Shown here in pieces: positions 1 through 64,000 of a stretch of DNA of 64,000 nucleotides (position 1 is the first letter of the stretch; every line of letters starts with the position of its first letter). The position numbers and the translations under genes are program-made. Under the pieces are notes generated by a model. That model did not search any database. It was not told the origin of the DNA and saw only the letters and a program-made list of their open reading frames with translations. Source of the stretch: Parapedobacter defluvii (GTDB taxonomy: Bacteria > Bacteroidota > Bacteroidia > Sphingobacteriales > Sphingobacteriaceae); NCBI RefSeq assembly GCF_014642075.1, contig NZ_BMIK01000009.1, positions 141,278 through 205,277 of the forward strand. Direction: 5' to 3'.

Positions 1-263
1 TGTCGGCGCAGCGCGGAGAAACCGAACGGATTGCAGATATTAAATCTGCCATTAGCCTTAATGATAAATTATTGTTCATTAAAGATCTGTTCAATGGGTA
101 TAGCCTGGCTTATAGCGAAGCCATTGAATTGCTTAATCGCTACGATGATTTTGCATCAGCCGATGCATTCTTGCAGGCGAATTATGCCCAAAAAAATAAT
201 TGGGCCGATAAACCCGTTGCAGTGGATAAGCTTTATGCCGTTCTACGGAAACGGTTTGGATAA
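1..263 (+). CDS. C-terminal part of a conserved hypothetical protein (5' truncated by window edge)
   Basis: An open frame runs in from the left edge with first complete codon at base 3 and stops at 261-263, giving about 86 residues. It contains [16 protein letters not shown] followed by a helical [14 protein letters not shown] segment. This resembles a C-terminal domain seen in conserved hypothetical proteins of Sphingobacteria and Flavobacteria, where an ISLNDR.LFI.ELFNG motif is typical. No function can be given. The internal Met at 72 is not a convincing start because the conserved motif begins before it. Confidence 0.6.
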
Positions 264-280
264 CTTTTTCTACGTTAACG

Positions 281-1342
281 CTATTTGAGACTAACGGCAC
301 CATAGCGTGAACTGATGTTTACGGAGTTATTCGTGGATTTGTTCCAATAACCCGTATAACTTTTTGATGTTGTGCCTTCAGAGCTGTTGCTGATGCTGAC
401 ACGGTTTTGATTGTAGTCGAATCCACCATAGCTTACCGCGACGTTGAAATTGAACGTTGCTTCAGCCGCCGGTTCAATGTTTACTTTGGCATAAGATGCA
501 GCTACATTGACTTTTTTGATGGCCGGGCCAAGCCCTATTTTGAAAGGTGCACCGTAGCGTAAAGCGATATCTGCTTCCTGATTGATCTGACCGATTTCAC
601 CACCGCTATAGCTGATTGCAAGCGTAAGTTTTTCTCCTTCCGATAGGGTGAATCCGCCGTATTTTACAGAGACGTCACCATTCTGCAGGTAGTCGATCTC
701 CGCTTTTGAATAGGCAACCGAAAGAGAATTGTCATTGGCATTCAGCCGACCTGCCCGCAAGCTACCATAGCTGACAGATAGCGAGACCTTACCATCACGA
801 TCGTCTAGCTCAATCGGTCCATATCGATTGGCAAGGGTTAGGTCATTTCGCTTGGGCATGTACACTTCGTAGTCTATGTTTAAGGCTCGGTCGCCGCCTC
901 CGTTGGTCAGCGAAGACCACCAGTTGGAGTCCGAAGAGGAAATGTTCGTCTTCAATGAGATCGTGTTTCCCGAGGTCGATTCATCGATCTGTACACGGTC
1001 CAAGGCATCCTGAGCTCGTTTTTCAGAATTTTCAGCCGTACGTATTGTGATCGTTATTTTTACTTCATTGCGGTTCCAGTTGTGTATGGAAATTTTGCCG
1101 TATCGATTGTCGATCGAAAGCCGGTGACTACTGTTGACCGGATATACTTTTTCAATAACCTTTTCCTTTTGGAAAGAAAGAGACGGCGAGACAAAATCAA
1201 TGGAAGCTATGGACTGTATTACTTCCTCCTGAATATGCAACGCAATTTGTTCAACATCATCGACGATCGGCTGAGCAATTGTTTGTGTGCTGTATAGGCA
1301 GGCAAGAGCTGCCATTGAAATGTATGTGTTAAATTTGTTCAT
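281..1342 (-). CDS. Exported DUF4097-like beta-repeat protein
   Basis: About 353 residues. A hydrophobic N-terminus ending in TQTIAQP suggests a signal peptide, which favours the Met at 1342 over the one at 1360. The body is built of short repeating beta-strand units with the recurring pattern R/SYG (NRYGPIEL, VSYGSL, VKYGGF, ISYSGG, LRYGAP, VSYGGF, SRYGAV), as in DUF4097/adhesin-like beta-helix proteins. It is the last gene of a minus-strand operon after an ECF sigma factor and a membrane-anchored presumed anti-sigma factor, and its start overlaps that gene by 14 bp. It probably acts in the envelope; the ligand or role is unknown. Confidence 0.7.
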   Translation of the reverse strand: MNKFNTYISMAALACLYSTQTIAQPIVDDVEQIALHIQEEVIQSIASIDFVSPSLSFQKEKVIEKVYPVNSSHRLSIDNRYGKISIHNWNRNEVKITITIRTAENSEKRAQDALDRVQIDESTSGNTISLKTNISSSDSNWWSSLTNGGGDRALNIDYEVYMPKRNDLTLANRYGPIELDDRDGKVSLSVSYGSLRAGRLNANDNSLSVAYSKAEIDYLQNGDVSVKYGGFTLSEGEKLTLAISYSGGEIGQINQEADIALRYGAPFKIGLGPAIKKVNVAASYAKVNIEPAAEATFNFNVAVSYGGFDYNQNRVSISNSSEGTTSKSYTGYWNKSTNNSVNISSRYGAVSLK

Positions 1343-1883
1343 TTTTGGTTTGGTTTTCATTTTTATCCAGATAATTCAAAATTTCCATTTGTTGGCTAAG
1401 CACCTCAATCTGCGCTTGAAGGTTACGTATCATTGCGGCTAAGGTCAACTCCTTATTGGGGCTGTTTGCAAATTCCTGTTTAAGCGTTTCATAGTTGGCT
1501 TCTATCTGGCTGAGCGCTTTTGAAAATTCATTGTGCAGCGAGGGGTTTTTAGTCGCGATGATGGCAACCGAATCCTTTTTCTGCAGCACCAATTGGCTGT
1601 AAGTTTGCTGCTCAGCTGCCAGTTCCGGATTAATGTGGCGATAATCTTCATAGGCATTTTTCTTTCCGTAAAAATACACCAGAATACCAGCCGTTCCGAT
1701 CAGGAAAGTGATTGCTGCCACTTTGAACACACGGATTAACATCTTTCGGACCGTTATTTGGTCGGCTGATTTTTCCCGCTCTTCCAGTTCTTTTTCAATC
1801 CGTTGCCAAAGCTCTTTGGGTGGATGTGCACTGTCAAATGCCGTCCTGTTTTCTGTTACAAATTTTTTCAAGTTCCTTTTCAT
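1329..1883 (-). CDS. Membrane-anchored presumed anti-sigma factor
   Basis: 184 residues with one clear membrane segment (about 50-70, VAAITFLIGTAGILVYFY) between a charged N-terminal cytoplasmic part and a C-terminal part predicted to be helical and coiled (LQAQIEVLSQQMEIL). The gene lies 20 bp downstream of an ECF sigma gene on the same strand and just before an exported beta-repeat protein. Position and topology are those of Bacteroidota anti-sigma factors, although no ZAS zinc motif is visible. The anti-sigma role is inferred from context, not from a recognised domain. Confidence 0.6.
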   Translation of the reverse strand: MKRNLKKFVTENRTAFDSAHPPKELWQRIEKELEEREKSADQITVRKMLIRVFKVAAITFLIGTAGILVYFYGKKNAYEDYRHINPELAAEQQTYSQLVLQKKDSVAIIATKNPSLHNEFSKALSQIEANYETLKQEFANSPNKELTLAAMIRNLQAQIEVLSQQMEILNYLDKNENQTKNEQI

Positions 1884-1903
1884 CTCTCCTCCTATTAGTT
1901 CAT

Positions 1904-2440
1904 TCAGTTCCTCAAATTAGCTAGCAGTTTCCGTTTTCCCCGGAGAAATTGGCTCCGTGAGGTAGCTTCACTGATGCGGAGGATATGGGCAATTTCCTCG
2001 TGGTCATATCCCTCCAGCAAGTGTAAGGTAAGTACCAGTCGATAACCGTCAGGCAATTGGCTGATTGCAGTTTTGATGGTTTCTACCCGCCACTCCAAAT
2101 TGTCTTCTTCGGCTGTCTCATCGGCGATTTGTTCACTCTCCTCCAAGGATTGGAATGCCAGTTTCCGTTTCCGAAGTGCCGATATCGATTTGTTGACAAC
2201 AATTTGTTTCATCCACAGCCCAAATGTGCTCTCTTGGCGGAAACTGTCCAAACGGGTGAACGCATCCACAAATGCTTCCTGCAATACATCGGCGGCTTCC
2301 GCCTCGTCCTGAACAATACGGAGCGCCGTATTATACATCGCCTTTGCATACAGGTTGTATAGTTTGAATTGGGATTGGCGGTCGCCCCGTTTACAGGCTA
2401 CTACCAACTCATAATGCTTATCATTGAATGAAGTTTCCAA
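1904..2440 (-). CDS. ECF-family RNA polymerase sigma factor
   Basis: 178 residues with the two usual ECF domains. Sigma-2 lies at about 10-90, with the DVLQEAFVDAFTRLDSFR stretch of region 2.2 followed by FGLWMKQIVVNKSI. Sigma-4 lies at about 120-175, with ISQLPDGYRLVLTLHLLEGYDHEEIAHIL and a helix-turn-helix ending in SRSQFLRGKRKLL. It is the first gene of a sigma/anti-sigma/exported protein operon and would direct RNA polymerase to an envelope-related regulon. The 145-bp divergent gap to the rRNA methyltransferase gene must hold its promoter; it is probably autoregulated, as is usual for the family. Confidence 0.9.
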   Translation of the reverse strand: METSFNDKHYELVVACKRGDRQSQFKLYNLYAKAMYNTALRIVQDEAEAADVLQEAFVDAFTRLDSFRQESTFGLWMKQIVVNKSISALRKRKLAFQSLEESEQIADETAEEDNLEWRVETIKTAISQLPDGYRLVLTLHLLEGYDHEEIAHILRISEATSRSQFLRGKRKLLANLRN

Positions 2441-2585
2441 TTATGTACTTCGTCTAACGTTCAACATTGCCGTATTCTTTTTTCCTGTTTTGATCTTAAC
2501 TTGTTTATATAATAGACGCAGCCGATTGAACGCATGTTGCATATTATTGGAGAAAAGTTACTGAAAGTTCTCTAAGTTTGCAGCG

Positions 2586-3773
2586 ATGCATACCATTAAA
2601 TTGAAAAAGGACAAGACGAAAGCTGCCCATCAACGGCATCCCTGGATATTTTCCGGTGCGGTGGCGGAAAGCGGAGGGAGACCCCAGGATGGGGATGTAG
2701 TGCGGGTAGTTGACCATTTAGATGAATTTATCGCTTATGGTCTGTATAACGGGCAGTCGCGTGTAGCTGTCCGGCTGATCGAGTGGGACGTTGACCGGTT
2801 CCCTGACGAGGACTGGTGGCGTGTACGTGTACGACGGGCGGTAGAAGCTAGAAATCCCTTGTTGCGGTCTTCAGATACCAACACCGTACGCCTTATATTT
2901 GCGGAGTCAGATTTTCTGCCCGGACTGATTGTTGATAAATATGCCGATTTCCTTTCCATCCAGATTCACGCCTCTGGAGTTGAGCGGGTCAAGCAGCTGG
3001 TAACAGACGAGTTGAATCAATTACTGAATCCACAGGGTATTTACGAACGTAGCGACGCCAATGCGCGCCAGCACGAGGGGTTGGTGCCTGCAAACGGCGT
3101 GTTATCGGGTAACCTTCCCCCAGAGTGGCTGGAAATCAAGGAAAATGGTATTCGCTATCAGGTAAATATCGCGGAAGGACAGAAATCCGGTTTCTATTGT
3201 GACCAACGGGATAATCGTTTATATACAGCACATTACGCCTGCGGTAAGCGGGTGTTGGATTGTTTCTGCTATTCGGGAGGATTTTCTTTGAATGCATTTG
3301 CTCACGGGGCCGCATCGGTTGTAAGTGTTGACAGCTCGGCATTGGCAATGGAAACGCTGAAGCGGAATGTAGCAGTTAATGGCTTTGATGAAAGCAAGCA
3401 TATAGCCATACAGGCGGATGTAAACAGGCAGCTTCGGATATTTTCGGATAGCGGTCAACGGTTCGATTTGATTGTATTAGATCCACCCAAATATGCACCC
3501 TCGCGATCTAGACTTGAAAAGGCAGCGCGTGCGTATAAAGACTTGAACCGACGGGGACTGCTTTTATTGGAGCAGGGCGGTTTGCTGGCCACATTCTCTT
3601 GTTCGGCTGCCATGGATATGGCAACGTTTAAACAAATATTGGCGTGGGCTGCCTTGGATGCAGGTAAAGAAATTCAATTTATACGGCAATTTACACAATC
3701 GGATGATCATCCTGTACGCGCCTCATTTCCGGAAGGGGAATACCTAAAAGGATTGCTTTGCCGTGTGGTATGA
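2586..3773 (+). CDS. rlmI: RlmI-like class I rRNA large subunit methyltransferase (m5C1962)
   Basis: 395 residues, the normal length for RlmI/RlmQ-type enzymes. The N-terminal PUA domain (about 1-75) contains HPWIFSGAV. A central EEHEE-like linker follows, and the C-terminal Rossmann SAM-methyltransferase domain shows KSGFYCDQRDNR, VLDCFCYSGGFSLNA (motif I) and IVLDPPKYAPSR (motif IV). The presumed reaction is SAM-dependent 5-methylation of a cytosine in 23S rRNA, in the cytoplasm. It is transcribed divergently from the ECF operon and convergent with the aminotransferase, whose stop lies 3 bp away. The exact target base is inferred from family. Confidence 0.85.
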   Translation: MHTIKLKKDKTKAAHQRHPWIFSGAVAESGGRPQDGDVVRVVDHLDEFIAYGLYNGQSRVAVRLIEWDVDRFPDEDWWRVRVRRAVEARNPLLRSSDTNTVRLIFAESDFLPGLIVDKYADFLSIQIHASGVERVKQLVTDELNQLLNPQGIYERSDANARQHEGLVPANGVLSGNLPPEWLEIKENGIRYQVNIAEGQKSGFYCDQRDNRLYTAHYACGKRVLDCFCYSGGFSLNAFAHGAASVVSVDSSALAMETLKRNVAVNGFDESKHIAIQADVNRQLRIFSDSGQRFDLIVLDPPKYAPSRSRLEKAARAYKDLNRRGLLLLEQGGLLATFSCSAAMDMATFKQILAWAALDAGKEIQFIRQFTQSDDHPVRASFPEGEYLKGLLCRVV

Positions 3774-3776
3774 TGG

Positions 3777-4973
3777 CTAGTTAACCTGTTGAGAAAAAGC
3801 GATGCCATCCCGTATTACCTTGCAAGCCATCTGAATCTCGTCATCGCTGATGGTAAGGGGCGGAGCTATACGCAGTGCCGTGTCGCAATGGAGAAACCAA
3901 TCGATAATCACACCGTTTTCCGCACAATATTGGCTGATTTGTTCCACCTGAGCAAAGTTATCCATTTGCAGGCAGAGCATTAACCCAAGACCACGTACTT
4001 CGCGAATCAGTGGGTGTTGCAGGTGTTGCCGAAATAATTGTGCCTTTCGTTCCACTCCTTCCGTCAATTGGTCGTCCAAAATTACATTGAGTGATGCCAG
4101 TGCTGCTGCGCAGCTTACCGGGTGTCCGCCAAAGGTCGTAATGTGACCCAGGATCGGGTTGTCAGTAATAACATCCATCACTGCTTTGTTTGCAACAAAT
4201 GCCCCGATAGGCATTCCTCCTCCCATGCCTTTGGCGAGCAGGAGAATATCGGGAACAATACCGTAATGTGCGAAAGCAAAGAGTTGGCCGGTACGACCAA
4301 ACCCAGTTTGAATTTCGTCAAAAATTAGGAGCGAACCCGTCTCGTCACACCGTTTACGGATAGCCTGCATGTAATCTATGTCGGGTACGCGGATGCCGGC
4401 CTCGCCCTGTACAGCTTCCAGAATTACCGCTGCAGTAGCTGAGGTAATCCGATTAACGTCTTCGACAACGTTGTAACGGATGAATTTGATCTCCGGTAGG
4501 AGAGGAGCATAGGCACAATGATATTCCGGGTTGCCGATTAGACTTAGCGCCCCTTGGGTACTTCCATGATAGGCTTTTTCGGCCGCAATGATCTCGCGTC
4601 TTTGGGTGTATTTTTTTGCGATTTTCATCGCACCTTCCGTAGCTTCGGTGCCTGAATTGGTGAAATAGACGGTATTGAGGTGGTTGGGGAGTAACGAGAG
4701 CAGCTTAGTGGCAAACTGTACCTGCGGAGCCTGTATAAATTCACCGTAAACGGTCACATGCAGGTATTTATCGAGCTGGCTAGCTATAGCTTGAAGCACA
4801 TTGGGATGGCGGTGTCCGATGTTGCTTACGGCAAATCCCGATACGAGGTCGATATATTTTTCGCCGTTGGGTCCATACAGGTATACTCCTTCGGCACGCT
4901 CAATTTCGATGAGTCTCGGTGAGTGGGAAGTTTGGGCCGTGTTTAATAAGAAAAGCTGCCTGTTGCTAAGCAT
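3777..4973 (-). CDS. Class III PLP-dependent aminotransferase (acetylornithine/ornithine-type)
   Basis: 398 residues. The class III signature is clear: LLIFDEIQTGFGRTGQLFA supplies the PLP-ring Asp, and ILLLAKGMGGGMPIGAF carries the Schiff-base lysine. Upstream FTNSGTEATEGAMKIAKK is the PLP-phosphate binding loop. The enzyme moves an amino group between an omega-amino donor and 2-oxoglutarate. ArgD, RocD and 4-aminobutyrate aminotransferases share these motifs, and no arginine genes lie nearby, so the substrate stays open. It converges on rlmI and follows, 12 bp later, an exported Spy-like protein gene. Confidence 0.85.
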   Translation of the reverse strand: MLSNRQLFLLNTAQTSHSPRLIEIERAEGVYLYGPNGEKYIDLVSGFAVSNIGHRHPNVLQAIASQLDKYLHVTVYGEFIQAPQVQFATKLLSLLPNHLNTVYFTNSGTEATEGAMKIAKKYTQRREIIAAEKAYHGSTQGALSLIGNPEYHCAYAPLLPEIKFIRYNVVEDVNRITSATAAVILEAVQGEAGIRVPDIDYMQAIRKRCDETGSLLIFDEIQTGFGRTGQLFAFAHYGIVPDILLLAKGMGGGMPIGAFVANKAVMDVITDNPILGHITTFGGHPVSCAAALASLNVILDDQLTEGVERKAQLFRQHLQHPLIREVRGLGLMLCLQMDNFAQVEQISQYCAENGVIIDWFLHCDTALRIAPPLTISDDEIQMACKVIRDGIAFSQQVN

Positions 4974-4985
4974 GTGCCACTGCGG

Positions 4986-5456
4986 TTATTCATTATCCCT
5001 ATCGCGCCGCCGGTGTTGCAATTCCCGGAGTAGATAACTGCGGAATTCTTCTTCCACTTCAAAAAACCGGGAAGCCCGGGCCGGGCCGACTATTTCAGAG
5101 AAGCGTTTGCGATAGATTTTCTTTACCTCCAATTCCTTGGCATCAAAGGCAAGTACATCCCGGTTAGAGGGATTGAGGTTATTGCTTGGCAACTTTTGAC
5201 TTTGAAGATTCGGGGTATAAGGTGTCTTGTCACTGCGTCGCTCACGTTTCAACGTAGATATTTCCCTGAAATACTGGTTATATACCGGGAAGAATTTCTG
5301 GGCTTCCGATGGAGTGAGATTGAGTTCCTTCGTGATGAAAGCAATTTTCTCCGCTTCGATTCGCTCAAATCGTTGTGCCCTGGTTTCCTGTGCCACTGCA
5401 ATAACAGAAAACAGCAACATAACGGTGGTAAAACTTAATTGTTTTATTGCGGTCAT
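4986..5456 (-). CDS. Exported LTxxQ/Spy-like small helical protein
   Basis: 156 residues with an N-terminal signal peptide (TTVMLLFSVIAVAQE). The mature part is highly charged and predicted mostly helical, with FITKELNLTPSEAQKFFPVY, a variant of the LTxxQ motif of Spy/CpxP-type periplasmic stress proteins, and later FRSYLLRELQHRRRDRDNE. It follows the anti-sigma gene by 2 bp in an ECF sigma / anti-sigma / Spy-like operon. The likely role is periplasmic: a stress sensor or chaperone modulating the sigma system. Function is inferred from motif and operon. Confidence 0.65.
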   Translation of the reverse strand: MTAIKQLSFTTVMLLFSVIAVAQETRAQRFERIEAEKIAFITKELNLTPSEAQKFFPVYNQYFREISTLKRERRSDKTPYTPNLQSQKLPSNNLNPSNRDVLAFDAKELEVKKIYRKRFSEIVGPARASRFFEVEEEFRSYLLRELQHRRRDRDNE

Positions 5457-5458
5457 TT

Positions 5459-6172
5459 CTACAGCGTATGATTAAGGTAAGCCTCAAGATCCTCTTCACT
5501 AATGCTCTCGCCGATGACACGCTCGTCGAAGTCATCGAGCTGTTCCGAAATGTACATCATGTCATTGTCCGTACCGTAAAGCTCCAAATAGTTGAGTATC
5601 TCCTGGTCGGATACCGATGCCAAATGGCTGGATGTTGCAGGCTGGTCTTCAACTGCCAACCGAGTAACGCCGACAATGCTGGCTACCAACGCGATACAAG
5701 CAGCGGCATAAGCCATCCACCTTGGTCGGCTGATTTTTCGGATGGGTATTTCCTGTTGTTGGTAAGTCTGGCGGGATAGGTTATCTTGCAGGGTTTCGAA
5801 ATAAGATGCCGGAACCGAAAAACCTGAATCCGAGGCATTTTCATTCAGCTTCTGTTGGAGTAATAACTGTTCTTCCAATTGGTCAAAATAACCGTCAGGG
5901 ATGGAAAAACCTGATTCCGTAATCGTTTCCTTCAGCTGTTGTTCTTTGATTTTTGCTAGAATACGATCGCCCAATTGATCGAAATAACCGGTAGGTACGC
6001 TCCCTATACTCTTTATGTGTTGTACTTCTTCGATCAATCTGCATTGTTGCAGCGTGCATTCCTGAAGGTCCGTAAAATAACCGTCTGGGACAGTATACGG
6101 ATTCACACGTAACACTTCGGGCAGGGATTTGTCCGGAGTGTCGATTGGGCGGTATGTGTGTTTTTCCTTCAT
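5459..6172 (-). CDS. Anti-sigma-like membrane protein with four GYF repeats
   Basis: 237 residues. The N-terminal half carries four copies of a short motif, VPDGYFTDL, VPTGYFDQL, IPDGYFDQL and VPASYFETL, spaced about 30-45 residues apart. One membrane helix follows at about 175-195 (AYAAACIALVASIVGVT). The C-terminal tail is acidic (EQLDDFDERVIGESISEEDL). P.GYF.L motifs with a following transmembrane helix are common in Bacteroidota proteins encoded next to ECF sigma factors, and here the sigma gene lies 33 bp upstream. The repeats probably contact the sigma factor; this is inference. Confidence 0.65.
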   Translation of the reverse strand: MKEKHTYRPIDTPDKSLPEVLRVNPYTVPDGYFTDLQECTLQQCRLIEEVQHIKSIGSVPTGYFDQLGDRILAKIKEQQLKETITESGFSIPDGYFDQLEEQLLLQQKLNENASDSGFSVPASYFETLQDNLSRQTYQQQEIPIRKISRPRWMAYAAACIALVASIVGVTRLAVEDQPATSSHLASVSDQEILNYLELYGTDNDMMYISEQLDDFDERVIGESISEEDLEAYLNHTL

Positions 6173-6205
6173 GGTAATTCTTAGATGTTTTTGTTACGTG
6201 AAGGT

Positions 6206-6763
6206 TTAATCGTTTGCTTCAAAAAATTGCGTTATTTTCTTCACGGCCAAGTGGTAAGAGGCCTTCAATGCTCCTACACTGGTACCCACGATTTCCGATA
6301 TTTCTTCGTATTTTAGATCATCAAAATATTTCATATTAAACACCATGCGCTGTTTCTCGGGAAGTGTAAGCAAGGCTTGTTGCAATTTTAATTGGGCTTG
6401 CGTACCGTTAAAATAATTGGTGTCGGTCAATGAGTCGGCTAAATAAGCCGAACTCTCATCGTCTAGCGATACGTTTTGACGTTGCTTTTTCTTGTTCAGA
6501 AACGTAATGCATTCATTGGTGGCTATTCGGTAGAGCCACGTATATAATTGTGCGTCCTCCCGGAAGTTTCCAAGGTTTTTCCACACTTTAACAAAAATGT
6601 CCTGTACCAGATCATCCGCATCATCGTGGTCGATGACCAGGCGCCGCACATGCCAATAGATTTTCTGTTGATATTTCTTTAGCAATTGTGCAAACGCCTC
6701 GTCACGCGTACGCTTGTCGGCAAATTTATCCAGTATCTGTGCATCTTCCATCATTTGCTGCAC
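6206..6763 (-). CDS. ECF-family RNA polymerase sigma factor
   Basis: 185 residues. Sigma-2 is seen in DDADDLVQDIFVKVWKNLGNF and LYTWLYRIATNECITFLNKKK. Sigma-4 is seen in LLTLPEKQRMVFNMKYFDDLKYEEIS with the recognition helix GTSVGALKASYHLAVKKI. It is the first gene of the sigma / anti-sigma / Spy-like operon on the minus strand. Its start lies 17 bp downstream of the stop of the transketolase C-terminal subunit gene, so it could be partly cotranscribed with it. It should respond to an envelope signal relayed by the downstream membrane protein. Confidence 0.9.
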   Translation of the reverse strand: MQQMMEDAQILDKFADKRTRDEAFAQLLKKYQQKIYWHVRRLVIDHDDADDLVQDIFVKVWKNLGNFREDAQLYTWLYRIATNECITFLNKKKQRQNVSLDDESSAYLADSLTDTNYFNGTQAQLKLQQALLTLPEKQRMVFNMKYFDDLKYEEISEIVGTSVGALKASYHLAVKKITQFFEAND

Positions 6764-6780
6764 TTTCCCTGCGTGGGTAT

Positions 6781-7734
6781 TTATTTGCGTTTAATCACCC
6801 GTTGGACAGCAGCAACGATATTAGCCGCATTCAGGCCGTATTTTTCCATCAGCTGAGCGGGAGTACCGCTTTCGCCGAAGCTGTCGTTTACGGCAACATA
6901 CTCTTGGGGAGTTGGATTGTTTTTTGCCAGTACCTGGGCTACACTATCGCCAAGTCCACCTAAACGGTTATGCTCCTCGGCGGTGACCACACATCCGGTT
7001 TTGGCTACCGACTTCAAAATTGCTTCTTCATCAAGGGGTTTGATCGTATGGATATTGATGATTTCTGCGTCGATTCCCATTTCAGCCAATTGTTCTCCTG
7101 CTTGGATGGCTTCCCATACCAGGTGACCTGTGGCAAAAATACTTACGTCTTTGCCTTCGTTGACCATCCATGCTTTGCCGATTTCAAACTTTTGATCGGG
7201 TGCTGTAAAAATGGGAACTACCGGACGGCCGAAGCGCAGATACACGGGCCCGTGATGATCTGCAATGGCGATGGTGGCTGCCTTGGTCTGATTGTAATCG
7301 CACGGGTTGATCACCGTCATGCCGGGCAACATCTTCATCAGTCCGATGTCTTCCAGGATTTGGTGGGTTGCCCCGTCTTCCCCAAGTGTTAGGCCCGCAT
7401 GCGAAGCACAGATCTTTACATTTTTATCGGAGTATGCGATGGATTGGCGTATTTGGTCATACACCCTTCCTGTGGAGAAATTAGCGAAAGTCCCTGTATA
7501 CGGGATTTTTCCGCCAATGGTCAACCCGGCAGCGATCCCCATCATATTAGCTTCCGCGATGCCTACTTGAAAGAAGCGTTCGGGAAATTCTTTGATAAAA
7601 TCATTCATTTTCAGCGAACCGATCAGGTCGGCACAAAGCGCCACGACATTTTCGTTTTTCCGGCCTACTTCCAATAAACCGGCTCCGAATCCAGAGCGGG
7701 TATCCTTTTTATCTGTATATGTGTATTTTTTCAT
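6781..7734 (-). CDS. Transketolase, C-terminal subunit
   Basis: 317 residues covering the pyrimidine-binding and C-terminal domains of transketolase. Visible family marks are the start RSGFGAGLLEVGRKN, VGIAEANMMGIAAGL (Glu that activates the thiamine ring), FANFSTGRVYDQIRQSIAYS and the transketolase-C segment EHNRLGGLGDSVAQVL. With the 281-residue N-terminal subunit encoded upstream it forms a complete split transketolase for the non-oxidative pentose phosphate pathway. The two genes are separated by 246 bp, longer than is usual for such pairs. Confidence 0.9.
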   Translation of the reverse strand: MKKYTYTDKKDTRSGFGAGLLEVGRKNENVVALCADLIGSLKMNDFIKEFPERFFQVGIAEANMMGIAAGLTIGGKIPYTGTFANFSTGRVYDQIRQSIAYSDKNVKICASHAGLTLGEDGATHQILEDIGLMKMLPGMTVINPCDYNQTKAATIAIADHHGPVYLRFGRPVVPIFTAPDQKFEIGKAWMVNEGKDVSIFATGHLVWEAIQAGEQLAEMGIDAEIINIHTIKPLDEEAILKSVAKTGCVVTAEEHNRLGGLGDSVAQVLAKNNPTPQEYVAVNDSFGESGTPAQLMEKYGLNAANIVAAVQRVIKRK

Positions 7735-7980
7735 CTGTGTATAATTTGCTTTTTAACGGCGATGAAGCTATCAGATTTTTCATCAGCGTATGTTTTAAAC
7801 GGCATTCAAGAGGGCAAAGCCGTTTATTCATTCCCTTGTGTGATTGAATAAATCATGATGGTTTCATTGTTTTTAAGATTTGAGATATAAGACGTCAGAT
7901 ATGAAACTTGGATAAGAGGTGTCAGACTCTGTATTGCCTAAACGTTGTCTGATGTCTGAGATCTGTTGTCTAACGTCTAA
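7735..7980. repeat. Intergenic stretch with GTCTGAtGTCTGA-type inverted/direct repeats
   Basis: Between the two transketolase subunit genes. From about 7875 to 7980 the sequence consists of variants of one short word in both orientations: GATTTGAGATATAAGACGTC, then TGTCAGACTC, then GTCTGATGTCTGAGATCTG and GTCTAACGTCTAATC. The two ends are roughly reverse complementary, so the RNA could fold into a long imperfect hairpin. It looks like a dispersed intergenic repeat (REP/MITE-like) and may tune the expression ratio of the two subunits. No coding sequence is visible. Confidence 0.45.
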
Positions 7981-8826
7981 TCAATAATCTCCGAGTGTTT
8001 CCTCCAACTGGGCGAGTGCTGCGGCGAGCTGTTCGTCATTGGGTGCTACGCCATGCCATTTGTGTGACCCCATCATAAAGTCCACCCCGTTCCCCATTTC
8101 CGTTTTCATCAGAATCAATACAGGTTTACCCTTTCCCGTACGGGATTTGGCTTCCGCCAATCCTGCCAACACTTCACTCATCACATTGCCCTTCATTTCA
8201 AGAACATCCCAGCCAAAAGCTTCCCATTTTGCCCGGAGATTGCCAAGCGACAGTACCTGCTCGGTAGAGCCGTCGATCTGCTGTCCATTGTAATCAATGG
8301 TAGCAATGAGGTTATCAACTTTATTAAAAGGAGCATACATGGCGGCCTCCCAGATCTGCCCTTCCTGCTGTTCGCCGTCGCCCATCAACACATATACCAA
8401 ATGGTTGTCGTTATTGAGTTTTTTTGCACGTGCCGCACCGATAGCCACAGACAGCCCTTGGCCGAGGGAGCCGGATGCCACGCGTATGCCGGGCAAGCCT
8501 TCGTGCGTGGTTGGATGCCCCTGAAGGCGTGAATTGATCTGACGGAAGGTTGCCAGCTCGCTCACTCCGAAGTAACCTGCACGCGCCAGTGTACTGTAAA
8601 ATACGGGTGAAATATGTCCGTTGGACAGAAAGAAGATATCTTCTCCGATACCGTTTATATCAAATCCTTCCTTTCGCTCCATGGCACTGAAATATAGGGC
8701 AACGAAATATTCAGTACAGCCCAATGATCCGCCGGGGTGCCCGGATTGGCAGGCGTGGACCATCCGTACGATGTCCCGTCTGACCTGCGATGCGATTTTT
8801 TCTAATTTCGTGATGTCTTCGTTCAT
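7981..8826 (-). CDS. Transketolase, N-terminal (thiamine diphosphate) subunit
   Basis: 281 residues, the usual size of the N-terminal half. It has the TPP-binding motif MGDGEQQEGQIWEAAMYA through DYNGQQIDG, the substrate-region histidines SGHPGGSLG and the HGVAPN segment near the C-terminus. It pairs with the C-terminal subunit gene downstream to make a two-chain transketolase that moves two-carbon units between sugar phosphates. Annotation as a dehydrogenase E1 subunit is unlikely because the partner matches transketolase. Confidence 0.9.
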   Translation of the reverse strand: MNEDITKLEKIASQVRRDIVRMVHACQSGHPGGSLGCTEYFVALYFSAMERKEGFDINGIGEDIFFLSNGHISPVFYSTLARAGYFGVSELATFRQINSRLQGHPTTHEGLPGIRVASGSLGQGLSVAIGAARAKKLNNDNHLVYVLMGDGEQQEGQIWEAAMYAPFNKVDNLIATIDYNGQQIDGSTEQVLSLGNLRAKWEAFGWDVLEMKGNVMSEVLAGLAEAKSRTGKGKPVLILMKTEMGNGVDFMMGSHKWHGVAPNDEQLAAALAQLEETLGDY

Positions 8827-8883
8827 TATATGGTTATTATTCGATTTGACGCAAAGTTAAGATTTTACGGTAACTTCTCTGCG

Positions 8884-9561
8884 CTACAGCAGGGGTTTTA
8901 ATACCTTCCACACGTTTTCAGCTAGGATTTGATGTCCTTCTGCAGTTGGATGGATACCGTCAGATTGATTTAGTTTGGATTCGCCGGCTACGCCTTCCAG
9001 CAAGAAGGGAACATAAGCCATGTTATTTTTTTTTGCCAATGTGGGAAAAATGGTTGTGAACGCCTTACCATAGTCGCCACCCATACTGGGCGGCACCATC
9101 ATACCCGTTAATACCAATTTACAATCGGGATACTTGGCGGTGACTTTGTCAACAATATGCTGCAAATTTTTTTGGGTTTCTTCCGTAGGTATGCCGCGTA
9201 AGCCGTCATTGGCACCCAATTCCAATACAAATATGTCTATTTTTTCGTTTAACAGCCAATCAATACGTTCATTGCCGGCAGCGGAGGTCTCACCACTTAG
9301 GCCGGCGTTGATTACGCGGTAGGGAAGTTCGAGCGAATCTATCCAATGCTGGATAATGCCCGGAAAAGCCAGCATCTGGCTTTCCAACCCCATCCCCGCG
9401 GTTAGGCTATTCCCAAAAAATAAAATATTTTTAGTTTCCGATGGAGTGATCAGGGTATCCGGTTGCACTTCGGCCGATTGTCCCTCAACACCCGTACGGG
9501 AGGAATTACCACAACCTAATGCGATGAAAAGCCCGAAAACAGCAAATGCCCTGATCACCAT
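8884..9561 (-). CDS. Lipoprotein GDSL/SGNH-family arylesterase (TesA-like)
   Basis: 225 residues. The start MVIRAFAVFGLF leads to a lipobox IALGC with Cys at about 17, so the protein should be lipid-anchored. The SGNH blocks are present: LFFGNSLTAGMGL (catalytic Ser), INAGLSGETSAAG (Gly), LELGANDGLRG (Asn) and SDGIHPTAEGH (Asp/His). The family hydrolyses esters and thioesters of small acyl or aryl alcohols (TesA/arylesterase). It lies just upstream, in minus-strand order downstream, of the NifU-like gene with a 3-bp gap, so the two may be cotranscribed. Confidence 0.85.
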   Translation of the reverse strand: MVIRAFAVFGLFIALGCGNSSRTGVEGQSAEVQPDTLITPSETKNILFFGNSLTAGMGLESQMLAFPGIIQHWIDSLELPYRVINAGLSGETSAAGNERIDWLLNEKIDIFVLELGANDGLRGIPTEETQKNLQHIVDKVTAKYPDCKLVLTGMMVPPSMGGDYGKAFTTIFPTLAKKNNMAYVPFLLEGVAGESKLNQSDGIHPTAEGHQILAENVWKVLKPLL

Positions 9562-9564
9562 TGA

Positions 9565-10119
9565 TTACATTGCTTCTGCTACGACTTCCTGCACTTCCGG
9601 TACCATCCGTTTTAATAATCCTTCGATACCTGCTTTAAGTGTAATGGTGGAAGAAGGGCATCCACTGCAAGAACCACGCAACTCAACCACAACAGTACCT
9701 TCATCGAAAGACTTATAATGAATGGCACCTCCATCTTGCTCTACAGCAGGGCGTACATAATCGTGCAGAATCTGCTGTATTTTGATTTCAGTTTCTGTGC
9801 CTTCAAAGGTGACATCCTCGTCTTTTGAGATTTCCTGTACTTTAAGCTCCGACTCAACAGCACCTTTTACAAAGTCTTTCAGGATGCCTTCAATGTCTTC
9901 CCATTCAGCATCGTCAGTTTTGGTGATTGTCACAAAATTACTGGCGAAAAATACACCGTTGACAAAGTTGAACTTGAATAGCTCCCGTGCAAATGGAGAG
10001 TCCTGAGCTTTTTCCCGATCGGGATAATCCAAGCTTCCATTGATCAATAACTTATTGACCAAAAATTTCATGGTTGCCGGATTGGGTGTATATTCGGTAT
10101 AAACGTTGATCGTTGCCAT
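9565..10119 (-). CDS. NifU-like Fe-S scaffold/carrier protein
   Basis: 184 residues in two domains. The N-terminal Nfu_N domain (TEYTPNPATMKFLVNK) is followed by a C-terminal NifU domain (about 105-180) with IQQILHDYVRPAVEQDGG and the cluster-binding CxxC in GSCSGCPSSTITLKAGIE. Such proteins hold or pass on 4Fe-4S clusters to apo-enzymes in the cytoplasm. Length and order match Nfu proteins of Bacteroidota. It is a stand-alone housekeeping gene next to an esterase gene; no other Fe-S genes are nearby. Confidence 0.9.
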   Translation of the reverse strand: MATINVYTEYTPNPATMKFLVNKLLINGSLDYPDREKAQDSPFARELFKFNFVNGVFFASNFVTITKTDDAEWEDIEGILKDFVKGAVESELKVQEISKDEDVTFEGTETEIKIQQILHDYVRPAVEQDGGAIHYKSFDEGTVVVELRGSCSGCPSSTITLKAGIEGLLKRMVPEVQEVVAEAM

Positions 10120-10185
10120 TTTTTCCTCGTTTTTTACAAAGATATTAATATTCCTCGAACATTGCAGTCAACGTATCGTCAAAGG

Positions 10186-11529
10186 TTAGACGCCCGTGTA
10201 GTTCCAGGGGGTTATCGCTTTTAGTTCTGTTTTTACGTCATCGCTCACATTCAGGGTTTCAACAAATGCCTCGATTGTGGCTTCGGTAATCGCATCATTC
10301 GTTCGTGTCAGCTCTTTGAGTGCTTCATAGGGTTTGGGATATCCCTCCCTTCTAAGAATGGTTTGGATGGCTTCGGCTACGACCGCCCAATTCTGTTCTA
10401 AGTCGGCTTTCAACGCCGCCTCGTTGAGAATCAATTTTTTTAGCCCCCTCACCGTAGATTTGATGGCAATCAGGGTGTGGGCCAAAGGTACACCGATGTT
10501 GCGTAGCACCGTGGAATCCGTTAGATCACGTTGTAAACGGGATATCGGTAGTTTTGCCGCCAAATGTTCAAACAGGGCATTGGCTATTCCCAAATTGCCT
10601 TCTGCATTTTCGAAATCGATGGGATTGACTTTGTGCGGCATAGCTGAAGAACCAATCTGCCCCTTTGTGATTTTCTGCTTAAAATAGTCCATGGAGATAT
10701 AGGTCCAGATATCTCTACAGAGATCGATCAAAATATTGTTAATACGTTTTAACGTATCACATTGTGCAGCGAAGTAATCGTAATGTTCGATCTGGGTAGT
10801 CGTCTGAGAACGCTGTAATCCCAACGTTTCATTCACAAAGGCGTTGCCGAAAGCAATCCAATCTTGGTCGGGATAGGCTACTTTATGCGCATTGAAATTG
10901 CCGGTAGCACCGCCGAATTTGGCGGCGTTGGGTATGGACTTGAACAACGTCAGTTGGTTGTTCAATCGCTCGATAAATACCCGGATTTCTTTTCCAAGCC
11001 GGGTAGGAGACGCAGGCTGTCCATGTGTACGGGCCAGCATTGGGATCACCGCCCACTCAAGTGCCAATTCTTCCAATGTGGAAATCAGGCTTTCCAGTTG
11101 CGGGATATATACCTGGGTGGCTGCTTCCTTCCACGAATAGGGAATAGCCGTATTGTTGATATCTTGTGACGTGAGCCCGAAGTGAATGAATTCCAGTGAA
11201 TCAGTCAGTCCCAGCACTTCAAATTTATCCTTTAGGAAATACTCAACCGCTTTTACGTCGTGATTAGTTTCCTTTTCTTTTTCCTTGATCCACTGGGCGT
11301 CTTCCAACGAAAAATGCCGATAGATATCGCGCAATTTATCATCAAGGCTACCGTCAAAATGAATTAGCTGTGGAATGCCTGAATGACAAAGACTGATGAA
11401 ATACTCAACCTCTACAAATACACGATATTTGATCAGGGCATATTCTGAAAAAAAACCGGCTAACTCGTGTGTCGCCTGATGGTAACGACCATCCACCGGA
11501 GAGACAGCCATGAGCGGTGATAACGTCAT
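10186..11529 (-). CDS. purB: Adenylosuccinate lyase
   Basis: About 447 residues starting at the Met at 11529 (MTLSPLMAVSPVDGRY); a Met seven codons earlier at 11550 is less likely given the family's usual N-terminus. The fumarase/ASL signature GSSAMPHKVNPIDFENAEGN supplies the flexible catalytic loop. HDVKAVEYFLK and ARTHGQPASPTRLG carry the conserved histidines. The enzyme splits adenylosuccinate and SAICAR, two steps of purine synthesis. The size matches the E. coli-type enzyme. It is apparently a single-gene transcription unit. Confidence 0.93.
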   Translation of the reverse strand: MTLSPLMAVSPVDGRYHQATHELAGFFSEYALIKYRVFVEVEYFISLCHSGIPQLIHFDGSLDDKLRDIYRHFSLEDAQWIKEKEKETNHDVKAVEYFLKDKFEVLGLTDSLEFIHFGLTSQDINNTAIPYSWKEAATQVYIPQLESLISTLEELALEWAVIPMLARTHGQPASPTRLGKEIRVFIERLNNQLTLFKSIPNAAKFGGATGNFNAHKVAYPDQDWIAFGNAFVNETLGLQRSQTTTQIEHYDYFAAQCDTLKRINNILIDLCRDIWTYISMDYFKQKITKGQIGSSAMPHKVNPIDFENAEGNLGIANALFEHLAAKLPISRLQRDLTDSTVLRNIGVPLAHTLIAIKSTVRGLKKLILNEAALKADLEQNWAVVAEAIQTILRREGYPKPYEALKELTRTNDAITEATIEAFVETLNVSDDVKTELKAITPWNYTGV

Positions 11530-11640
11530 ACTGAAAATAGTTTTCCGCAAAGGTAGCTATTTGAACGGCGAAATGCGAAATACGAACGCAGAAATGACAC
11601 ATCCGCTAGTGGGATGGAACTAATTTCGTCACTCATCCGG

Positions 11641-11835
11641 TCATGGAAGCGACGGGCTACCCAATGAGTCGGTCCTCATGGTCGTATCGGTTGTATCGCC
11701 CCATGTTGCCGTATCTTGGCCAATTGAATCCGAAAGTGGAGGTGTGTCATTGGTGTCCTGTCGTTGTCCGGGGCCGCCGCAGGAAGCCATTCCGATTAAT
11801 AATCCGCAAACTAGTACTAATCTAAGCGTTTTCAT
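11641..11835 (-). CDS. Small Thr/Asp-rich lipoprotein
   Basis: 64 residues if started at the Met at 11835 (MKTLRLVLVCGLLIG). The N-terminus is a lipoprotein signal with lipobox GMASC. The rest is short, low in complexity and rich in Asp, Thr, Ser and Pro (DTNDTPPLSDSIGQDT). No domain is recognisable. It follows a short-chain dehydrogenase gene on the same strand by about 40 bp and may be cotranscribed with it. Confidence 0.6.
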   Translation of the reverse strand: MKTLRLVLVCGLLIGMASCGGPGQRQDTNDTPPLSDSIGQDTATWGDTTDTTMRTDSLGSPSLP

Positions 11836-11876
11836 ACGATTGTTTTTATATGAGTAAAATGAATAATAAAATACCA

Positions 11877-12767
11877 TTAAATAGTGAGGCGTCCACCGGT
11901 AACCGGAAGCGTTGCACCTGAGATGTAGTTAGCCTCATCCGAAGCAAGAAACACATAGGCAGGTGCTACTTCCACGGGTTGGCCCGGTCGTTCAAAGGGT
12001 GTATTTTCGCCAAAATGTTCGTGATCGGGAATTGTTGAAGGAATGAGTGGTGTCCATATCGGTCCCGGCGCTACGGCATTCACGCGGATACCTTTGCCCT
12101 GTTCCAGCAATATCTGGCTGAGATTGGCCGTAAAATTTTGGATAGCCGCTTTGGTGGCCGCATAAGGCAACAGCGTAGGATTGGGTTCATAAGCATTCAC
12201 CGAGGTGGTATTGATGATGCTTGAACCGGGCGGCATATGCGGTTGTGCAGCCTTACAAAGGTAAAACATGCTGTGTATGTTGACGGCAAATGTTTTTTCC
12301 CACTCCCATGCTGGGATATCCTGTAAGGTCTCACGGGACATTTGGTACGCGGCATTGTTTACCAAAATATCGATTTTACCGAACTCTTTTAGGACGGTCT
12401 CAATGATCTTCTGACAATGTTGTTCCGAACTGATATCACCTTTTACCGATAGCGCTTTTCTGCCCGCTTCCTCGACGTATTTCAGCGTATCCTGTGCATC
12501 GCGGTCTTCCGTATCGTCTAAGTAGCTGATCACAATATCAGCTCCTTCCCGGGCAAATGCGATGGCCACCGCCTTTCCGATGCCCGAGTCGCCGCCGGTT
12601 ATAAGGGCCACTTTACCTGTTAGCCTGTCTTTGCCGCGATACGATTGCTCACCATGATCCGCTTTTGGATCCATCGCTCCCTCGGTTCCGGGAACCTCTT
12701 GTGGTCTCCGCGGGAAGGGTGGCTTGGGATATTTGGCCGTTGGGTCCGTCTTTTTATCTGTCGTCAT
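11877..12767 (-). CDS. SDR-family oxidoreductase (glucose dehydrogenase/YhdF-like)
   Basis: 296 residues. A Pro-rich N-terminal extension (KYPKPPFPRRPQEVPGTE) typical of the YhdF/YdaD/YghA group is followed by the Rossmann core: VALITGGDSGIGKAVA (NAD(P)-binding TGxxxGIG), ILVNNAAYQ, and the catalytic Ser and YAATKAAIQNF (YxxxK). These proteins are often part of general stress regulons. Substrate is not predictable. It is divergent from a second SDR gene at 12964, with a 196-bp regulatory gap holding an AraC-type operator for the rightward operon. Confidence 0.85.
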   Translation of the reverse strand: MTTDKKTDPTAKYPKPPFPRRPQEVPGTEGAMDPKADHGEQSYRGKDRLTGKVALITGGDSGIGKAVAIAFAREGADIVISYLDDTEDRDAQDTLKYVEEAGRKALSVKGDISSEQHCQKIIETVLKEFGKIDILVNNAAYQMSRETLQDIPAWEWEKTFAVNIHSMFYLCKAAQPHMPPGSSIINTTSVNAYEPNPTLLPYAATKAAIQNFTANLSQILLEQGKGIRVNAVAPGPIWTPLIPSTIPDHEHFGENTPFERPGQPVEVAPAYVFLASDEANYISGATLPVTGGRLTI

Positions 12768-12878
12768 GGATTTTTTCTATTATGTTGCCGTTTTGTTTCT
12801 CAGGCTAACAATCGAGTCTTTGGATGGTTTCATTTTTATGAGATCAACCCTCGGCTTAACCTTAAAATATGTGTAAAA

Positions 12879-12925
12879 ACCGATCAGAAAGTATCAAAAT
12901 GCTCGTCGGTCTCCATGTATTTTTG
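12879..12925 (+). promoter_or_regulatory. Operator box plus -7 element upstream of the first sugar operon
   Basis: The box ACCGATCAnAAAGTATCAAA(A) at 12879-12899 is followed, after 18 bp, by TATTTTTG at 12918-12925, which matches the Bacteroidota -7 consensus TAnnTTTG. The identical arrangement with the same 18-bp spacing occurs at 19625-19671. Flanking bases upstream (GG.TTAA....AAAATAT.TG) are also shared. This is what is expected of two promoters activated by one regulator bound next to the polymerase; the AraC protein encoded between them is the obvious candidate. Confidence 0.7.
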
Positions 12926-12963
12926 CTGTATAGGGTCTCCTTTGATAACACAAAGTCCTTGTT

Positions 12964-13788
12964 ATGTTGAAAAAATCAGAAAATGATCGACTCCCGCTCG
13001 CCCGCAAGAAAATCGTCATTATAGGCGGAACGGCTGGCATCGGCCTTTCGGCAGCAAAAGCATTTGTTAGGCGAGGGGCAAAAGTGGTTTCCGTTGGGCG
13101 GGATCCCGTTAACAACGAGCATGCGGAAAATGAATTGGCAGGTTCGGGACTGATTTTTCCGGGAGATGCTATGCAAGCCGGAACCGCTGCTGAAGCAATC
13201 GAATTGTGTATACGGGCTTGGGGTGGCTTTGATGGGCTTTATCACGTAGCGGGTGGCAGTGGCCGGAAGATGGGGGATGGGCCGCTGCATGAAATCACGC
13301 CGGAAGGGTGGCAGCATACATTAAATTTGAACCTGACGTCGGTAATGTTCTCTAACCAAGCAGCGGTACGGGCGTTTTTGCGTGAGAAAAGAGGGGGCAC
13401 TATTTTAAACATGGGATCGGTATTGGCTGATGCACCTGCATCCCATTATTTCGCTACTCATGCCTATGCGGCTGCCAAGGCCGCTATCATTGGTTTTTCG
13501 AAATCCATCGCAGCTTATTACAGCGCCCACAATATCCGGGTTAATGTGATTGCCCCAGGTCTTGTGGCCACGCCTATGGCGCAAAGAGCGGCTGGAGACG
13601 CTGAAATTATGCATTTTATTCAGACCAAACAGCCCCTTGGTGGCGGCCGAATTGCCGATCCCTCCGATCTCGATGGTGCTGCATGTTATTTTATGTCGGA
13701 TCTCTCCAGGTTTACGACCGGACAAGTATTGTCTGTCGATGGTGGATGGGCACTAAGTGATGGTCAGCTTCAGTCAAGGAATGATTAA
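12964..13788 (+). CDS. SDR-family oxidoreductase
   Basis: 274 residues. The cofactor loop is IVIIGGTAGIGLSAAKAF, with a basic RRGAKVVSVGRD end to strand 2 that suggests NADP. The catalytic set is MGSVLA (Ser) and HAYAAAKAAIIGFSKS (YxxxK), followed by RVNVIAPGLVATPM. It is the first gene of a plus-strand operon of five or six genes (next start 3 bp after the stop). It probably oxidises or reduces a sugar-derived alcohol in the pathway. The start lies about 40 bp after the inferred -7 element. Confidence 0.85.
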   Translation: MLKKSENDRLPLARKKIVIIGGTAGIGLSAAKAFVRRGAKVVSVGRDPVNNEHAENELAGSGLIFPGDAMQAGTAAEAIELCIRAWGGFDGLYHVAGGSGRKMGDGPLHEITPEGWQHTLNLNLTSVMFSNQAAVRAFLREKRGGTILNMGSVLADAPASHYFATHAYAAAKAAIIGFSKSIAAYYSAHNIRVNVIAPGLVATPMAQRAAGDAEIMHFIQTKQPLGGGRIADPSDLDGAACYFMSDLSRFTTGQVLSVDGGWALSDGQLQSRND

Positions 13789-13790
13789 TT

Positions 13791-14738
13791 ATGGGTACGG
13801 CTACAGCAATAGGGATTGATTTGGGAGGAACCAATATAAAGGGGGCTTTGGTAGACATGTCTGGAAAGATTATCCATCGGATGACGCAGGCTACCAACTG
13901 TTTTGGAGGAGAAAAAGACAACGGTCAACGTTGGAAAAAGGCCATCTTTCAAATGGTGGCTGAATTGAAAAAAAGAAGTGCTGTGGCGGCAGTTGGAATA
14001 GCGGCGCCGGGTTTGCCTAACGCTGCCAATTCCGCAATACGGCTCATGCCGGAAAGGTTGGAGGGGCTGGCGCATTTTGTTTGGGCTGATTATTTAAGGG
14101 AGAAGTCCGTTTGGGTGTTAAACGATGCACACGCGGCACTGATTGCCGAGGCTAGATTTGGTGTAGCAAAAGGATCAAAGAATGTAGTTATGCTGACACT
14201 GGGAACGGGGGTAGGTGGGGGTATCCTGATCGACGGAAAGCTGTATCAGGGTAAGGATCAGATGGCCGGCCACTTGGGACACATGACGCTGGATGTTGAT
14301 CGTGAAGATGCCGGTATCACAGGCATGCCCGGAACCCTGGAGGATGCGATTGGAAGCGCAACCATATTTAAAAGGTCTTTTGGACGATTTGCATCAACCA
14401 ATGATTTGGTAGAAGCTTATAAGGGTGGAGATCATTTTGCTACCTATGTGTGGCTGAATGCAGTCCGTAAATTGGCGTTGGGTTTATGCTCCCTGAACAA
14501 CTTGCTATCGCCTGACCTTTTTATACTGGGAGGAGGAATTACCCATACCAGCGATGCGTTGTATAAACCGTTAGCCGACTTTATGGACGTGTATGCGTGG
14601 AAAAACGCAGGCCGGAAAACACCCGTATTGCAAGCGCATTATTCGGATATGGCGGGCGCAGTAGGTGCGGCTGGTTTTGCATTTTTAAAAATGGGCATAA
14701 TCGGTGGCAATGACGTTGACGTTACGCTGCCGGTTTGA
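13791..14738 (+). CDS. ROK-family sugar kinase lacking the zinc-motif cysteines
   Basis: 315 residues. The ATP-binding phosphate-1 loop IGIDLGGTNIKGALVD and phosphate-2 loop TLGTGVGGGILIDGK are present, and WVLNDAHAALIAEA contains the catalytic Asp of ROK kinases. The zinc-binding CxCGxxGCxE segment that should follow GHLGHMTLD is replaced by DREDAGITGMPGTLEDA, with all cysteines lost while the Glu remains. The family phosphorylates glucose, N-acetylmannosamine, allose and similar sugars. It lies between an SDR and an SIS-isomerase gene, suggesting phosphorylation of a pathway sugar. Confidence 0.85.
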   Translation: MGTATAIGIDLGGTNIKGALVDMSGKIIHRMTQATNCFGGEKDNGQRWKKAIFQMVAELKKRSAVAAVGIAAPGLPNAANSAIRLMPERLEGLAHFVWADYLREKSVWVLNDAHAALIAEARFGVAKGSKNVVMLTLGTGVGGGILIDGKLYQGKDQMAGHLGHMTLDVDREDAGITGMPGTLEDAIGSATIFKRSFGRFASTNDLVEAYKGGDHFATYVWLNAVRKLALGLCSLNNLLSPDLFILGGGITHTSDALYKPLADFMDVYAWKNAGRKTPVLQAHYSDMAGAVGAAGFAFLKMGIIGGNDVDVTLPV

Positions 14739-14763
14739 TTTGAACATTTTACGATAGAAGGAG

Positions 14764-15564
14764 ATGGATGTCATACAGGATTACATAGAAAAATGCCGGG
14801 AGATTGTAACGGCCATCGAAGATCAAAAAAGTGAAATTCGAGTGGCCGCCACCTGGTTTGCTGAAACCATTTTGGCCGGACGTATGGTTCATGTGTTCGG
14901 TTCGGGTCACAGCCGTATCATGGCTGAGGAAATGTGGCCCCGATACGGTTCATTTCCCGGGTTTAATCCCATTGTGGAACTTTCGCTGACGTTCCACAAT
15001 TTGGTGGTCGGTGCCAATGGTCAGCGGCAAGCCATGTTTTTGGAAAACGTATCGGGACTAGCGGCCCGGATACTCCGCAATTTCGATCTGAGTGCGCAGG
15101 ATACGGTACTCATCATATCATCCAGCGGCTGCAATGTAGTACCGATTGAAATGGCCGCCTGTTTCAGGGAACAGGGCATACGGGTTGTCGCGTTGGTAAC
15201 GAGGAAACATGCCGAGCAAAGTATAAGTAAACGGCCGGATGGCAAAAAACTGACAGACTTTGCCGATTTAGTGCTGGACTCGGGGGCACCGCTGGGCGAT
15301 GCCATGGTGAAAATTCCGGGACTGGAGACCCCGGTTTCTCCGGGTTCGACAGTAGGGGGAGCAGTGATGATCAATGCACTGAAAGCGGAAGTGGCACGTT
15401 TACTTACCGAGGCGGGGCATCCGCCTACGGTTTTAAGCGGTGCCAGCACCGTCGGTGCCGAACGCTCGGCGCAACTCTTTGAAAAGGCCTACGATGAACA
15501 TGCCCATCGTTTAGCACGCCTGTATCAATCGGTGGGTGAATCTAACCCTAATGGAAACGTATGA
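14764..15564 (+). CDS. SIS-domain sugar isomerase (UPF0309-like)
   Basis: 266 residues. An N-terminal helical segment is followed by an SIS (sugar isomerase) fold: MVHVFGSGHSRIMAEEMWPRYG, then VLIISSSGCNVVPIEMA, the classic SxS/T phosphosugar loop, and later LGDAMVKIPGLETPVSPGS. This layout is that of the UPF0309 group, related to MurQ and GmhA. A strong Shine-Dalgarno sequence (AGAAGGAG) precedes the ATG. Following a ROK kinase gene, it likely acts on the resulting sugar phosphate. Isomerase versus etherase/lyase activity cannot be decided. Confidence 0.8.
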   Translation: MDVIQDYIEKCREIVTAIEDQKSEIRVAATWFAETILAGRMVHVFGSGHSRIMAEEMWPRYGSFPGFNPIVELSLTFHNLVVGANGQRQAMFLENVSGLAARILRNFDLSAQDTVLIISSSGCNVVPIEMAACFREQGIRVVALVTRKHAEQSISKRPDGKKLTDFADLVLDSGAPLGDAMVKIPGLETPVSPGSTVGGAVMINALKAEVARLLTEAGHPPTVLSGASTVGAERSAQLFEKAYDEHAHRLARLYQSVGESNPNGNV

Positions 15565-15573
15565 TATTGGACT

Positions 15574-16947
15574 ATGACAACGCTAATCAATCATCAACAG
15601 GTTCCTTTATTGACCCGCACGGATATTTTGGTTATCGGAGCAGGCTCAGCAGGATGCTTGGCGGCTCTTGCAGCGGCGCATGCAGGAAAGCACAAAGTCA
15701 TGCTCATCGAGCGGTACGGTTTTGCGGGCGGTACATCAACCCAGATGCTGGATACGTTCTACGGTTTTTTTACGCCCGGCGATGAACCCAAAAAGGTGGT
15801 GTCCGGATTGCCGGACACGATTGTAGATGCGTTATCTTCAACAGGCGATATGTTTCTACGACCTAATACCTATGGAGCTGGCACCGGTGTGAATTACAAC
15901 CCCGAGCGACTCAAATATGTGTGGGACAAGAAAATCGTGGAAGCGGGCATTCAACTGCTGCTTCATACCACCCTCGTTGACGTTGCAAGGGAAGGAACCG
16001 AACGCTACCTCTGTATACTCTGGAATAAGGGTGGTTTTTGTAAGGTCGCGGCAAAACGGGTGATTGATGCATCCGGCGATGCCGATTTCTGCCACCTTGC
16101 TGGCTTCGGGTATGAAGTAGCCGGTGAGATCGAGCCTGCGCAAAGCATGACAACCACCTTCCGCATGAGCAACGTCGACCTGGATACGTTTAAAAAAGCG
16201 GGTGGCAAGCAACTGTTGAACGAACGGATGAAAGCGGCGTATGAATCGGGGAAATATGCATTACCGCGGAAGGAAGGATCGGTGCATGAAATGTGCCAGC
16301 AAGGATGTGTGTCGACGGTTGCAGTAAAAGTATCTGATTTGCATGCATTGGATGCTGCGGAATTGACACGTGCCGAAATAACCGGAAGAAAACAAGCGTT
16401 TAACTACGAGGATTTTTTCAGGAACGAAATTCCGGGTTATGGGGCCGCCCAGATCATTGGGCTGTCTCATCAGATCGGTGTCCGCGAAACGCGACGGGTG
16501 TATGGAGAGGCCCGTCTTACCAAAGCGGACTGTATGGCCGGAGATATTCCGCACGACCGTATTTTTCTGTGCGGCGCTCCCATTGAAGACCACCGAAAAG
16601 GGGATCAGGGAGCAGATGAAACGTATTGGCAATACATTCCGAACGATGGTGTATACGGTGTGCCTTACGGCACAATTGTGCCACGCGGCAGTGAACAAGC
16701 CTGGGTGGTCGGGCGATGTTTTTCGGCCACGCACGATGCACATGCTTCCTGTCGGTCCATGGCACAGACGATGTCCATGGGGCAAGCAGCAGGGTTGGCA
16801 GCGGCAATCACCCTCGACCGGGATATCGCTGCCGATGAAATGAATATAACCATGCTGCATGACAGGCTGACCGAGATAGGGGCTATCCTCGAGGTGCCCA
16901 AACGGATCGCCGATACCAGCCGGCACGGTTGGGCAAACAATAAATAA
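15574..16947 (+). CDS. FAD-dependent oxidoreductase (FAD-binding dehydrogenase)
   Basis: 457 residues. An N-terminal dinucleotide-binding motif VIGAGSAGCLAALAAAHAG precedes the FAD-dependent core, with RYGFAGGTSTQ (flavin contact), VIDASGDADFCHLAGFGYE and a C-terminal AGLAAAIT segment. It belongs to the FAD_oxidored/thiazole-like group often found in Bacteroidota and Planctomycetota sugar loci. In this operon (SDR, ROK kinase, SIS protein, then this, then a phosphotriesterase-family hydrolase) it could oxidise a sugar or cyclitol hydroxyl to a ketone or lactone. No signal peptide is visible, so it should be cytoplasmic. Confidence 0.82.
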   Translation: MTTLINHQQVPLLTRTDILVIGAGSAGCLAALAAAHAGKHKVMLIERYGFAGGTSTQMLDTFYGFFTPGDEPKKVVSGLPDTIVDALSSTGDMFLRPNTYGAGTGVNYNPERLKYVWDKKIVEAGIQLLLHTTLVDVAREGTERYLCILWNKGGFCKVAAKRVIDASGDADFCHLAGFGYEVAGEIEPAQSMTTTFRMSNVDLDTFKKAGGKQLLNERMKAAYESGKYALPRKEGSVHEMCQQGCVSTVAVKVSDLHALDAAELTRAEITGRKQAFNYEDFFRNEIPGYGAAQIIGLSHQIGVRETRRVYGEARLTKADCMAGDIPHDRIFLCGAPIEDHRKGDQGADETYWQYIPNDGVYGVPYGTIVPRGSEQAWVVGRCFSATHDAHASCRSMAQTMSMGQAAGLAAAITLDRDIAADEMNITMLHDRLTEIGAILEVPKRIADTSRHGWANNK

Positions 16948-16957
16948 GGACTGACAG

Positions 16958-17920
16958 ATGAAGGCACAAACTTTTGTCCGGACGGTAATGGGGGATATAG
17001 CGCCCCAAAACCTGGGTCTTACCTATTCCCATGAGCACATTGTGATCGAGGAAAGTTTTCCTACGCTGCAGAATCCCCTGTTTCTGCTTAACGATACCGA
17101 TCGGATCTCCGAGGAATTATTGGCTTTTTATGCAGCCGGAGGCCGGGCCATGGTGGATACCATGCCCGCCAATTGCGGCAGGAACATCCATAAGATGGCA
17201 ACGGTATCGCGCAATACCGGCGTGCACATCATCGCCGCCACCGGTATCCATTTGGAAATGTATTACCCGCCCAATCACTGGCGGTATGTGTATACCGAAA
17301 ATCAACTTACACAGCTTTTTATCGAAGACGTGACGTTGGGTATCGATGCGCACGATTACAACGGCCCATATGTGGATCGCACTCCCTATAAAGCGGGGAT
17401 GATTAAGCTAGCTACGGGAGACGAAAACATCACGGCACACCAGGAAAAAATATTCCACGCAGTGGTTAATACACATCGGGAGACCGGAGTGCCCATCCTG
17501 ACGCACACAAATGCTGGTAAGCATGCGATCGAGCAGGTAAAACTATTCGAAAAATTGGGGGCCGATCTAAGGCATGTGGTAATTTCTCATGTAGACCGCT
17601 ATCCGGATGTTGGCTACCATAACGCACTCCTGGAAACCGGTGTCTGTGTGGAATATGACAGCGCATTCCGGTGGAAAAAGGAAGAAGCCAATTGGACCTA
17701 TCAGCTGCTGGAAGCATTACTCGGGGATTTTCCCGATCAGATTACCATGGGAATGGATGCTGCCAAGCATAGCTATTGGAAATCCTATGGAGGCGCGCCG
17801 GGACTTGATTTTTTGTTAACTACTTTTAAGAGGGATTTAGAGTCAATGGGATTAAGCCGGTATTATGAACGGATATTTATCCGGAATCCCGCAGCGCTTT
17901 ACACATTTGCAAATCATTGA
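16958..17920 (+). CDS. Phosphotriesterase-family (amidohydrolase) metal-dependent hydrolase
   Basis: 320 residues. All metal ligands expected for the phosphotriesterase subgroup are seen: LTYSHEHIV (HxH), AGMIKLATG (bridging carbamylated Lys), ILTHTNAGKH (His), VVISHVDRYPD (His) and MGMDAAKHSY (Asp). Members with metabolic roles are mostly lactonases or sugar-derivative esterases, which would fit directly after an FAD oxidoreductase that could form a lactone. It is separated from its neighbours by about 10 bp and 21 bp, so it is part of the operon. Confidence 0.85.
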   Translation: MKAQTFVRTVMGDIAPQNLGLTYSHEHIVIEESFPTLQNPLFLLNDTDRISEELLAFYAAGGRAMVDTMPANCGRNIHKMATVSRNTGVHIIAATGIHLEMYYPPNHWRYVYTENQLTQLFIEDVTLGIDAHDYNGPYVDRTPYKAGMIKLATGDENITAHQEKIFHAVVNTHRETGVPILTHTNAGKHAIEQVKLFEKLGADLRHVVISHVDRYPDVGYHNALLETGVCVEYDSAFRWKKEEANWTYQLLEALLGDFPDQITMGMDAAKHSYWKSYGGAPGLDFLLTTFKRDLESMGLSRYYERIFIRNPAALYTFANH

Positions 17921-17941
17921 ATGGAAATAATAAAGAACACC

Positions 17942-18583
17942 ATGGAAAAACTGTCTATTTTTGTTTCTTGTATCTTTCTGTTGGCTATGTATTCTTGCGG
18001 CCCACAAAATGACCATACCTCTACCGATTGGCAGCCGCTTTTCAACCATCAAAATCTGGACGGTTGGCATGCTTCTCCCGGAGGAACCTGGCAGGTGGAA
18101 GATGGATGTATTGTGGGTAAAAGTTCTGCCGACGAACCCCTTCACGGGATTTTGCTGCACGATGGTATATACGACGATTTTAAATTAAAAGTAGTTTACA
18201 AGGCCATCGAAGGCAACAGCGGTGTGTATTTCCGGGTTGAGGAGGTTGATGATCCCGTCCACGTCTACGGACTTCAGGCAGAAATAGATCCGGAAAAAGA
18301 TGCGGGTGGATTATACGAAACCGGGGGACGGAACTGGGTGGTACAGCCTACACCCGAAGATGTCAAAAAATGGTATAAACCCGATGAATGGAATGAAATG
18401 GTGATCGTTTGCAAGGGACGAGACCTGGCGGTTTTCCTCAATGGTTATAAAACGGCCGAGCTTCACGATGACCCGGGAAGGACGAGTGGCTTGATCGGAT
18501 TACAATTGCATGGAAACATGGACATGGACGTCCGGTTCAAGGACATCCTGATCATGGAAAACCCCGACGACTTAAACCCTTAG
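17942..18583 (+). CDS. DUF1080 lipoprotein (3-keto-glycoside hydrolase-like)
   Basis: About 213 residues from the Met at 17942. The signal ends in the lipobox LAMYSC (Cys about 17), so the protein is probably lipid-anchored outside the cytoplasm. A single DUF1080 (3-keto-disaccharide hydrolase) domain follows: LFNHQNLDGWHASPGGTW, GNSGVYFRVEE, GLIGLQLHGN and VRFKDILI. This fold resembles GH16/laminarinase jelly rolls, and some members cut 3-keto-glycosides. It is the last gene of the first catabolic operon and converges with the AraC gene (stops overlap by 4 bp). Confidence 0.85.
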   Translation: MEKLSIFVSCIFLLAMYSCGPQNDHTSTDWQPLFNHQNLDGWHASPGGTWQVEDGCIVGKSSADEPLHGILLHDGIYDDFKLKVVYKAIEGNSGVYFRVEEVDDPVHVYGLQAEIDPEKDAGGLYETGGRNWVVQPTPEDVKKWYKPDEWNEMVIVCKGRDLAVFLNGYKTAELHDDPGRTSGLIGLQLHGNMDMDVRFKDILIMENPDDLNP

Positions 18584-19470
18584 GCGCTGGTGAGGTAAGC
18601 GACATCGGAAAGCGCATCCTGTTTATATTGCAACGGAGACTTATCCGTTATTCGCTTAAATTGCCTGTTGAAGTTGGACATATTGTTAAACCCGCTCTCA
18701 TAGCAGATCTGCGAAATATTGTAATTCTCTTCCACTAACAGTTTGCAGGCGTAGCCGATCCTGATTTCGTTGAGAAAACTTGAGAATGCCTTCCGCGTGC
18801 AGGACTTGAAGAAACGGCAAAACGTAGGGACGGACATATTGGCAACCTTGGCTACATCTGCAAGCCCGATGTTCTTACGGAAATTTGCCATGATGTATTC
18901 ATGAACCTTGGTCATCCGGTCGTTGTCGGCCACCGTATGCTGCTGCACATAGCCCGGACTTGCCAATGCAACGGCCTCTTCGCTCAGTGCTAAAATTTCA
19001 AGAATGCTCAGCAGCTGCAATATTCGTTTGTATCCGTTTAAGTTGAACATTTCGTGCATCATGTCTGCCACGCGCTGCCGGGTTTCGCCGATGATTTTCA
19101 AGCCGCACTGTGACTTGTGGAAAAGTTTTCTAACCGGTGACATTTCGGGAATATTGAAGAATTCCTTTCCCAGGAAATCTTCGTTGAAATGAATGACAAT
19201 CGCTTCAGCGGTAAGCGATGGATTGTTTTCATAGTAAGCAGGATCATTTTGATAACAATGTGGCAGATTGGGGCCCAATAGCACCAAATCACCGTCAAAA
19301 AAAGGCTCTTCATGATTTCCCACGGTTCGCTTGCCCGTACTTTTTACGACAAGCACCAATTCATATTCAGGATGACAATGCCAGGGAGTTGGATAATACG
19401 GATAGACATCCTTTTGCAGAACAAACGAGTACTTCGGATCTAAAATCAATTTTTCTTGCCTCGGTTTCAT
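18580..19470 (-). CDS. AraC-family transcriptional regulator
   Basis: 296 residues. The N-terminal half is a cupin-like sensor domain (YYPTPWHCHPEYELVLVVK, GDLVLLGPNLPHCY). The C-terminal half is the double helix-turn-helix of AraC proteins (IGLADVAKVANMSVPTFCRFFKSCTRKAF... and YNISQICYESGFNNMSNFNRQFKRI), with the family signature near the end. It lies between the two catabolic operons, and both have an identical operator-promoter arrangement, so it is the likely activator of both. The effector is presumably the pathway sugar. Confidence 0.9.
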   Translation of the reverse strand: MKPRQEKLILDPKYSFVLQKDVYPYYPTPWHCHPEYELVLVVKSTGKRTVGNHEEPFFDGDLVLLGPNLPHCYQNDPAYYENNPSLTAEAIVIHFNEDFLGKEFFNIPEMSPVRKLFHKSQCGLKIIGETRQRVADMMHEMFNLNGYKRILQLLSILEILALSEEAVALASPGYVQQHTVADNDRMTKVHEYIMANFRKNIGLADVAKVANMSVPTFCRFFKSCTRKAFSSFLNEIRIGYACKLLVEENYNISQICYESGFNNMSNFNRQFKRITDKSPLQYKQDALSDVAYLTSA

Positions 19471-19624
19471 GAGAAATGCTTGTAATTGTCAGTATCTTTC
19501 CCTTTTTCAGCGGGTAGCACGATAGCCGTGTTATAATTGATGTTGGTTAGTAAACTCCTCTTTCTTTCACTAAAATACCACTTTTGCTAATAATCTGCAG
19601 GTTTAAGTCAAAATATTTGCATGA

Positions 19625-19671
19625 ACCGATCAAAAAGTATCAAAACGAAATTTGAGGCCTGCCTATATTTG
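19625..19671 (+). promoter_or_regulatory. Operator box plus -7 element upstream of the second sugar operon
   Basis: The box ACCGATCAnAAAGTATCAAA(A) at 19625-19645 lies 18 bp before TATATTTG (19664-19671), a full match to the Bacteroidota -7 element TAnnTTTG. It is the twin of the site at 12879-12925. Because transcription should begin about 7 bp after 19671, the ATG at 19621, which opens a longer reading frame, cannot be the true start of the downstream gene; the Met at 19726 or 19738 is favoured. Confidence 0.7.
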
Positions 19672-19737
19672 ACTTCAGGGAACCAATTGAATAAGACGGC
19701 CGATCGGAAGCCATCATACAGGAAAATGTTGAACAGC

Positions 19738-20607
19738 ATGAATATCTATGATAGAAGGACTGTACTGAAAGGGTTTGCTGCGTGGGCGGTCCTCGCTGCG
19801 GTGAATGTTCCGTGGCCCGGGTTTGGGACCGGCAACAAACGGCGGTACCGCATCGGGGCGTGTGACTGGTCGATCGGCAAGCAGTGCGATACGGGTGCGC
19901 TCGAACTGGCCGGTATACTGGGGCTGGACGGTGTACAGGTGAGTTTGGGAACGGTTCAAAACGGAATGCACCTGCGGCGCAAGGTTGTGCAGCAAGCTTA
20001 CCTGGAGGCCGTTGCTGCCCATGGGGTCAAAATATCCAGTCTTGCTATCGGTGAACTCAACAACGTTCCTTATAAATCTGAACCCGAGACCGAGGAATGG
20101 GTACGTGGCAGTATTTACGCTGCGAAAGCGTTGGGGTGCCGGGTTGTGCTGCTCGCATTTTTCGGCAAAGGTGACATCCGGGGAGACGGGGCGGGCATTG
20201 CAGAAGTGATCAGGCGGCTGAAGAAAGTTGCACCGCTGGCCGAGAAAGAGGATGTCATATTGGGCATCGAATCGTGGCTGAGCGCCGATGAACTGCTGGC
20301 TATCATCGGTGAGGTCGGCTCCTCACATGTACGTGTATATTACGATGTGGCAAACGCTACCGAAATGGGATACGATATCTACCACGAAATGAAACAGCTG
20401 GGCAGCGAATATATTTGCGAAGTCCACGCCAAAGAAAACGGGGCCCTGCTCGGGCAGGGAAAAATTGATTTTAAGAAAGTGCGGCATGCACTGGACGGGA
20501 TTGGCTATGGGGGGTGGGTTGTCCTGGAGGGAGGGGTGCCTGCCGGAATGGATGTGAACGAGGCTTATTTGGCAAATACCCGATACATCCGGTCAGTATT
20601 CGGCTGA
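19738..20607 (+). CDS. Sugar phosphate isomerase/epimerase-like TIM-barrel protein with twin-arginine-like leader
   Basis: About 289 residues from the Met at 19738. The start MNIYDRRTVLKGFAAWAV has the RRxxLKG form of a Tat export signal. The rest is a xylose-isomerase-like TIM barrel: IGACDWSIGKQ, LGLDGVQVSLG, VKISSLAIGELN, ILGIESWLS (metal Glu), VYYDVANAT and EVHAKENGALLGQGKIDF. Exported proteins of this group are common in Bacteroidota and Planctomycetota sugar clusters and may epimerise or split 3-keto sugars. It is the first gene of the second operon, preceded by the inferred promoter at 19664-19671. Confidence 0.8.
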   Translation: MNIYDRRTVLKGFAAWAVLAAVNVPWPGFGTGNKRRYRIGACDWSIGKQCDTGALELAGILGLDGVQVSLGTVQNGMHLRRKVVQQAYLEAVAAHGVKISSLAIGELNNVPYKSEPETEEWVRGSIYAAKALGCRVVLLAFFGKGDIRGDGAGIAEVIRRLKKVAPLAEKEDVILGIESWLSADELLAIIGEVGSSHVRVYYDVANATEMGYDIYHEMKQLGSEYICEVHAKENGALLGQGKIDFKKVRHALDGIGYGGWVVLEGGVPAGMDVNEAYLANTRYIRSVFG

Positions 20608-20667
20608 CAAACGGATTCCATTCAACAAAAGTTGCATAGGATAGAACAAACAAACGGTTCAACGGTA

Positions 20668-23541
20668 ATGAATAGAATTTATATAAGCCTTATAGGAATC
20701 TTTCTAATAGGGGCCTGGGCCGCCTGCCAACAGGGAAATGCGCCACAGACGGAAGCCAAACTGTTCGTTGCGGACGATCTGGAAGCGACGGTCTGGGCTG
20801 AATCCTCGATGTTTTACAACCCGACGAATATGGATGTGGATATCCGGGGAAGGATATGGATAACCGAAGCGGTAAACTACCGTAATTTCAATAATGATTC
20901 AGCCAGACACCTTACCCATGCCGCCGGAGACCGCGTAATGATCCTGGAAGATACTGACGGGGACGGTATTGCGGATAGCTCGAAGGTATTCATCCAGGAT
21001 AAGGATATTGTATCGCCGCTGGGTATATCGGTTATCGGAAACAAAGTGATTGTATCGTGTTCGCCCTCCGTGATTGTGTATACAGATGAAGACGGGGACG
21101 ACAGGCCGGATCATAAGGAGGTATTCCTGACTGGATTCGGCGGTCTCGACCACGATCACGGCCTGCATACCGGTGTGGCCGGACCCGACGGCAAATGGTA
21201 TTTCGCCGTGGGTAATGCGGGGCCCCACGTAGTTACGGATAAAAACGGGTGGACACTCCGTGCGGGGAGTGTGTACACCGGTGGATCGCCGTACAACGGA
21301 GAAAATACACCCGCCCAGCGGAGCGATGATGGCAGGATATGGACCGGGGGATTGGTATTCCGGATCAATCCGGACGGTACGGGTCTGGAAGTATTGGGCC
21401 ATAATTTCCGCAATTCGTATGAGGTGGCGGTTGATTCGTACGGTAATATGTGGCAGAGCGACAACGACGATGAGGTGGATGCCTGCCGGACCAGCTGGAT
21501 CATGGAGGGGGGTAATGCCGGTTTTTTCAGTGAGACCGGCGTACGGACCTGGCGGGCAGAAAGAAGACCTGGTCAGACCATACAGACCGCCCATTGGCAT
21601 CAGGAAGACCCGGGTGTCATGCCGGTGGGAAAGATTTACGGCCCCGGTGCCCCCACGGGAATCGTGGTCAACGAAAGCGATGCGCTCGGTAAGGCTTACC
21701 GGGGCATATTGCTCAGTGCCGATGCGGGAAGAAACGCGATTTTCGGGTATTACCCCACGCCGGAAGGTGCAGGTTATGACCTTTCGGACGGAAGCCCGTT
21801 CATCTCTTCCACCGGTGTGGACGACGAATTTTACCGTTGGAACAATGTCGACGAAAATACGAAAAAGTGGTTCCGGCCAAGCGACGTAGCCATCGGAACG
21901 GACGGGGCCATCTATGTGGCAGATTGGTATGACCCCATCGTGGGCGGGCACCAGATGATGGATTCCGTCGGTTATGGGCGTATCTACCGGATTGCACCCA
22001 AAAATAAGAAACTGATTACCCCGAAAATCGACCTGGATCAGACTTCCGGCCAGATTGCTGCCTTCCTGAACCCGGCGATTAATGTTCGGAATCAGGGATT
22101 CGAACAGCTGAAGGCGCAGGGATCGGAAATCCTGCCTGAACTGATGAAACTATTGGAATCGGAAAACCCCTATCACCGTGCCCGTACCGTCTGGCTCTTG
22201 GGCCAACTAGGCCGGGAGGGTATCGATAAAATCGTCGGATTGCTGGGAGACCATGACCCGCAGATCCGGATAACGGCGCTGCGGGTACTGAGGCAGGTCG
22301 ACAGCGGTCATTTACTGGCGTACGCCGATAGGATAGCGGATGACCCCTCGCCCGCCGTGAGAAGGGAGGCAGCCATTGCGATCCGGGATATACCTTTTGA
22401 ACAAAGCAGTCCCGTGATCATGAAGCTGGTCGACGGCTTCGACGGCGAGGACCGTTTCTATCTGAATGCACTGGGAGTCGCAATGGAAGGCAAAGAAAGC
22501 GAAGCATACGCGGCGCTGTTGCGCCGCGCGGGAAACCCCGAACCAGAGAACTGGTCGAAAGCTTTTGCAGCGATCGTATGGGAACTGCATCCCGACGAGG
22601 CGGCGGACGCATTGAAGCAACGGGCATTAAATGAAAAGCTTGATCTGGACGTCCGGAAAAAGGCGGTCGTAGCCCTTGGTTTCATCCCCACCCGGGAGGC
22701 GGCGGTATCCATGCGCGGGTTGCTTGCGTCAGCCGATCAGGACATCGCCGGTTCAGCACAATGGTGGCTGCAGTTCCGGAAAACCAATGACTGGAGGCCC
22801 TATCTGGGGGATTGGGAATCACCGCTGGATAAACTGCTGGACGCACAGCCCGAAGCACTGGGGTATTACAATCAATACCGGGATGACAGCGGGAGCCCGA
22901 ATGATAAGCGGAAAGCGGCACTGCAACTGGCAACCAGCAAAACGGGTAAACTCTACCTGATCGAACTCGCCGCTGCAGGGTTGCTGCCGGATTCATTGAA
23001 GGCGGAGTTAAGGGACCGGGTACTGGCAGATGACGACCGGAATTTCAGAGCCCTTGCCGCCCATTATTTCGGTGCAGATGATACCGGTTCTTACGACCTG
23101 GAAGAAGTGGCGGGGTTGCCCGCGGATGCGGAGCGGGGAAAGACACTGTTCGTTGCAAACTGCATTGTATGCCACAAAATAGGTTCCATCGGCCGGGAAA
23201 TCGGACCTGATCTGTCCAACATCCATACCCGCTTTGACCGCAGGGCAATACTGGACGGGATTATAAACCCTGCAGCTGCCGTGGCATTCGGTTCCGAACC
23301 GTACCTGGTGCTGTTGAAGAACGGGGCGGCACTTTATGGGTTGATGCTGTCGGATGGCCCGGTGGTGACCATCATGGATCCTTACGGCAAGCAATATGTC
23401 ATAGACGGTGAAGCTGTGGCCGGAAGGCGGCATCTCAATACGAGTATCATGCCACCGCCCAGCTATATACCCTTGACACCGCAGGATGCGGCAGATATCA
23501 GTGCCTACTTATCAATGAATGACAAAGAGCTGAATGACTAA
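20668..23541 (+). CDS. PVC-type heme-binding CxxCH lipoprotein (propeller-HEAT-cytochrome c)
   Basis: About 957 residues from the Met at 20668. A lipoprotein signal ends at WAAC. The N-terminal ~450 residues form a beta-propeller like soluble sugar dehydrogenases (FYNPTNMDVDIRGRIWITEA, DHDHGLHTGVAGPDGKWYF, GAIYVADWYDP). Next comes a HEAT-repeat region (LLGQLGREGIDKIVGLLGD, RREAAIAIRDI) and then a C-terminal cytochrome c domain with CIVCHKIG as the heme site and a distal Met near MPPPSYIPL. Such proteins are thought to oxidise sugars in the periplasm and pass electrons onward. It fits as the redox partner in a keto-sugar route. Confidence 0.88.
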   Translation: MNRIYISLIGIFLIGAWAACQQGNAPQTEAKLFVADDLEATVWAESSMFYNPTNMDVDIRGRIWITEAVNYRNFNNDSARHLTHAAGDRVMILEDTDGDGIADSSKVFIQDKDIVSPLGISVIGNKVIVSCSPSVIVYTDEDGDDRPDHKEVFLTGFGGLDHDHGLHTGVAGPDGKWYFAVGNAGPHVVTDKNGWTLRAGSVYTGGSPYNGENTPAQRSDDGRIWTGGLVFRINPDGTGLEVLGHNFRNSYEVAVDSYGNMWQSDNDDEVDACRTSWIMEGGNAGFFSETGVRTWRAERRPGQTIQTAHWHQEDPGVMPVGKIYGPGAPTGIVVNESDALGKAYRGILLSADAGRNAIFGYYPTPEGAGYDLSDGSPFISSTGVDDEFYRWNNVDENTKKWFRPSDVAIGTDGAIYVADWYDPIVGGHQMMDSVGYGRIYRIAPKNKKLITPKIDLDQTSGQIAAFLNPAINVRNQGFEQLKAQGSEILPELMKLLESENPYHRARTVWLLGQLGREGIDKIVGLLGDHDPQIRITALRVLRQVDSGHLLAYADRIADDPSPAVRREAAIAIRDIPFEQSSPVIMKLVDGFDGEDRFYLNALGVAMEGKESEAYAALLRRAGNPEPENWSKAFAAIVWELHPDEAADALKQRALNEKLDLDVRKKAVVALGFIPTREAAVSMRGLLASADQDIAGSAQWWLQFRKTNDWRPYLGDWESPLDKLLDAQPEALGYYNQYRDDSGSPNDKRKAALQLATSKTGKLYLIELAAAGLLPDSLKAELRDRVLADDDRNFRALAAHYFGADDTGSYDLEEVAGLPADAERGKTLFVANCIVCHKIGSIGREIGPDLSNIHTRFDRRAILDGIINPAAAVAFGSEPYLVLLKNGAALYGLMLSDGPVVTIMDPYGKQYVIDGEAVAGRRHLNTSIMPPPSYIPLTPQDAADISAYLSMNDKELND

Positions 23542-23557
23542 TTAAAAACTTAATATA

Positions 23558-24436
23558 ATGGTCCATTACGCGATTTTTTGGTCGGTGCGGAGCAATGGAA
23601 GCGCTCCCATAAGGCGAGCAGTACTTTTGGTGGTTTTGGCATTTTGGAGCTGCTGGGGCTACGCCCAGCACATTTCCATAAATGAGGCCGCAGATACAAT
23701 CAAGGATTTCTCGCAACCGGAAGCTACGGAAATTTGGGAGCCGGTTCCTCCTAGCGTCGTCCCGGGAGAAGGTATGAAACCACCTTCCGATGCCATTGTG
23801 TTATTTGGTATGGATGGCGACGAAAAGAATTGGGTCATGGCAAAAGACGGCTCTGAATGTCAATGGGAGGTACGTGATCATGTATTGAAGGTCAAACGGG
23901 GAACGGGAAACCTGAAAACACGACAGCAGTTCGGCGATTGCCAACTACATATTGAATTTATGCTTCCGACGGACGCCACGGACCGTGAACATCCCACCAA
24001 TTCCGGTAACAGTGGTATATTTTTGCAGGGTCGATATGAAATCCAGATTTTCGATTCCTACAATAGCGGAACATCGCTTTATTCGAATGGCCAGACGGGA
24101 AGTGTGTATAAACAAGCTATTCCGCACGTAAATGCAAGTAGGAAAAACGGGGAGTGGAACACGTTTGACATATACTATACCGCACCTCGTTTCCGCTATA
24201 ATGGGACCGTGGTGCAACCCGCTTATGTGACCGTTGTCCATAACGGGGTATTGATATTAAATCACTTTGAAATCCAGGGAACAATCCAATATATTGGCAT
24301 TCCGCATTATGAACCGCATGGCAAAGCAGCTATCGAATTACAGGAGCATGGCAGCGAGATAAGTTTTCGCAATATTTGGATCAGGGAAATCCCGTCCACC
24401 AGTTCATTGGAAGGAGGTAAACTATGGCACAACTAG
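23558..24436 (+). CDS. Exported DUF1080 protein (3-keto-disaccharide hydrolase domain)
   Basis: 292 residues with an N-terminal signal (AVLLVVLAFWSCWGYAQH). The DUF1080 jelly-roll covers about 75-285: AIVLFGMDGDEKNWVMAK, DCQLHIEFMLP, GNSGIFLQGRYEIQIFDSY (the conserved substrate-site block) and EISFRNIWIREI. It is the second DUF1080 gene in the locus but is longer and not a recent copy of the one at 17942. Its last 13 bp overlap the next gene. The likely role is extracytoplasmic cleavage of oxidised (3-keto) glycosides. Confidence 0.87.
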   Translation: MVHYAIFWSVRSNGSAPIRRAVLLVVLAFWSCWGYAQHISINEAADTIKDFSQPEATEIWEPVPPSVVPGEGMKPPSDAIVLFGMDGDEKNWVMAKDGSECQWEVRDHVLKVKRGTGNLKTRQQFGDCQLHIEFMLPTDATDREHPTNSGNSGIFLQGRYEIQIFDSYNSGTSLYSNGQTGSVYKQAIPHVNASRKNGEWNTFDIYYTAPRFRYNGTVVQPAYVTVVHNGVLILNHFEIQGTIQYIGIPHYEPHGKAAIELQEHGSEISFRNIWIREIPSTSSLEGGKLWHN

Positions 24437-25629
24437 CGTTATTGGGAGCGGGTTTCATCGCCCGGTTTTATGCAGATTCCATCCAGTCACTCAGAAGCAA
24501 AGATCGAATCTGCACGGTGTATGCGCGAAGGGCGGAGAGCGCTGAAAAGCTAGTCCGGGACTATGGGGTTCCCCGCTATAGCACTTCTATCGAAGACGTA
24601 GTCAACGATCCCGAAGCCGACGCGGTCATCATTGCTTTGCCCAATCACCTGCACGAGGCAGCGGTAGAAGCATGTGTGCGTGCAAAGAAGGCCGTTCTCT
24701 GTACCAAGCCGCTTGGCAGAAACGCTGCTGAAGCTCTTAGGATGTTACGCGCGGTTGAGAATGCCGGTATTTTTCACGGGTATTTGGAGGATCTCTTGTA
24801 TACTCCTAAAACGAGGAAAGCCATATCGGATGTGGCAAGCGGTGCGCTGGGGAAGATTCTATGGACCCGGTCGCGCGAAGCACATCCTGGGCCACATAGC
24901 GATTGGTTTTGGGACAAGGAAACCGCTGGCGGAGGTGCCATCATTGATTTGGCCTGTCATTGCATTGAAATCGGCCGGGGCTACATTGGTAAAGATATTC
25001 GCCCACTTGAAGTAATGTGCTGGGCAGACACGCTGGTAAAACCCATCGATGCGGAAGATAATGCAATCGGATTGGTGCGTTTTGAAAATGGAGCTGTTAG
25101 TCAGTTTGAGGTGAGCTGGACATTCCGTGGGGGACTGGATCTGCGGGACGAAGTAATGGGATCTGCGGGGACGGTATGGATCAATAATTTTCTTCGCACC
25201 GGCTTCGAAATGTACAGTTCGGGCGAAGGCAATACCTATGTGGCCGAAAAAGCCGAAAGCAACGAAGGATGGCTATTCCCTGTCGGCGATGAAGTACATG
25301 AGCTGGGATATCGGCATATGTTTACCGATATGTTCGATTCGATGGAACGGGGTACGGAGCCCGGCGAAACATTTTACGATGGATATATCGTGAATGCCGT
25401 GATGGATGCTGCCTATCAGTCAGTACGGTCAAAAAAGTGGGAGCCGGTGGTGCTGGACGTGTGGCGGGGTAAGACATCCGTTGAAAAAGATAATCTGTTC
25501 AGGGATTATGACGAACACCATTATTTAATTAAAGAGGAATTGACCCACTATGGTACGGTAAAAGTTATCTTGAAGAATAAACTAACAGGTGATATTGTTG
25601 AACAAGAAAAGCCTGCCGATGATCGGTAG
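24424..25629 (+). CDS. Gfo/Idh/MocA-family NAD(P)-dependent oxidoreductase
   Basis: 401 residues. The Rossmann motif is LALLGAGFIARFYADSI. The EKP motif of the family appears as LCTKPLGRNAAEALR, and the C-terminal GFO_IDH_MocA_C domain includes GGAIIDLACHCIEIGRG, where the catalytic Asp/His pair sits. A strong Shine-Dalgarno sequence (AAGGAGG at 24411) lies inside the upstream gene, which overlaps by 13 bp, so translation is coupled. The enzyme likely interconverts a sugar and its keto form. It is the last gene of the operon, followed by a good terminator. Confidence 0.9.
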   Translation: MAQLALLGAGFIARFYADSIQSLRSKDRICTVYARRAESAEKLVRDYGVPRYSTSIEDVVNDPEADAVIIALPNHLHEAAVEACVRAKKAVLCTKPLGRNAAEALRMLRAVENAGIFHGYLEDLLYTPKTRKAISDVASGALGKILWTRSREAHPGPHSDWFWDKETAGGGAIIDLACHCIEIGRGYIGKDIRPLEVMCWADTLVKPIDAEDNAIGLVRFENGAVSQFEVSWTFRGGLDLRDEVMGSAGTVWINNFLRTGFEMYSSGEGNTYVAEKAESNEGWLFPVGDEVHELGYRHMFTDMFDSMERGTEPGETFYDGYIVNAVMDAAYQSVRSKKWEPVVLDVWRGKTSVEKDNLFRDYDEHHYLIKEELTHYGTVKVILKNKLTGDIVEQEKPADDR

Positions 25630-25663
25630 GTGTTAATCAGCAACAGGCGAATATACTTGTCCG

Positions 25664-25690
25664 ATACCTGGCTACGGCCGGGTATTTTTA
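25664..25690 (+). terminator. Rho-independent terminator after the Gfo/Idh/MocA gene
   Basis: A 9-bp stem, ATACC-T-GGC pairing with GCC-G-GGTAT (one T-G wobble), encloses a TACG tetraloop at 25664-25685 and is followed directly by a run of T. It lies 35 bp after the stop at 25629 and would end the second catabolic operon. Confidence 0.8.
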
Positions 25691-25764
25691 TGAAAGCCGT
25701 TTTATGAAACTTTTAAGTGCTGCAATTGTACTATAAGCAAAGTATCATCAATCCACGTAAAACA

Positions 25765-26013
25765 ATGGCAATAAAAAAAGAGAGTGCACAGGTTTCTGCC
25801 AACAGTGACCGACTGAACGATAAAAAGGGTGAAGGCTTAATTCGTGTACGCCGTGATCTAAAGGATAAAAAAGAGCAGAAGGACTATGAAGCCGGAATTG
25901 ATCCTCAGGATGAACAGCTTAACACGGTACCGGAGGGAACGGGCAGTGAGCGGGGAAACTCAAAACCAGGAGGTGGTAACAGGCTGCAAAAAGGCATCAC
26001 GAAGAAGAAATAA
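25765..26013 (+). CDS. Small charged hypothetical protein
   Basis: 82 residues if started at the Met at 25765 (MAIKKESAQVSANSDRLND). It is very rich in Lys, Glu, Asp and Gly, has no membrane segment or cysteine, and is probably disordered (RRDLKDKKEQKDYEAGIDPQDEQ, then GGGNRLQKGITKKK). Small hydrophilic proteins of this kind are common among stress-induced genes of Sphingobacteria, and stress genes follow. It has its own transcription unit after the terminator at 25664. No function is assigned. Confidence 0.55.
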   Translation: MAIKKESAQVSANSDRLNDKKGEGLIRVRRDLKDKKEQKDYEAGIDPQDEQLNTVPEGTGSERGNSKPGGGNRLQKGITKKK

Positions 26014-26208
26014 CGGCAACTCAATAAAAAAATAAAAAAAATCAAACAATTAGAAGGGGTAGTTGTATTCCTTTTAAATTTGGCTAAGCTTTTTTAATTT
26101 CAGCTGATAATCACTTACAATTGATCCAGTCGTTCTGTAACTTATGGCATGTTTCAACAAAAGGCGAAAATGAGTTGAAAAAATTAACCACGGATTTATA
26201 AATACTTG

Positions 26209-26583
26209 ATGAAAAAGAAAATTTTATACATTGAGGATGACCCTGATATGGCAGACATTGTTGCAGAAATTATGCAATATGAGGAATATGAAGTAATCAC
26301 CGACAGCGGGAAATCTATGTACAAATTATTAAAGAGCAACGATATCGGGCTGATACTAATGGACGAGGGGTTAAGTTGGTGTTGGGGCAGTAACCTATGC
26401 CGGGAACTTCGGTCGAATGAGGAGACCGCCAATATACCCATTATTATGATTTCGGCTGTCAGGGAGATTGACGATATAGCCCAGCATTGCGGTGCCAACG
26501 CTTATATTCGTAAGCCGTTTGAAATTTACGATGTTATCGATGCGGTGAACGATTATTATCCAAAAGGTGATCCCGCGATGTAA
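26209..26583 (+). CDS. Single-domain response regulator (CheY-like)
   Basis: 124 residues forming just one receiver domain. The acidic pocket is IEDDPDM, the phospho-acceptor Asp is D52 in LILMDEGLSW, and MISAV (Ser) and YIRKPFE (Lys) complete the active site. There is no output domain, so it acts by protein contact. The ATG at 26209 is used; the TTG before it adds one residue. No kinase gene is adjacent; the hybrid partner may be the PAS/GAF kinase at 38 kb or one elsewhere. Confidence 0.85.
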   Translation: MKKKILYIEDDPDMADIVAEIMQYEEYEVITDSGKSMYKLLKSNDIGLILMDEGLSWCWGSNLCRELRSNEETANIPIIMISAVREIDDIAQHCGANAYIRKPFEIYDVIDAVNDYYPKGDPAM

Positions 26584-26950
26584 CCTGCGGAAGCCGAGGG
26601 TAAACGCGAGCTTTATCACCACTGAAAGCAATGGGTGCCAATGAAAATGTAGGTTACATGAGGCCATTAAAAACTAACTTAGCGAAGCGATTTCACTGAT
26701 ACCATTGAAGTAACAATAATGAATCAATAATTATTCGCGAATGAAAAGAATAAAGTTAAATCGGGGAGAGGCAGTTTTGCCAACGTTTTACCGGGCAGAC
26801 GGTAAGGATCAGGGAAATCGCGCCAGCGAGGAAAACAGCAATGAGACCGTGGGTTTCAGGATGCTTGAAAATCTAAAAATGGCTTTGCTTTTCAGTTGGA
26901 CACAAAACCAAACGGAGAAGGAACGTCAAGGTGGCTAAGATAGGGCAGAT
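26584..26950. other. Intergenic region, no convincing gene
   Basis: 367 bp between the response regulator and topoisomerase genes. It holds a 65-codon open frame (26741-26938) in the same frame as the topoisomerase gene and separated from it by a TAA at 26936, but the predicted peptide has no recognisable domain. A promoter for the topoisomerase gene must lie here; I could not identify clear -33/-7 boxes. Confidence 0.4.
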
Positions 26951-27967
26951 TTGACGAAGCTTCGATACTTGCCAGATGTCGTGCCCGGCTACCGGCGTGT
27001 AAAGCATGGAAGGGGATTTTGTTACTTGGATGTTAGGGGCGTGCGGATTACGGATGCCCGCAAACTGCAGCGCTTCCGGGCGTTGGTTATACCCCCTGCT
27101 TGGAAAAACGTTTGGATCAGTCCGAGTAAGCGTGGCCATCTGCAGGTCACAGGGATCGATGAAGACGGCCGGAAGCAATATCTTTATCATCCGGAGTGGA
27201 CCGCAGAAAAGCAACAGGAAAAACTGATGCGTATGGTTGCCTTTGGCGAAGCCTTGCCATCATTCAGAAAACAGATTGCAAAGGACTTACGGCGCCAAAC
27301 GTTTGACAAAGTCAAAGTGATTGCCTTAGCTTTGCGGGCCATGGAAGAAACGCTGATGCGCGTCGGTAATGAGCAATATCGCCGTAAATATGGCAGTCAC
27401 GGCTTAACCACACTGAAAAAGAAGCATCTGAAGATATCGGGAGAAACCGCCGTTTTTCAATTCCGGGGTAAAAAGGGAGTTAAGCAGAAGATAAGTGTTG
27501 ACCATAAAGATCTGGTCGAACAGCTAATCCTGCTGCGTAACCTTCCCCGGCCTTATTTATTTCAGTATATCAATGAAGAAAAGCAAGTCATCCGGCTGAA
27601 AGCCGCTGATATCAACCGTTATATCCAAAATTATACAAATCCTGAATTTTCCTCGAAGGATTACCGTACGTGGTATGCTGGCCTTTGGGCGCTAAGGTTG
27701 TTTGCGGAACGCATCGATGGCATTGGAGAGAAGGATTGCAAACCTCATATCCTATCGGTGTTGGATAGCGTATCCCAACGTCTGGGTAATACACGTACGG
27801 TTTGCAAGCAATACTATGTGCCTGATCGATTGGTGAGCGCCTTTGAGGACGGCTCATTACTTCCTTATTTGGAAAATAGCCGGGCAGGCCGGAATATCCG
27901 AACGGATAGGGCAGCTGAAAGGCAACTATTGGCTTTCCTGCGGTGTGTCACCGGGAGATCCTCTTAA
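26951..27967 (+). CDS. DNA topoisomerase IB
   Basis: 338 residues, the length of bacterial (poxvirus-like) topoisomerase IB. The N-terminal domain has PGYRRVKHGRGFCYLD. The catalytic domain shows EETLMRVGNEQYRRKYGSHGL (first active Arg), KKKHLKISG (Lys), SSKDYRTWYAG (second Arg) and LGNTRTVCKQYYVP with the nucleophilic Tyr. The enzyme nicks one DNA strand and relaxes supercoils without ATP. It apparently starts at the TTG at 26951. In Bacteroidota it is an accessory enzyme, often near stress genes as here. Confidence 0.9.
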   Translation: MTKLRYLPDVVPGYRRVKHGRGFCYLDVRGVRITDARKLQRFRALVIPPAWKNVWISPSKRGHLQVTGIDEDGRKQYLYHPEWTAEKQQEKLMRMVAFGEALPSFRKQIAKDLRRQTFDKVKVIALALRAMEETLMRVGNEQYRRKYGSHGLTTLKKKHLKISGETAVFQFRGKKGVKQKISVDHKDLVEQLILLRNLPRPYLFQYINEEKQVIRLKAADINRYIQNYTNPEFSSKDYRTWYAGLWALRLFAERIDGIGEKDCKPHILSVLDSVSQRLGNTRTVCKQYYVPDRLVSAFEDGSLLPYLENSRAGRNIRTDRAAERQLLAFLRCVTGRSS

Positions 27968-29036
27968 AAAGACGTAAAAGTGAGGTCTTATTTCCTTTTG
28001 AGTGGGCTGGCCCCAATAGGGTGCCCCATGGTTGAAGCGATGGAATGTGATCACATGCTATCTTGACAATACCGATGACGGGGATTGCAAGTGCCATGCC
28101 GGCAATGCCCCAAATTAATTCACCTGCTACCAGTGCCATAATGGTAAATAGGGGGTTAATGTTTACCTGCTGCCCCACGACAAGCGGTTCAAGTATATAC
28201 GTCTGTAAAAACTGTACGGTAAGGTATACGAATATAATTCCCAGTACCATACGGCCATCACCCCCTTGGGCTAATACGGAAATAATGACGATAAGATTCC
28301 CCACGAAATTACCAAAGAAAGGAACGATCTCTAAAAGTCCGCAGATGATCGCGAAGAATAGCGCTCCCTCAAGTCCCAGCAACGTGAAGCCGATGCCATA
28401 CATAATCCATAAGATAGCGATCATGTTAAAAAGGCCAATCAGATAACGGCCCGATACCGTTACAGATTTACGGATAATTGCATCGGCGTGTTGTCTTTTA
28501 TCCTTCGGGACAATGTGCAGTGCAAATCTTTTTAAGTGCGACCTATAGAAAAGGAGTAAATAGGTGTAAACAACGACTAAAATAGCGTTGACGATCACAC
28601 TGCTTACCGTGTCAATGATGTTAAAAAATAAGGTGCCCGCCCAGGTGGATGCTTTTTTTTCCTGCTCTTGCAACATGCTATTTTGTATATCCGGATCAAT
28701 TCCGATCGTATCGCTGATCCATTTACGTATGATGTCAATTTTAGCAGTTATTTGAGTCTTTGTCTCCAGAAAATCTTCAGCAAGACGATTGATTTGCCAC
28801 GATAGGATGAAGCCAAGTACGACGGCTATACATACAAACAACAAAACGGGAATAAGCGCTGCTATTGCACGGTTGATGCCGATTTTTTCTAACCTATCAC
28901 TGACGGTAACCAATAGCATCGCAAGCAACGCTGCGAGAACCACCGGAATAAGAAAGGACGCAGCAAAATAGAGGGCAACGACTGATAAAGTCGCAATGGT
29001 TACAATGTTTGCAATACGCGTGATCTTAGCTTGCAT
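27948..29036 (-). CDS. AI-2E family transporter (PerM-like membrane protein)
   Basis: About 362 residues from the Met at 29036. It has eight or so hydrophobic segments in the usual pattern: two near the N-terminus (IVTIATLSVVALYFAASFL, VVLAALLAMLLVTVSD), a soluble middle part (about 90-140), and a C-terminal group with GLLEIVPFFGNFVGNLIVI and EPLVVGQQVNINPL, which is the family signature. Members export small molecules or act as Na+/H+ antiporters. It converges with the topoisomerase gene (20-bp overlap at the stops) and lies 15 bp downstream of an ECF sigma gene. Confidence 0.85.
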   Translation of the reverse strand: MQAKITRIANIVTIATLSVVALYFAASFLIPVVLAALLAMLLVTVSDRLEKIGINRAIAALIPVLLFVCIAVVLGFILSWQINRLAEDFLETKTQITAKIDIIRKWISDTIGIDPDIQNSMLQEQEKKASTWAGTLFFNIIDTVSSVIVNAILVVVYTYLLLFYRSHLKRFALHIVPKDKRQHADAIIRKSVTVSGRYLIGLFNMIAILWIMYGIGFTLLGLEGALFFAIICGLLEIVPFFGNFVGNLIVIISVLAQGGDGRMVLGIIFVYLTVQFLQTYILEPLVVGQQVNINPLFTIMALVAGELIWGIAGMALAIPVIGIVKIACDHIPSLQPWGTLLGPAHSKGNKTSLLRLFKRISR

Positions 29037-29050
29037 ACATAGCTGCACAC

Positions 29051-29563
29051 TTATTTACCGATTGCGTAAGGTTTGAGCTTTTTTTTCAGTTGCTGCCTGG
29101 CTACATGTATCCGGGTTTTCACGGTGCCTATCGGAATCTGGAAATATTCGGCGATTTCATGGTATTTATAACCTTCATAGTACATTGAAAACGGATAATA
29201 ATATTCTTCGGCCAATTTGGAAAGAGCGCCTTCAATATCTTCCATGACAAATTTGCTCTCTGCACCGTTGCGCAATGAACTTTTGTATAAATCAGAAGAA
29301 GAGATCGTGTCCGATTTGAGAATGATGGCGTTGGTCTTAACTTTTCTCCGGTAATAGTTAATAAATGTGTTTTTCAGTATGGTATAGAGCCACGCTTGCA
29401 AGTTTGTGTCGTCTTTAAATTTATTGTAGTAAGAAAATGCTTTTAGAACAGTGTCCTGCACGAGATCATTGGCATTTTCCTCATCGCGTGTAAAATAAAA
29501 CGCATAACTGCTCAGGGAGCTTACTTCTTGTACGACTTTGGTGTTAAATTCGATCTTATTCAT
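29051..29563 (-). CDS. ECF-family RNA polymerase sigma factor
   Basis: 170 residues. Region 2 is NANDLVQDTVLKAFSYYNKF with LQAWLYTILKNTFINYYRRK. Region 4 is LAEEYYYPFSMYYEGYKYHEIAEYF with the recognition helix PIGTVKTRIHVARQQLKKKL. No anti-sigma gene is next to it; instead an AI-2E transporter gene follows 15 bp later. This resembles sigma factors of the general stress type (EcfG/PhyR-like arrangements occur with response regulators), but such a tie is only a guess here. Confidence 0.9.
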   Translation of the reverse strand: MNKIEFNTKVVQEVSSLSSYAFYFTRDEENANDLVQDTVLKAFSYYNKFKDDTNLQAWLYTILKNTFINYYRRKVKTNAIILKSDTISSSDLYKSSLRNGAESKFVMEDIEGALSKLAEEYYYPFSMYYEGYKYHEIAEYFQIPIGTVKTRIHVARQQLKKKLKPYAIGK

Positions 29564-29859
29564 AATCTATAGAATTTATCGTTTATAGTTTATATCCTCA
29601 TTTCTCAGCCAGTTCACCCCTAAGCCTGCACAAGCCGACTGATATTAAGTATTCGGATAGTTATCCTATCAAACCAGGCAAATATCGGATTGTCTGTTTA
29701 GTAACGTTGTTTTCAATAGATAGTTTGTTTGTGATTAGGTAAACAAATTGACTGTTATTTTGTTTGAATTAATTTAAAATACCCTGTACAACTTACCGAT
29801 CACCAGTTAAATAATAACGTTTTAATAGGTGATTTATGCATAAGTGTATCTTTTTGTAA
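29564..29859. other. Intergenic region, AT-rich, no gene seen
   Basis: 296 bp between the ECF sigma gene and the BrkB gene. AT-rich with several TTTG words (for example GTTTGTTTGTGATTAGG) that could be -33 boxes for the sigma gene on the minus strand, but I see no unambiguous promoter pair and no coding sequence. Confidence 0.4.
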
Positions 29860-30816
29860 TCAATTTTTTACTTCTTCCGTTCCTTTTGCAGGCGGGATAT
29901 GATTTACTTCTTTTTCAGTTTCCCGTTCTTCTACATGCACCGCGAAGTCGGCAGGGGCAATACGCGATCCATTATACTCGGCATAAGCCCTGGTGAATGA
30001 AGCCCCAATATAGAGAATAGCCGCTGTATAGTAAATCCATAGAAGCAAGACAATGACGGAGGCAGCAGCCCCGTAAGTGGATTCCGGTCCCGTGGTCTGT
30101 ATGTAAAACCCGATGAGAAAACGGCCTATCATGAATAATATCGCCGTGAAAAATGCACCAGCTTTCACATCCTTCCACCGGATTTTTACATCGGGCAGGA
30201 ATTTGAAAATAACACCGAATAAGGTACTAATGACTACAAAATTGAGAAGTAGATCGATAGCCATGGATAAATAGACCGCCAAATCGGAGAACAACCTTTG
30301 GACGTAATCCATAAAAAACATGAGTATCCCGTTAACGATCAACGATACAACAAGCAAAAAGCCCAATGAGAGAACAAGCGACGAAGAAAGCAACCGATCA
30401 AGGATCATCTTTACCCAACCCCGTTTCGGTTTCGGCTTGATTTCCCAGATCCTGTTGATTGAATGCTGCATATCGCCAAAAACTGAAGTAGCACCCAAGA
30501 GCAATGTTGTAATGCCGACAATGAGTGCCCATGTGTTGTCTTCCTTCAGCTGAACATTTTTGATGATTTCCTGTATCTGTGCGGCAGTGCTGTTGCCAAC
30601 CAACCCGTTGATTTCTTCGAAAACTTTCCCCTCGGCCGCCTCTTGACCAAAAAAAAGTGCTGCCAGTGATATGGTCAGTACCAATAGCGGAGCAAGTGAA
30701 AACATGGTGTAGTATGCCAAAGAGGCGCTGAATTTGAGCCCTTTTACGTCCATGAAAATAGTAAAGGTGTTTTTCAGAATCGTAAACGAGCGTTTAATAA
30801 AACCCGTTGATTTCAT
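29860..30816 (-). CDS. YihY/virulence factor BrkB family membrane protein
   Basis: 318 residues with six membrane segments. The family marks are FSASLAYYTMFSLAPLLVLTI (near residues 28-48), GATSVFGDMQHSINRIW and FKFLPDVKIRWKDVKAGA. The last segments are VIVLLLWIYYTAAILYIGA with an acidic polar C-terminus. This is an inner-membrane protein of unknown transport role (historically confused with RNase BN). It belongs to the same stress/envelope block as the neighbouring transporter genes. Confidence 0.88.
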   Translation of the reverse strand: MKSTGFIKRSFTILKNTFTIFMDVKGLKFSASLAYYTMFSLAPLLVLTISLAALFFGQEAAEGKVFEEINGLVGNSTAAQIQEIIKNVQLKEDNTWALIVGITTLLLGATSVFGDMQHSINRIWEIKPKPKRGWVKMILDRLLSSSLVLSLGFLLVVSLIVNGILMFFMDYVQRLFSDLAVYLSMAIDLLLNFVVISTLFGVIFKFLPDVKIRWKDVKAGAFFTAILFMIGRFLIGFYIQTTGPESTYGAAASVIVLLLWIYYTAAILYIGASFTRAYAEYNGSRIAPADFAVHVEERETEKEVNHIPPAKGTEEVKN

Positions 30817-30921
30817 ATGTGATCGATTGCTTGGATCTATATATAATAGCTGTTATTTGCTAACAGCTAAGCGTGCATTTTAGTTTAAAAGAAGTGGAAA
30901 AAGTCTTTCATCTGAACCGGA

Positions 30922-31098
30922 TTAAGATTCACTGAAATAAATGGCAAATACGGTTAATGCCACGACCGAACAAACGGCACTGAGTATAATAAATACCACT
31001 CCCGCTGTTTCGCGGATATAAATCCATGCAAACCGGCCAAACATTCCCGAGATGGCGATCAAAGCAAGCGTTATCCAAAGCTTTTTTCTGTTTTTCAT
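30922..31098 (-). CDS. Small two-helix membrane protein (58 aa)
   Basis: A 58-codon open frame starting MKNRKKLWITLALIAISG and ending AIYFSES. It has two hydrophobic stretches (about 8-20 with a following basic-aromatic FGRFAWIYIRET turn, and 32-54, VVFIILSAVCSVVALTVFAI). The positively charged N-terminus and clean hydrophobic layout support a real small membrane protein. It is transcribed divergently from the MFS gene at 31155 with a 56-bp gap, and toward the BrkB gene. Function unknown. Confidence 0.6.
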   Translation of the reverse strand: MKNRKKLWITLALIAISGMFGRFAWIYIRETAGVVFIILSAVCSVVALTVFAIYFSES

Positions 31099-31154
31099 AA
31101 TTGTGCCAACAGTTGGCTTCCGGGATTGTTGGTAGTTTTTGAATCATCACCGTT

Positions 31155-32654
31155 ATGCATATGACGTTGAAACCTCAAAATGAATTAACAGAAAGAGATC
31201 TGAAGCGAGGGCTGGTCATGGTAATTTGGGACGGTTTGGCCTCCGAAGTCGTGACTTCACTGACCGGCGGAGCGTTCCTGGTAGCTATGGCGTTATTACT
31301 GGGAGCCAACAATGTGCAGATTGGGTTGCTGGCGGCATTGCCAATGATTACCAATATTTTCCAGCTACTATCGATCGTATTGGTCAGAAAGTATCAGAAC
31401 CGGCGGGCCATTTCTGTTCTCTGTCTTGCATCGGCGCGGATTCCACTGGCAATTATCGGTGTGCTGGTGCTTCTGGGCGGCGGATCCATTCATATGCTCA
31501 TTTTCTTTCTTTTTTTTCATTTTTTCTTTAGTTCTGTATCGGGATTGAGCTGGAATTCCTGGATGAAGGACATGATTCCTGAAAAAATGCTGGGTGAATA
31601 TTTTTCCCGGAGAAGCCGGTATACACAGACACTCAATGTTGCACTGAGCATCGTCTTAGCTTTGCTCCTTGATTTTATCCGGAGCCGGTACCCCGCCCAT
31701 GAGCTCACGACCTTCGCCGTATTCTTTATGGTAGCGGGTATTATTGGTGTGATTGGCGCTTATTTATTGTCAAGAGCTCCCGAGCCACAATCTTACCTAT
31801 CCAAAGCGAGGTTGTTTACGTTGCTGAAAATGCCGCTTAAAAACGAAAATTTCCGTCGGCTGCTGGTCTTTAATTCTGCATGGGTTTTTGCATTGAATAT
31901 CGCAACGCCGTTTTTTACGGTATTCATGCTGCAGGGGATGGGATTGCCACTTTCTTATATCATCGTACTGACTATCATCAGCCAACTGTGCAGCATCATG
32001 ACGCTTCGGATGTGGGGAATATTTTCAGATCGGTACAGCAATAAAAGCATAATTGCCATCAGTGCACCGCTATATATTCTCTGTATCCTTGCTTGGTCAT
32101 TTGTAGGTATCTACTCAAGGATGTATATCAATCTTGGGTTACTGGTGCTGATCCATGTTTTCAGTGGTATATCCACTGCTGGCATCAATCTTTCGCTTAC
32201 AAACATCGGACTGAAACTTGCTCCCAAAGAAGATGCTATTGTGTACCTCTCGGTAAAGAATATTGTGACGGCTGTCTTTTCTGCTCTTGGCCCCTTGGTC
32301 GGCGGCGTACTGGCCGATTACTTTTCGGATAAAAGTATGGAGATCAGGTTTGAATGGGATAGTCCGGGGTTTGATAAGGCATTCAAGTTGATCTCGCTTC
32401 ACCAGTGGAATTTCCTTTTTTTAATCGGAGCGTTCCTTGCTTTGTGCGCGCTGGAGTTATTAAACCGCGTAAAAGAAACGGGTGAGGTGGAAAAAGATGT
32501 AGTTAAGCGTATCATGCGTACCCGAATTAAAACGAACATGAAAGACGCCATTATTATCGGTAGCCTCATTACCTGGAATAATCAGTTAAGGGCTATTTTA
32601 AAACTCAGAAAAAAAAGACCTACTACCTCCTCTTCCGCGACGACCGGTAAATGA
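31155..32654 (+). CDS. MFS transporter
   Basis: 499 residues with about twelve hydrophobic segments. Early helices include LTGGAFLVAMALLLGANNVQ and IGLLAALPMITNIFQLLSIVL, and an RRSRYTQTLNVALSIVLALLL segment follows in the first half. A short charged cytoplasmic tail (RTRIKTNMKDAI...KLRKKRPTTSSS) ends the protein. The major facilitator superfamily moves small solutes with proton or other gradients. The substrate cannot be told; such MFS proteins are common in Sphingobacteria. Confidence 0.8.
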   Translation: MHMTLKPQNELTERDLKRGLVMVIWDGLASEVVTSLTGGAFLVAMALLLGANNVQIGLLAALPMITNIFQLLSIVLVRKYQNRRAISVLCLASARIPLAIIGVLVLLGGGSIHMLIFFLFFHFFFSSVSGLSWNSWMKDMIPEKMLGEYFSRRSRYTQTLNVALSIVLALLLDFIRSRYPAHELTTFAVFFMVAGIIGVIGAYLLSRAPEPQSYLSKARLFTLLKMPLKNENFRRLLVFNSAWVFALNIATPFFTVFMLQGMGLPLSYIIVLTIISQLCSIMTLRMWGIFSDRYSNKSIIAISAPLYILCILAWSFVGIYSRMYINLGLLVLIHVFSGISTAGINLSLTNIGLKLAPKEDAIVYLSVKNIVTAVFSALGPLVGGVLADYFSDKSMEIRFEWDSPGFDKAFKLISLHQWNFLFLIGAFLALCALELLNRVKETGEVEKDVVKRIMRTRIKTNMKDAIIIGSLITWNNQLRAILKLRKKRPTTSSSATTGK

Positions 32655-32709
32655 CATAGGTCAGTACTGCAATGAAGAAAATGAACCCGAATAAAATAGC
32701 GAAAAACAT
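32623..32709 (-). CDS. Possible 28-aa membrane microprotein
   Basis: A 28-codon frame, MFFAILFGFIFFIAVLTYVI then YRSSRKRR, runs antiparallel to the end of the MFS gene (32-bp overlap). A single strongly hydrophobic helix followed by a basic tail is the standard shape of a bacterial small membrane protein. There is no ribosome site that decides the matter, and overlap with the 3' end of another gene makes chance possible. Confidence 0.3.
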   Translation of the reverse strand: MFFAILFGFIFFIAVLTYVIYRSSRKRR

Positions 32710-32860
32710 AGCAATATTGCGTTAAACGTTTATTGTTCCTAAGTTTACAACGAGCGACGATTTTAGTTTTTATTTTTTCCTTTCGTCACAAGACAACCGG
32801 TTCATTTGTTTGTTTGCGTAACAATCCAGGCGTTGATTTGTATGTTTTAAAAACAATCAC

Positions 32861-33598
32861 ATGAAAGAGACAACAGTGACCGTAATTGGTTGTGGTGACG
32901 CTTTTGCGAGCGGCGGGCAACTGCACACGTGTTTTTTCATTCAGGCACCACATGCAAGTTTACTCCTGGATTGCGGTGCCACCGCATACCATGGAATAAA
33001 GAAACAGGGGATCAATGTGGGAAATATCGATGCCATCGTAATTTCTCACTTCCATGGGGATCATTACGGCGGGGTGCCTTTCTTACTATTGGAAGAGGCT
33101 GGAAAAAACCGGAAAAAACCGTTGGCTATTATCAGTCCGCCAACGGGAAAAGACCGGATTACAAAACTTCTGGAACAATTGTACCCAGGCAGTAACGTGC
33201 TGGCTAAACTCAATCTGTTATTCAAGACTTATGTGCCCGATGGGGTATTGCAGGCAGATCATTTTGAAATAACGGCGTTTCCCGTAGCACATACGCCTGA
33301 TACATTGCCCCACGGCGTACGGGTAAGGACAGGCGGAAAAACCATTGGATTTTCTGGTGATACGGCTTGGACGCCCATATTGATTGAATTGGCTAGAGAT
33401 GCCGATTTATTTATCTGTGAATGCAATTATTTCCAATCGGAAATAAAAGGTCACATGAATTACAAAACGTTGTTGGCGTATGATGACCAGCTTCTGTACA
33501 AACAGTTGCTGCTTACCCACTTCGGTGAAGAGATGATTCAATGCAGGGATCAACTTAAGCACTCCTACGCGTACGACGGACGTAAGATCGTTTTGTAG
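32861..33598 (+). CDS. Metallo-beta-lactamase-fold hydrolase (RNase Z-like)
   Basis: 245 residues. The metal motif HFHGDHYGG (HxHxDH) is present, with FPVAHTPDTLPHGVRV (His), FSGDTAWTPIL (bridging Asp) and LLLTHFGEE (last His). This layout is that of the RNase Z-like/phosphodiesterase part of the superfamily, but the flexible arm of true RNase Z is absent. The substrate is unknown; cyclic nucleotides, phosphonates and RNA 3' ends are handled by relatives. It is a stand-alone gene between the MFS and DUF421 genes. Confidence 0.82.
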   Translation: MKETTVTVIGCGDAFASGGQLHTCFFIQAPHASLLLDCGATAYHGIKKQGINVGNIDAIVISHFHGDHYGGVPFLLLEEAGKNRKKPLAIISPPTGKDRITKLLEQLYPGSNVLAKLNLLFKTYVPDGVLQADHFEITAFPVAHTPDTLPHGVRVRTGGKTIGFSGDTAWTPILIELARDADLFICECNYFQSEIKGHMNYKTLLAYDDQLLYKQLLLTHFGEEMIQCRDQLKHSYAYDGRKIVL

Positions 33599-33616
33599 TG
33601 GAGGCAAATCAGTCGG

Positions 33617-34297
33617 TTAACTTACTCGCTTGGTATTGATCGCCTGTACCCATTCCCGATGGGTGCAGCGGCTGCAACGATGGCGGCCGGGGGATAATTG
33701 CTTTAACGTCCCGCAATATATGCACGCATACAGTCCATCGTGCGTAATGGAATTGATGTGTTTCCGGTAAGCATGGGGTAAAATCGGCAGCCCATATTTC
33801 ACTTCTTCTTCCGGATAGAAAAAAACACTCATACTGCCATTGGTTTCCAAAATAGCGGCTCGTACCTGACCAAGATGTTCCACACCCTTATCACGCAGTT
33901 CAGCAAAAAATTCGTCTTTTGAAAGGCCGTCTTTGATGTCATCTTTAATGGTCATTATACTATCTTCCACGATGTATACCGGTTTGCCCTCCAATAGGTG
34001 TTCAAATCGTTCACTTTTGGTCATCAACCAGGTAATCAATCGATAGAGGCCTATCGCTGTAGCACATACCAGCACGGTGGGTACCATCGCCACATCGTTA
34101 TAAAACATGGGATCGCCGGCGGCTGAACCTAAGCTTAGGATGATGGCAAGTTCAAAAATCGACAGCTGCCGTACCCCGCGTTTTCCCGACAGCCGGAGAA
34201 CAGCCATGATGACGATAAACATAAAGGTTGTACGGAAGATGACTTCGAGCGCAAATTGACTGTCGACTTCGTGAAGAAAAATACGTTCCCAATCCAT
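33617..34297 (-). CDS. DUF421 (YetF-like) membrane protein with C-terminal zinc ribbon
   Basis: About 226 residues from the Met at 34297 (MDWERIFLHEVDSQF); an ATG 46 codons further upstream adds a segment without family support. Three membrane helices (VIFRTTFMFIVIMAVLR, QLSIFELAIILSLGSAAG, MVPTVLVCATAIGLYRLI) precede the DUF421 domain (LEGKPVYIVEDSIM, LSKDEFFAELRDKG). The tail has CIYC...C.RC, a likely zinc ribbon (CIYCGTLKQLSP, HRCSRCTHREW). This family is spore-associated in Bacillus and stress-related elsewhere; its role here is unknown. Confidence 0.85.
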   Translation of the reverse strand: MDWERIFLHEVDSQFALEVIFRTTFMFIVIMAVLRLSGKRGVRQLSIFELAIILSLGSAAGDPMFYNDVAMVPTVLVCATAIGLYRLITWLMTKSERFEHLLEGKPVYIVEDSIMTIKDDIKDGLSKDEFFAELRDKGVEHLGQVRAAILETNGSMSVFFYPEEEVKYGLPILPHAYRKHINSITHDGLYACIYCGTLKQLSPGRHRCSRCTHREWVQAINTKRVS

Positions 34298-34449
34298 GGT
34301 TTTTGAAAAGTATAAGCTGCTATAAATACAATTTGCCACAATGAAATGTTTTCTTGCAACGTCCTCAACAATTGATGGAGATGGCTGTTTGAAATAATAC
34401 AAGCGGTCGCATTGACGGCTTGTATGGTTGAACACTTAACAAAAAAATT

Positions 34450-35604
34450 ATGGCAACATTAACTGAAAAACAACTCGATACACTGATGGGATATCAAGAA
34501 GGACCTGTTTTCTCGGTATATATGCCTACCCATCGCACTCATCCCGATAATGCGCAGGATCCCGAAATTTTTAGAAAATTGGTCGAACAATTTGAACCCG
34601 TAAAGGCTGAGTATCTACGGGATAAAGGGATTCAAAACGTGTTTTCCAGATTTGAAGCATTAGCTGATGACTATCGGTTTTGGCAGCATACGAAAGAAGG
34701 GCTGGCGGTATTTGCAACGCGCGATTCTTTTGATGTATATCGGTTGCATATGCCGGTACATCCCCTCGCAATCGTAGCAGACAGCGCCCATGTAAAGCCC
34801 TTGCTGAAATACCTGCAAAGCAGTGACCGGTATCATGTATTGGTGCTCAGTACCAATACCGCACAACTATTCGAAGGCAATCGATATCAACTGGATGAAA
34901 TCAATTTATCTCAGAAAGATGTTCCCGAATCGATGATTGACGCGTTGGACCACGAATTACGCGATTTGCATGCCACCCTCGCGGCATACCACACCGCAAC
35001 CGGGGAGAAATGGGATGTAGCACAAAACCATGGATTAAAGAAAACGGACATAGATAACGATATTGAGCAATTTTTCAGAGCGGTTGATCGGGGGGTCATG
35101 GCCAGGTATTCAATTCCTACGCGGCTACCGCTGATTCTGGCTTCACTCCCCGAACACCAGCACCTATTCCGTCGCATTAGCCGTAATAGGCAACTCATGG
35201 AAGAAGGGATAAAAACCAATGCGACGGCGCTGTCAAAGGAAGCACTGAAGGACGCCGCCTGGGAAGTGTTTGAACCGTATTACAACAAACGCATAAACGA
35301 GATTATCGGCGAATACAGACGGGCCACCACGAAGCGGATGGGTGCTGACCAGCTGGAAGAAATTGTAAAGGACGCATTTGACGGCAAAGTGGCGACCTTA
35401 TTGCTTGAAGAAAACCGTATAATCCGCGGCCGTATCGTCGACCGCGACAATGTGTTTTATTATACGGACGATACGGACGGTTCGGTTGATGACGTGCTCG
35501 ACGATCTTGCGGAACTTGTATTAAGGCGGGGCGGTGAGGTGTGGGTGATCCCGAAAGATAAGATGCCATCAGAAACCGGGGCTGCGTCGATTAACAGGTT
35601 TTAA
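34450..35604 (+). CDS. baeRF-family (bacterial eRF1-like) protein
   Basis: 384 residues. The N-terminal part starts TLTEKQLDTLMGYQEGPVFSVYMPTHR, and the middle contains VLVLSTNTAQLFEGNRYQL, the Rossmann-like pattern found in bacterial relatives of archaeo-eukaryotic release factor 1 (baeRF). The C-terminal part has an L7Ae-like segment, VATLLLEENRIIRGRIVD. These proteins are thought to act on stalled ribosomes or in stress. The 1-bp overlap with the phospholipase D-type gene suggests an operon. I recognise the family by pattern, so moderate confidence. Confidence 0.6.
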   Translation: MATLTEKQLDTLMGYQEGPVFSVYMPTHRTHPDNAQDPEIFRKLVEQFEPVKAEYLRDKGIQNVFSRFEALADDYRFWQHTKEGLAVFATRDSFDVYRLHMPVHPLAIVADSAHVKPLLKYLQSSDRYHVLVLSTNTAQLFEGNRYQLDEINLSQKDVPESMIDALDHELRDLHATLAAYHTATGEKWDVAQNHGLKKTDIDNDIEQFFRAVDRGVMARYSIPTRLPLILASLPEHQHLFRRISRNRQLMEEGIKTNATALSKEALKDAAWEVFEPYYNKRINEIIGEYRRATTKRMGADQLEEIVKDAFDGKVATLLLEENRIIRGRIVDRDNVFYYTDDTDGSVDDVLDDLAELVLRRGGEVWVIPKDKMPSETGAASINRF

Positions 35605-36791
35605 TGGTTGCTGATCCGGCACGAGGCTATTTTCCAAATCATAAAGTGCGGTTACTCACCGGCGGTGAAACCTTTTTTTCGTTGCTAGTCCAGCTTATTG
35701 GGCGGGCACAAGAAAGTATTCACTTACAAGTATACATTTATGAAGCGGATGAAACAGGACAGTTGGTTGCGGATGCATTAATCGCTGCGGCCAAACGCGG
35801 GGTAAATGTTCATGTGTTGGTTGACGGTTATGGCTCACAGCGCTTGAAAAAGGGATTTACGTCACAATTTGCGAAACATGGCGTGCACTTCCGGGTTTTC
35901 GAACCCCTTTTTAAAAGCAAACATTTTTACATCGGCCGCAGAATGCATCAAAAACTGCTGGTGGTAGATGCCCGGTACGCTGCAGTGACGGGTGCGAATA
36001 TTGGCGATCGGTACAACGATAAACCGGGGAGGCCTGCCTGGCTCGACTTTGCCTTGTGTGTGGAAGGCGACGTCGCTCAAAAGCTGTGTGAGTTGTGCTG
36101 GGCCATGTGGAAGAATTTTCGGCGTGTTAGAGGCGTGCCCAAACAGTGCAAACCCTCGGCGATAACGATTGATTTTGGTTATGAGGATAACTGTGCGGTC
36201 CGCATGCGGCGCAACGATTGGGTGCGCCGCAAATCCGATATCACGCGTACGTACCGGGAGATTTTCCGGGATGCCCGCGAGCAGGTAATCCTGTTGTCCA
36301 GCTACTTTCTTCCCGGTACTACCGTCCGTAGGGACATGAGCATGGCGGTGAAACGTGGTGTTAAGATACAATTGATTGTTTGCAGCCGCATGGACGTCCC
36401 CCTGGTAAAAGACGCGGAACGTTCAATGTATGAATGGCTTCTGCGGCATGGGATAGAGATCTATGAATATACCGGCGACATGCTTCACGGCAAGCTCGCT
36501 ACCTGTGATGACGAATGGATGACCATCGGTTCATTCAACGTGAATGATCTGAGTGCACGCGTAAGTATAGAACTAAACCTGGATGTGCGGGGAAAGGCTT
36601 TTGTACGGCGGACAATCCGTGAGTTAACGCATCTGATGGAGACGCAATGTCTACGTGTGAGTGCTAATGATTTTGCAGCACAAAATACCCTCCTAAACCG
36701 GTTATTTCGTGGGGTGGCGTTTAGCGTTCTACGTTTTATTTTCTTTTTGGGTACTTTTTATATGAAGCAGGAAAAGTACGATGGAAGCTAA
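35604..36791 (+). CDS. Cardiolipin synthase-like phospholipase D-family protein
   Basis: 395 residues. Both HKD motifs are present: RMHQKLLVVDARYAAVTGANIG and MLHGKLATCDDEWMTIGSFNVND, one in each half, so a complete two-domain enzyme. The N-terminus lacks membrane helices, as in ClsB-type synthases. The reaction is likely transfer of a phosphatidyl group between phospholipids at the inner membrane. Start ATG overlaps the stop of the baeRF gene (TAATGG arrangement). Confidence 0.85.
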   Translation: MVADPARGYFPNHKVRLLTGGETFFSLLVQLIGRAQESIHLQVYIYEADETGQLVADALIAAAKRGVNVHVLVDGYGSQRLKKGFTSQFAKHGVHFRVFEPLFKSKHFYIGRRMHQKLLVVDARYAAVTGANIGDRYNDKPGRPAWLDFALCVEGDVAQKLCELCWAMWKNFRRVRGVPKQCKPSAITIDFGYEDNCAVRMRRNDWVRRKSDITRTYREIFRDAREQVILLSSYFLPGTTVRRDMSMAVKRGVKIQLIVCSRMDVPLVKDAERSMYEWLLRHGIEIYEYTGDMLHGKLATCDDEWMTIGSFNVNDLSARVSIELNLDVRGKAFVRRTIRELTHLMETQCLRVSANDFAAQNTLLNRLFRGVAFSVLRFIFFLGTFYMKQEKYDGS

Positions 36792-36941
36792 CGATCCGAG
36801 AGGAGAGGGCCCACGCACGATACCATTTGTTAAGTTAAAGATATCTGAAATTTTTTAAACAAATGGTGGCAGTCAATTGTCAACCCCATAGAAAAGGCCA
36901 CCTTGAAGGTCAAGATATAATCCATTAACAGAAAAGAATAG

Positions 36942-36960
36942 AAAGGAGAATTTTATGGAA
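36942..36960 (+). promoter_or_regulatory. Strong Shine-Dalgarno site AAAGGAG
   Basis: AAAGGAG at 36942-36948 sits six bases before the ATG at 36955. Strong Shine-Dalgarno sites are not typical of Bacteroidota, and the same AAAGGAG is found before two other stress-type genes in this window (52823, minus strand; 53969). Confidence 0.6.
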
Positions 36961-37416
36961 GATTTAAAGAAAACAGCGGAGGTACTGAACGATTTAATAA
37001 AGATCAATAACGACCGGATTGCAGGTTACGAAAAAGCTATTGCTGAATTGCCGGTTGCCGATGTAGATCTTAAAGCATTGTTTAGTAGTTTAATTGAGCA
37101 AAGCGAACGCCTGAAAGCTGAATTGCAGCAGCACATCAGTGGATGGCAAAATAAGGTAGAGGACCAAACGACAACCTCCGGGAAAATATACCGCGTATGG
37201 ATGGATATCAAGCAGACGTTTTCCATGGACGATCGTAAGGCTGTCCTAGAAAGTTGCGAATATGGAGAAGATGCAGCACAGAAGGCTTATCGCGAAGCAG
37301 AAAGAGAAGAAGGAATATCAACTCCGGCACGGGCACTTATTGCAAATCAGAAAACACAACTATTGGCATCGCACGATCACATCAAGCAGCTGAGAGATCG
37401 TGAAAAGGTTGGATAG
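36955..37416 (+). CDS. PA2169-family four-helix-bundle protein (DUF2383)
   Basis: 153 residues, nearly all helical. DUF2383 marks are TAEVLNDLIKINNDRIAGYEKA, LKALFSSLIEQSERLKAEL, and later ESCEYGEDAAQKAYREA. Ferritin-like four-helix bundles of this group lack a clear metal site and are induced by stress in other species. A paralogue starts 36 bp downstream, so the two form a pair in one operon. The AAAGGAG ribosome site gives a secure start. Confidence 0.8.
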   Translation: MEDLKKTAEVLNDLIKINNDRIAGYEKAIAELPVADVDLKALFSSLIEQSERLKAELQQHISGWQNKVEDQTTTSGKIYRVWMDIKQTFSMDDRKAVLESCEYGEDAAQKAYREAEREEGISTPARALIANQKTQLLASHDHIKQLRDREKVG

Positions 37417-37451
37417 CGCCAACGCGGATAGGTAAAAATAATCAACACAGA

Positions 37452-37940
37452 ATGGAAAACCTAAAAACGACAGTGGAATGCCTCCAGGATTTGGAGGCAT
37501 TTCATAGTGAACGGATCAATGGATATCAGGCATTACTTAGCAGGCTCGCCGCGGATGAGCAACATTTGGTCACGTTATTTGAAGCCTTTATCAAGCAAAG
37601 TGTGGCAATGAAACTTGAGTTAAGGGAAGCGGGTAGTCAATGGGGCTTGACAGAGAGTCAGTTAGCAATGGGTGGTCAATTCGGGCTCGCCTGGTCAATA
37701 GTAAAAGCAGTTTTTTCAAGCAAAATGCCGGGATATGTCCTTGATAAATGTAGGTCCGGCGAAAATGCGTTATTGATTGCCTATCACAGCATCGAGGGAA
37801 CCGACGGGTTGCCCTCATCGCTCCGGTTGCTAATAAACCGGCAAAAGCGGGAGGTAATTGCTGCACGCGATTGGATTTCGCATTTTGAAAGATTGGGTGG
37901 TCATTCCGTTCAGCCACCGCCGTTGGCTGCGGTTTCGTAA
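37452..37940 (+). CDS. Second PA2169-family four-helix-bundle protein (DUF2383)
   Basis: 162 residues, paralogue of the gene just upstream (TVECLQDLEAFHSERINGYQALL; LFEAFIKQSVAMKLELREAG; DKCRSGENALLIAYHSIEG). It matches in helix order but not closely in sequence, so the duplication is old. Function is unknown; the pair probably forms a stress-related complex, perhaps a mixed bundle. Confidence 0.75.
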   Translation: MENLKTTVECLQDLEAFHSERINGYQALLSRLAADEQHLVTLFEAFIKQSVAMKLELREAGSQWGLTESQLAMGGQFGLAWSIVKAVFSSKMPGYVLDKCRSGENALLIAYHSIEGTDGLPSSLRLLINRQKREVIAARDWISHFERLGGHSVQPPPLAAVS

Positions 37941-38026
37941 CCAATTATCTTAATCGTACCTTTGTTTTCTCGTATAAGAAATGGTGAACAATTGAATCAA
38001 AACCAGCGAGGAAACGGCTTGTTTAA

Positions 38027-40012
38027 ATGAAAGAATTAGATGCTGTAGACGATTATATCTTCAAGGAGTTATTTTTGGCTTCGCCTGTCGCAAGTTACAT
38101 TTGCAATCCTGTAGGACATATCATTGCATACAACGAGGCGGCGGAATCACTTTGGGGGCGTCGACCAGAATTAGGTGTAGTCAAGTGGTCTGGTGCAACG
38201 GCCATTTATTTTCCTGACGGGCGTCCCATGCCCGTTGAAGAGAGCCCGATGGCCTTGGTATTGGGAGAGAAGGAAGAAACAGTGGATGTAGAAATGATGA
38301 TTGAGCGTTCGGACGGTGTACGCAGAAACGTTTTGGTTTTTGCTAAACCCATCCGATCTCTGTCCGGACAGTTAATAGGTGGCCATAACACGTTGGTAGA
38401 CATTACAGATTATAAACTTTACGAAGAAAAACAGGCCATACTCTCGGAGATTGTCCAATCATCGGACGACGCGATTGTTAGCAAAAATCTCAATGGAATC
38501 ATCATGAGTTGGAATACGGGTGCCCAGCGTATTTTTGGTTACAGCGAAGATGAAATTGTCGGCAAATCCATTGAGGTATTGATTCCCTCTTATCTTAAGA
38601 ACGAAGAACAAACCATCCTTCACGAAATTCGTGAAGGAAGAAAAGTAGATCACTATCAAACCATACGGGTTACTAAATCTGGAAAGGAGATTCCAGTATC
38701 GCTCACCATATCGCCCATGCGCAACAAGCAAGGGCAGATTGTGGGTGCCTCTAAAATTGCAAGGGATATTTCCGACCAAATCCAGCGGGAGCAGACGATT
38801 CAATTCCACGAACAGCAGTTGGAAACCCTGCATGCCATCGGAAAAGTGATTTCTGAAAAACTGGATACTCCATCCATTATTCAAACCGTCATCGATTCCA
38901 CAACAAACTTGGTGGCGGCTGATGTTGGACTTTGTTTTTATCGGGTAACGGATGAAGAGGGCCATTCGGATCTTTCTGTTGCCGTAGCTACACGTGAAGC
39001 CAATGTATATCCCGATGGGCATCGTATCCATTTGGAAGATGGAATTATTCACACGATCTTTTCAGGTGAAGACGCTGTACGATTTGATGATGTATGTGAG
39101 GTGCCTTATATACGTTCGCTGTTTCAGGTGCCCGGGCATTCCGAAGCTATTAGCATCCGGCATTGCCTGGCTATCCCCATTCGTTCTTCGGATAAGCTAT
39201 TGATCGGTGCGATGTTTTTCGGGTATACACGATTGGAAGTGTTTAATACAGCCGATGAAGTGATGATGAGGAACATCGCATCGCTCGTGGCAGTGACCTT
39301 GGATAATGCACGGTTGTTTGAGGAGGTAAATGCCTTAAATCTTAAGAAAAATGAATTCATTGCCTTAGCCAGCCATGAGTTAAAAACCCCGCTGACCACC
39401 ACGAAAGGTTATCTCCAGATATTGGAGCGATCGGAAATCGATCAGGTAGGACGGCGGTTCCTCACCAAAGCACTGAAGCAGCTTGAGCGAATCAACGCGT
39501 TGATAGCCGAATTGCTGGATATTTCCAAAATTGAGGCAGGTAAACTGAGTTTCCACATGGAAACCTTTGATTTGAGTGAGATGATATTGGATGTGGTGGA
39601 AACATTCCATTTCAGTAGTCAGACTCATACCATCTTTGTCAACAATACACACGGGGATTACCGGGTTGTAGCGGATCGGCAGCGCATCGAGCAGGTAATG
39701 ATCAATTTGATCACCAATGCCATCAAGTATTCGCCCGATGCAAATAATGTACATATAACGCTTGAATCATCTCCATCGGAAGTAAGTGTGCAGGTGAAAG
39801 ATGAAGGAATGGGAATGAGCCGTGATCAACAGGAAAAAGTATTCGCCCGTTTCTATCAGGTGGAAGGAACATCAAAGATGGCAGGATTAGGGCTTGGACT
39901 GTATCTCAGTAAAGAGATCATCGACCGCCATGGCGGCCACATCGGAGTCAACAGTCAGTTGGGAGAAGGATCTACATTTTATTTTTCAATACCTCGAAAC
40001 CAGGATAAGTAA
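38027..40012 (+). CDS. PAS-PAS-GAF sensor histidine kinase
   Basis: 661 residues. Two PAS domains lie at about 5-125 and 140-260 (SDDAIVSKNLNGIIMSWNTGA, a classic PAS start), then a GAF domain at about 275-430 and a HisKA domain with FIALASHELKTPLTTTKG, the phospho-acceptor being His450. The HATPase part contains INLITNAIKYSPDAN (N box) and GLGLGLYLSKEIIDRHGG (G boxes). No membrane segment is visible, so it senses an internal signal. A single-domain response regulator gene follows at 40055 and is the likely partner. Confidence 0.92.
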   Translation: MKELDAVDDYIFKELFLASPVASYICNPVGHIIAYNEAAESLWGRRPELGVVKWSGATAIYFPDGRPMPVEESPMALVLGEKEETVDVEMMIERSDGVRRNVLVFAKPIRSLSGQLIGGHNTLVDITDYKLYEEKQAILSEIVQSSDDAIVSKNLNGIIMSWNTGAQRIFGYSEDEIVGKSIEVLIPSYLKNEEQTILHEIREGRKVDHYQTIRVTKSGKEIPVSLTISPMRNKQGQIVGASKIARDISDQIQREQTIQFHEQQLETLHAIGKVISEKLDTPSIIQTVIDSTTNLVAADVGLCFYRVTDEEGHSDLSVAVATREANVYPDGHRIHLEDGIIHTIFSGEDAVRFDDVCEVPYIRSLFQVPGHSEAISIRHCLAIPIRSSDKLLIGAMFFGYTRLEVFNTADEVMMRNIASLVAVTLDNARLFEEVNALNLKKNEFIALASHELKTPLTTTKGYLQILERSEIDQVGRRFLTKALKQLERINALIAELLDISKIEAGKLSFHMETFDLSEMILDVVETFHFSSQTHTIFVNNTHGDYRVVADRQRIEQVMINLITNAIKYSPDANNVHITLESSPSEVSVQVKDEGMGMSRDQQEKVFARFYQVEGTSKMAGLGLGLYLSKEIIDRHGGHIGVNSQLGEGSTFYFSIPRNQDK

Positions 40013-40054
40013 TACATGTTGTAATTAATAGTCAAATATTTTAAACTTGCAAAC

Positions 40055-40414
40055 ATGAAAAAAATAATCCATGTTTTAGAAGACGATGCGGATATCGGTG
40101 AACTCATCAATTTCCTGTTGACGGAACATGGCTATCAAGTCTCGATATTCAGTAACATTGCATCGTTTCGGCAACATTCGAATCGTGAGTCGCCCGACCT
40201 TCTGATTATTGATGTCATGTTGCCCGACGGTAACGGATTGGATATCTGTCATGAGTGGAAGACCAATTTCGGTACGCATCATATCCCGGTGCTGATCATG
40301 TCTGCTTATGAAGACAATCGGCACGATAAGCGGGCGTGCAATGCAGACGGTTTTATCAGTAAACCGTTTGATATACAATCTTTTTTATCGGATGTGCAGG
40401 CACGAATTGGATAA
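40055..40414 (+). CDS. Single-domain response regulator (CheY-like)
   Basis: 119 residues forming a lone receiver. The acidic pair is VLEDDADI, the phospho-acceptor is D53 (LLIIDVMLPDGNG), and LIMSAYE (Ser) and FISKPFD (Lys) complete the site. There is no output domain. It follows the PAS/GAF histidine kinase gene by 42 bp, so it should be its phosphorylation partner, acting through another protein. Confidence 0.9.
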   Translation: MKKIIHVLEDDADIGELINFLLTEHGYQVSIFSNIASFRQHSNRESPDLLIIDVMLPDGNGLDICHEWKTNFGTHHIPVLIMSAYEDNRHDKRACNADGFISKPFDIQSFLSDVQARIG

Positions 40415-40429
40415 TATGTCTCCTTTGGT

Positions 40430-41158
40430 TTACTGGAGAAACATAGCCAGTGTATTCGCATTATCAACCGCATAAGCCCTTTCATCGTTATCAAAATAAA
40501 AAAATACATCTTTCCCATTTTGCTGCCACGTTCTGCATTGTCCGGCCCACTCCCTTAGCGCGGTATCCGAATACTTTCCCTGATATTTACCGCAGGGGCC
40601 ATGTAAGCGCACATAGGCAAAGTCGGCGGTTATCTCAACCGGAGATTGGTGACCTGCCAATTCATAGATACAAAACGCACAGTTATGTGCATGGAGAATT
40701 TCATATACTTCAGGAACATACCACTCGGGATTCCTGAACTCGAATACGTAACGGTACCCTTTCGGCAATGCACCGGTGAAATCCGATAAGCGAGTGAGAT
40801 TCAATTTCCAGGATGGGGGCAATTGAAACAAAAAAGGTCCTAGCTTCTTTCCCAACTGGGTAGCTAACTGTATGAAGCTGTTTGTATACGCTGTAACCTC
40901 ATGGAGTTTTTTGAGATGTGTAATATAACGATTTGCTTTTACGGCAAATCGGAAATCTGCGGGTACACGATCTTTCCATGTCTTAAAGGCACCTTCGCTG
41001 GGTTGCCGATAAAAAGAATTATTAATTTCAACGGTATGAAATTGTTTAGCATAGAAGGGTAATTGGTCATTATCCCTTAAGTTTTCCGGATAAAAAATTT
41101 CCTTCCAATGCTTATAATGCCAGCCAGAAGTACCGATGTAAATTTTGGGGAGCACCAA
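40430..41158 (-). CDS. DUF72 domain-containing protein (YecE-like)
   Basis: 242 residues. The DUF72 TIM-barrel marks are visible: YIGTSGWHYKHWKEIFYPE, FHTVEINNSFYRQPS, FAVKANRYITHLKKL, FQLPPSWKLN and a final YFDNDERAYAVDNA. Members are common in bacteria and of unknown function; their barrel resembles xylose isomerase/endonuclease IV types. It is transcribed opposite to the kinase genes. Confidence 0.85.
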   Translation of the reverse strand: MVLPKIYIGTSGWHYKHWKEIFYPENLRDNDQLPFYAKQFHTVEINNSFYRQPSEGAFKTWKDRVPADFRFAVKANRYITHLKKLHEVTAYTNSFIQLATQLGKKLGPFLFQLPPSWKLNLTRLSDFTGALPKGYRYVFEFRNPEWYVPEVYEILHAHNCAFCIYELAGHQSPVEITADFAYVRLHGPCGKYQGKYSDTALREWAGQCRTWQQNGKDVFFYFDNDERAYAVDNANTLAMFLQ

Positions 41159-41176
41159 CCTTAAGGTCTTTGTGGG

Positions 41177-41416
41177 TTATCCCGTGTGCCTGGAGATAGC
41201 TTCGCCGAGTTGCTGGACAACCTGGGGTGAAAAATCTCCCCAAATCTGTACCCACTCTCCCGAAGGCTCCTGGCGTAATTGGCTGATAGATGCTCCTTCA
41301 AGGAAACAGTGGTAAACGGGAATGCCATCGGTCGTTTGTTCCGGCCGGACGAGTATTGGCTTATCCATCCGTCGACCCGTTAGGTTCACTTCAAAAGTTT
41401 CTTCGGATTTTTCCAT
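41177..41416 (-). CDS. Small hypothetical protein (79 aa)
   Basis: 79 residues beginning MEKSEETFEVNLTGRRMDKP. It contains a beta-rich central part (IPVYHCFLEGASISQLRQEPSGEW) and a predicted C-terminal helix (QLGEAISRHTG). No domain is recognised. It sits between the NarL-like regulator and DUF72 genes with small gaps (7 bp and 18 bp), so it is probably cotranscribed with them. Confidence 0.6.
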   Translation of the reverse strand: MEKSEETFEVNLTGRRMDKPILVRPEQTTDGIPVYHCFLEGASISQLRQEPSGEWVQIWGDFSPQVVQQLGEAISRHTG

Positions 41417-41423
41417 GACAAAT

Positions 41424-42071
41424 TCAGTTTAATACGCCCTGCTGCAGTGCGATGCGGATAACAGTACCGATATCGGGTGCACCTGTCTTTTGCAATAAAC
41501 TCTCCCGGTATTTAAGAATCGTCCGTTTGTTGGTAAAGAGCTGATAAGCGATCTCCTGATTCGAATACCCTTCCAGGATAAGCTTCAGAATCTGTTCTTC
41601 CCGCGGTGAAAATTCCACGATCTGTCCATTTTTGCCAAAATCCGTTGCCGTGATAGATTCCAGCAACTTTACATACAATGCTGTGCAGATATAAGTGTTG
41701 CCGGCAAGGATATGCTTGATGGCGAAGACCAGCTCGTCCTTGTTCGCCTCATTGACAATGTACCCATCGGCGCCTGATTTCACCAGGCGGAGGATGTCTT
41801 CGTTATAGTCAATCCCCGAAAGCACGAGGACCCTGATGTCCGGAATCTGCTGTTTTAATGTGGATAGGTAAGCCGGGTCATCCGCTAGGAAAACGTGATC
41901 AATTACCAGTAAATTAATAGTGGGCCGGGTTGAAAGTACAGTCGCGATATCCTCTCGTTTGGAAACAATTTCCGCAAAAGTGAAATCGGGCTCTTGGCTT
42001 AGCAGTGCAACAATGCCGTCTCGGGCAAGTGTCTGAGGCGAAGCCCAAATAATTTTTGCTGAGTCTTCCAT
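41424..42071 (-). CDS. NarL/FixJ-family response regulator
   Basis: About 215 residues from the Met at 42071, preceded by AAGGAAAG. The receiver domain carries LLVIDHVFLADD (phospho-acceptor Asp) and a long linker; the LuxR-type helix-turn-helix at the C-terminus reads FSPREEQILKLILEGYSNQ and RTILKYRESLLQKTGA. No cognate kinase is next to it. It might control the DUF72/hypothetical genes downstream or the glycosyltransferase operon that diverges from it. Confidence 0.85.
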   Translation of the reverse strand: MEDSAKIIWASPQTLARDGIVALLSQEPDFTFAEIVSKREDIATVLSTRPTINLLVIDHVFLADDPAYLSTLKQQIPDIRVLVLSGIDYNEDILRLVKSGADGYIVNEANKDELVFAIKHILAGNTYICTALYVKLLESITATDFGKNGQIVEFSPREEQILKLILEGYSNQEIAYQLFTNKRTILKYRESLLQKTGAPDIGTVIRIALQQGVLN

Positions 42072-42457
42072 AATCTTTCCTTCAATCATTAAGTTGTTAT
42101 CCTTTGTTTTTCAGTCGTAAGGAATACGTTTCAATGGTTACAAAGGTTTTAGTTTTTTTAACATACTTCCGCATAACCGACAAGGAGTTCGCTTTTTAGT
42201 ACATCGGAGAATGGTAGACTAAACTATCCTAAAAGTCGGCCAAAGCAAGTTGCCAATGGGTTTAAGCAATTTGAATCAAATTGTTTTTGAAGATAACGTT
42301 CAGTGGATAAGCGCTTTGTTTCAAATCAGAAAGAGCGTAAGAAAAAAATATTTTCCGTTGTCATGCGGTGGTATACGGGTTGAATCCCCTGTATACAATA
42401 CCGTACGGTGGAAGGATACCGCATACAAGTGTTTCAGGCAATTAAACGAAAACGCAG
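42072..42457. other. Divergent regulatory gap, no gene seen
   Basis: 386 bp between the NarL-type regulator (minus strand) and the glycosyltransferase operon (plus strand). A frame from 42250 to 42543 overlaps the real gene but has no sensible protein character. Promoters for both directions must be here; I cannot assign boxes with confidence. Confidence 0.4.
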
Positions 42458-43441
42458 ATGAACGCAAACCAAGAACGGCTCCGTATTTTTACCTGGCATA
42501 TACATGGAAGTTACCTGTATTACCTGTCGCAGGGAGATTATGAACTTTATATACCCGTAAATAAAGAACGTTCGGAAGGATATTATGGGCGGGGCACAAC
42601 GTTTCCCTTTGGCCACAATGTACACGAAGTGGACGTAGAAGATGTGCGGATGCTTGATCTCGATCTCATTTTATTTCAGACTGCCACCAACTATCAACGG
42701 GACCAATACAAAGTGCTTTCACCGTACCAGCGTGAGTTACCCAAAATCTACCTGCAGCATGATCCGCCCTGGGGGCATCCCACGGATACCAAACATATCG
42801 CATGCAGAAGTGGTGACGTTACCCTGGTTCATGTCACGTATTTCAATCAACTGATGTGGGACAATGGCTCGTTGGATGCTCGTGTTATCGAGCACGGTGT
42901 CGTGGACCGGGGATATACCTACAGCGGCGAACTGGATAAGGGGTTGGTGATTATCAACAATCTCCCTCAACGTGGACGCATGTTGGGATTTGATCTCTTC
43001 CTTGAATTACGCAAACACATTCCACTTGATCTGGTGGGTATGGGTACCGGCTCTTACGGGTTATCAGAAGTGCTGCATCCCGACTTGCCGGCGTTTGCCG
43101 GTAAATACCGGTTTTTATTCAACCCCATCCGTTATACCAGTATGGGTTTGGCGGTATGCGAAGCCATGACCTATGGATTGCCCGTTATCGGTTTGGCCAC
43201 CACGGAAATGGTGCGGCATATCCGGGAGGGTTTCAATGGCTTTTTAGACCTCGATCCGAAAAGCCTGACCGATAAAATGGTGTTTATGCTGGAAAACCAC
43301 GATCTCGCAAAATCAATGGGCGCCAATGCACGCCGCTATGCGCTGGAGCGATTCAGTATACGGCGGTTTGTGCAGGAGTGGGAATCGTTGTTTGGCCAGG
43401 TGGCCGGACGGAAAACGTTAACAAAGTTGCATAGTTATTAG
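42458..43441 (+). CDS. Glycosyltransferase (GT4-like)
   Basis: 327 residues. The N-terminal part has the unusual start FTWHIHGSYLYYLSQGDYELY, and the C-terminal part the GT-B donor-binding segment GLAVCEAMTYGLPVIGLATTEMVRHI with KSLTDKMVFMLENHDLAKSMG. It opens the cluster of saccharide genes: next is a GT4/GmhA fusion 13 bp later. It likely adds a sugar in the cytoplasm. Donor and acceptor are unknown. Confidence 0.8.
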   Translation: MNANQERLRIFTWHIHGSYLYYLSQGDYELYIPVNKERSEGYYGRGTTFPFGHNVHEVDVEDVRMLDLDLILFQTATNYQRDQYKVLSPYQRELPKIYLQHDPPWGHPTDTKHIACRSGDVTLVHVTYFNQLMWDNGSLDARVIEHGVVDRGYTYSGELDKGLVIINNLPQRGRMLGFDLFLELRKHIPLDLVGMGTGSYGLSEVLHPDLPAFAGKYRFLFNPIRYTSMGLAVCEAMTYGLPVIGLATTEMVRHIREGFNGFLDLDPKSLTDKMVFMLENHDLAKSMGANARRYALERFSIRRFVQEWESLFGQVAGRKTLTKLHSY

Positions 43442-43454
43442 CAAATACATCATC

Positions 43455-45401
43455 ATGAATAAGACAATCGCGTTAATCAGTGAGCATGCCTCGCCACTCG
43501 CCATGCTTGGCGGTGTGGACAGTGGCGGACAGAATATTTACGTAGGTGAACTTGCCCGGCAGTTGGCAGCTTTGGGCTACACAGTCGATGTTTTTACACG
43601 CAGGGACGATCCCAAGTTGCCACTCGAAGTGCAATGGCTGCCCGATGTGCGTATTGTGCATGTCGAGGCGGGTCCGTCCAAGCAGTTGCCGAAGGAATCC
43701 CTGTTTCAATACATGGATGCATTTGCTGCATGGATGGAAACATTCATGGAGAGACAACCGAAACGGTATGCCCTGCTCCATGCCAATTTCTGGATGTCGG
43801 GTTATGTCGCCATGAAACTCAAGGAACATATCCGCATTCCCTTCGTGATTACCTTTCACGCCCTAGGAAAAGTGAGGTTAATGCATCAACGCGAAACCGA
43901 TAAATTCCCCGAGGAGCGCTGTGATGTGGAAACCCAGGTAATGCAAGCGGCGGATGGGATTATTGCCGAATGCCCGCAGGATGAAGCAGATCTGATCCAA
44001 TTGTACCGGGCTGACCCCGATAAAATAACGATGGTACCGTGCGGTTTTAGCCCGCACGAGTTCCACCCGATTGACAAGGCGTATGCCCGGATGCTGCTGG
44101 ATCTGCACCCTACCCGTAAGATGATCCTGCAACTGGGCAGGATGGTGCCCCGCAAAGGGATCGATACCGTTATCCAGTCATTGGCACAATTGCGGGAGAA
44201 TTCTATGGATGCTCAGTTAGTAGTTGTGGGGGGTGAATACGAGAAGCCGCATCTCCATGCCGATCCGGAATACCGGCGACTGATGGAAATGGCCACCGGC
44301 TTGGGGGTGGCAGATGCCATATCCTTTGAAGGACGGAAAAACAGAGAGCAGTTGAAATATTTTTATTCGGCAGCCGATGTATTTGTATCAACCCCTTGGT
44401 ACGAACCCTTTGGCATTACACCGTTGGAAGCCATGGCGTGCGGTACACCCGTCATCGGCGCGAAAGTGGGGGGAATCCAATATAGCGTTGCCAATGGCAA
44501 GACCGGATTTTTGGTGCGACCCAAGGACCCGCAGGCCCTTGCCCGCAAACTCGAATTGGTGCTCAAAAGCGAAGATTTACAAGTATACCTGCGGCAAAAT
44601 GCCATAAAACGGGTGAATGAATGTTTCACCTGGAAAAAAGTAGCGCAGCAGATGGATGAAGTATACCGCGGGCTGGCTGCTCCGCAACCGGATGGTACAG
44701 CTGACGAAAGGCAGACCATAGCCGAAGCCTTTGTGGAAGCGGCTGATACCTTACGGTTGTCCGCTGATAGCCTTGCGGATACGATACTGCGGGCAGGAAA
44801 AGCGCTTGCGAAAACCTTTGAAAGAGGGGGAAAAGTGTTGGTTTGCGGCAACGGAGGTAGCGCCGCGGAGAGCCTTCACTTTTCAGCTGAATTGCTAGGC
44901 CGGTTTGAGATACCGAACCGGGTCGGACTGCCGGTTATTTCCTTAATGGGCGATCCGGCGATGTTGACCGCATGGTCCAACGACATTGGCTTTAACGATA
45001 TTTTTGCTCGCCAGGTAGAGGCTTACGGTCGCCCGGGCGACATGCTGATGTGCCTGAGCACCAGCGGCAATTCACCCAACATACTGGAAGCCATGGATCG
45101 GGCAAAGCAATTGGGTATGGCGTGCATGACATTGCTGGGCAACGATGGTGGCCGGGCGGCAGTTAAAGGCGACATCAACCTCATCGTGCCTTCCCGCAGC
45201 ACCCAGCGTATCCAGGAATTGCATCTCCATATTATCCACTTGCTTTGTACCCTCGTGGAGCGCCGACTGGTGGATTACTCGGCAAATCGGCGGGCATCCG
45301 AACGGTCTTCTTCACTGGTACAGGCGATGGATTTGTCGCTACAGCAAAAGGAAAAAGTAAAATACGATCATGCCAAACAAAAGAGCCATATTTTTGGATA
45401 A
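43455..45401 (+). CDS. Fusion of GT4 glycosyltransferase and GmhA-type phosphoheptose isomerase
   Basis: 648 residues in two parts. Residues 1 to about 415 are a GT4 enzyme of sucrose-synthase-like type (MLGGVDSGGQNIYVGELA, LQLGRMVPRKGIDTVIQSL, EPFGITPLEAMACGTPVIG). From about 440 on is an SIS domain very like GmhA: KVLVCGNGGSAAESLHFSAELLGRF, CLSTSGNSPNILEAM, and TQRIQELHLHIIHLLC. GmhA turns sedoheptulose-7-phosphate into D-glycero-D-manno-heptose-7-phosphate. GmhB and HldE genes follow, overlapping, so heptose synthesis and transfer are joined here. Confidence 0.88.
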   Translation: MNKTIALISEHASPLAMLGGVDSGGQNIYVGELARQLAALGYTVDVFTRRDDPKLPLEVQWLPDVRIVHVEAGPSKQLPKESLFQYMDAFAAWMETFMERQPKRYALLHANFWMSGYVAMKLKEHIRIPFVITFHALGKVRLMHQRETDKFPEERCDVETQVMQAADGIIAECPQDEADLIQLYRADPDKITMVPCGFSPHEFHPIDKAYARMLLDLHPTRKMILQLGRMVPRKGIDTVIQSLAQLRENSMDAQLVVVGGEYEKPHLHADPEYRRLMEMATGLGVADAISFEGRKNREQLKYFYSAADVFVSTPWYEPFGITPLEAMACGTPVIGAKVGGIQYSVANGKTGFLVRPKDPQALARKLELVLKSEDLQVYLRQNAIKRVNECFTWKKVAQQMDEVYRGLAAPQPDGTADERQTIAEAFVEAADTLRLSADSLADTILRAGKALAKTFERGGKVLVCGNGGSAAESLHFSAELLGRFEIPNRVGLPVISLMGDPAMLTAWSNDIGFNDIFARQVEAYGRPGDMLMCLSTSGNSPNILEAMDRAKQLGMACMTLLGNDGGRAAVKGDINLIVPSRSTQRIQELHLHIIHLLCTLVERRLVDYSANRRASERSSSLVQAMDLSLQQKEKVKYDHAKQKSHIFG

Positions 45402-45951
45402 GGACGGCACATTGATACGGGACGTACCGTATAATGCCGACCCTGGTAAAATAGAGTTACTAGCTGGTGTGGCCGATGGCCTTCGGAAGCTGGGTTCGCT
45501 GGGGTATTCTTTTTTCGTGGTAACCAACCAGGCCGGCGTGGCAAAGGGCTATTTCAAAGAGGAAGCACTCGCAGGTGTGGAAAACAGGTTGCAGCAATTG
45601 CTTCACGACAGTGGAGTGACACTATCGGGGTTTTATTATTGCCCGCATCACCCAGAAGGTACGGTGCAGGCCTATATAAGACCCTGTCACTGCCGCAAAC
45701 CGCAGCCGGGTTTATTGGTGGAAGCTGCGGAAGCATGTGGAATAAATTTGGGGGATTCCTGGATGGTAGGCGATATTCTGGACGATGTGGAAGCGGGCAA
45801 CCGCGCCGGATGTAAAACGGTGCTGATTGACGGGCTTGGGCACGAACGCAGGAAGGGACTCAGCGGATACCGCAGTCCTTCGTATATCGCCGACAGTTTC
45901 AGCGAAGCAGCAGATTTGATTATAAAAAATACCGGATATGGAAAAATATAA
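45370..45951 (+). CDS. gmhB: D-glycero-D-manno-heptose-1,7-bisphosphate 7-phosphatase
   Basis: 193 residues, HAD-IIIA family. Motif I is FLDKDGTLIRD, motif II is FFVVTNQAGVAKGYF, and a zinc-type loop CPHHPEGTVQAYIRPCHCRKP lies between (Cys-His set typical of GmhB). Motif IV is WMVGDILDDVEAG. The enzyme removes the 7-phosphate from heptose-1,7-bisphosphate in ADP-heptose synthesis. It overlaps the preceding fusion gene by 32 bp and the following hldE by 14 bp, so tight coupling is expected. Confidence 0.92.
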   Translation: MPNKRAIFLDKDGTLIRDVPYNADPGKIELLAGVADGLRKLGSLGYSFFVVTNQAGVAKGYFKEEALAGVENRLQQLLHDSGVTLSGFYYCPHHPEGTVQAYIRPCHCRKPQPGLLVEAAEACGINLGDSWMVGDILDDVEAGNRAGCKTVLIDGLGHERRKGLSGYRSPSYIADSFSEAADLIIKNTGYGKI

Positions 45952-47425
45952 TTGGCAATTTACAGCACAGTTTGAGCAAAAGAAAATTCTGGTAATCGGC
46001 GATTTCATCATTGATGAATACATTGAAGGTGACAGCACACGGCTATCTCCTGAGGCGCCCGTGCCGGTGGTGGATGTACAGTCGGACGATTGTGTACTGG
46101 GCGGTGCTGCCAACGTAGCGGCAAACCTGGCTGCATTGGGGGCCCAGGTGGTTTTTTGTTCGGTCATCGGTGATGACCGGGAGGCCGATCGGGCATATGC
46201 ACTGGCTGTTGCAGCCGGATTTTCTGCCGATTGGCTGATCCGTGAACAGAAAAGAGCTACCCTTATCAAAACGCGGGTTTTGGCCGGCGGGCATCCGCTG
46301 GCAAGAATTGATCGGGGAGATGATACACCGATTTCGAGGATATCCGAGCAGCAACTCATCCAGCATTTGCAACAACATTTCGACGCGTGTGACGCCGTAG
46401 TCGTCGCAGATTATCACAAAGGGGTAATTACACCGACCATCATCGACCATCTGGTGAAATTAACGGATAAACAGCCGAAATTCATCGCGATCGATTCAAA
46501 GCGGCTGGCCCTTTTTCAGCAATTGAGGCCAACGCTGGTGAAACCCAATTACACGGAGGCGATGCAACTGCTCGGCTATGATGGCGGTACGAAAGACAGG
46601 AAGACACAGCTCGAAAAACGTGGGGATGAGATTTACCAAAAAACCCGCGCCCATTGGGCGGTACTTACACTGGACAAGGATGGTTCCCTTTGGTTCGAAA
46701 AGGGAAAACTTGCTTTTCATATCGGAGCAATTCCGGTGGCTTCTCCGCATGTATGTGGGGCGGGCGATACGTTCATCAGTGCCTGCACCCTCGTGATGCT
46801 CTCCGATGCCGATGCCCGGCGTGCAGCTACCATGGCGACTGCCGCGGCCACCGTGGCAATCGAAAAAGAAAAAGCGTCCCTATGTACCCGCCTGGAACTT
46901 TTGGCAAAGTTGGACAATGAACAGAAATTGGTGACCTCGATGAAGCACCTACGTGAAATCCGCGCGTATTACCAAAGTATGGGGCGACGCATCGTGTTTA
47001 CCAACGGATGTTTCGATATCCTGCACAGCGGCCATGTTAACTACCTGAGAGAGGCAAGAAAACGTGGCGATGTATTGATTGTCGGCGTGAACGATGACGA
47101 AAGCATCCGAAGGCTCAAGGGACCGGAGAGGCCCATCAACGGCATTTCGGACCGGTTATCTGTTCTGGCGGGTCTGGAATGCGTAGATCATTTGGTGGTT
47201 TTTGGCCAGCGGGAGGATGATACGCCATCCCCGCTTATCCAGGTACTGGCACCGGATGTTTTTGTGAAGGGAGGCGACTATCAGGTAGCGGAATTGCCCG
47301 AAGCAAAACTGGTGGAATCACTCGGTGGCCGGATAGAACTGATTCCGTTGACCGCCAATCGGTCTACTACCCAATTGATCCGGCGCATCTATGAACATAC
47401 GCAGGTAAACAGTGCAATCCTATAA
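45938..47425 (+). CDS. hldE: Bifunctional heptose-7-phosphate kinase / heptose-1-phosphate adenylyltransferase
   Basis: 495 residues in the known order. The N-terminal PfkB/ribokinase domain (to about 325) has VIGDFIIDEYIEGDSTRLSP, GGAANVAANLAALGA and SPHVCGAGDTFISAC (catalytic GAGD). The C-terminal nucleotidyltransferase domain from about 350 has IVFTNGCFDILHSGHVNYL (HxGH-type) and GVNDDESIRRLKG. It makes heptose-1,7-bisphosphate and later ADP-heptose. Length matches E. coli HldE (477). With the GmhA domain and GmhB it forms a full ADP-heptose pathway, except the 6-epimerase HldD, not seen here. Confidence 0.93.
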   Translation: MEKYNWQFTAQFEQKKILVIGDFIIDEYIEGDSTRLSPEAPVPVVDVQSDDCVLGGAANVAANLAALGAQVVFCSVIGDDREADRAYALAVAAGFSADWLIREQKRATLIKTRVLAGGHPLARIDRGDDTPISRISEQQLIQHLQQHFDACDAVVVADYHKGVITPTIIDHLVKLTDKQPKFIAIDSKRLALFQQLRPTLVKPNYTEAMQLLGYDGGTKDRKTQLEKRGDEIYQKTRAHWAVLTLDKDGSLWFEKGKLAFHIGAIPVASPHVCGAGDTFISACTLVMLSDADARRAATMATAAATVAIEKEKASLCTRLELLAKLDNEQKLVTSMKHLREIRAYYQSMGRRIVFTNGCFDILHSGHVNYLREARKRGDVLIVGVNDDESIRRLKGPERPINGISDRLSVLAGLECVDHLVVFGQREDDTPSPLIQVLAPDVFVKGGDYQVAELPEAKLVESLGGRIELIPLTANRSTTQLIRRIYEHTQVNSAIL

Positions 47426-47427
47426 CG

Positions 47428-48534
47428 ATGATGGATAATTGGAGTCACTGTACTAATTTATTGATTATCCGTCCGGATAACATCGGCGATGTGTTAATGA
47501 GCAGCCCGGCAATCGGGGCGATAAAGCGAAGGTTTGGAAGCAAAATCACCCTGCTTACCTCGGAGGCAGGAGCAACGGCTTCTACGTTGCTGCCCGAAGT
47601 GGATGAAACGCTGGTGGCCAACTTTCCGTGGGCGAAGCATGATTCATCCGTTTCAGCGGCCCACCTGAGTGGTTTGATGTCGCACCTTAAAAGCGCTGCG
47701 TTTGACGGTTGTATCATTTTTACCGTATACAGCCAGAATCCGCTGCCCACCGCCATGCTTGCCTGGGCAGCAGGCATTCCACGCCGCTTGGCCTATTGCC
47801 GCGAAAATCCTTATGAATTACTAACGCATTGGGTGCCGGATGATGAACCTTATGCCCGCGTCCGGCATCAGGTGGTGCGAGATTTGGATTTGGCCGAGCG
47901 AATAGGTGCCTATACGAACGATGACCGGATAACCCTGACCGTGCCCGATGACGCCAATGTGCAGGCAATGGTCAAGCTAAGCCGTGTCGGGGTGGACGTA
48001 GGGCGTCCCTTCGTGATTTTCCATGCGGCAGTCAGTGAGCCGAAGCGGGTTTTTCCCTTAGAACGATGGGTAGCACTGGCGCGGCGTTTTCTCATCGATC
48101 ATCCGACACAGCAGGTGCTGTTTACCGGCGGTAGCGCTGATCGGGTACTGACCGATCAGCTGTGCCGGTTATGCGGGCCCCGTACATTTTCCGTGGGTGG
48201 ATTATTGACGATTGCTGAATTTGCGGGAGTTATCCGGCAGGCGGCATTGGTAGTATCGGTCAACACCGCAGCCATGCATTTGGCGGCTGCTTTGGGAAGG
48301 CCATTGGTCGTATTGTACGCCCTTACCAATCCGCAGCACACACCGTGGCGTTGCCCGCATGTACTTTTCCCTTATAGTGTCGCAGAAAAAAGTCTCCAAA
48401 GCCGGAATGAAGTGATACGCTATGTAGATCGTTCCTTGTATCGGGAAAAGGTAAACCTGCCGGCTACCGATGAGGTGTTAGACGCTATCAATGGATTGCT
48501 CAATAGGCAGGGGGAGAGCCAGCTTGTCTGCTAA
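47428..48534 (+). CDS. GT9-family heptosyltransferase-like glycosyltransferase
   Basis: 368 residues. Marks of GT9 (ADP-heptose:LPS heptosyltransferase) are LIIRPDNIGDVLMSSPAIGAI near the N-terminus and, later, the donor-site segment PFVIFHAAVSEPKRVFPLERWVAL with VSVNTAAMHLAAALGRPLVVLYAL. It directly follows hldE by 2 bp, which supports ADP-heptose as donor. It converges with a second GT9 gene; stops overlap (57 bp). Confidence 0.9.
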   Translation: MMDNWSHCTNLLIIRPDNIGDVLMSSPAIGAIKRRFGSKITLLTSEAGATASTLLPEVDETLVANFPWAKHDSSVSAAHLSGLMSHLKSAAFDGCIIFTVYSQNPLPTAMLAWAAGIPRRLAYCRENPYELLTHWVPDDEPYARVRHQVVRDLDLAERIGAYTNDDRITLTVPDDANVQAMVKLSRVGVDVGRPFVIFHAAVSEPKRVFPLERWVALARRFLIDHPTQQVLFTGGSADRVLTDQLCRLCGPRTFSVGGLLTIAEFAGVIRQAALVVSVNTAAMHLAAALGRPLVVLYALTNPQHTPWRCPHVLFPYSVAEKSLQSRNEVIRYVDRSLYREKVNLPATDEVLDAINGLLNRQGESQLVC

Positions 48535-49488
48535 TGCTTCGGCTACCAACCGTAAGTCGGGTGTCTGAATCCAGTCGATGGTCAACAGCGTGGATTTATT
48601 GATCGGGCGCCACCGGTTTGGCTCACCATCCATGCTGATGATGACGCCCGGAGTTCCCAGGGCTGAAGCCAGATGCGATGTTCCTGTGCAGTTGGAAAGG
48701 ATGGCTTTGGCGTGCTTAATGAGTACGGCCATTGCCCCGAGGGAGGTTTTTCCTGCTACGATAGTCGGTGTACTGTGCATCAAACGGGCTACCTGCTTGA
48801 CAATCGGTAGCTCTTCCTCAGTGCCGGTAAGAACTGTTTCATAACCCAACTCAACGCACTGATCCGCCATGTTGGCAAAAGCCAAAGGAGGCCACCGCCG
48901 CCAGGTTGCCCTGCTTCCCGGATGGATACATACATAACGGCCCGGTTGTACCGACAGACCGAGTGCCTCAAAATCGGCGTAATCTCTATCGGTTAGCGGG
49001 AATTCCAGGTCCAGTCCCTGGTGTGGGATCTCAAGGTGCTGCATCAGCAATAAATGGCGACAGACTTCGTGCACCTGCGAAGGATAGGGAATGAATAAAT
49101 CTCCGGGAGGCCGGTAGCCGGTCCCGGTATAGAATCCAGCGGTATGGGTAGCCCCGAACAGTTCAATCAGCGGATTAACCAGCGTGCCATCTCCCTGCAT
49201 CTGCAGGGCTAGATCGAATTTCTCTGCCTGCATGCGTGCTAGGAAACGCGGTATATTCCTTACAGCATAGTGCTGTTCGGGAAGTCCGGGATAGCCGGGA
49301 AAAGCTTCGAATGCATCGAAATAGCGGGGAAAACGCTGTAAAAACTGTTCGGCCCACGGCAGTCCTACGAGTGTGATGTCCGCTTTCGGGAAATGACGAC
49401 GTAACGCCCGCATAGCCGGGATTGCACATAATAGATCGCCAAGTTGCAGGGCGCGGAAAATGACTATTTTTTGGATGTCACGGTGCAT
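48478..49488 (-). CDS. GT9-family heptosyltransferase-like glycosyltransferase
   Basis: 336 residues. IVIFRALQLGDLLCAIPAMRAL is the GT9 N-terminus, and YVCIHPGSRATWRRWPPLAFA with AILSNCTGTSHLASALGTPGV forms the donor-binding part. It shares a 57-bp tail-to-tail overlap with the other GT9 gene and is the third gene in the minus-strand unit after the carbamoyltransferase and GT2 genes. Together the enzymes should build a heptose-rich saccharide. Confidence 0.88.
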   Translation of the reverse strand: MHRDIQKIVIFRALQLGDLLCAIPAMRALRRHFPKADITLVGLPWAEQFLQRFPRYFDAFEAFPGYPGLPEQHYAVRNIPRFLARMQAEKFDLALQMQGDGTLVNPLIELFGATHTAGFYTGTGYRPPGDLFIPYPSQVHEVCRHLLLMQHLEIPHQGLDLEFPLTDRDYADFEALGLSVQPGRYVCIHPGSRATWRRWPPLAFANMADQCVELGYETVLTGTEEELPIVKQVARLMHSTPTIVAGKTSLGAMAVLIKHAKAILSNCTGTSHLASALGTPGVIISMDGEPNRWRPINKSTLLTIDWIQTPDLRLVAEALADKLALPLPIEQSIDSV

Positions 49489-49499
49489 GATTGTGTTAA

Positions 49500-50474
49500 T
49501 TAAAGTAGCAATACCCGGTATTTAATGGCACCGTACCATTGCCAATAAATGGAAGCAAACGGAATCAAGAAGGAAGTCAGCACCATTTCCGAAATGTGGT
49601 CCGGTGATTTGCGGGTTCTACGCAGCCGTTTCCAAATGAAGACTGCAACGGAAAGCAACCATCCGGCAAAGGCCAGTTGCGCAAGCAATGCCAGGTTGAG
49701 CACCCATGCGATACAGCCGACCGCAAACAGCAATACGATAGCGTAATAGTGCCAAACCGGATGTTTCTGGATTTTTTTCCGGAAAAGGCGAGGATATTTT
49801 TTGTAGAGCAAGGCATTGTATTGGCCCTTTTTTTGCTCATTGAGACTCACGCCCCACGGAGCCGGACGTACCGGATGCCGTACGCAAGCACTATCCACGT
49901 GCGTGACCGTGATGCCTTCGGTAATCAGCTTGAACTGCAGTTCACTGTCCTCGCGCCATGCCATGCCGAATGCTTCATCAAACCCGCCGACGATCAGCAG
50001 TGCATCTTTGGAGCAGCAGCAATTGGCTGTCACAAATTCAGCCGTTTGCAGTTGTGCGGTGTTCCATTCGAAATCAGTGGGTTGGGATGAAAGCGGTACC
50101 TGCACACGGCCCGTCATGGCCAGATGGGATTCACCGTGGTAGTGGCGGAGAAATGCTTCCAGCCAGTTTGGCGCAGGTAAACAGTCATCGTCCGTAAAAG
50201 CAATAAGGGGCGCTCCGGCTAGGATCCATCCTTCATTGCGGGCTGCTGCCGGTCCCTTCCTGATGGGGGTGGATACATAACGGAAATTTACCAAGGGCTG
50301 CGTAGCATGCCATTGCGAAACGGCTTGACCGGTCAGCTCATCCGGACCGTCGCTTACGACAATTACCTCGAAAGCCGCCCGATCCAGGGTTTGATAAGCT
50401 AGTGCATTCAGGCATTTAACCAAAAGCTGAGGCCGTCTGTACGTGGGAATGACCACGGATATCTTTGTCTCCAT
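49500..50474 (-). CDS. GT2-family glycosyltransferase with C-terminal membrane helices
   Basis: 324 residues. The GT-A marks are VVIPTYRRPQLLVKCLNALA, APLIAFTDDDCLPAPNWLEAF (DxD-type metal motif) and EAFGMAWREDSELQFKL (ED acid). Two membrane helices follow near 235-275 (IVLLFAVGCIAWVLNLALLA, FAGWLLSVAVFIW). It overlaps the end of the carbamoyltransferase gene by 59 bp, so the two are translated together. It probably adds a sugar at the inner membrane face. Confidence 0.88.
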   Translation of the reverse strand: METKISVVIPTYRRPQLLVKCLNALAYQTLDRAAFEVIVVSDGPDELTGQAVSQWHATQPLVNFRYVSTPIRKGPAAARNEGWILAGAPLIAFTDDDCLPAPNWLEAFLRHYHGESHLAMTGRVQVPLSSQPTDFEWNTAQLQTAEFVTANCCCSKDALLIVGGFDEAFGMAWREDSELQFKLITEGITVTHVDSACVRHPVRPAPWGVSLNEQKKGQYNALLYKKYPRLFRKKIQKHPVWHYYAIVLLFAVGCIAWVLNLALLAQLAFAGWLLSVAVFIWKRLRRTRKSPDHISEMVLTSFLIPFASIYWQWYGAIKYRVLLL

Positions 50475-52155
50475 ATTGTTTTGAAATTAAGAAAGATCCC
50501 ATCACCAATACGTCAAATGGTGACGTCCAAAAACATTCCAGCGCGTCTCTGGGGCTGCAAACGATGGGACGGCCTACCGTGTTGAACGAAGTGTTGATCA
50601 GCACGGGAATTCCGGTTATCCGTTCAAATGCTTTCAGCAAATCATAATACGCCGGATTTTGTTCCCGGTTTACCGTTTGTATGCGTGCAGTTCCATCCAC
50701 ATGTTTTACAGCAGGTATCAAATCGGCTTTATCGGGAGCAACCTGGTTGACGAACAGCATAAAAGGGGAAGGCTGGGCGGCAATAAACCACTGCGGTGCA
50801 TCTTCCTCGGTTACCACCGGTGCCACCGGACGGAAGTCTTCGCGGTCTTTCACCTCATTAAGCCAAGCCTGCATTTCGGGCAGGACTGGAGAGGCCAGGA
50901 TCGACCGGCTGCCGAGTGCACGCGGTCCGTACTCCATGGCACCCTGAAACCATCCGATGATGCAATTATCGGCAAGCAGCTGGGCGGTTTCTTCTGCAAC
51001 GTGCTCCATCCGGGTGTACGGCACTTTTGCCCGTTCAAGGAAATCGGCAATGGCTTCATCCGCGTAAGAAGGCCCCCAATAAACATGGTCCATCACAAAC
51101 GTCTTTTCGTGTTCGCCCCGCAGCTTGGCATCCGCCCAGAGCGCTGCCCCCAACGCCGTGCCCGAATCGCCCGCCGCCGGCTGTATCCATACGTCCTCAA
51201 AGGGGCCATCGTCACGGATGCGGGCGTTTAGCACACAATTGAGTGCCACACCTCCCGCCAGGGTCAAGCAACGCTGCTTGGTTTCGTCATGCAGCCATAA
51301 TGTCAATTCCAGCACCGTTTCTTCCAATACATATTGAAGAGAACGGGCAATATCAAAGTGATGGTTGGTAAAAGGTTCGTGCCGCAGCCGTGCGGGTCCG
51401 AAACGGGCTTCGAGCTGCGTTTGCTGGATCCGGTATTGGCCCTGTTCGCCCAGCCATACCATGTCCCGGAAATCTTTCACATAGACAGGTTTTCCATAAG
51501 AAGCCAACGCCATCACCTTGTATTCGTCCGACGAATGCAGGAAGCCCAGATAGGTGGTTACTTCCTCATACAGCAAGCCCAGGGAATGGGGGAGGTCTAC
51601 CTGTCCGATCCGGGTAAGGTTTTGCTGCTGTCCAACGTGATAGGAAGTGGTAGCCACTTCGCCCCGACCATCAAGTACCATCACAGCCGCCTCCCCGAAA
51701 GGGGAAGGCAGGTAGGCACTTGCAGCATGGGAAAGGTGGTGCTCAATAAAATGCCATTCCCAGTCGGCCTGATCGGCATCTTTAAATCGTTTTTGGAGGT
51801 GATGGGGGTAACCATCCACTAATTGGGACGGGGCATTAATGATGGACGACAGAAACAAGCCTTTCCAAGGTTGCGGATCGGCGGGGTCCAGCTCCTTTGC
51901 CTCTTTTTCATTGACGAGGAGATATGGGTCAAACGAATATACCACCTGGTCCACATCTTTCAGGTGAATACTTGCTACCTGCAGACAATAGTCAATTGCA
52001 TGGAAAGGCAATTCATAGGTGGAAAACGGAATGGGCCGTTTCCCGTGTTTGATACGCGTAAAACGCTCATCTTCCACTGCGGCGAGCAATTGCCCGTCTT
52101 TGACGAGGCTTGCAGCCGAATCATGAAACGCCGCATTGATACCTAATGTATACAT
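50416..52155 (-). CDS. NodU/CmcH-family carbamoyltransferase
   Basis: 579 residues, full length for the family. The N-terminal ASKHA-like domain begins LGINAAFHDSAASLVKDG and has HHLSHAASAYLPSPFGEAAVMVLDGRG. The C-terminal YrdC-like domain includes GWFQGAMEYGPRALGSRSILASP and INTSFNTVGRPIV. The enzyme transfers a carbamoyl group from carbamoyl phosphate onto a hydroxyl of a sugar or antibiotic. Among GT9 and heptose genes, carbamoylation of a heptose is a reasonable guess (in Pseudomonas LPS a core heptose is carbamoylated by a related protein). Acceptor not proven. Confidence 0.9.
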   Translation of the reverse strand: MYTLGINAAFHDSAASLVKDGQLLAAVEDERFTRIKHGKRPIPFSTYELPFHAIDYCLQVASIHLKDVDQVVYSFDPYLLVNEKEAKELDPADPQPWKGLFLSSIINAPSQLVDGYPHHLQKRFKDADQADWEWHFIEHHLSHAASAYLPSPFGEAAVMVLDGRGEVATTSYHVGQQQNLTRIGQVDLPHSLGLLYEEVTTYLGFLHSSDEYKVMALASYGKPVYVKDFRDMVWLGEQGQYRIQQTQLEARFGPARLRHEPFTNHHFDIARSLQYVLEETVLELTLWLHDETKQRCLTLAGGVALNCVLNARIRDDGPFEDVWIQPAAGDSGTALGAALWADAKLRGEHEKTFVMDHVYWGPSYADEAIADFLERAKVPYTRMEHVAEETAQLLADNCIIGWFQGAMEYGPRALGSRSILASPVLPEMQAWLNEVKDREDFRPVAPVVTEEDAPQWFIAAQPSPFMLFVNQVAPDKADLIPAVKHVDGTARIQTVNREQNPAYYDLLKAFERITGIPVLINTSFNTVGRPIVCSPRDALECFWTSPFDVLVMGSFLISKQYGDKDIRGHSHVQTASAFG

Positions 52156-52179
52156 AGTTGTTTCTGGATTAAAAGTAGG

Positions 52180-52554
52180 TTACTGTTTTCTTTTGATTAC
52201 CAAGAAGGTCACTAGGGCAATAAAGGCAAACTGAATGGAGGCATCCAACAGGTAAACGCGGCCGATCACACCCTTGATGACGTATATGAGATCCATGAGG
52301 AGGAAGCTGAGTGCTACGGAATAACCCAATACAAGCGGCGGCTTCTGTCTGCGCAAACTGGTGACAATAAACGTAAGTCCCACAGATGCGGACAGCAGAC
52401 CGATCATTTCTACTAGCCACGTGTCCTGTTTTGGACCGGTAGCCGCAATAAAACTATCCATGCCAAGCAGGGGCCAGATTCCGGTGATAATAAAATAAGC
52501 TCCCTGAAAGAGGAATACATTACTTAGCGCTTTTTTATGCCCTGAATTCACCAT
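52180..52554 (-). CDS. Small four-helix membrane protein
   Basis: 124 residues with four hydrophobic segments: NVFLFQGAYFIITGIWPLLG, WLVEMIGLLSASVGLTFIV, PLVLGYSVALSFLLMDLIYV and IQFAFIALVTFLVIKRKQ. There are few charged residues outside the ends. No known domain is recognised; it resembles small DoxX-free membrane proteins annotated as hypothetical in Sphingobacteria. It is followed by the carbamoyltransferase gene 24 bp later, so it may be part of the same unit. Confidence 0.7.
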   Translation of the reverse strand: MVNSGHKKALSNVFLFQGAYFIITGIWPLLGMDSFIAATGPKQDTWLVEMIGLLSASVGLTFIVTSLRRQKPPLVLGYSVALSFLLMDLIYVIKGVIGRVYLLDASIQFAFIALVTFLVIKRKQ

Positions 52555-52571
52555 TGATGCTGTCGTTGCAG

Positions 52572-52823
52572 TTACCTATCTTGTTGATCGTGCCCGAGGG
52601 TTTTCACGATTTTATTGTAGGTGCCCAATAGCAGAAAAGGTGCCGCCCATTGACCAACGAATAATGCTGTGTGTTTATGACCGGAACACTTCAATGCCAG
52701 GGAAATGGCCATGGCACCCAATGCCGCACAAAGAAAAAATTTAGAAGGAACCTTAGCGGTTTGTTCTTCGATTGCTTTCGTGGTTTCACCTTCTTGATGC
52801 TGTGGATTCTCTTGTAAAGCCAT
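52572..52823 (-). CDS. Small membrane protein (83 aa)
   Basis: 83 residues from the Met at 52823, which has a strong ribosome site (AAAGGAG, 8 bases upstream). The N-terminal third is polar (QENPQHQEGETTKAIEEQ); then come one or two hydrophobic stretches (FLCAALGAMAISLAL and HTALFVGQWAAPFLLLGTYN). A longer frame reaching upstream to 52985 has no family support and crosses the ribosome site. Function unknown. Confidence 0.7.
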   Translation of the reverse strand: MALQENPQHQEGETTKAIEEQTAKVPSKFFLCAALGAMAISLALKCSGHKHTALFVGQWAAPFLLLGTYNKIVKTLGHDQQDR

Positions 52824-53081
52824 AGTATTACTCCTTTCTTTTGTTTTTTTCAAAAATGAATATCCAACCAAACGGATGCATAGAAGGTGCCACATAGGTG
52901 AATTTTCCTTATTTGGGTGCAGAGACCTACTTTGCCGCCCGCCAAACAATTTTTCCACCCGGTAGCTTTCTCCTTTATAAAACAACGTTTTTTAAAATGT
53001 GGACACCGCTATGCAGTATTTAGTACAGTATGCGGGCAGGTTCGGCAATAGGAACTGAGGGTAAGCTTTTTGCGTAATTTA

Positions 53082-53867
53082 ATGAAAAACAATCCTATTA
53101 TGGAGGTTGATAAATTATATGCCCGCTTTGTGGATTGGGTAGTTCACCAGGCGCCGCGGGTGTTGCTGGGTGTATTGGTTTTGCTGTTGGGCCTGTGGCT
53201 GATCAAACAACTGGCCCGTTGGATTAAACGGAAAATTGACCAGAAAGACTGGGATCCCACGTTGGAAGTTTTCCTCTCAAATCTGATTGTCCTGGCGCTG
53301 CGTATCCTGCTGATCCTGCTTGTCATCCAGATTATGGGATTACAGATGACGCTATTCGCAGCACTGGTGGGTGCCTTCGGCGTGGCTGCCGGGTTGGCTT
53401 TATCGGGTACCCTGCAGAATTTTGCCAGTGGTGTGCTGATTCTGATGCTTAAACCCTTCCGGGTGGGCGATCAAATCTTCACACAGGGACAAGAAGGGGA
53501 AGTACGGTCCATTCAATTATTTTTTACGGTAATTCTTACCAGGGACTACCGGACAGTCGTTGTACCCAATGGCAAGCTCTCCAATGAAGTGATTGTCAAT
53601 ATGAGCCAGGCAGGTAAGCGAAGACTGGATCTGGAGATGAAGGTCAAATACGATGTGGATTTCGAATATGCAAAGCGTGTATTGACAGATACGCTTACGG
53701 AATCAAAGGATTTATTCATAAATACGGATTACCTGATCGGTATCGGCCTGCTGGAACCAGATGGATATCGGATTTCCATTTCTGTATGGGTGGATGAGGA
53801 AGGTTATCCGGATACCCGGCTAATTGTACAGGAAAAATTGCTCAATGCGGTCAAACTATTAAGTTGA
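53082..53867 (+). CDS. MscS-family mechanosensitive ion channel
   Basis: About 261 residues (Met at 53082; one at 53100 is also possible). The first helix is VLLGVLVLLLGLWLIKQL, the second ILLILLVIQIMGLQMTL, and the pore helix TM3 has ALVGAFGVAAGLALSGTLQNFASGVLIL, rich in Gly and Ala as in MscS. The beta domain follows (PFRVGDQIFTQGQEGEV, VVVPNGKLSNEVI). It releases solutes on hypo-osmotic shock at the inner membrane. The size matches E. coli MscS (286). Confidence 0.9.
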   Translation: MKNNPIMEVDKLYARFVDWVVHQAPRVLLGVLVLLLGLWLIKQLARWIKRKIDQKDWDPTLEVFLSNLIVLALRILLILLVIQIMGLQMTLFAALVGAFGVAAGLALSGTLQNFASGVLILMLKPFRVGDQIFTQGQEGEVRSIQLFFTVILTRDYRTVVVPNGKLSNEVIVNMSQAGKRRLDLEMKVKYDVDFEYAKRVLTDTLTESKDLFINTDYLIGIGLLEPDGYRISISVWVDEEGYPDTRLIVQEKLLNAVKLLS

Positions 53868-53968
53868 CATGTTTTTTAAAAACAAAAAATCAAAAGTGCT
53901 GTCTGTTTGTGTAAATATAAGGAGTTATTATTATTATTAATTAGGTGATGATATAAAAGGAGTGAATT

Positions 53969-54607
53969 ATGATAGCGAACCCAAAAAAACCGCCGATGAT
54001 TCCACTGGATGTGGAAGACACCGATGAGACGCGGGAACCAACGGGGGAAGACCTGCGGTTTAATGAAGAGGAAAACAGCTTTGAACTGGATCCTGAAACG
54101 GACGATGTGGAATATGAGCATCCTGAACCCTATGATACCGCTGCTCCGGAGGGTGAAGATGACAACTCTACATACGATGAAGAAAATCCTTATACGCCGG
54201 ATGAATACCGCGATAAACGGTCGGCTTTAGAAGGAGAGCTCGCTGAATTGGATGACGAGGTAGCAGACGATGAGTTGGCGGAACTAGATGAAGCAGATAG
54301 GCGGCTCGCAGAGACGCCGGAAGACGAACGTGGAGATTTGGATGAAGAAGGGTATCCGCTGAAGGACGATGCAGGGGGAGCACATAATCCAATAATGGAG
54401 GAACCCGAACCTGTTCCCGATGAGGATGACGAGGACAACAAAGGGGAGGTACCTCCATTTGAGGACCCCAGACGTGATGACGATGAACCGATTTGGGACG
54501 ATCCCAACCGGCCGATTGAGCCGGAAGACGTTCCTCCGGTTGACGAGCGCGATCCATTGGGAGATAAGCAGATCCAATCGGACAACCCTACAGAAACAAC
54601 CGGATAA
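53969..54607 (+). CDS. Highly acidic, probably disordered protein
   Basis: 212 residues. More than a third are Asp or Glu (for example EGELAELDDEVADDELAELD), with many Pro and almost no hydrophobic stretch, cysteine or signal peptide. A strong AAAGGAG ribosome site precedes the ATG. Such proteins often bind basic partners or stabilise the cell in drought or salt stress. It is next to an MscS channel gene and a hypothetical gene. No family recognised. Confidence 0.65.
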   Translation: MIANPKKPPMIPLDVEDTDETREPTGEDLRFNEEENSFELDPETDDVEYEHPEPYDTAAPEGEDDNSTYDEENPYTPDEYRDKRSALEGELAELDDEVADDELAELDEADRRLAETPEDERGDLDEEGYPLKDDAGGAHNPIMEEPEPVPDEDDEDNKGEVPPFEDPRRDDDEPIWDDPNRPIEPEDVPPVDERDPLGDKQIQSDNPTETTG

Positions 54608-54608
54608 T

Positions 54609-55220
54609 ATGAAACAGGGAAGCAAGATGAAATCATCGCCGGATATTCCTGCTCAGTATACAGGAAAGCAACTTGATTTAGACGCATGTACACGGTTGCC
54701 GGATGAGGAAAGTGCACGTGCTTTTTTTGAACGGGCTAAACACCGCCTGTTGGATATAAACCGCTGGCATGAGGTGGCGGAGATACCTGCATCTGTGTTT
54801 GTGCTAACCGACGCATATGGTGGAGAGGCGGTGAAATCCCAGCCCATAGAAGGGGATAAAGTACGGATCGATATCCCTGGACCGGGGCCTTCGGCCGGAG
54901 ATGGATATGATTGGGTTGTTGTTGAAGATGTAACGGAGGTACCCGGTGAAATGTGTTCACTCACCCTGCGGCCTACTGATAATCCGTTGAAGTTGAACGA
55001 GGAAACGGCCCACTTTTTTAAAGATACAGCAACATCTACGCTGATCGTGGAACGAAAAGGGCAAGAAGTAACTGCCCGTTATCATGGGAGGAATGAAGTG
55101 ACGAATACGAATACGGACTCGTTGATAGATAACACGAGAAATGCGGCGGTAGGTATGGGTGCGAAGCTGGGGCTATCATATCCGCAATGGAAAAGTCTAA
55201 TAGAAGGTTTAGTAAAGTAG
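54609..55220 (+). CDS. Hypothetical protein
   Basis: 203 residues from the Met at 54609, immediately after the acidic protein gene. It has a mixed alpha/beta make-up, with EIPASVFVLTDAYGGEAVKSQ and DGYDWVVVEDVTEVPGEM in the middle and NTRNAAVGMGAKLGLSYPQWKSLI near the end. The central part suggests a beta-barrel or Rossmann-like domain, but I do not recognise it. Length and overlap with its neighbour suggest it is part of the same stress operon. Confidence 0.6.
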   Translation: MKQGSKMKSSPDIPAQYTGKQLDLDACTRLPDEESARAFFERAKHRLLDINRWHEVAEIPASVFVLTDAYGGEAVKSQPIEGDKVRIDIPGPGPSAGDGYDWVVVEDVTEVPGEMCSLTLRPTDNPLKLNEETAHFFKDTATSTLIVERKGQEVTARYHGRNEVTNTNTDSLIDNTRNAAVGMGAKLGLSYPQWKSLIEGLVK

Positions 55221-55277
55221 CCGTGAGTTCGGGGATAATTAATTGATTTTGGTTGACAAGTTAAAATTGAAAATATC

Positions 55278-55880
55278 ATGAAAACGCTACAATTTTTTAC
55301 AGTAATGGTTCTCCTTGCGGTATGGGGAACGGCATGTAACAACGCCAATCGGCGATCCGCAGATGACAGCGTAGAACAGGCACAGGACGTGAATGATACA
55401 ACGGCAATGGTGAACGAGAAGGACGGCGATTTTGCCGTGAAAGCCGCTGACGCCGGTCTGGCAGAAATAGAACTGGGTAAACTGGCACAGGAAAAGGCAA
55501 CCGACTCACGGGTGAAGGATTTCGCTCAGAAAATGGTTGACGATCATCAAAAAGCGAATAACGAACTGATGGGAATTGCTACACGTCATAATATTACCCT
55601 GCCGCCGGTAGCTAGCAAAGAACAGGCAGATAAACAACGAAAGCTCAGGGAAAAGTCAGGTTCTGAATTTGACAAAGAGTACATTGATATGATGGTCAAA
55701 GATCACGATAAGGTAGTCTCTTTGTTTGAAAAAGGCTCATCCGATGCCCAAAATCTCGATTTGAAAGCATTTGCTTCCAAAACGCTTCCGATATTGAAAA
55801 AGCATCACGAAGAAGCCAAGGCGATACGGGATTCAATAAGCCCGATGGATACGACGACTGTACAACGGATATTGCCCTGA
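55278..55880 (+). CDS. DUF4142 lipoprotein
   Basis: 200 residues. The signal MKTLQFFTVMVLLAVWGTAC ends in a lipobox Cys at about 20. The DUF4142 domain covers about 60-190: FAVKAADAGLAEIELGKLAQ, VKDFAQKMVDDHQKANNEL, YIDMMVKDHDKVVSLFEKG and LKKHHEEAKAI. This ferritin-like helical family is common in stress-related proteins and carries several conserved His and Glu residues that could bind metal. It ends a plus-strand run with a strong terminator. Confidence 0.85.
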   Translation: MKTLQFFTVMVLLAVWGTACNNANRRSADDSVEQAQDVNDTTAMVNEKDGDFAVKAADAGLAEIELGKLAQEKATDSRVKDFAQKMVDDHQKANNELMGIATRHNITLPPVASKEQADKQRKLREKSGSEFDKEYIDMMVKDHDKVVSLFEKGSSDAQNLDLKAFASKTLPILKKHHEEAKAIRDSISPMDTTTVQRILP

Positions 55881-55923
55881 TAACGATAACATTAACGTTT
55901 CAGGATACTATCGAAGCTTGCCA

Positions 55924-55957
55924 GAGGCCCGCAAACAGAGTTTGCGGGCCTCGTTTT
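55924..55957 (+). terminator. Strong Rho-independent terminator
   Basis: A 13-bp perfect stem, GAGGCCCGCAAAC pairing with GTTTGCGGGCCTC around an AGA loop, is followed by GTTTT. It lies 44 bp after the DUF4142 stop (55880) and 34 bp before the convergent glycosyltransferase stop (55991). Confidence 0.9.
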
Positions 55958-55990
55958 ATCCGATTGATCTGCGCCCGCCTGTATGTCATA

Positions 55991-57226
55991 CTATACTTCA
56001 AATGCCTTCCAGGTAAGCGTGCGGCTGAGGGATGAGGTTACTTGCATAAGTGCCTGTTCAGGAAGCGACGGCTTTTCTTCCGTTTTGATATGCGCTTTGA
56101 AAAGCTGCGCGTATTGCTTGCCGATTTTTGGCCAACGTAAAGACAATCCGTACCGGTAAGCATTTCTTTTGAGGCTCCTTAACTCGGAAGGGTTACCCAG
56201 TAGCTCATTGACAATGGATGAGAGGTGTTGGTCGTTGTTGAAGCCGAATAGCTTTCCCCGGTTGTCCCGGAGTAATTCGGTGGCATGCCAATAGGGAGTG
56301 GATACTACTGCCGCTCCGGCACCGACTGCATAAGACAGCGTGCCGCTGGTAATCTGTGCTTCATTGGGGTAGGGAGTAATGTATATATCGCATGCCGACA
56401 AATAGGAATGGAGCTTACGCTCGTGTACAAATTCAGAGATAAAGATCAAATGATCCTGAACGCCTAACTTTTTTGCCAATTGCATTAAACTGGTCCGGTA
56501 ATCTTCTCCGAAATTCCGTAAGATGCCGGGATGTGTTTTTCCAAGAATGACGTATTGTACATCGGGATGTTTCGCACAGATGGCCGGTAGCGATCTGATA
56601 GCCGTTTCCAGTCCTTTACTGGGACCAAGCAGTCCGAAAGTCAGCAGGATTTTTCCAGGGGGCAATCCCAGATTTTCCTTGACGGCGGCTGTATCCAGTT
56701 TGTTGAAATCAGGTACGCCATGCGGTATTGCCTTGATTTTGTTCGAGGTTATGTCATAAACGGAACGCAGCAATTGAACGGCTTTTTTGGTCATCACAAC
56801 AACTGCTGCTGCACGGTCCGCAAGCCGTTTGAGGATAGAAAGCTGAATCGGATCGGGTTGCGCCAATACGGTGTGGAATATAATGGTATAGGGAACTTTC
56901 AGTAAGCGCGTTAATCCGAGCAGGTAAACACCGCTCCGACCACCATAGATACCGAATTCGTGCTGAATACAGCACATGTCGACGCCGTTGCTATTGATAA
57001 ATGCCGCCGCCGACTGATAATCGGCGAGCCGTTCCTGACTAATCACGAATTTTACGTTGTCACCATACGCATATTGGTGTTTGTCATCGGAATCATTTAA
57101 CGCCACCACAAAGCTACCGTGTTCAGAAAAAGGAATGTGTTGATCCACTGCATGCATTAAATTTTCGTTAAATGTGGCCAAACCGCATTCCCTGGGCTGG
57201 CAGGTAGAGATATATGCTATCCTCAT
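55991..57226 (-). CDS. GT4-family glycosyltransferase
   Basis: 411 residues. The N-terminal half has the start IAYISTCQPRECGLATFNENL and CIQHEFGIYGGRSGVYLLGL. The C-terminal GT-B donor domain carries LLTFGLLGPSKGLETAIRSLPAI, YVILGKTHPG and ITPYPNEAQITSGTLSYAVGAGAAVVSTPY. Similar proteins transfer mannose or other hexoses from nucleotide sugars. It stands alone, convergent with the DUF4142 gene, and may belong functionally to the heptose/saccharide cluster 4 kb away. Confidence 0.85.
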   Translation of the reverse strand: MRIAYISTCQPRECGLATFNENLMHAVDQHIPFSEHGSFVVALNDSDDKHQYAYGDNVKFVISQERLADYQSAAAFINSNGVDMCCIQHEFGIYGGRSGVYLLGLTRLLKVPYTIIFHTVLAQPDPIQLSILKRLADRAAAVVVMTKKAVQLLRSVYDITSNKIKAIPHGVPDFNKLDTAAVKENLGLPPGKILLTFGLLGPSKGLETAIRSLPAICAKHPDVQYVILGKTHPGILRNFGEDYRTSLMQLAKKLGVQDHLIFISEFVHERKLHSYLSACDIYITPYPNEAQITSGTLSYAVGAGAAVVSTPYWHATELLRDNRGKLFGFNNDQHLSSIVNELLGNPSELRSLKRNAYRYGLSLRWPKIGKQYAQLFKAHIKTEEKPSLPEQALMQVTSSLSRTLTWKAFEV

Positions 57227-57398
57227 CAGTTAAATATTACCGTGTTAAAGTTTTACTACAGGCGGCTGCTGCACTTGCACTGCAAACGTACTAACAGCAT
57301 AGCTCGCCGATTTGTTTGAGGGTATGGAACGAATAAAAAAATATGATAAATAAATGATAGGTTTGGGTGATATTTGAAGGACGGAAGACACATGATAT

Positions 57399-57430
57399 AA
57401 AAAGATATTCTCAAATAAAAGATATTCTCA
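57399..57430 (+). repeat. Tandem 17-bp direct repeat at the sigma gene start
   Basis: AAAAGATATTCTCA occurs at 57400-57413 and again at 57417-57430, so the second copy runs into the ATG at 57430. The spacing is 17 bp. The repeat straddles the translation start of an ECF sigma gene; it could be a protein or RNA control site or a simple slippage duplication. Confidence 0.55.
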
Positions 57431-57969
57431 TGGAGAAAACTATGATAACAATCTATCAGGACGTTTTTCCTTCCGTGGCACGCTATGTGTCAAAACGCGG
57501 CGGCATATTCGAAGAAGCCAAAGATGTCTTTCATGATGCATTATTGATTTATTATGAAAAAATGTATGGAGGGCAGCTCATTCTACAGCAAAGTAAAGAA
57601 GCTTACGTGTTTGGTGTTGCCAGGCATCTGTGGACCAAACGGTATGCTGAGAACCGGCGGTATGCATCGTTGGATCAATTGATGGAAGGATTTGGTGATG
57701 AAAATACCGGCCGCGATTGGATGGACGACAACTCAGCAGACGAAACGTTATCTGATAAACGCATCCTTCGGCTATTGCAAACCGCTGGCCGCAGATGCAT
57801 GGAGGTGCTGGCCGCTTTTTATTACGAGAAGTTGGATATGAAAGAACTGGCTTATCGGTTTGGTTTTTCAGGTACCCGCTCGGCCACAGTGCAGAAATTT
57901 AAGTGCTTGCAGAAAGTAAAACAGATAGTCAAAGAAAAATCGCTGCACTATGAAGACTTCGTTGGATAA
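57430..57969 (+). CDS. ECF-like RNA polymerase sigma factor
   Basis: 179 residues from the Met at 57430. Region 2 is seen in GIFEEAKDVFHDALLIYYEKM with AYVFGVARHLWTKRYAENRR, and region 4 in MEVLAAFYYEKLDMKELAYRF and SATVQKFKCLQKVKQIV. Compared with the other ECF genes in the window it lacks the conserved linker but keeps both domains. It overlaps a small gene (57950) by 20 bp. It is probably the sigma factor of a short operon with that small gene. Confidence 0.75.
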   Translation: MEKTMITIYQDVFPSVARYVSKRGGIFEEAKDVFHDALLIYYEKMYGGQLILQQSKEAYVFGVARHLWTKRYAENRRYASLDQLMEGFGDENTGRDWMDDNSADETLSDKRILRLLQTAGRRCMEVLAAFYYEKLDMKELAYRFGFSGTRSATVQKFKCLQKVKQIVKEKSLHYEDFVG

Positions 57970-58219
57970 CCTGCAACTTATGGAAGATTGTTTGCTGGGA
58001 CGGGCCTCGAACGAACAATGCCTGTTTTTTGAGGCAGCTTTGCTTTTGGACCCGGCACTTCGGGAGGATATCCGATGGCAACAGAAGACCTACCACATCA
58101 TCCGTGACTACGGCCGTCAGCAACTGCGGAGTGAACTGGATCAGGTACATAAGATGCTATTCACGTCTCCGCAACATCGTACATTCCGCGACCAAATACT
58201 GAAGTTCTTCCGTGGGTAA
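57950..58219 (+). CDS. Small protein overlapping the sigma gene, possible regulator
   Basis: 89 residues, MKTSLDNLQLMEDCLLGRAS at the start. It is mostly helical, with LQLMEDCLLGRASNEQCLFF and LLLDPALREDIRWQQKTYHI, a layout resembling the cytoplasmic N-terminal helical part of Bacteroidota anti-sigma factors (an E.YL.G.L...E...FE type start), but no membrane helix follows. The 20-bp overlap with the upstream sigma gene implies coupling and points to an anti-sigma-like role. Confidence 0.55.
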   Translation: MKTSLDNLQLMEDCLLGRASNEQCLFFEAALLLDPALREDIRWQQKTYHIIRDYGRQQLRSELDQVHKMLFTSPQHRTFRDQILKFFRG

Positions 58220-58315
58220 TTACTGAAAATTACTAGTTAAAAGTAACGAATTGACATACCCTTAGTGAAGGTGTGTGGGGATAACTATGCTTACTCTTTA
58301 TTAACTATCAACAAT

Positions 58316-59011
58316 ATGAATATCAATAGCAATGAATTCCGGCGGTATGCCGTAAAACATCACGGCATTAACGGCATGTATGTAGATCAGTATATTTCCG
58401 GTCTGCCGGCTTATGCGCTCCCGAAGGCCATGACACCGTATATTACCGAGGAGCGGCAGCTCAATGTGGCTCAGATGGATGTGTTTTCACGTCTTATGGT
58501 AGACCGTATTATTTTTCTCGGCGAACCGGTAGACGACCGTGTAGCCAACATCATCCAGGCCCAGTTGCTGTTCCTGCAGTCGGCCGATCCAAAGAAGGAT
58601 ATCCAGTTATACGTCAATTCGCCCGGTGGTTCGGTTTACGCGGGATTGGGTATCTACGATACCATGCAGTACATTGGGCCGGATGTGGCCACCATCTGCA
58701 CAGGCATTGCCCTATCCATGGCGGCCGTACTGTTATGTGCCGGTGCCAAAGGAAAGCGTGCCGCATTGCCCCATGCCCGTGTAATGATCCACCAGACTTC
58801 CGGTGGCATGCAGGGGACAGCTGCGGATATGGATATCAGTATCCGGCAAACCTTAAAGATCCAGCAGGAGCTTTACCGGATCATTGCCGCCCACAGCGGG
58901 CAGGACTTCGAACGGGTGGACAAACTGTCGGACCGCGACCACTGGATGACCGCCGGAGAGGCCAAGGAATTCGGCATGGTGGATGAGGTACTTAAGCGTG
59001 GCGAACCGTGA
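58316..59011 (+). CDS. clpP: ATP-dependent Clp protease proteolytic subunit (ClpP)
   Basis: 231 residues from the Met at 58316. The catalytic triad is complete: Ser in TGIALSMAAVLLCAG, His in LPHARVMIHQTSGG and Asp in DRDHWMTAGEAKEFG. The N-terminus (RRYAVKHHGINGMYVDQYIS) differs from usual ClpP proteins. It is not next to clpX, so it is likely a second, divergent ClpP, perhaps with its own partners. It follows an ECF sigma gene and is the last typical gene before the accessory island. Confidence 0.85.
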   Translation: MNINSNEFRRYAVKHHGINGMYVDQYISGLPAYALPKAMTPYITEERQLNVAQMDVFSRLMVDRIIFLGEPVDDRVANIIQAQLLFLQSADPKKDIQLYVNSPGGSVYAGLGIYDTMQYIGPDVATICTGIALSMAAVLLCAGAKGKRAALPHARVMIHQTSGGMQGTAADMDISIRQTLKIQQELYRIIAAHSGQDFERVDKLSDRDHWMTAGEAKEFGMVDEVLKRGEP

Positions 59012-59045
59012 TACTTTTTGACGCGACATTCTCCTGCTTTTCTTC

Positions 59046-59180
59046 TCCCTTTTTCCTGCCGTTGTTCTGCCGTAATGTATGCCGTATCTAAGGTTTATCT
59101 AAGGCGTATGTAGCCTTTTGATAGATATGGTATAGTCCATCCTCAGATGGAGCATACATAACGGCAGGAGAAAGTAGGGA
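59046..59180. repeat. Long imperfect inverted repeat
   Basis: Left arm (about 59046-59087) contains CTCCCT, CCTGCCGTT and ATGTATGC; the right arm (about 59150-59180) gives the same three blocks on the opposite strand (GCATACAT, AACGGCAGG and AGGGAG). The left arm has about ten extra bases between blocks two and three (a second CTGCCGT). The enclosed part is about 60 bp. It could be a small non-autonomous element or a large RNA hairpin. Confidence 0.5.
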
Positions 59181-59306
59181 GTTAGTGTCTTATTTGCCGG
59201 CACAGGTTCGGTAAAGGCTGTCCAGTTGCATAGTGGCGGCGAAGCTTTGTTTGGGGCATTTCAAAAGTAGGTGGCTTCCATGTACGCGTGCCATCCTGTC
59301 GTACGT

Positions 59307-59372
59307 TTTGCCACGTATCATTCACCTATTTGCCACGTATGATCCACCTATTTGCCACATATTGTTCACCTT
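59307..59372. repeat. Three tandem 22-bp units
   Basis: Units at 59307-59328, 59329-59350 and 59351-59372 share the form TTTGCCACrTATnnTyCACC followed by two more bases, with one to four changes between them. No coding sequence lies here. Multiple near-terminal repeats of the GTGGCAAA / GTGGATCA type are known from IS21-family element ends in Bacteroidota, so this may be a relic IS end; no istA/istB genes remain in the window. Confidence 0.55.
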
Positions 59373-59474
59373 TATTTAGTGGGTATGCAGCGGGCAAACT
59401 GCGGACTGTATGTATAGGTGTCCTGTATATGCAGCGGGACAACTACAAGACGGCGGCTGGTGTTTCTCAAGTTT

Positions 59475-59849
59475 TTATCGCTTGGCTTTAGAACCAGCCT
59501 TGATTTTCTCTTCCAGCGTTTTGATGTATTTTTCTTGTATTTCGACAAGTTTTTGGAGGGATTCCAAAGTGAGGTCTTCGCTTTGGGGGGTGCGTTGGTA
59601 GGGGATGCCTGGGTCAGCCGCTAGGGTATATTCCGAAGGAGGAATCGATTCAAGATCTTTTTCCACCAGGTCTTTCAGATCGATGTGAAATAAATTCACA
59701 ATTCTTACCAACACATCCAATTTTGGAATTGACCCCCGTTCATAGGAAGCTACATTGTCGCGTGACACTTCCAATAGTTTTGCTAAATCGGATTGACCTA
59801 GCTTCCGCTCCTCCCGGAGAAACTTTATATTTTTTGAAAAATAGTTCAT
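59475..59849 (-). CDS. XRE-family helix-turn-helix regulator
   Basis: 124 residues. The N-terminal HTH (about 5-60) has IKFLREERKLGQSDLAKLLE and RDNVASYERGSIPKLDVLVR, a normal Cro/C1-type fold. The C-terminal part ends in a coiled helix (LQKLVEIQEKYIKTLEEKIK), probably for dimer formation. It is divergent from the small HTH/sigma/Cas12f operon with only 81 bp between, so it most likely represses that operon and its own promoter. Confidence 0.88.
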   Translation of the reverse strand: MNYFSKNIKFLREERKLGQSDLAKLLEVSRDNVASYERGSIPKLDVLVRIVNLFHIDLKDLVEKDLESIPPSEYTLAADPGIPYQRTPQSEDLTLESLQKLVEIQEKYIKTLEEKIKAGSKAKR

Positions 59850-59930
59850 TGTGAAAGTAAATCACAAATTAGTTGTAAATATGAAAAATATTCACAAACT
59901 TTGCTTATGTATTCACAAAAGTAATAAAAA
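59850..59930. promoter_or_regulatory. Divergent promoter/operator region of the XRE and Cas12f operons
   Basis: 81 bp, AT-rich. A perfect-arm palindrome GTGAAAGTAAATCAC lies at 59851-59865 next to the XRE start; read on the minus strand TAATTTG at 59865-59871 resembles a -7 element there. TTCACAAA occurs at about 59891 and 59912 on the plus strand. The repeated TCACAAA/TTTGTGA words are probable binding sites for the XRE protein, which would control both directions. Confidence 0.5.
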
Positions 59931-60119
59931 ATGAAGAAAGCGAGGTATCCTGAAAATTTGCCGTTGAAGCTTGAAATCGTGAAATCCCGGCGTACCATCA
60001 AAGAGATTGCCGAGAAAATCGGCGTAAGCCGCGAAGTGCTGACCAACACTGTGAACGGGCACTACAAAGGTGTCGAAGTGATCAAGAAACTGAAGTCTGA
60101 ACTAAATATTACCGATTGA
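59931..60119 (+). CDS. Small helix-turn-helix protein
   Basis: 62 residues, MKKARYPENLPLKLEIVKSR at the start. The HTH core is RTIKEIAEKIGVSREVLTNT followed by VNGHYKGVEVIKKLKSELN. It is a minimal Cro-like DNA-binding protein without a further domain. It is the first gene before the sigma factor (stop at 60119, sigma ATG at 60137), so it belongs to the same operon and may be a local antagonist of the XRE repressor or an accessory factor of the sigma/Cas12f pair. Confidence 0.75.
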   Translation: MKKARYPENLPLKLEIVKSRRTIKEIAEKIGVSREVLTNTVNGHYKGVEVIKKLKSELNITD

Positions 60120-60136
60120 CTAAAATTCTACAACAC

Positions 60137-60956
60137 ATGTACGCATCGACCTACCGAACCAAAAAGAACACCGAGCGGTTTTTCCAATCCTTTAAAGCCG
60201 GCGACGAAGCCGGGCTGAATTATTTCTATCATGCATACTATGATTACTACGCATGGCGGGCTGAACGTTTTGTGAAAGATGATGTTGTGGCGCACGCCAT
60301 GGCACAGGAGGCATTCCTGCGGTTGTGGCTTATGCGGGATCTCATCCGCGATGGAGACCACCTGCACGAATTTCTCGGCATGCAGCTTCGCGAAGCGGGC
60401 AAAGCCTACTATGGTAAAACCACCGATCGTTTCCACCGGAGCATGCTGCGGCTGGATGGCATCGAGGATTTCCAGGAATTCATGCTGGGCTATGAAATGG
60501 AGGAGGAGCAGGAAGAGGATGTTGTCTACCTCGAACAGTTGGAAATGGAGAAACAGCGGCAACTGGAGCAGATCAACGGCCTGCTTCCGAACCTTGACCG
60601 GCCAACAGCAATTATTCATCCGGCTGTGCCTGCGGTATGGGTTCAATTACGAGCGTATCGCCTACCACCTCGGCGGCATCTCGGACTATGAAGTAGCCCA
60701 GCGCGTGGAGCAGTGCATCGCCAATTTGAAAGCCGCACTCTCGGATACGGCCAAGCTGGACAGCGCCACCCGGACGAAGCCGCTCGTTACCGAAGGCATG
60801 CTCACCGAAGAGCAGGCGCAGGTGCTGGCGATGCGCTATGACCTGCAATATTCTTTCGAGGAAATTGCCGAGGCTCTGCAACTGGATGATGCCAAAGTGA
60901 AATCGCTGTTTGTACAAGCGCATACCGTTATTAAAAAGGGGAAGCAATCGGCCTGA
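60137..60956 (+). pseudogene. ECF-like sigma factor gene paired with dCas12f, interrupted by a +1 frameshift
   Basis: One sigma-like protein is spread over two frames. Frame one (ATG 60137; a TTG at 60116 is also open) gives region 2: FFQSFKAGDEAGLNYFYHAY and AMAQEAFLRLWLMRDLI. It stays convincing up to ...QINGLLPNL near 60595 and then degrades. The +1 frame continues with TGQQQLFIRLCLRYGFNYER and IAYHLGGISDYEVAQ, then a second HTH-like block, LTEEQAQVLAMRYDLQYSFEE with DDAKVKSLFVQAHTVIKKG, and stops at 60956. Removing one T of the CTTGACC at 60593-60599 restores one frame of about 273 codons. Two sigma-4-like units in tandem are unusual. Either a sequencing error, a real mutation or, less likely, programmed frameshifting. 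Confidence 0.8.
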
Positions 60957-60958
60957 CC

Positions 60959-62053
60959 ATGGAAAAGAAGACCATCATCCTGACACGGAAAATACAGGTG
61001 TACGTCGACTGCGACGATAAGGCGCAGAAAGACGCGTACTACAAGCAACTGTATGAATGGCAGTTTTTAGCCTTTCAGGCGGCCAATCTGATCTTTACCA
61101 ACCTGTATGTGCAGGATCGGGTGAAAGACCTGATTTACTTCACCGACGAGGTGAAGGTAAAGCTGGCCGACCGTGCCAAGGATGCCGAGGGCATCTTGAA
61201 CACCTCGCGGATGAACACCACCTACCGCGTGCTGTCCAGTAAATTGCTGGGCAAGATGCCCTCGGACATCTTTTCCAATTTGAACAATGCACTGACGAGT
61301 GTCTATAATACCGAGCGCAGCGCGTACTGGAAAGGGGAGAAGTCGCTGCGGAATTACAAACGCAACATTCCGTTGCCCTTTTCCGGCAAGTCGTTGAAGT
61401 TCGCGGCAGATGAAAAGCACCGGGAATTCCGGTTCACGCTGTTCAAGATACCGTTCAAGACGTATCTCGGCAAGGACAAAACGGATAAACGGGTGCTGAT
61501 CCAGCGGAATGTAGTTGGTATGTTAAAGCTCTGCGCTAGTTCGCTGAAAATTGATAAGGGCAAGCTTTACCTGTTGGCAGCCTTTGAGATGGAGCGCGAC
61601 GAGCATCGGTTGAAAGACTCCGTAATCGCGGAAGCCTCGCTCTCCATCGAACATCCCATCGTGATGAAGGTAGGGAAGGAGCAGTTCCAGATCGGCAACA
61701 AGGAGGAATTCCTGCACCGGCGGCTGGCCATTCAGGCTGCGCGGCACCGCTTGCAGCGGGGTTCGACCTACAACCGTGGGGGTAAAGGCCGCGAGCGTAA
61801 GCTGAAAAGTTTGGAGGATTGGGACGCGAAAGAAAAACGGTATGTCGATAACCGGCTGCATTTGTATAGCAGGCGGTTGATCGATCTGTGCGTAAAATCG
61901 GAGGCGGGTACGTTATTGCTGGTGAACCAGCAGCAGAAAGAGGAGGTAGCCAAGGAAGAGGAGTTTCTGCTCCGCAATTGGAGTTATTATGGACTGAAGG
62001 AAAAGATTGCCTACAAGGCGAAGAAAGCGGGGATTAATGTGATTGAGGAATAG
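60959..62053 (+). CDS. Nuclease-dead Cas12f-like protein (dCas12f)
   Basis: 364 residues starting 2 bp after the sigma stop. The order matches type V-F Cas12f: an N-terminal helical/REC part (about 30-125), a wedge-like part (SLRNYKRNIPLPFSGKSLKF, FTLFKIPFKTYL), then RuvC. In RuvC-I, ASLSIEHPIVMKVG stands where Cas12f/TnpB have xDLGIxxPxV, so Ser227 replaces the catalytic Asp. A helix-rich RRGS/HRLQRGSTYNRGGKGR linker follows. In RuvC-II, GTLLLVNQQQ aligns with GTVQMENLES of Un1Cas12f1, so Val322 replaces the Glu. The protein ends at AGINVIEE, before the zinc ribbon and RuvC-III Asp. Nuclease activity is therefore ruled out by sequence; RNA-guided DNA binding is likely kept. Confidence 0.88.
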   Translation: MEKKTIILTRKIQVYVDCDDKAQKDAYYKQLYEWQFLAFQAANLIFTNLYVQDRVKDLIYFTDEVKVKLADRAKDAEGILNTSRMNTTYRVLSSKLLGKMPSDIFSNLNNALTSVYNTERSAYWKGEKSLRNYKRNIPLPFSGKSLKFAADEKHREFRFTLFKIPFKTYLGKDKTDKRVLIQRNVVGMLKLCASSLKIDKGKLYLLAAFEMERDEHRLKDSVIAEASLSIEHPIVMKVGKEQFQIGNKEEFLHRRLAIQAARHRLQRGSTYNRGGKGRERKLKSLEDWDAKEKRYVDNRLHLYSRRLIDLCVKSEAGTLLLVNQQQKEEVAKEEEFLLRNWSYYGLKEKIAYKAKKAGINVIEE

Positions 62054-62164
62054 TGGCGGCTATCGGAGATCAGCGGTTGGCTTTTTTCGTCAATGGCTGA
62101 GAGCTGACTGCTGATCGCTAAAAGAGCCGAATAAAGTTCTTTGAAATCTTAGTAAAGATAGTGG

Positions 62165-62370
62165 CTGAGCTATAATGGTGTATGGCAAGGCGCGCGAAAT
62201 GAGCAAAAGCACAGTTTACTAAAGGTAAATGAGCATTTTGCGAATGAGTGCAACGCAGTCAGGCGCCATTAGAGACAGACACTTAGAGGCTGCTTGTACA
62301 GCCATAGGGTGAGGTCAGGTTGACACTCACTGAATACTTTTTTCTATTGCAGATTCGGGGCTTTGTTTAT
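62165..62370 (+). ncRNA. Candidate tracrRNA-like guide scaffold of the dCas12f system
   Basis: A structured stretch between the dCas12f gene and the repeat array, which is where Cas12f tracrRNAs lie. A hairpin at about 62200-62245 has CAAAA/TTTTG and TTTAC/GTAAA arms. Then comes a stem GGCTGCTTGTACAGCC (62289-62304), very close to GGGCUGCUUGCAUCAGCC of the Un1Cas12f1 tracrRNA as I remember it, a hairpin GTGAG-GTCA/TGAC-CTCAC (62310-62331), and GAATACTTTTTTC. The word GGGGCTTTGT (62357-62366) can pair with ACAGACCCC of the repeat (one bulge and one G-U), and AUACUUUUUUC with GAAAGGUAU. Ends are approximate; 5' end uncertain. Confidence 0.72.
62284..62349 (+). repeat. Direct repeat copy 1 (tracrRNA core)
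   Basis: TTAGAGGCTGCTTGTACAGC and what follows to about 62349 recur at 63625-63689 with only a few substitutions (A to G at two places) and a small change in the T run. The hairpin GTGAG...CTCAC is kept in both, with the change GTCA to GTCG still able to pair by G-U. Two copies lie about 1.34 kb apart and flank the array and the HEPN/MNT genes. Confidence 0.9.
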
Positions 62371-62418
62371 TCGCGGATTTGCTGGTGAATTAGAGAACTA
62401 ATGTGTATGCAATCCAAT

Positions 62419-62864
62419 AGGGTGAGTCGTTTCGATTTGAAAGGTATATACAACAGGAGTGGTGAAGCGGCAGGTTTTTTATGCGGTGTTACAGACCCCA
62501 ATTTGAAAGGTATATACAACCCCAAACCGGGTCGCTGTCCACATTGATTAGGTGTTGCAGACCCCAATTTGAAAAGGTATATACAACGCGTAGATGTTGC
62601 TTATTTGTTTTCTCACCGGGTGTTATTGACCCCGATTAGAAAGGTATCTACAACGAGCCCTTTAAAAAGGATTACAATCCGGGCGGTGTTACAGACCCCA
62701 ATTGAAAGGTATATACAATCGATATAACTCAGCATCTGTTTGGTATGGTGTTCCAGACCCAAATTTGAAAGGTATTATTTTGGCTGTTAGCTTTTAGCCA
62801 TTAGCTGATAGCCGATTTCTGAAAGCCGATAACTGTAACGACCCCAATTTGAAAGGGACACAAC
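62419..62864. CRISPR. Degenerate type V-F-like CRISPR array (seven repeats)
   Basis: The full repeat is 36 nt and is best at 62485-62520; it begins GGTGTTACAGACCCC and ends TTTGAAAGGTATATACAAC. Copies: 62419-62454 (5' half worn), 62485-62520, 62551-62587 (37 nt), 62619-62654, 62685-62719 (35 nt), 62747-62782 (3' half worn), 62831-62864 (worn). Spacers are 62455-62484 (30), 62521-62550 (30), 62588-62618 (31), 62655-62684 (30), 62720-62746 (27); the last gap is about 48 and holds REP-like sequence. The 3' end resembles the GAAGGAAUGCAAC tail and the 5' end the GUUGCAGAACCC of Cas12f1 repeats. No cas1/cas2 is nearby. Confidence 0.88.
62778..62838. repeat. REP-like AGCTGATAGC element inside the array
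   Basis: Sequence such as GGCTGTTAGCTTTTAGCCAT and TTAGCTGATAGCCGATTTCT, then GAAAGCCGATAAC, is made of short GCT/AGC palindromic words. A related string (GAGCTGACTGCTGATCGC) lies at 62094-62118 downstream of dCas12f. Dispersed elements of this look occur between genes in Sphingobacteria. It lengthens the last spacer gap and cuts the 3' half of the sixth repeat, so it probably inserted into, or recombined with, the array. Confidence 0.45.
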
Positions 62865-62965
62865 TGTGGGAACTCAAGACGGAGAGAAAGCCATTTAGCT
62901 TATCTTCAAATTTTATACGGAAACACTTTTTCCATTGTAAAAAAGTATTTTGTATTTTTGAGACA

Positions 62966-63256
62966 ATGGAAGCGGTCAGCAAAATAAAGTCCCAGTTGAG
63001 ACGGTTGAAACCACAATTGGCGTCAAAGTATGGTGTTAATGAGCTTGGATTGTTCGGCTCCATCACCCGCGATGATTTTTCAACCGATAGTGATGTCGAT
63101 ATCGTCGTAGATTTTGATAGGTCTATTGGCGTTGAGTTCATTGATTTAGCCAATGAACTGGAGGCAATCCTGCACCGAAAAGTAGATTTGATATCCAAAA
63201 AAGGAATAAAACCTAAATACCTAAAGGAAATACAAAAAGACCTCATTTATGTCTAA
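62966..63256 (+). CDS. MNT-type nucleotidyltransferase antitoxin (MntA-like)
   Basis: 96 residues from the Met at 62966 (an upstream in-frame Met at 62849 lies in the array tail and is unlikely). The minimal nucleotidyltransferase motif is GLFGSITRDDFSTDSDVDIV (GSxxR...SDxD), with VDLISKKGIKPKYLKE at the end. MNT partners of HEPN toxins neutralise them by adding AMP groups to the toxin. The stop overlaps the HEPN start by 8 bp, so the pair is coupled. Confidence 0.9.
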   Translation: MEAVSKIKSQLRRLKPQLASKYGVNELGLFGSITRDDFSTDSDVDIVVDFDRSIGVEFIDLANELEAILHRKVDLISKKGIKPKYLKEIQKDLIYV

Positions 63257-63596
63257 ACGTGCGCCAGCGCTCTTGATAGACGACATGCTGGAATGCATCG
63301 AAAAGATCAACAGCTATCTTGAAGGGCTTACGTTTGAGCAATTCATAGACGATAACAAAACCACCGATGCCGTAGTCAGAAATTTCGAGATTATTGGAGA
63401 AGCCGCCAATAGATTACCTGACGAGTTTAGGCATCGATTCTCCGATATCGATTGGCAGCGTATCCGCGGTTTCCGAAACCGAATTGTCCACGATTATATG
63501 GGTATTGATTTCCAGATTGTGTGGACGATTATTGAAAGATACCTCCCTGATCTCAAAAAGCAGTTGCTTTCTGCTAAAGAAGCCCGCTCTGGTTAA
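63249..63596 (+). CDS. HEPN-domain toxin (HepT-like)
   Basis: 115 residues. The RNase motif Rx4HxY is seen in GFRNRIVHDYMGIDFQIVW, with upstream NFEIIGEAANRLPDEF and a long helix IDDMLECIEKINSYLEGL, as in DUF86/HepT proteins. HEPN toxins cut RNA such as tRNA when not modified by the MNT partner encoded just upstream. The pair lies between the dCas12f guide array and a second degenerate guide locus. Confidence 0.9.
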   Translation: MSKRAPALLIDDMLECIEKINSYLEGLTFEQFIDDNKTTDAVVRNFEIIGEAANRLPDEFRHRFSDIDWQRIRGFRNRIVHDYMGIDFQIVWTIIERYLPDLKKQLLSAKEARSG

Positions 63597-63624
63597 GTAA
63601 GCTGGTTATACTAAATCCAACATT

Positions 63625-63740
63625 TTAGAGGCTGCTTGTACAGCCGTAGGGTGAGGTCGGGTTGACACTCACTGAATACTTTTTTATTGGAACACGGATG
63701 ACACAGACGTGCTAATTGTCGGCAGATTCATCTTTGAGCT
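63625..63740 (+). ncRNA. Second, degenerate tracrRNA-like core
   Basis: 63625-63689 repeats the core at 62284-62349 (GGCTGCTTGTACAGCC stem and the GTGAG/CTCAC hairpin followed by a T run). After about 30 unrelated bases, GCAGATTC (63722-63729) and CTTTG (63732-63736) match GCAGATTC-GGGG-CTTTG of copy 1 but lack the GGGG that would pair with the repeat's CCCC. The long 5' hairpin of copy 1 has no counterpart upstream, which is HEPN coding sequence. It looks like a partial duplicate in decay. Confidence 0.6.
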
Positions 63741-63775
63741 ATATGCAACAAACTAGCACTTTCAAGTAAGACTTT

Positions 63776-63933
63776 GTCCCCAAACGCCTATATTTAAATA
63801 GTGCATACAATGACGAGGTAATAGGATTAAGTACCCAACTATTAGTCTAATTTGAAAAGTGTGTACAATGGCAGGGCCTGTTGATTATTATGATGAAAGG
63901 AACAGACCACAATTAGAAGGGAGAGTGTAAAAT
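63776..63933. CRISPR. Repeat relics downstream of the second tracrRNA-like core
   Basis: Three worn matches to the 36-nt repeat: 63776-63811 (GTCCCCAA ... GTGCATACAAT), 63841-63869 (TAATTTGAAAAGTGTGTAC then AAT) and 63902-63933 (ACAGACCACAATTAGAAGG ... GTAAAAT). The 3' ends are 58 and 64 bp apart, near the 66-bp period of the first array. They would hardly fold as proper guides now; this is most likely a second array that lost selection. Confidence 0.5.
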
Positions 63934-64000
63934 GAACTGTGTCAAGATTAGTAAATAAGTATTAATTTTAGACATAGTAATTATGGAGATCAGAGAAACG

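What the first reader, a model, noticed from the sequence alone, without database searches (positions are those of the whole stretch)
59931..62864. Candidate RNA-guided transcription system: small HTH, ECF-like sigma factor, nuclease-dead Cas12f, tracrRNA-like RNA and guide array
Seen: a sigma-like gene ends 2 bp before a Cas12f-like gene that lost its catalytic residues, and a tracrRNA-like region and array of 36-nt V-F-like repeats follow. There is no cas1, cas2 or active nuclease. Known: Cas12f pairs with tracrRNA and crRNA to bind DNA; ECF sigma factors bring RNA polymerase to promoters. Inferred: guide RNA places the sigma factor and polymerase at chosen sites, switching on target genes in place of ordinary -33/-7 recognition. 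I recall recent reports of dCas12f-sigma pairs in Bacteroidota; if so this is a member, with its own features (decayed guides, frameshifted sigma, HEPN/MNT neighbour).
Basis: partly seen in the sequence, partly recalled or inferred. Interest (0 to 1): 0.97.

Follow-up and report, generated by a model that had tools for sequence, protein, structure and literature searches.

The report
RNA-guided switch for nutrient-uptake genes
A bacterial locus pairs a sigma-factor gene with a Cas12f gene that lost its cutting residues and a bank of predicted guide RNAs; sister species carry the same pair, and some of their guides match DNA upstream of one family of nutrient-uptake operons, so the system would likely use RNA to switch those operons on, although the sigma gene in this genome carries a frameshift and its copy is probably decaying.

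Summary
Window 60137-62053 encodes an ECF-type sigma factor and, 2 bp on, a 364-aa Cas12f homologue without RuvC catalytic residues. Its closest solved relative is in PDB 9n9c and 9n9q; the sigma of sister species P. koreensis matches the RpoE chain of 9n9q. The pair is adjacent in all 9 relatives found. A two-hairpin RNA scaffold precedes the guide array; a second scaffold and array (63628 to the window's end) lie beyond the reported coordinates.

New here: of 87 Parapedobacter spacers searched, 21 match Parapedobacter chromosomes at 26/30 or better. Twenty of their 24 sites lie upstream of one SusC subfamily, all 20 on the operon strand, with pyrimidines at -3 and -2 for 18 of 21 spacers. 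Forty reversed spacers gave no site at E<=0.01. Window spacer 62588 matches P. koreensis 141 nt upstream of a tlpA-susC-susD operon.

Against a working window copy: its sigma gene is frameshifted, an IS probably splits the array, and none of 16 own spacers has a good match in its own genome. Distances are not fixed (63 nt from the first gene to 7.3 kb from SusC). Best reading: a variant of dCas12f-sigma RNA-guided transcription, with array units separated by toxin-antitoxin genes.

The parts
59931..60119 (+). Small HTH protein (62 aa)
   Evidence: ORF; HTH_3 21 bits, below the 23-bit cut-off; same protein upstream of sigma in L002, L003, L005, L006; no such ORF of 60 aa or more in L004, L007-L010
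60137..60956 (+). ECF-type sigma factor gene, frameshifted (one base longer than relatives near 60594); N-terminal part in the first frame, region 4 in the second
   Evidence: one open frame in 9 of 9 relatives; P. koreensis sigma matches PDB 9n9q_C RpoE, E 2.9e-37
60959..62053 (+). Nuclease-dead Cas12f (364 aa)
   Evidence: PDB 9n9c E 6.7e-127 over 2-362; catalytic Asp aligned to Ala, Glu motif to Asn, ends before RuvC-III; PADLOC Cas12f
62286..62343 (+). Predicted guide-RNA (tracr-like) scaffold, unit 1: two hairpins then a T run
   Evidence: conserved in 19 aligned copies; changes on both sides in 3 pairs of helix 2
62414..62776 (+). Array of unit 1: 36-nt repeats (degenerate at the ends) with five full spacers at 62455, 62521, 62588, 62655, 62720
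62588..62619 (+). Spacer w3; 28 of its first 30 nt match P. koreensis C12:122425-122454, which starts 141 nt upstream of a tlpA-susC-susD operon, PAM CTG
62966..63256 (+). MntA-like nucleotidyltransferase (antitoxin type)
   Evidence: PF01909 E 2e-12
63249..63596 (+). HepT-like HEPN protein (toxin type)
   Evidence: PF01934 E 4.7e-31
63628..63685 (+). Predicted guide-RNA scaffold, unit 2 (63625-63685 is 97% identical to 62283-62343)
63730..63899 (+). Degenerate array of unit 2, guides at 63750, 63812, 63870; further units on contig C18

Best explanation
This locus belongs to the dCas12f-sigma family: a nuclease-dead Cas12f, an adjacent ECF sigma factor and a predicted guide-RNA array that together likely bring RNA polymerase to guide-matched sites and would switch on tlpA-susC-susD uptake operons. 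Inferred steps: the scaffold and a spacer form the guide; dCas12f binds a PAM-adjacent site on the operon's coding strand; the sigma factor, held by dCas12f, recruits RNA polymerase, which starts downstream and reads into the operon. Shown steps: gene order, loss of catalytic residues, scaffold covariation, and position, strand and PAM of the sites in Parapedobacter. In this genome the sigma gene is frameshifted and no own spacer has a good target in its own genome, so this copy is probably decaying.
For: dCas12f relative in PDB 9n9c/9n9m/9n9o/9n9q, and the P. koreensis sigma matches chain C (RpoE) of 9n9q. RuvC residues lost. Adjacent in 9 of 9 relatives. Scaffold (19 of 22 copies aligned): 97.0% of cells paired against 92.9% shuffled and 12 double-change cells against 3.6, each 0 of 500 shuffles as high. 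Targets: of 87 spacers searched in seven genomes (16, 31 and 40), 21 have a site with at least 26/30 matches, 24 sites in all in the 19 regions fetched from those hits. Twenty of 24 sites, 17 of 21 spacers, lie 0.1-7.3 kb upstream of a SusC of one subfamily; 20 of these 20 are on the operon strand. That subfamily has 8 members in G000 (over 600 bits, next 180). YY at -3,-2 in 18 of 21 spacers against a background of 0.258, p 1.5e-8. Control: 40 reversed spacers gave 0 sites at E<=0.01 and 1 at E<=1; the same 40 forward gave 14 non-array sites at E<=0.01. Near-identical sites at 125, 126 and 129 nt from the start codon of three operons in two genomes.
Against: No good own-genome target for the window genome's 16 spacers: best 23/30 at 8 own operons, 6 weak hits against a shuffled mean of 1.65 (maximum 5 in 20 shuffle runs). 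Upstream regions of 56 other SusC genes: 25 weak hits for 93 guides, none above 22/30, against 16, 16 and 18 in three shuffles. Four of 24 sites are not upstream of this subfamily (P. koreensis C18, C11, C20, the last near a SusC-like gene of another type; P. composti C38 inside a MetE-like gene, name by eye). Three of 21 spacers lack YY (c6 TAA, L002:9166 TGG, L003:7776 TGA). Distances are not fixed. Mismatches are spread evenly over 30 nt with no protected seed (28, 28, 34 per ten over 30 sites). Two scaffold measures do not exceed shuffles: pairs with double changes 3 against 2.3 (221 of 500) and further pair types 5 against 5.1 (381 of 500). The sigma gene here is frameshifted, and in P. 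indicus the dCas12f gene is. No transcription data.
Confidence: 0.8

Rival explanations
1. The system acts mainly by antisense transcription: guides start transcripts that run against the divergent HTH regulator and defence-like genes, and the SusC operon is only the far end.
For: Several sites lie inside the divergent gene, antisense to it (composti C32, tibetensis C13 and C23, koreensis C20), or beyond it, up to kilobases from the operon. Three of 6 divergent genes tested match HTH models. Six neighbouring genes picked by eye all match PADLOC defence models (SspA/DndA, SspD, PDC-S02 twice, HNH, DpdB).
Against: Intergenic sites between that gene and the operon (w3, L003:7579, L002:7500, L002:7631, L010:7896, L010:8108, L010:7621) are also all on the operon strand.
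Confidence: 0.12
2. dCas12f works as a guide-directed repressor (like TldR), and the sigma gene beside it is a bystander.
For: Nuclease-dead TnpB relatives are known repressors (PMC13418256, passages seen).
Against: Sigma is adjacent in 9 of 9 relatives and both proteins have relatives in one PDB entry. A repressor does not require all sites to be upstream on one strand (20 of 20).
Confidence: 0.05
3. A relic of type V-F immunity: spacers are old phage or mobile-element memories.
For: The PAM resembles the T-rich Cas12f type (recalled); spacers differ between species; several sites lie near defence-like genes; 66 of 87 spacers have no 26/30 match in the regions examined; 4 of 6 sister genomes have a Cas1 elsewhere.
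Against: No nuclease residues, no Cas1 at the window locus, 0 exact matches of 18-20 nt of five window spacers in viral contigs, phage matches of the window array only at E 0.3 or worse, and a one-strand cluster of sites at one operon family.
Confidence: 0.06
4. In the window's strain the locus is non-functional: sigma lost, array broken by an insertion, targets gone.
For: Frameshift; an inverted 18-nt sequence shared by the ends of contigs C9 and C18, seen by eye, suggests an IS in the array; no good own target. P. indicus, with broken dCas12f, has no own-genome hit at E<=1 among 13 spacers either, while luteus, composti, koreensis and soli (both genes open) each have at least one own-genome site of 26/30 or better (the koreensis one is not upstream of SusC).
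Against: dCas12f is open and 87-95% identical to six Parapedobacter relatives; a single-base draft error cannot be excluded.
Confidence: 0.6

Closest known systems
dCas12f-sigmaE RNA-guided transcription (Hoffmann, Sternberg and colleagues, 2025 preprint; recalled, not seen; solved proteins PDB 9n9c, 9n9q)
   Same: Nuclease-dead Cas12f next to an ECF sigma, guide RNA, susC/susD operons as targets (recalled), homology of both proteins.
   Different: Here large multi-unit arrays with diverged repeats, TA genes between units, a PAM near TYYR instead of the recalled 5'-G, matches over 30 nt, sites up to kilobases upstream, broken sigma in this genome. Whether the preprint reports such arrays I cannot say.
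Type V-F CRISPR-Cas12f (e.g. PDB 9nzo, 8hr5)
   Same: Protein homology, 36-nt repeats, tracr-like scaffold, pyrimidine-rich PAM.
   Different: Catalytic residues lost, no Cas1 at the window locus, matched targets are chromosomal operon upstream regions.
TldR (TnpB-like nuclease-dead repressors)
   Same: Catalytically dead RNA-guided regulators of the TnpB line.
   Different: TldR represses (passages of PMC13418256) and has no sigma partner (recalled).

Membership tests
dCas12f-sigma RNA-guided transcription | Cas12f homologue lacking RuvC catalytic residues | tested here: met
dCas12f-sigma RNA-guided transcription | ECF sigma gene directly adjacent, homologous to the sigma solved with dCas12f | tested here: met
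   9 of 9 relatives; 9n9q_C E 2.9e-37 with the P. koreensis sigma; the window copy is frameshifted
dCas12f-sigma RNA-guided transcription | Guide-RNA scaffold and guides encoded beside the genes | tested here: met
   by sequence only; expression not tested
dCas12f-sigma RNA-guided transcription | Guides match sites upstream of genes, susCD in particular | tested here: met
   at the level of the genus: 20 of 24 sites; for the window genome's own 16 spacers no strong own-genome site
dCas12f-sigma RNA-guided transcription | Target-adjacent 5'-G (recalled for other members; likely ortholog-specific, not defining) | tested here: inconclusive
   -1 is A9 G7 T4 C1; the strong signal is Y at -3 (21 of 21) and -2 (18 of 21)
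dCas12f-sigma RNA-guided transcription | RNA polymerase recruitment and start site set by distance from the R-loop | not testable with these tools
   needs start-site mapping and ChIP-seq
Type V-F CRISPR immunity | Active RuvC nuclease | tested here: not met
Type V-F CRISPR immunity | Spacers match phages or plasmids | tested here: inconclusive
   0 exact hits for 5 window spacers in viral contigs; phage records only E 0.3 or worse; plasmids not searched; spacers of relatives not searched against phages

The most novel reading that the evidence does not exclude
Parapedobacter carries an evolving guide bank for gene regulation: PAM-flanked 30-nt copies of regions upstream of one family of surface-uptake operons are gathered into array units, kept by toxin-antitoxin genes, that a dCas12f-sigma complex reads to decide which uptake system is expressed. 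That would be CRISPR memory turned from defence to learned control of the cell surface, with guide capture and unit exchange happening without a Cas1 gene at the locus.
Probability: 0.3. Interest if true: 0.92.

Novelty: new variant of a known kind. Interest (0 to 1): 0.72.

Why it matters
RNA-guided activation of transcription by a natural dCas12f-sigma pair is a very recent idea (recalled). Here the genomes supply a natural test: guides, PAM, strand and target operons can be read off in several species, which makes guide acquisition, guide length and regulatory logic testable in culturable Bacteroidota, and may offer a promoter-independent activation tool.

Tried and rejected
Own-genome protospacers for the window array: BLAST of the array and of 16 spacers found self matches, repeat-like matches and weak hits only. 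A match of spacer w4 on C6 (E 0.08) needs a gap and lies by a small ORF; set aside. The first 30 SusC loci and then upstream regions of all 56 scored SusC genes of G000 gave only weak hits; the targeted SusC subfamily is not among those 56. A conserved guide-like GGGCTGCTGTT of Pedobacter and P. tibetensis: in the Pedobacter gandavensis genome only its own copy was found; in P. tibetensis 10 matches with 1-2 mismatches (one of them its own second guide) against 2 for the reversed pattern, and in Pedobacter foliorum 6 against 0. This exceeds the control and was not followed up; L009's genome was not held. Anti-repeat pairing with the repeat was not above shuffles (z -1.8 to 1.3). Rfam found nothing in the window. 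Phage and viral matches: none convincing. Cas1 occurs elsewhere in 4 of 6 sister genomes; arrays beside three of these have other repeats, the fourth showed none in the stretch held. Papers: the recalled preprint was not found; PMC7500135 (passages; found) reports CRISPR elements in Parapedobacter, and Cas12 is not named in its text.

Rows dropped: 18 of 111 guide candidates (false or duplicate) before counts, leaving 93; 87 of these were BLAST-searched (six P. tibetensis ones were not). Scaffold alignment: 19 of 22 copies (left out: L005:10655, degenerate after the first hairpin; L006:9021 and 9949, same as the C18 copies). A first alignment had two wrong coordinates and a first structure was off by one column; both were redone.
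Full report
Observation. The genes are as described: HTH 59931-60119, sigma 60137-60956, dCas12f 60959-62053, scaffold, array, MntA/HepT. The genome falls with Parapedobacter: the nearest loci are Parapedobacter (87-95% identity in dCas12f) and Pedobacter (56-58%), and genomes listed as same genus give the same hits as the named Parapedobacter ones.

Proteins. dCas12f matches PDB 9n9c (Nuclease-deactivated Cas12f; same sequence in 9n9m, 9n9o, 9n9q) over residues 2-362. Against the nucleases 9nzo and 8hr5 the RuvC-I motif VDLG aligns with EASLS, the Glu motif with VNQQQ, and the protein stops before RuvC-III (motif names recalled). The intact sigma of P. koreensis matches RpoE of 9n9q. Sigma precedes dCas12f in all 9 relatives, as one open frame in each. 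In the window one extra base near 60594 splits the sigma into two frames, each near-identical to relatives; in P. indicus dCas12f is two bases short. Either could be a draft error.

RNA. The motif GAGGCTG..AGCC..GGTGAG..CTCACT occurs one to three times per relative locus and twice in the window. Over 19 aligned copies 97.0% of cells pair and three pairs of helix 2 change on both sides (12 cells against 3.6 shuffled); the number of such pairs and of pair types is not above shuffles. In Parapedobacter the scaffold is followed by arrays, strongly decayed in P. tibetensis; in the three Pedobacter loci it is followed by a short stretch ending in TACAAC and one guide-like sequence, like a natural single guide (inference). 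No anti-repeat could be shown.

Targets. Spacers were searched in seven Parapedobacter genomes. At E<=0.01 there are 23 non-array sites (2, 7 and 14); 20 lie upstream of a SusC of one subfamily. By identity (at least 26/30, in the 19 regions fetched) there are 24 sites for 21 spacers, again 20 upstream, all 20 on the operon strand. A rough chance value for a strand-specific site within 7.5 kb upstream of 8 such operons in 5.8 Mb is 0.5% (the 8 were counted in G000 only). Forty reversed spacers gave no site at E<=0.01. Y is at -3 in 21 of 21, at -2 in 18 of 21, T at -4 in 14 of 21, R at -1 in 16 of 21, one site per spacer. The closest sites start 63 nt (L002:7500, two genomes), 125-129 nt (L003:7579, three operons) and 141 nt (w3) before the first gene; others are up to kilobases away. 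In the regions tested the operons hold tlpA-like genes (AhpC-TSA/Redoxin; L180, L175, L171) and susD (L171), often with a divergent gene that in 3 of 6 tested cases matches HTH models, and defence-like neighbours.

The window genome's own spacers. w3 (62588) matches P. koreensis C12, 28/30, PAM CTG; w5 (62720) matches P. luteus C11 at 19/20 but 21/30 (E 0.027), inside an HNH-type gene 1.55 kb upstream of such an operon; c6 (on C18) matches P. composti C32, 28/30, PAM TAA, 7.3 kb upstream of SusC. In its own genome only weak matches exist: the best at its 8 subfamily operons is 23/30. Spacers thus match sister species better than self, as if operons or guides had turned over.

Array evolution. 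G000 and P. indicus share five C18 spacers but none of the unit-1 spacers. P. luteus has two consecutive spacers in two units. TA-type genes separate units: MntA/HepT in the window, VapB/PIN and PIN genes and ParE-like genes below the cut-off in relatives. Recombination between scaffold copies, carrying TA genes along, is an inference. The flat mismatch profile fits copying of whole 30-nt stretches better than selection on a short seed. How spacers are captured is open: no Cas1 lies at the window locus, though 4 of 6 sister genomes have a Cas1 elsewhere, beside arrays with other repeats in three.

Verdict. It works like, and by the features tested belongs to, the dCas12f-sigma family; the window copy is probably decaying. 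What the Parapedobacter set adds is target logic at genus scale. Whether the recalled preprint or others described these arrays I cannot say; the searches did not find it.

Noticed in passing
window 62966-63596; L002:8302-8894; L005:8395-8790, 9446-9853, 10372-10599; L006:8216-8629: Toxin-antitoxin-type genes (MntA/HepT, VapB/PIN, PIN, ParE-like below cut-off) sit between scaffold-array units in several Parapedobacter loci.
   Followed up: partly
window 63929-63946 and L029 17350-17422: Contig ends C9 and C18 share AAAATGAACTGTGTCAAG in opposite orientation inside the array (seen by eye), as if an IS element lay in the gap.
   Followed up: partly
window about 62150-62285; L005 about 7193-7327: About 130 nt inserted between a GTTCTTTGAAA motif and the scaffold in the window and P. 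koreensis, not in the other Parapedobacter loci (by eye).
   Followed up: no
L178, L180, L173, L174: Targeted SusC operons lie beside genes that match defence models (SspA/DndA, SspD, PDC-S02, HNH, DpdB).
   Followed up: partly
L171, L172, L186, L173, L174, L178 upstream of the first gene: These operons share a leader around GGTCGGTTTTTGAAA...TTTCTTAAACC before the ATG.
   Followed up: no
L007-L009 near 7109-7370: Pedobacter loci look like natural single-guide RNAs rather than arrays; the guide-like GGGCTGCTGTT has more near-matches than its reversed control in two of three genomes.
   Followed up: partly
G000:C2:3254-3616 (L063): Partial Cas1 next to a Cas4-like gene, perhaps a remnant of another CRISPR system.
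   Followed up: no
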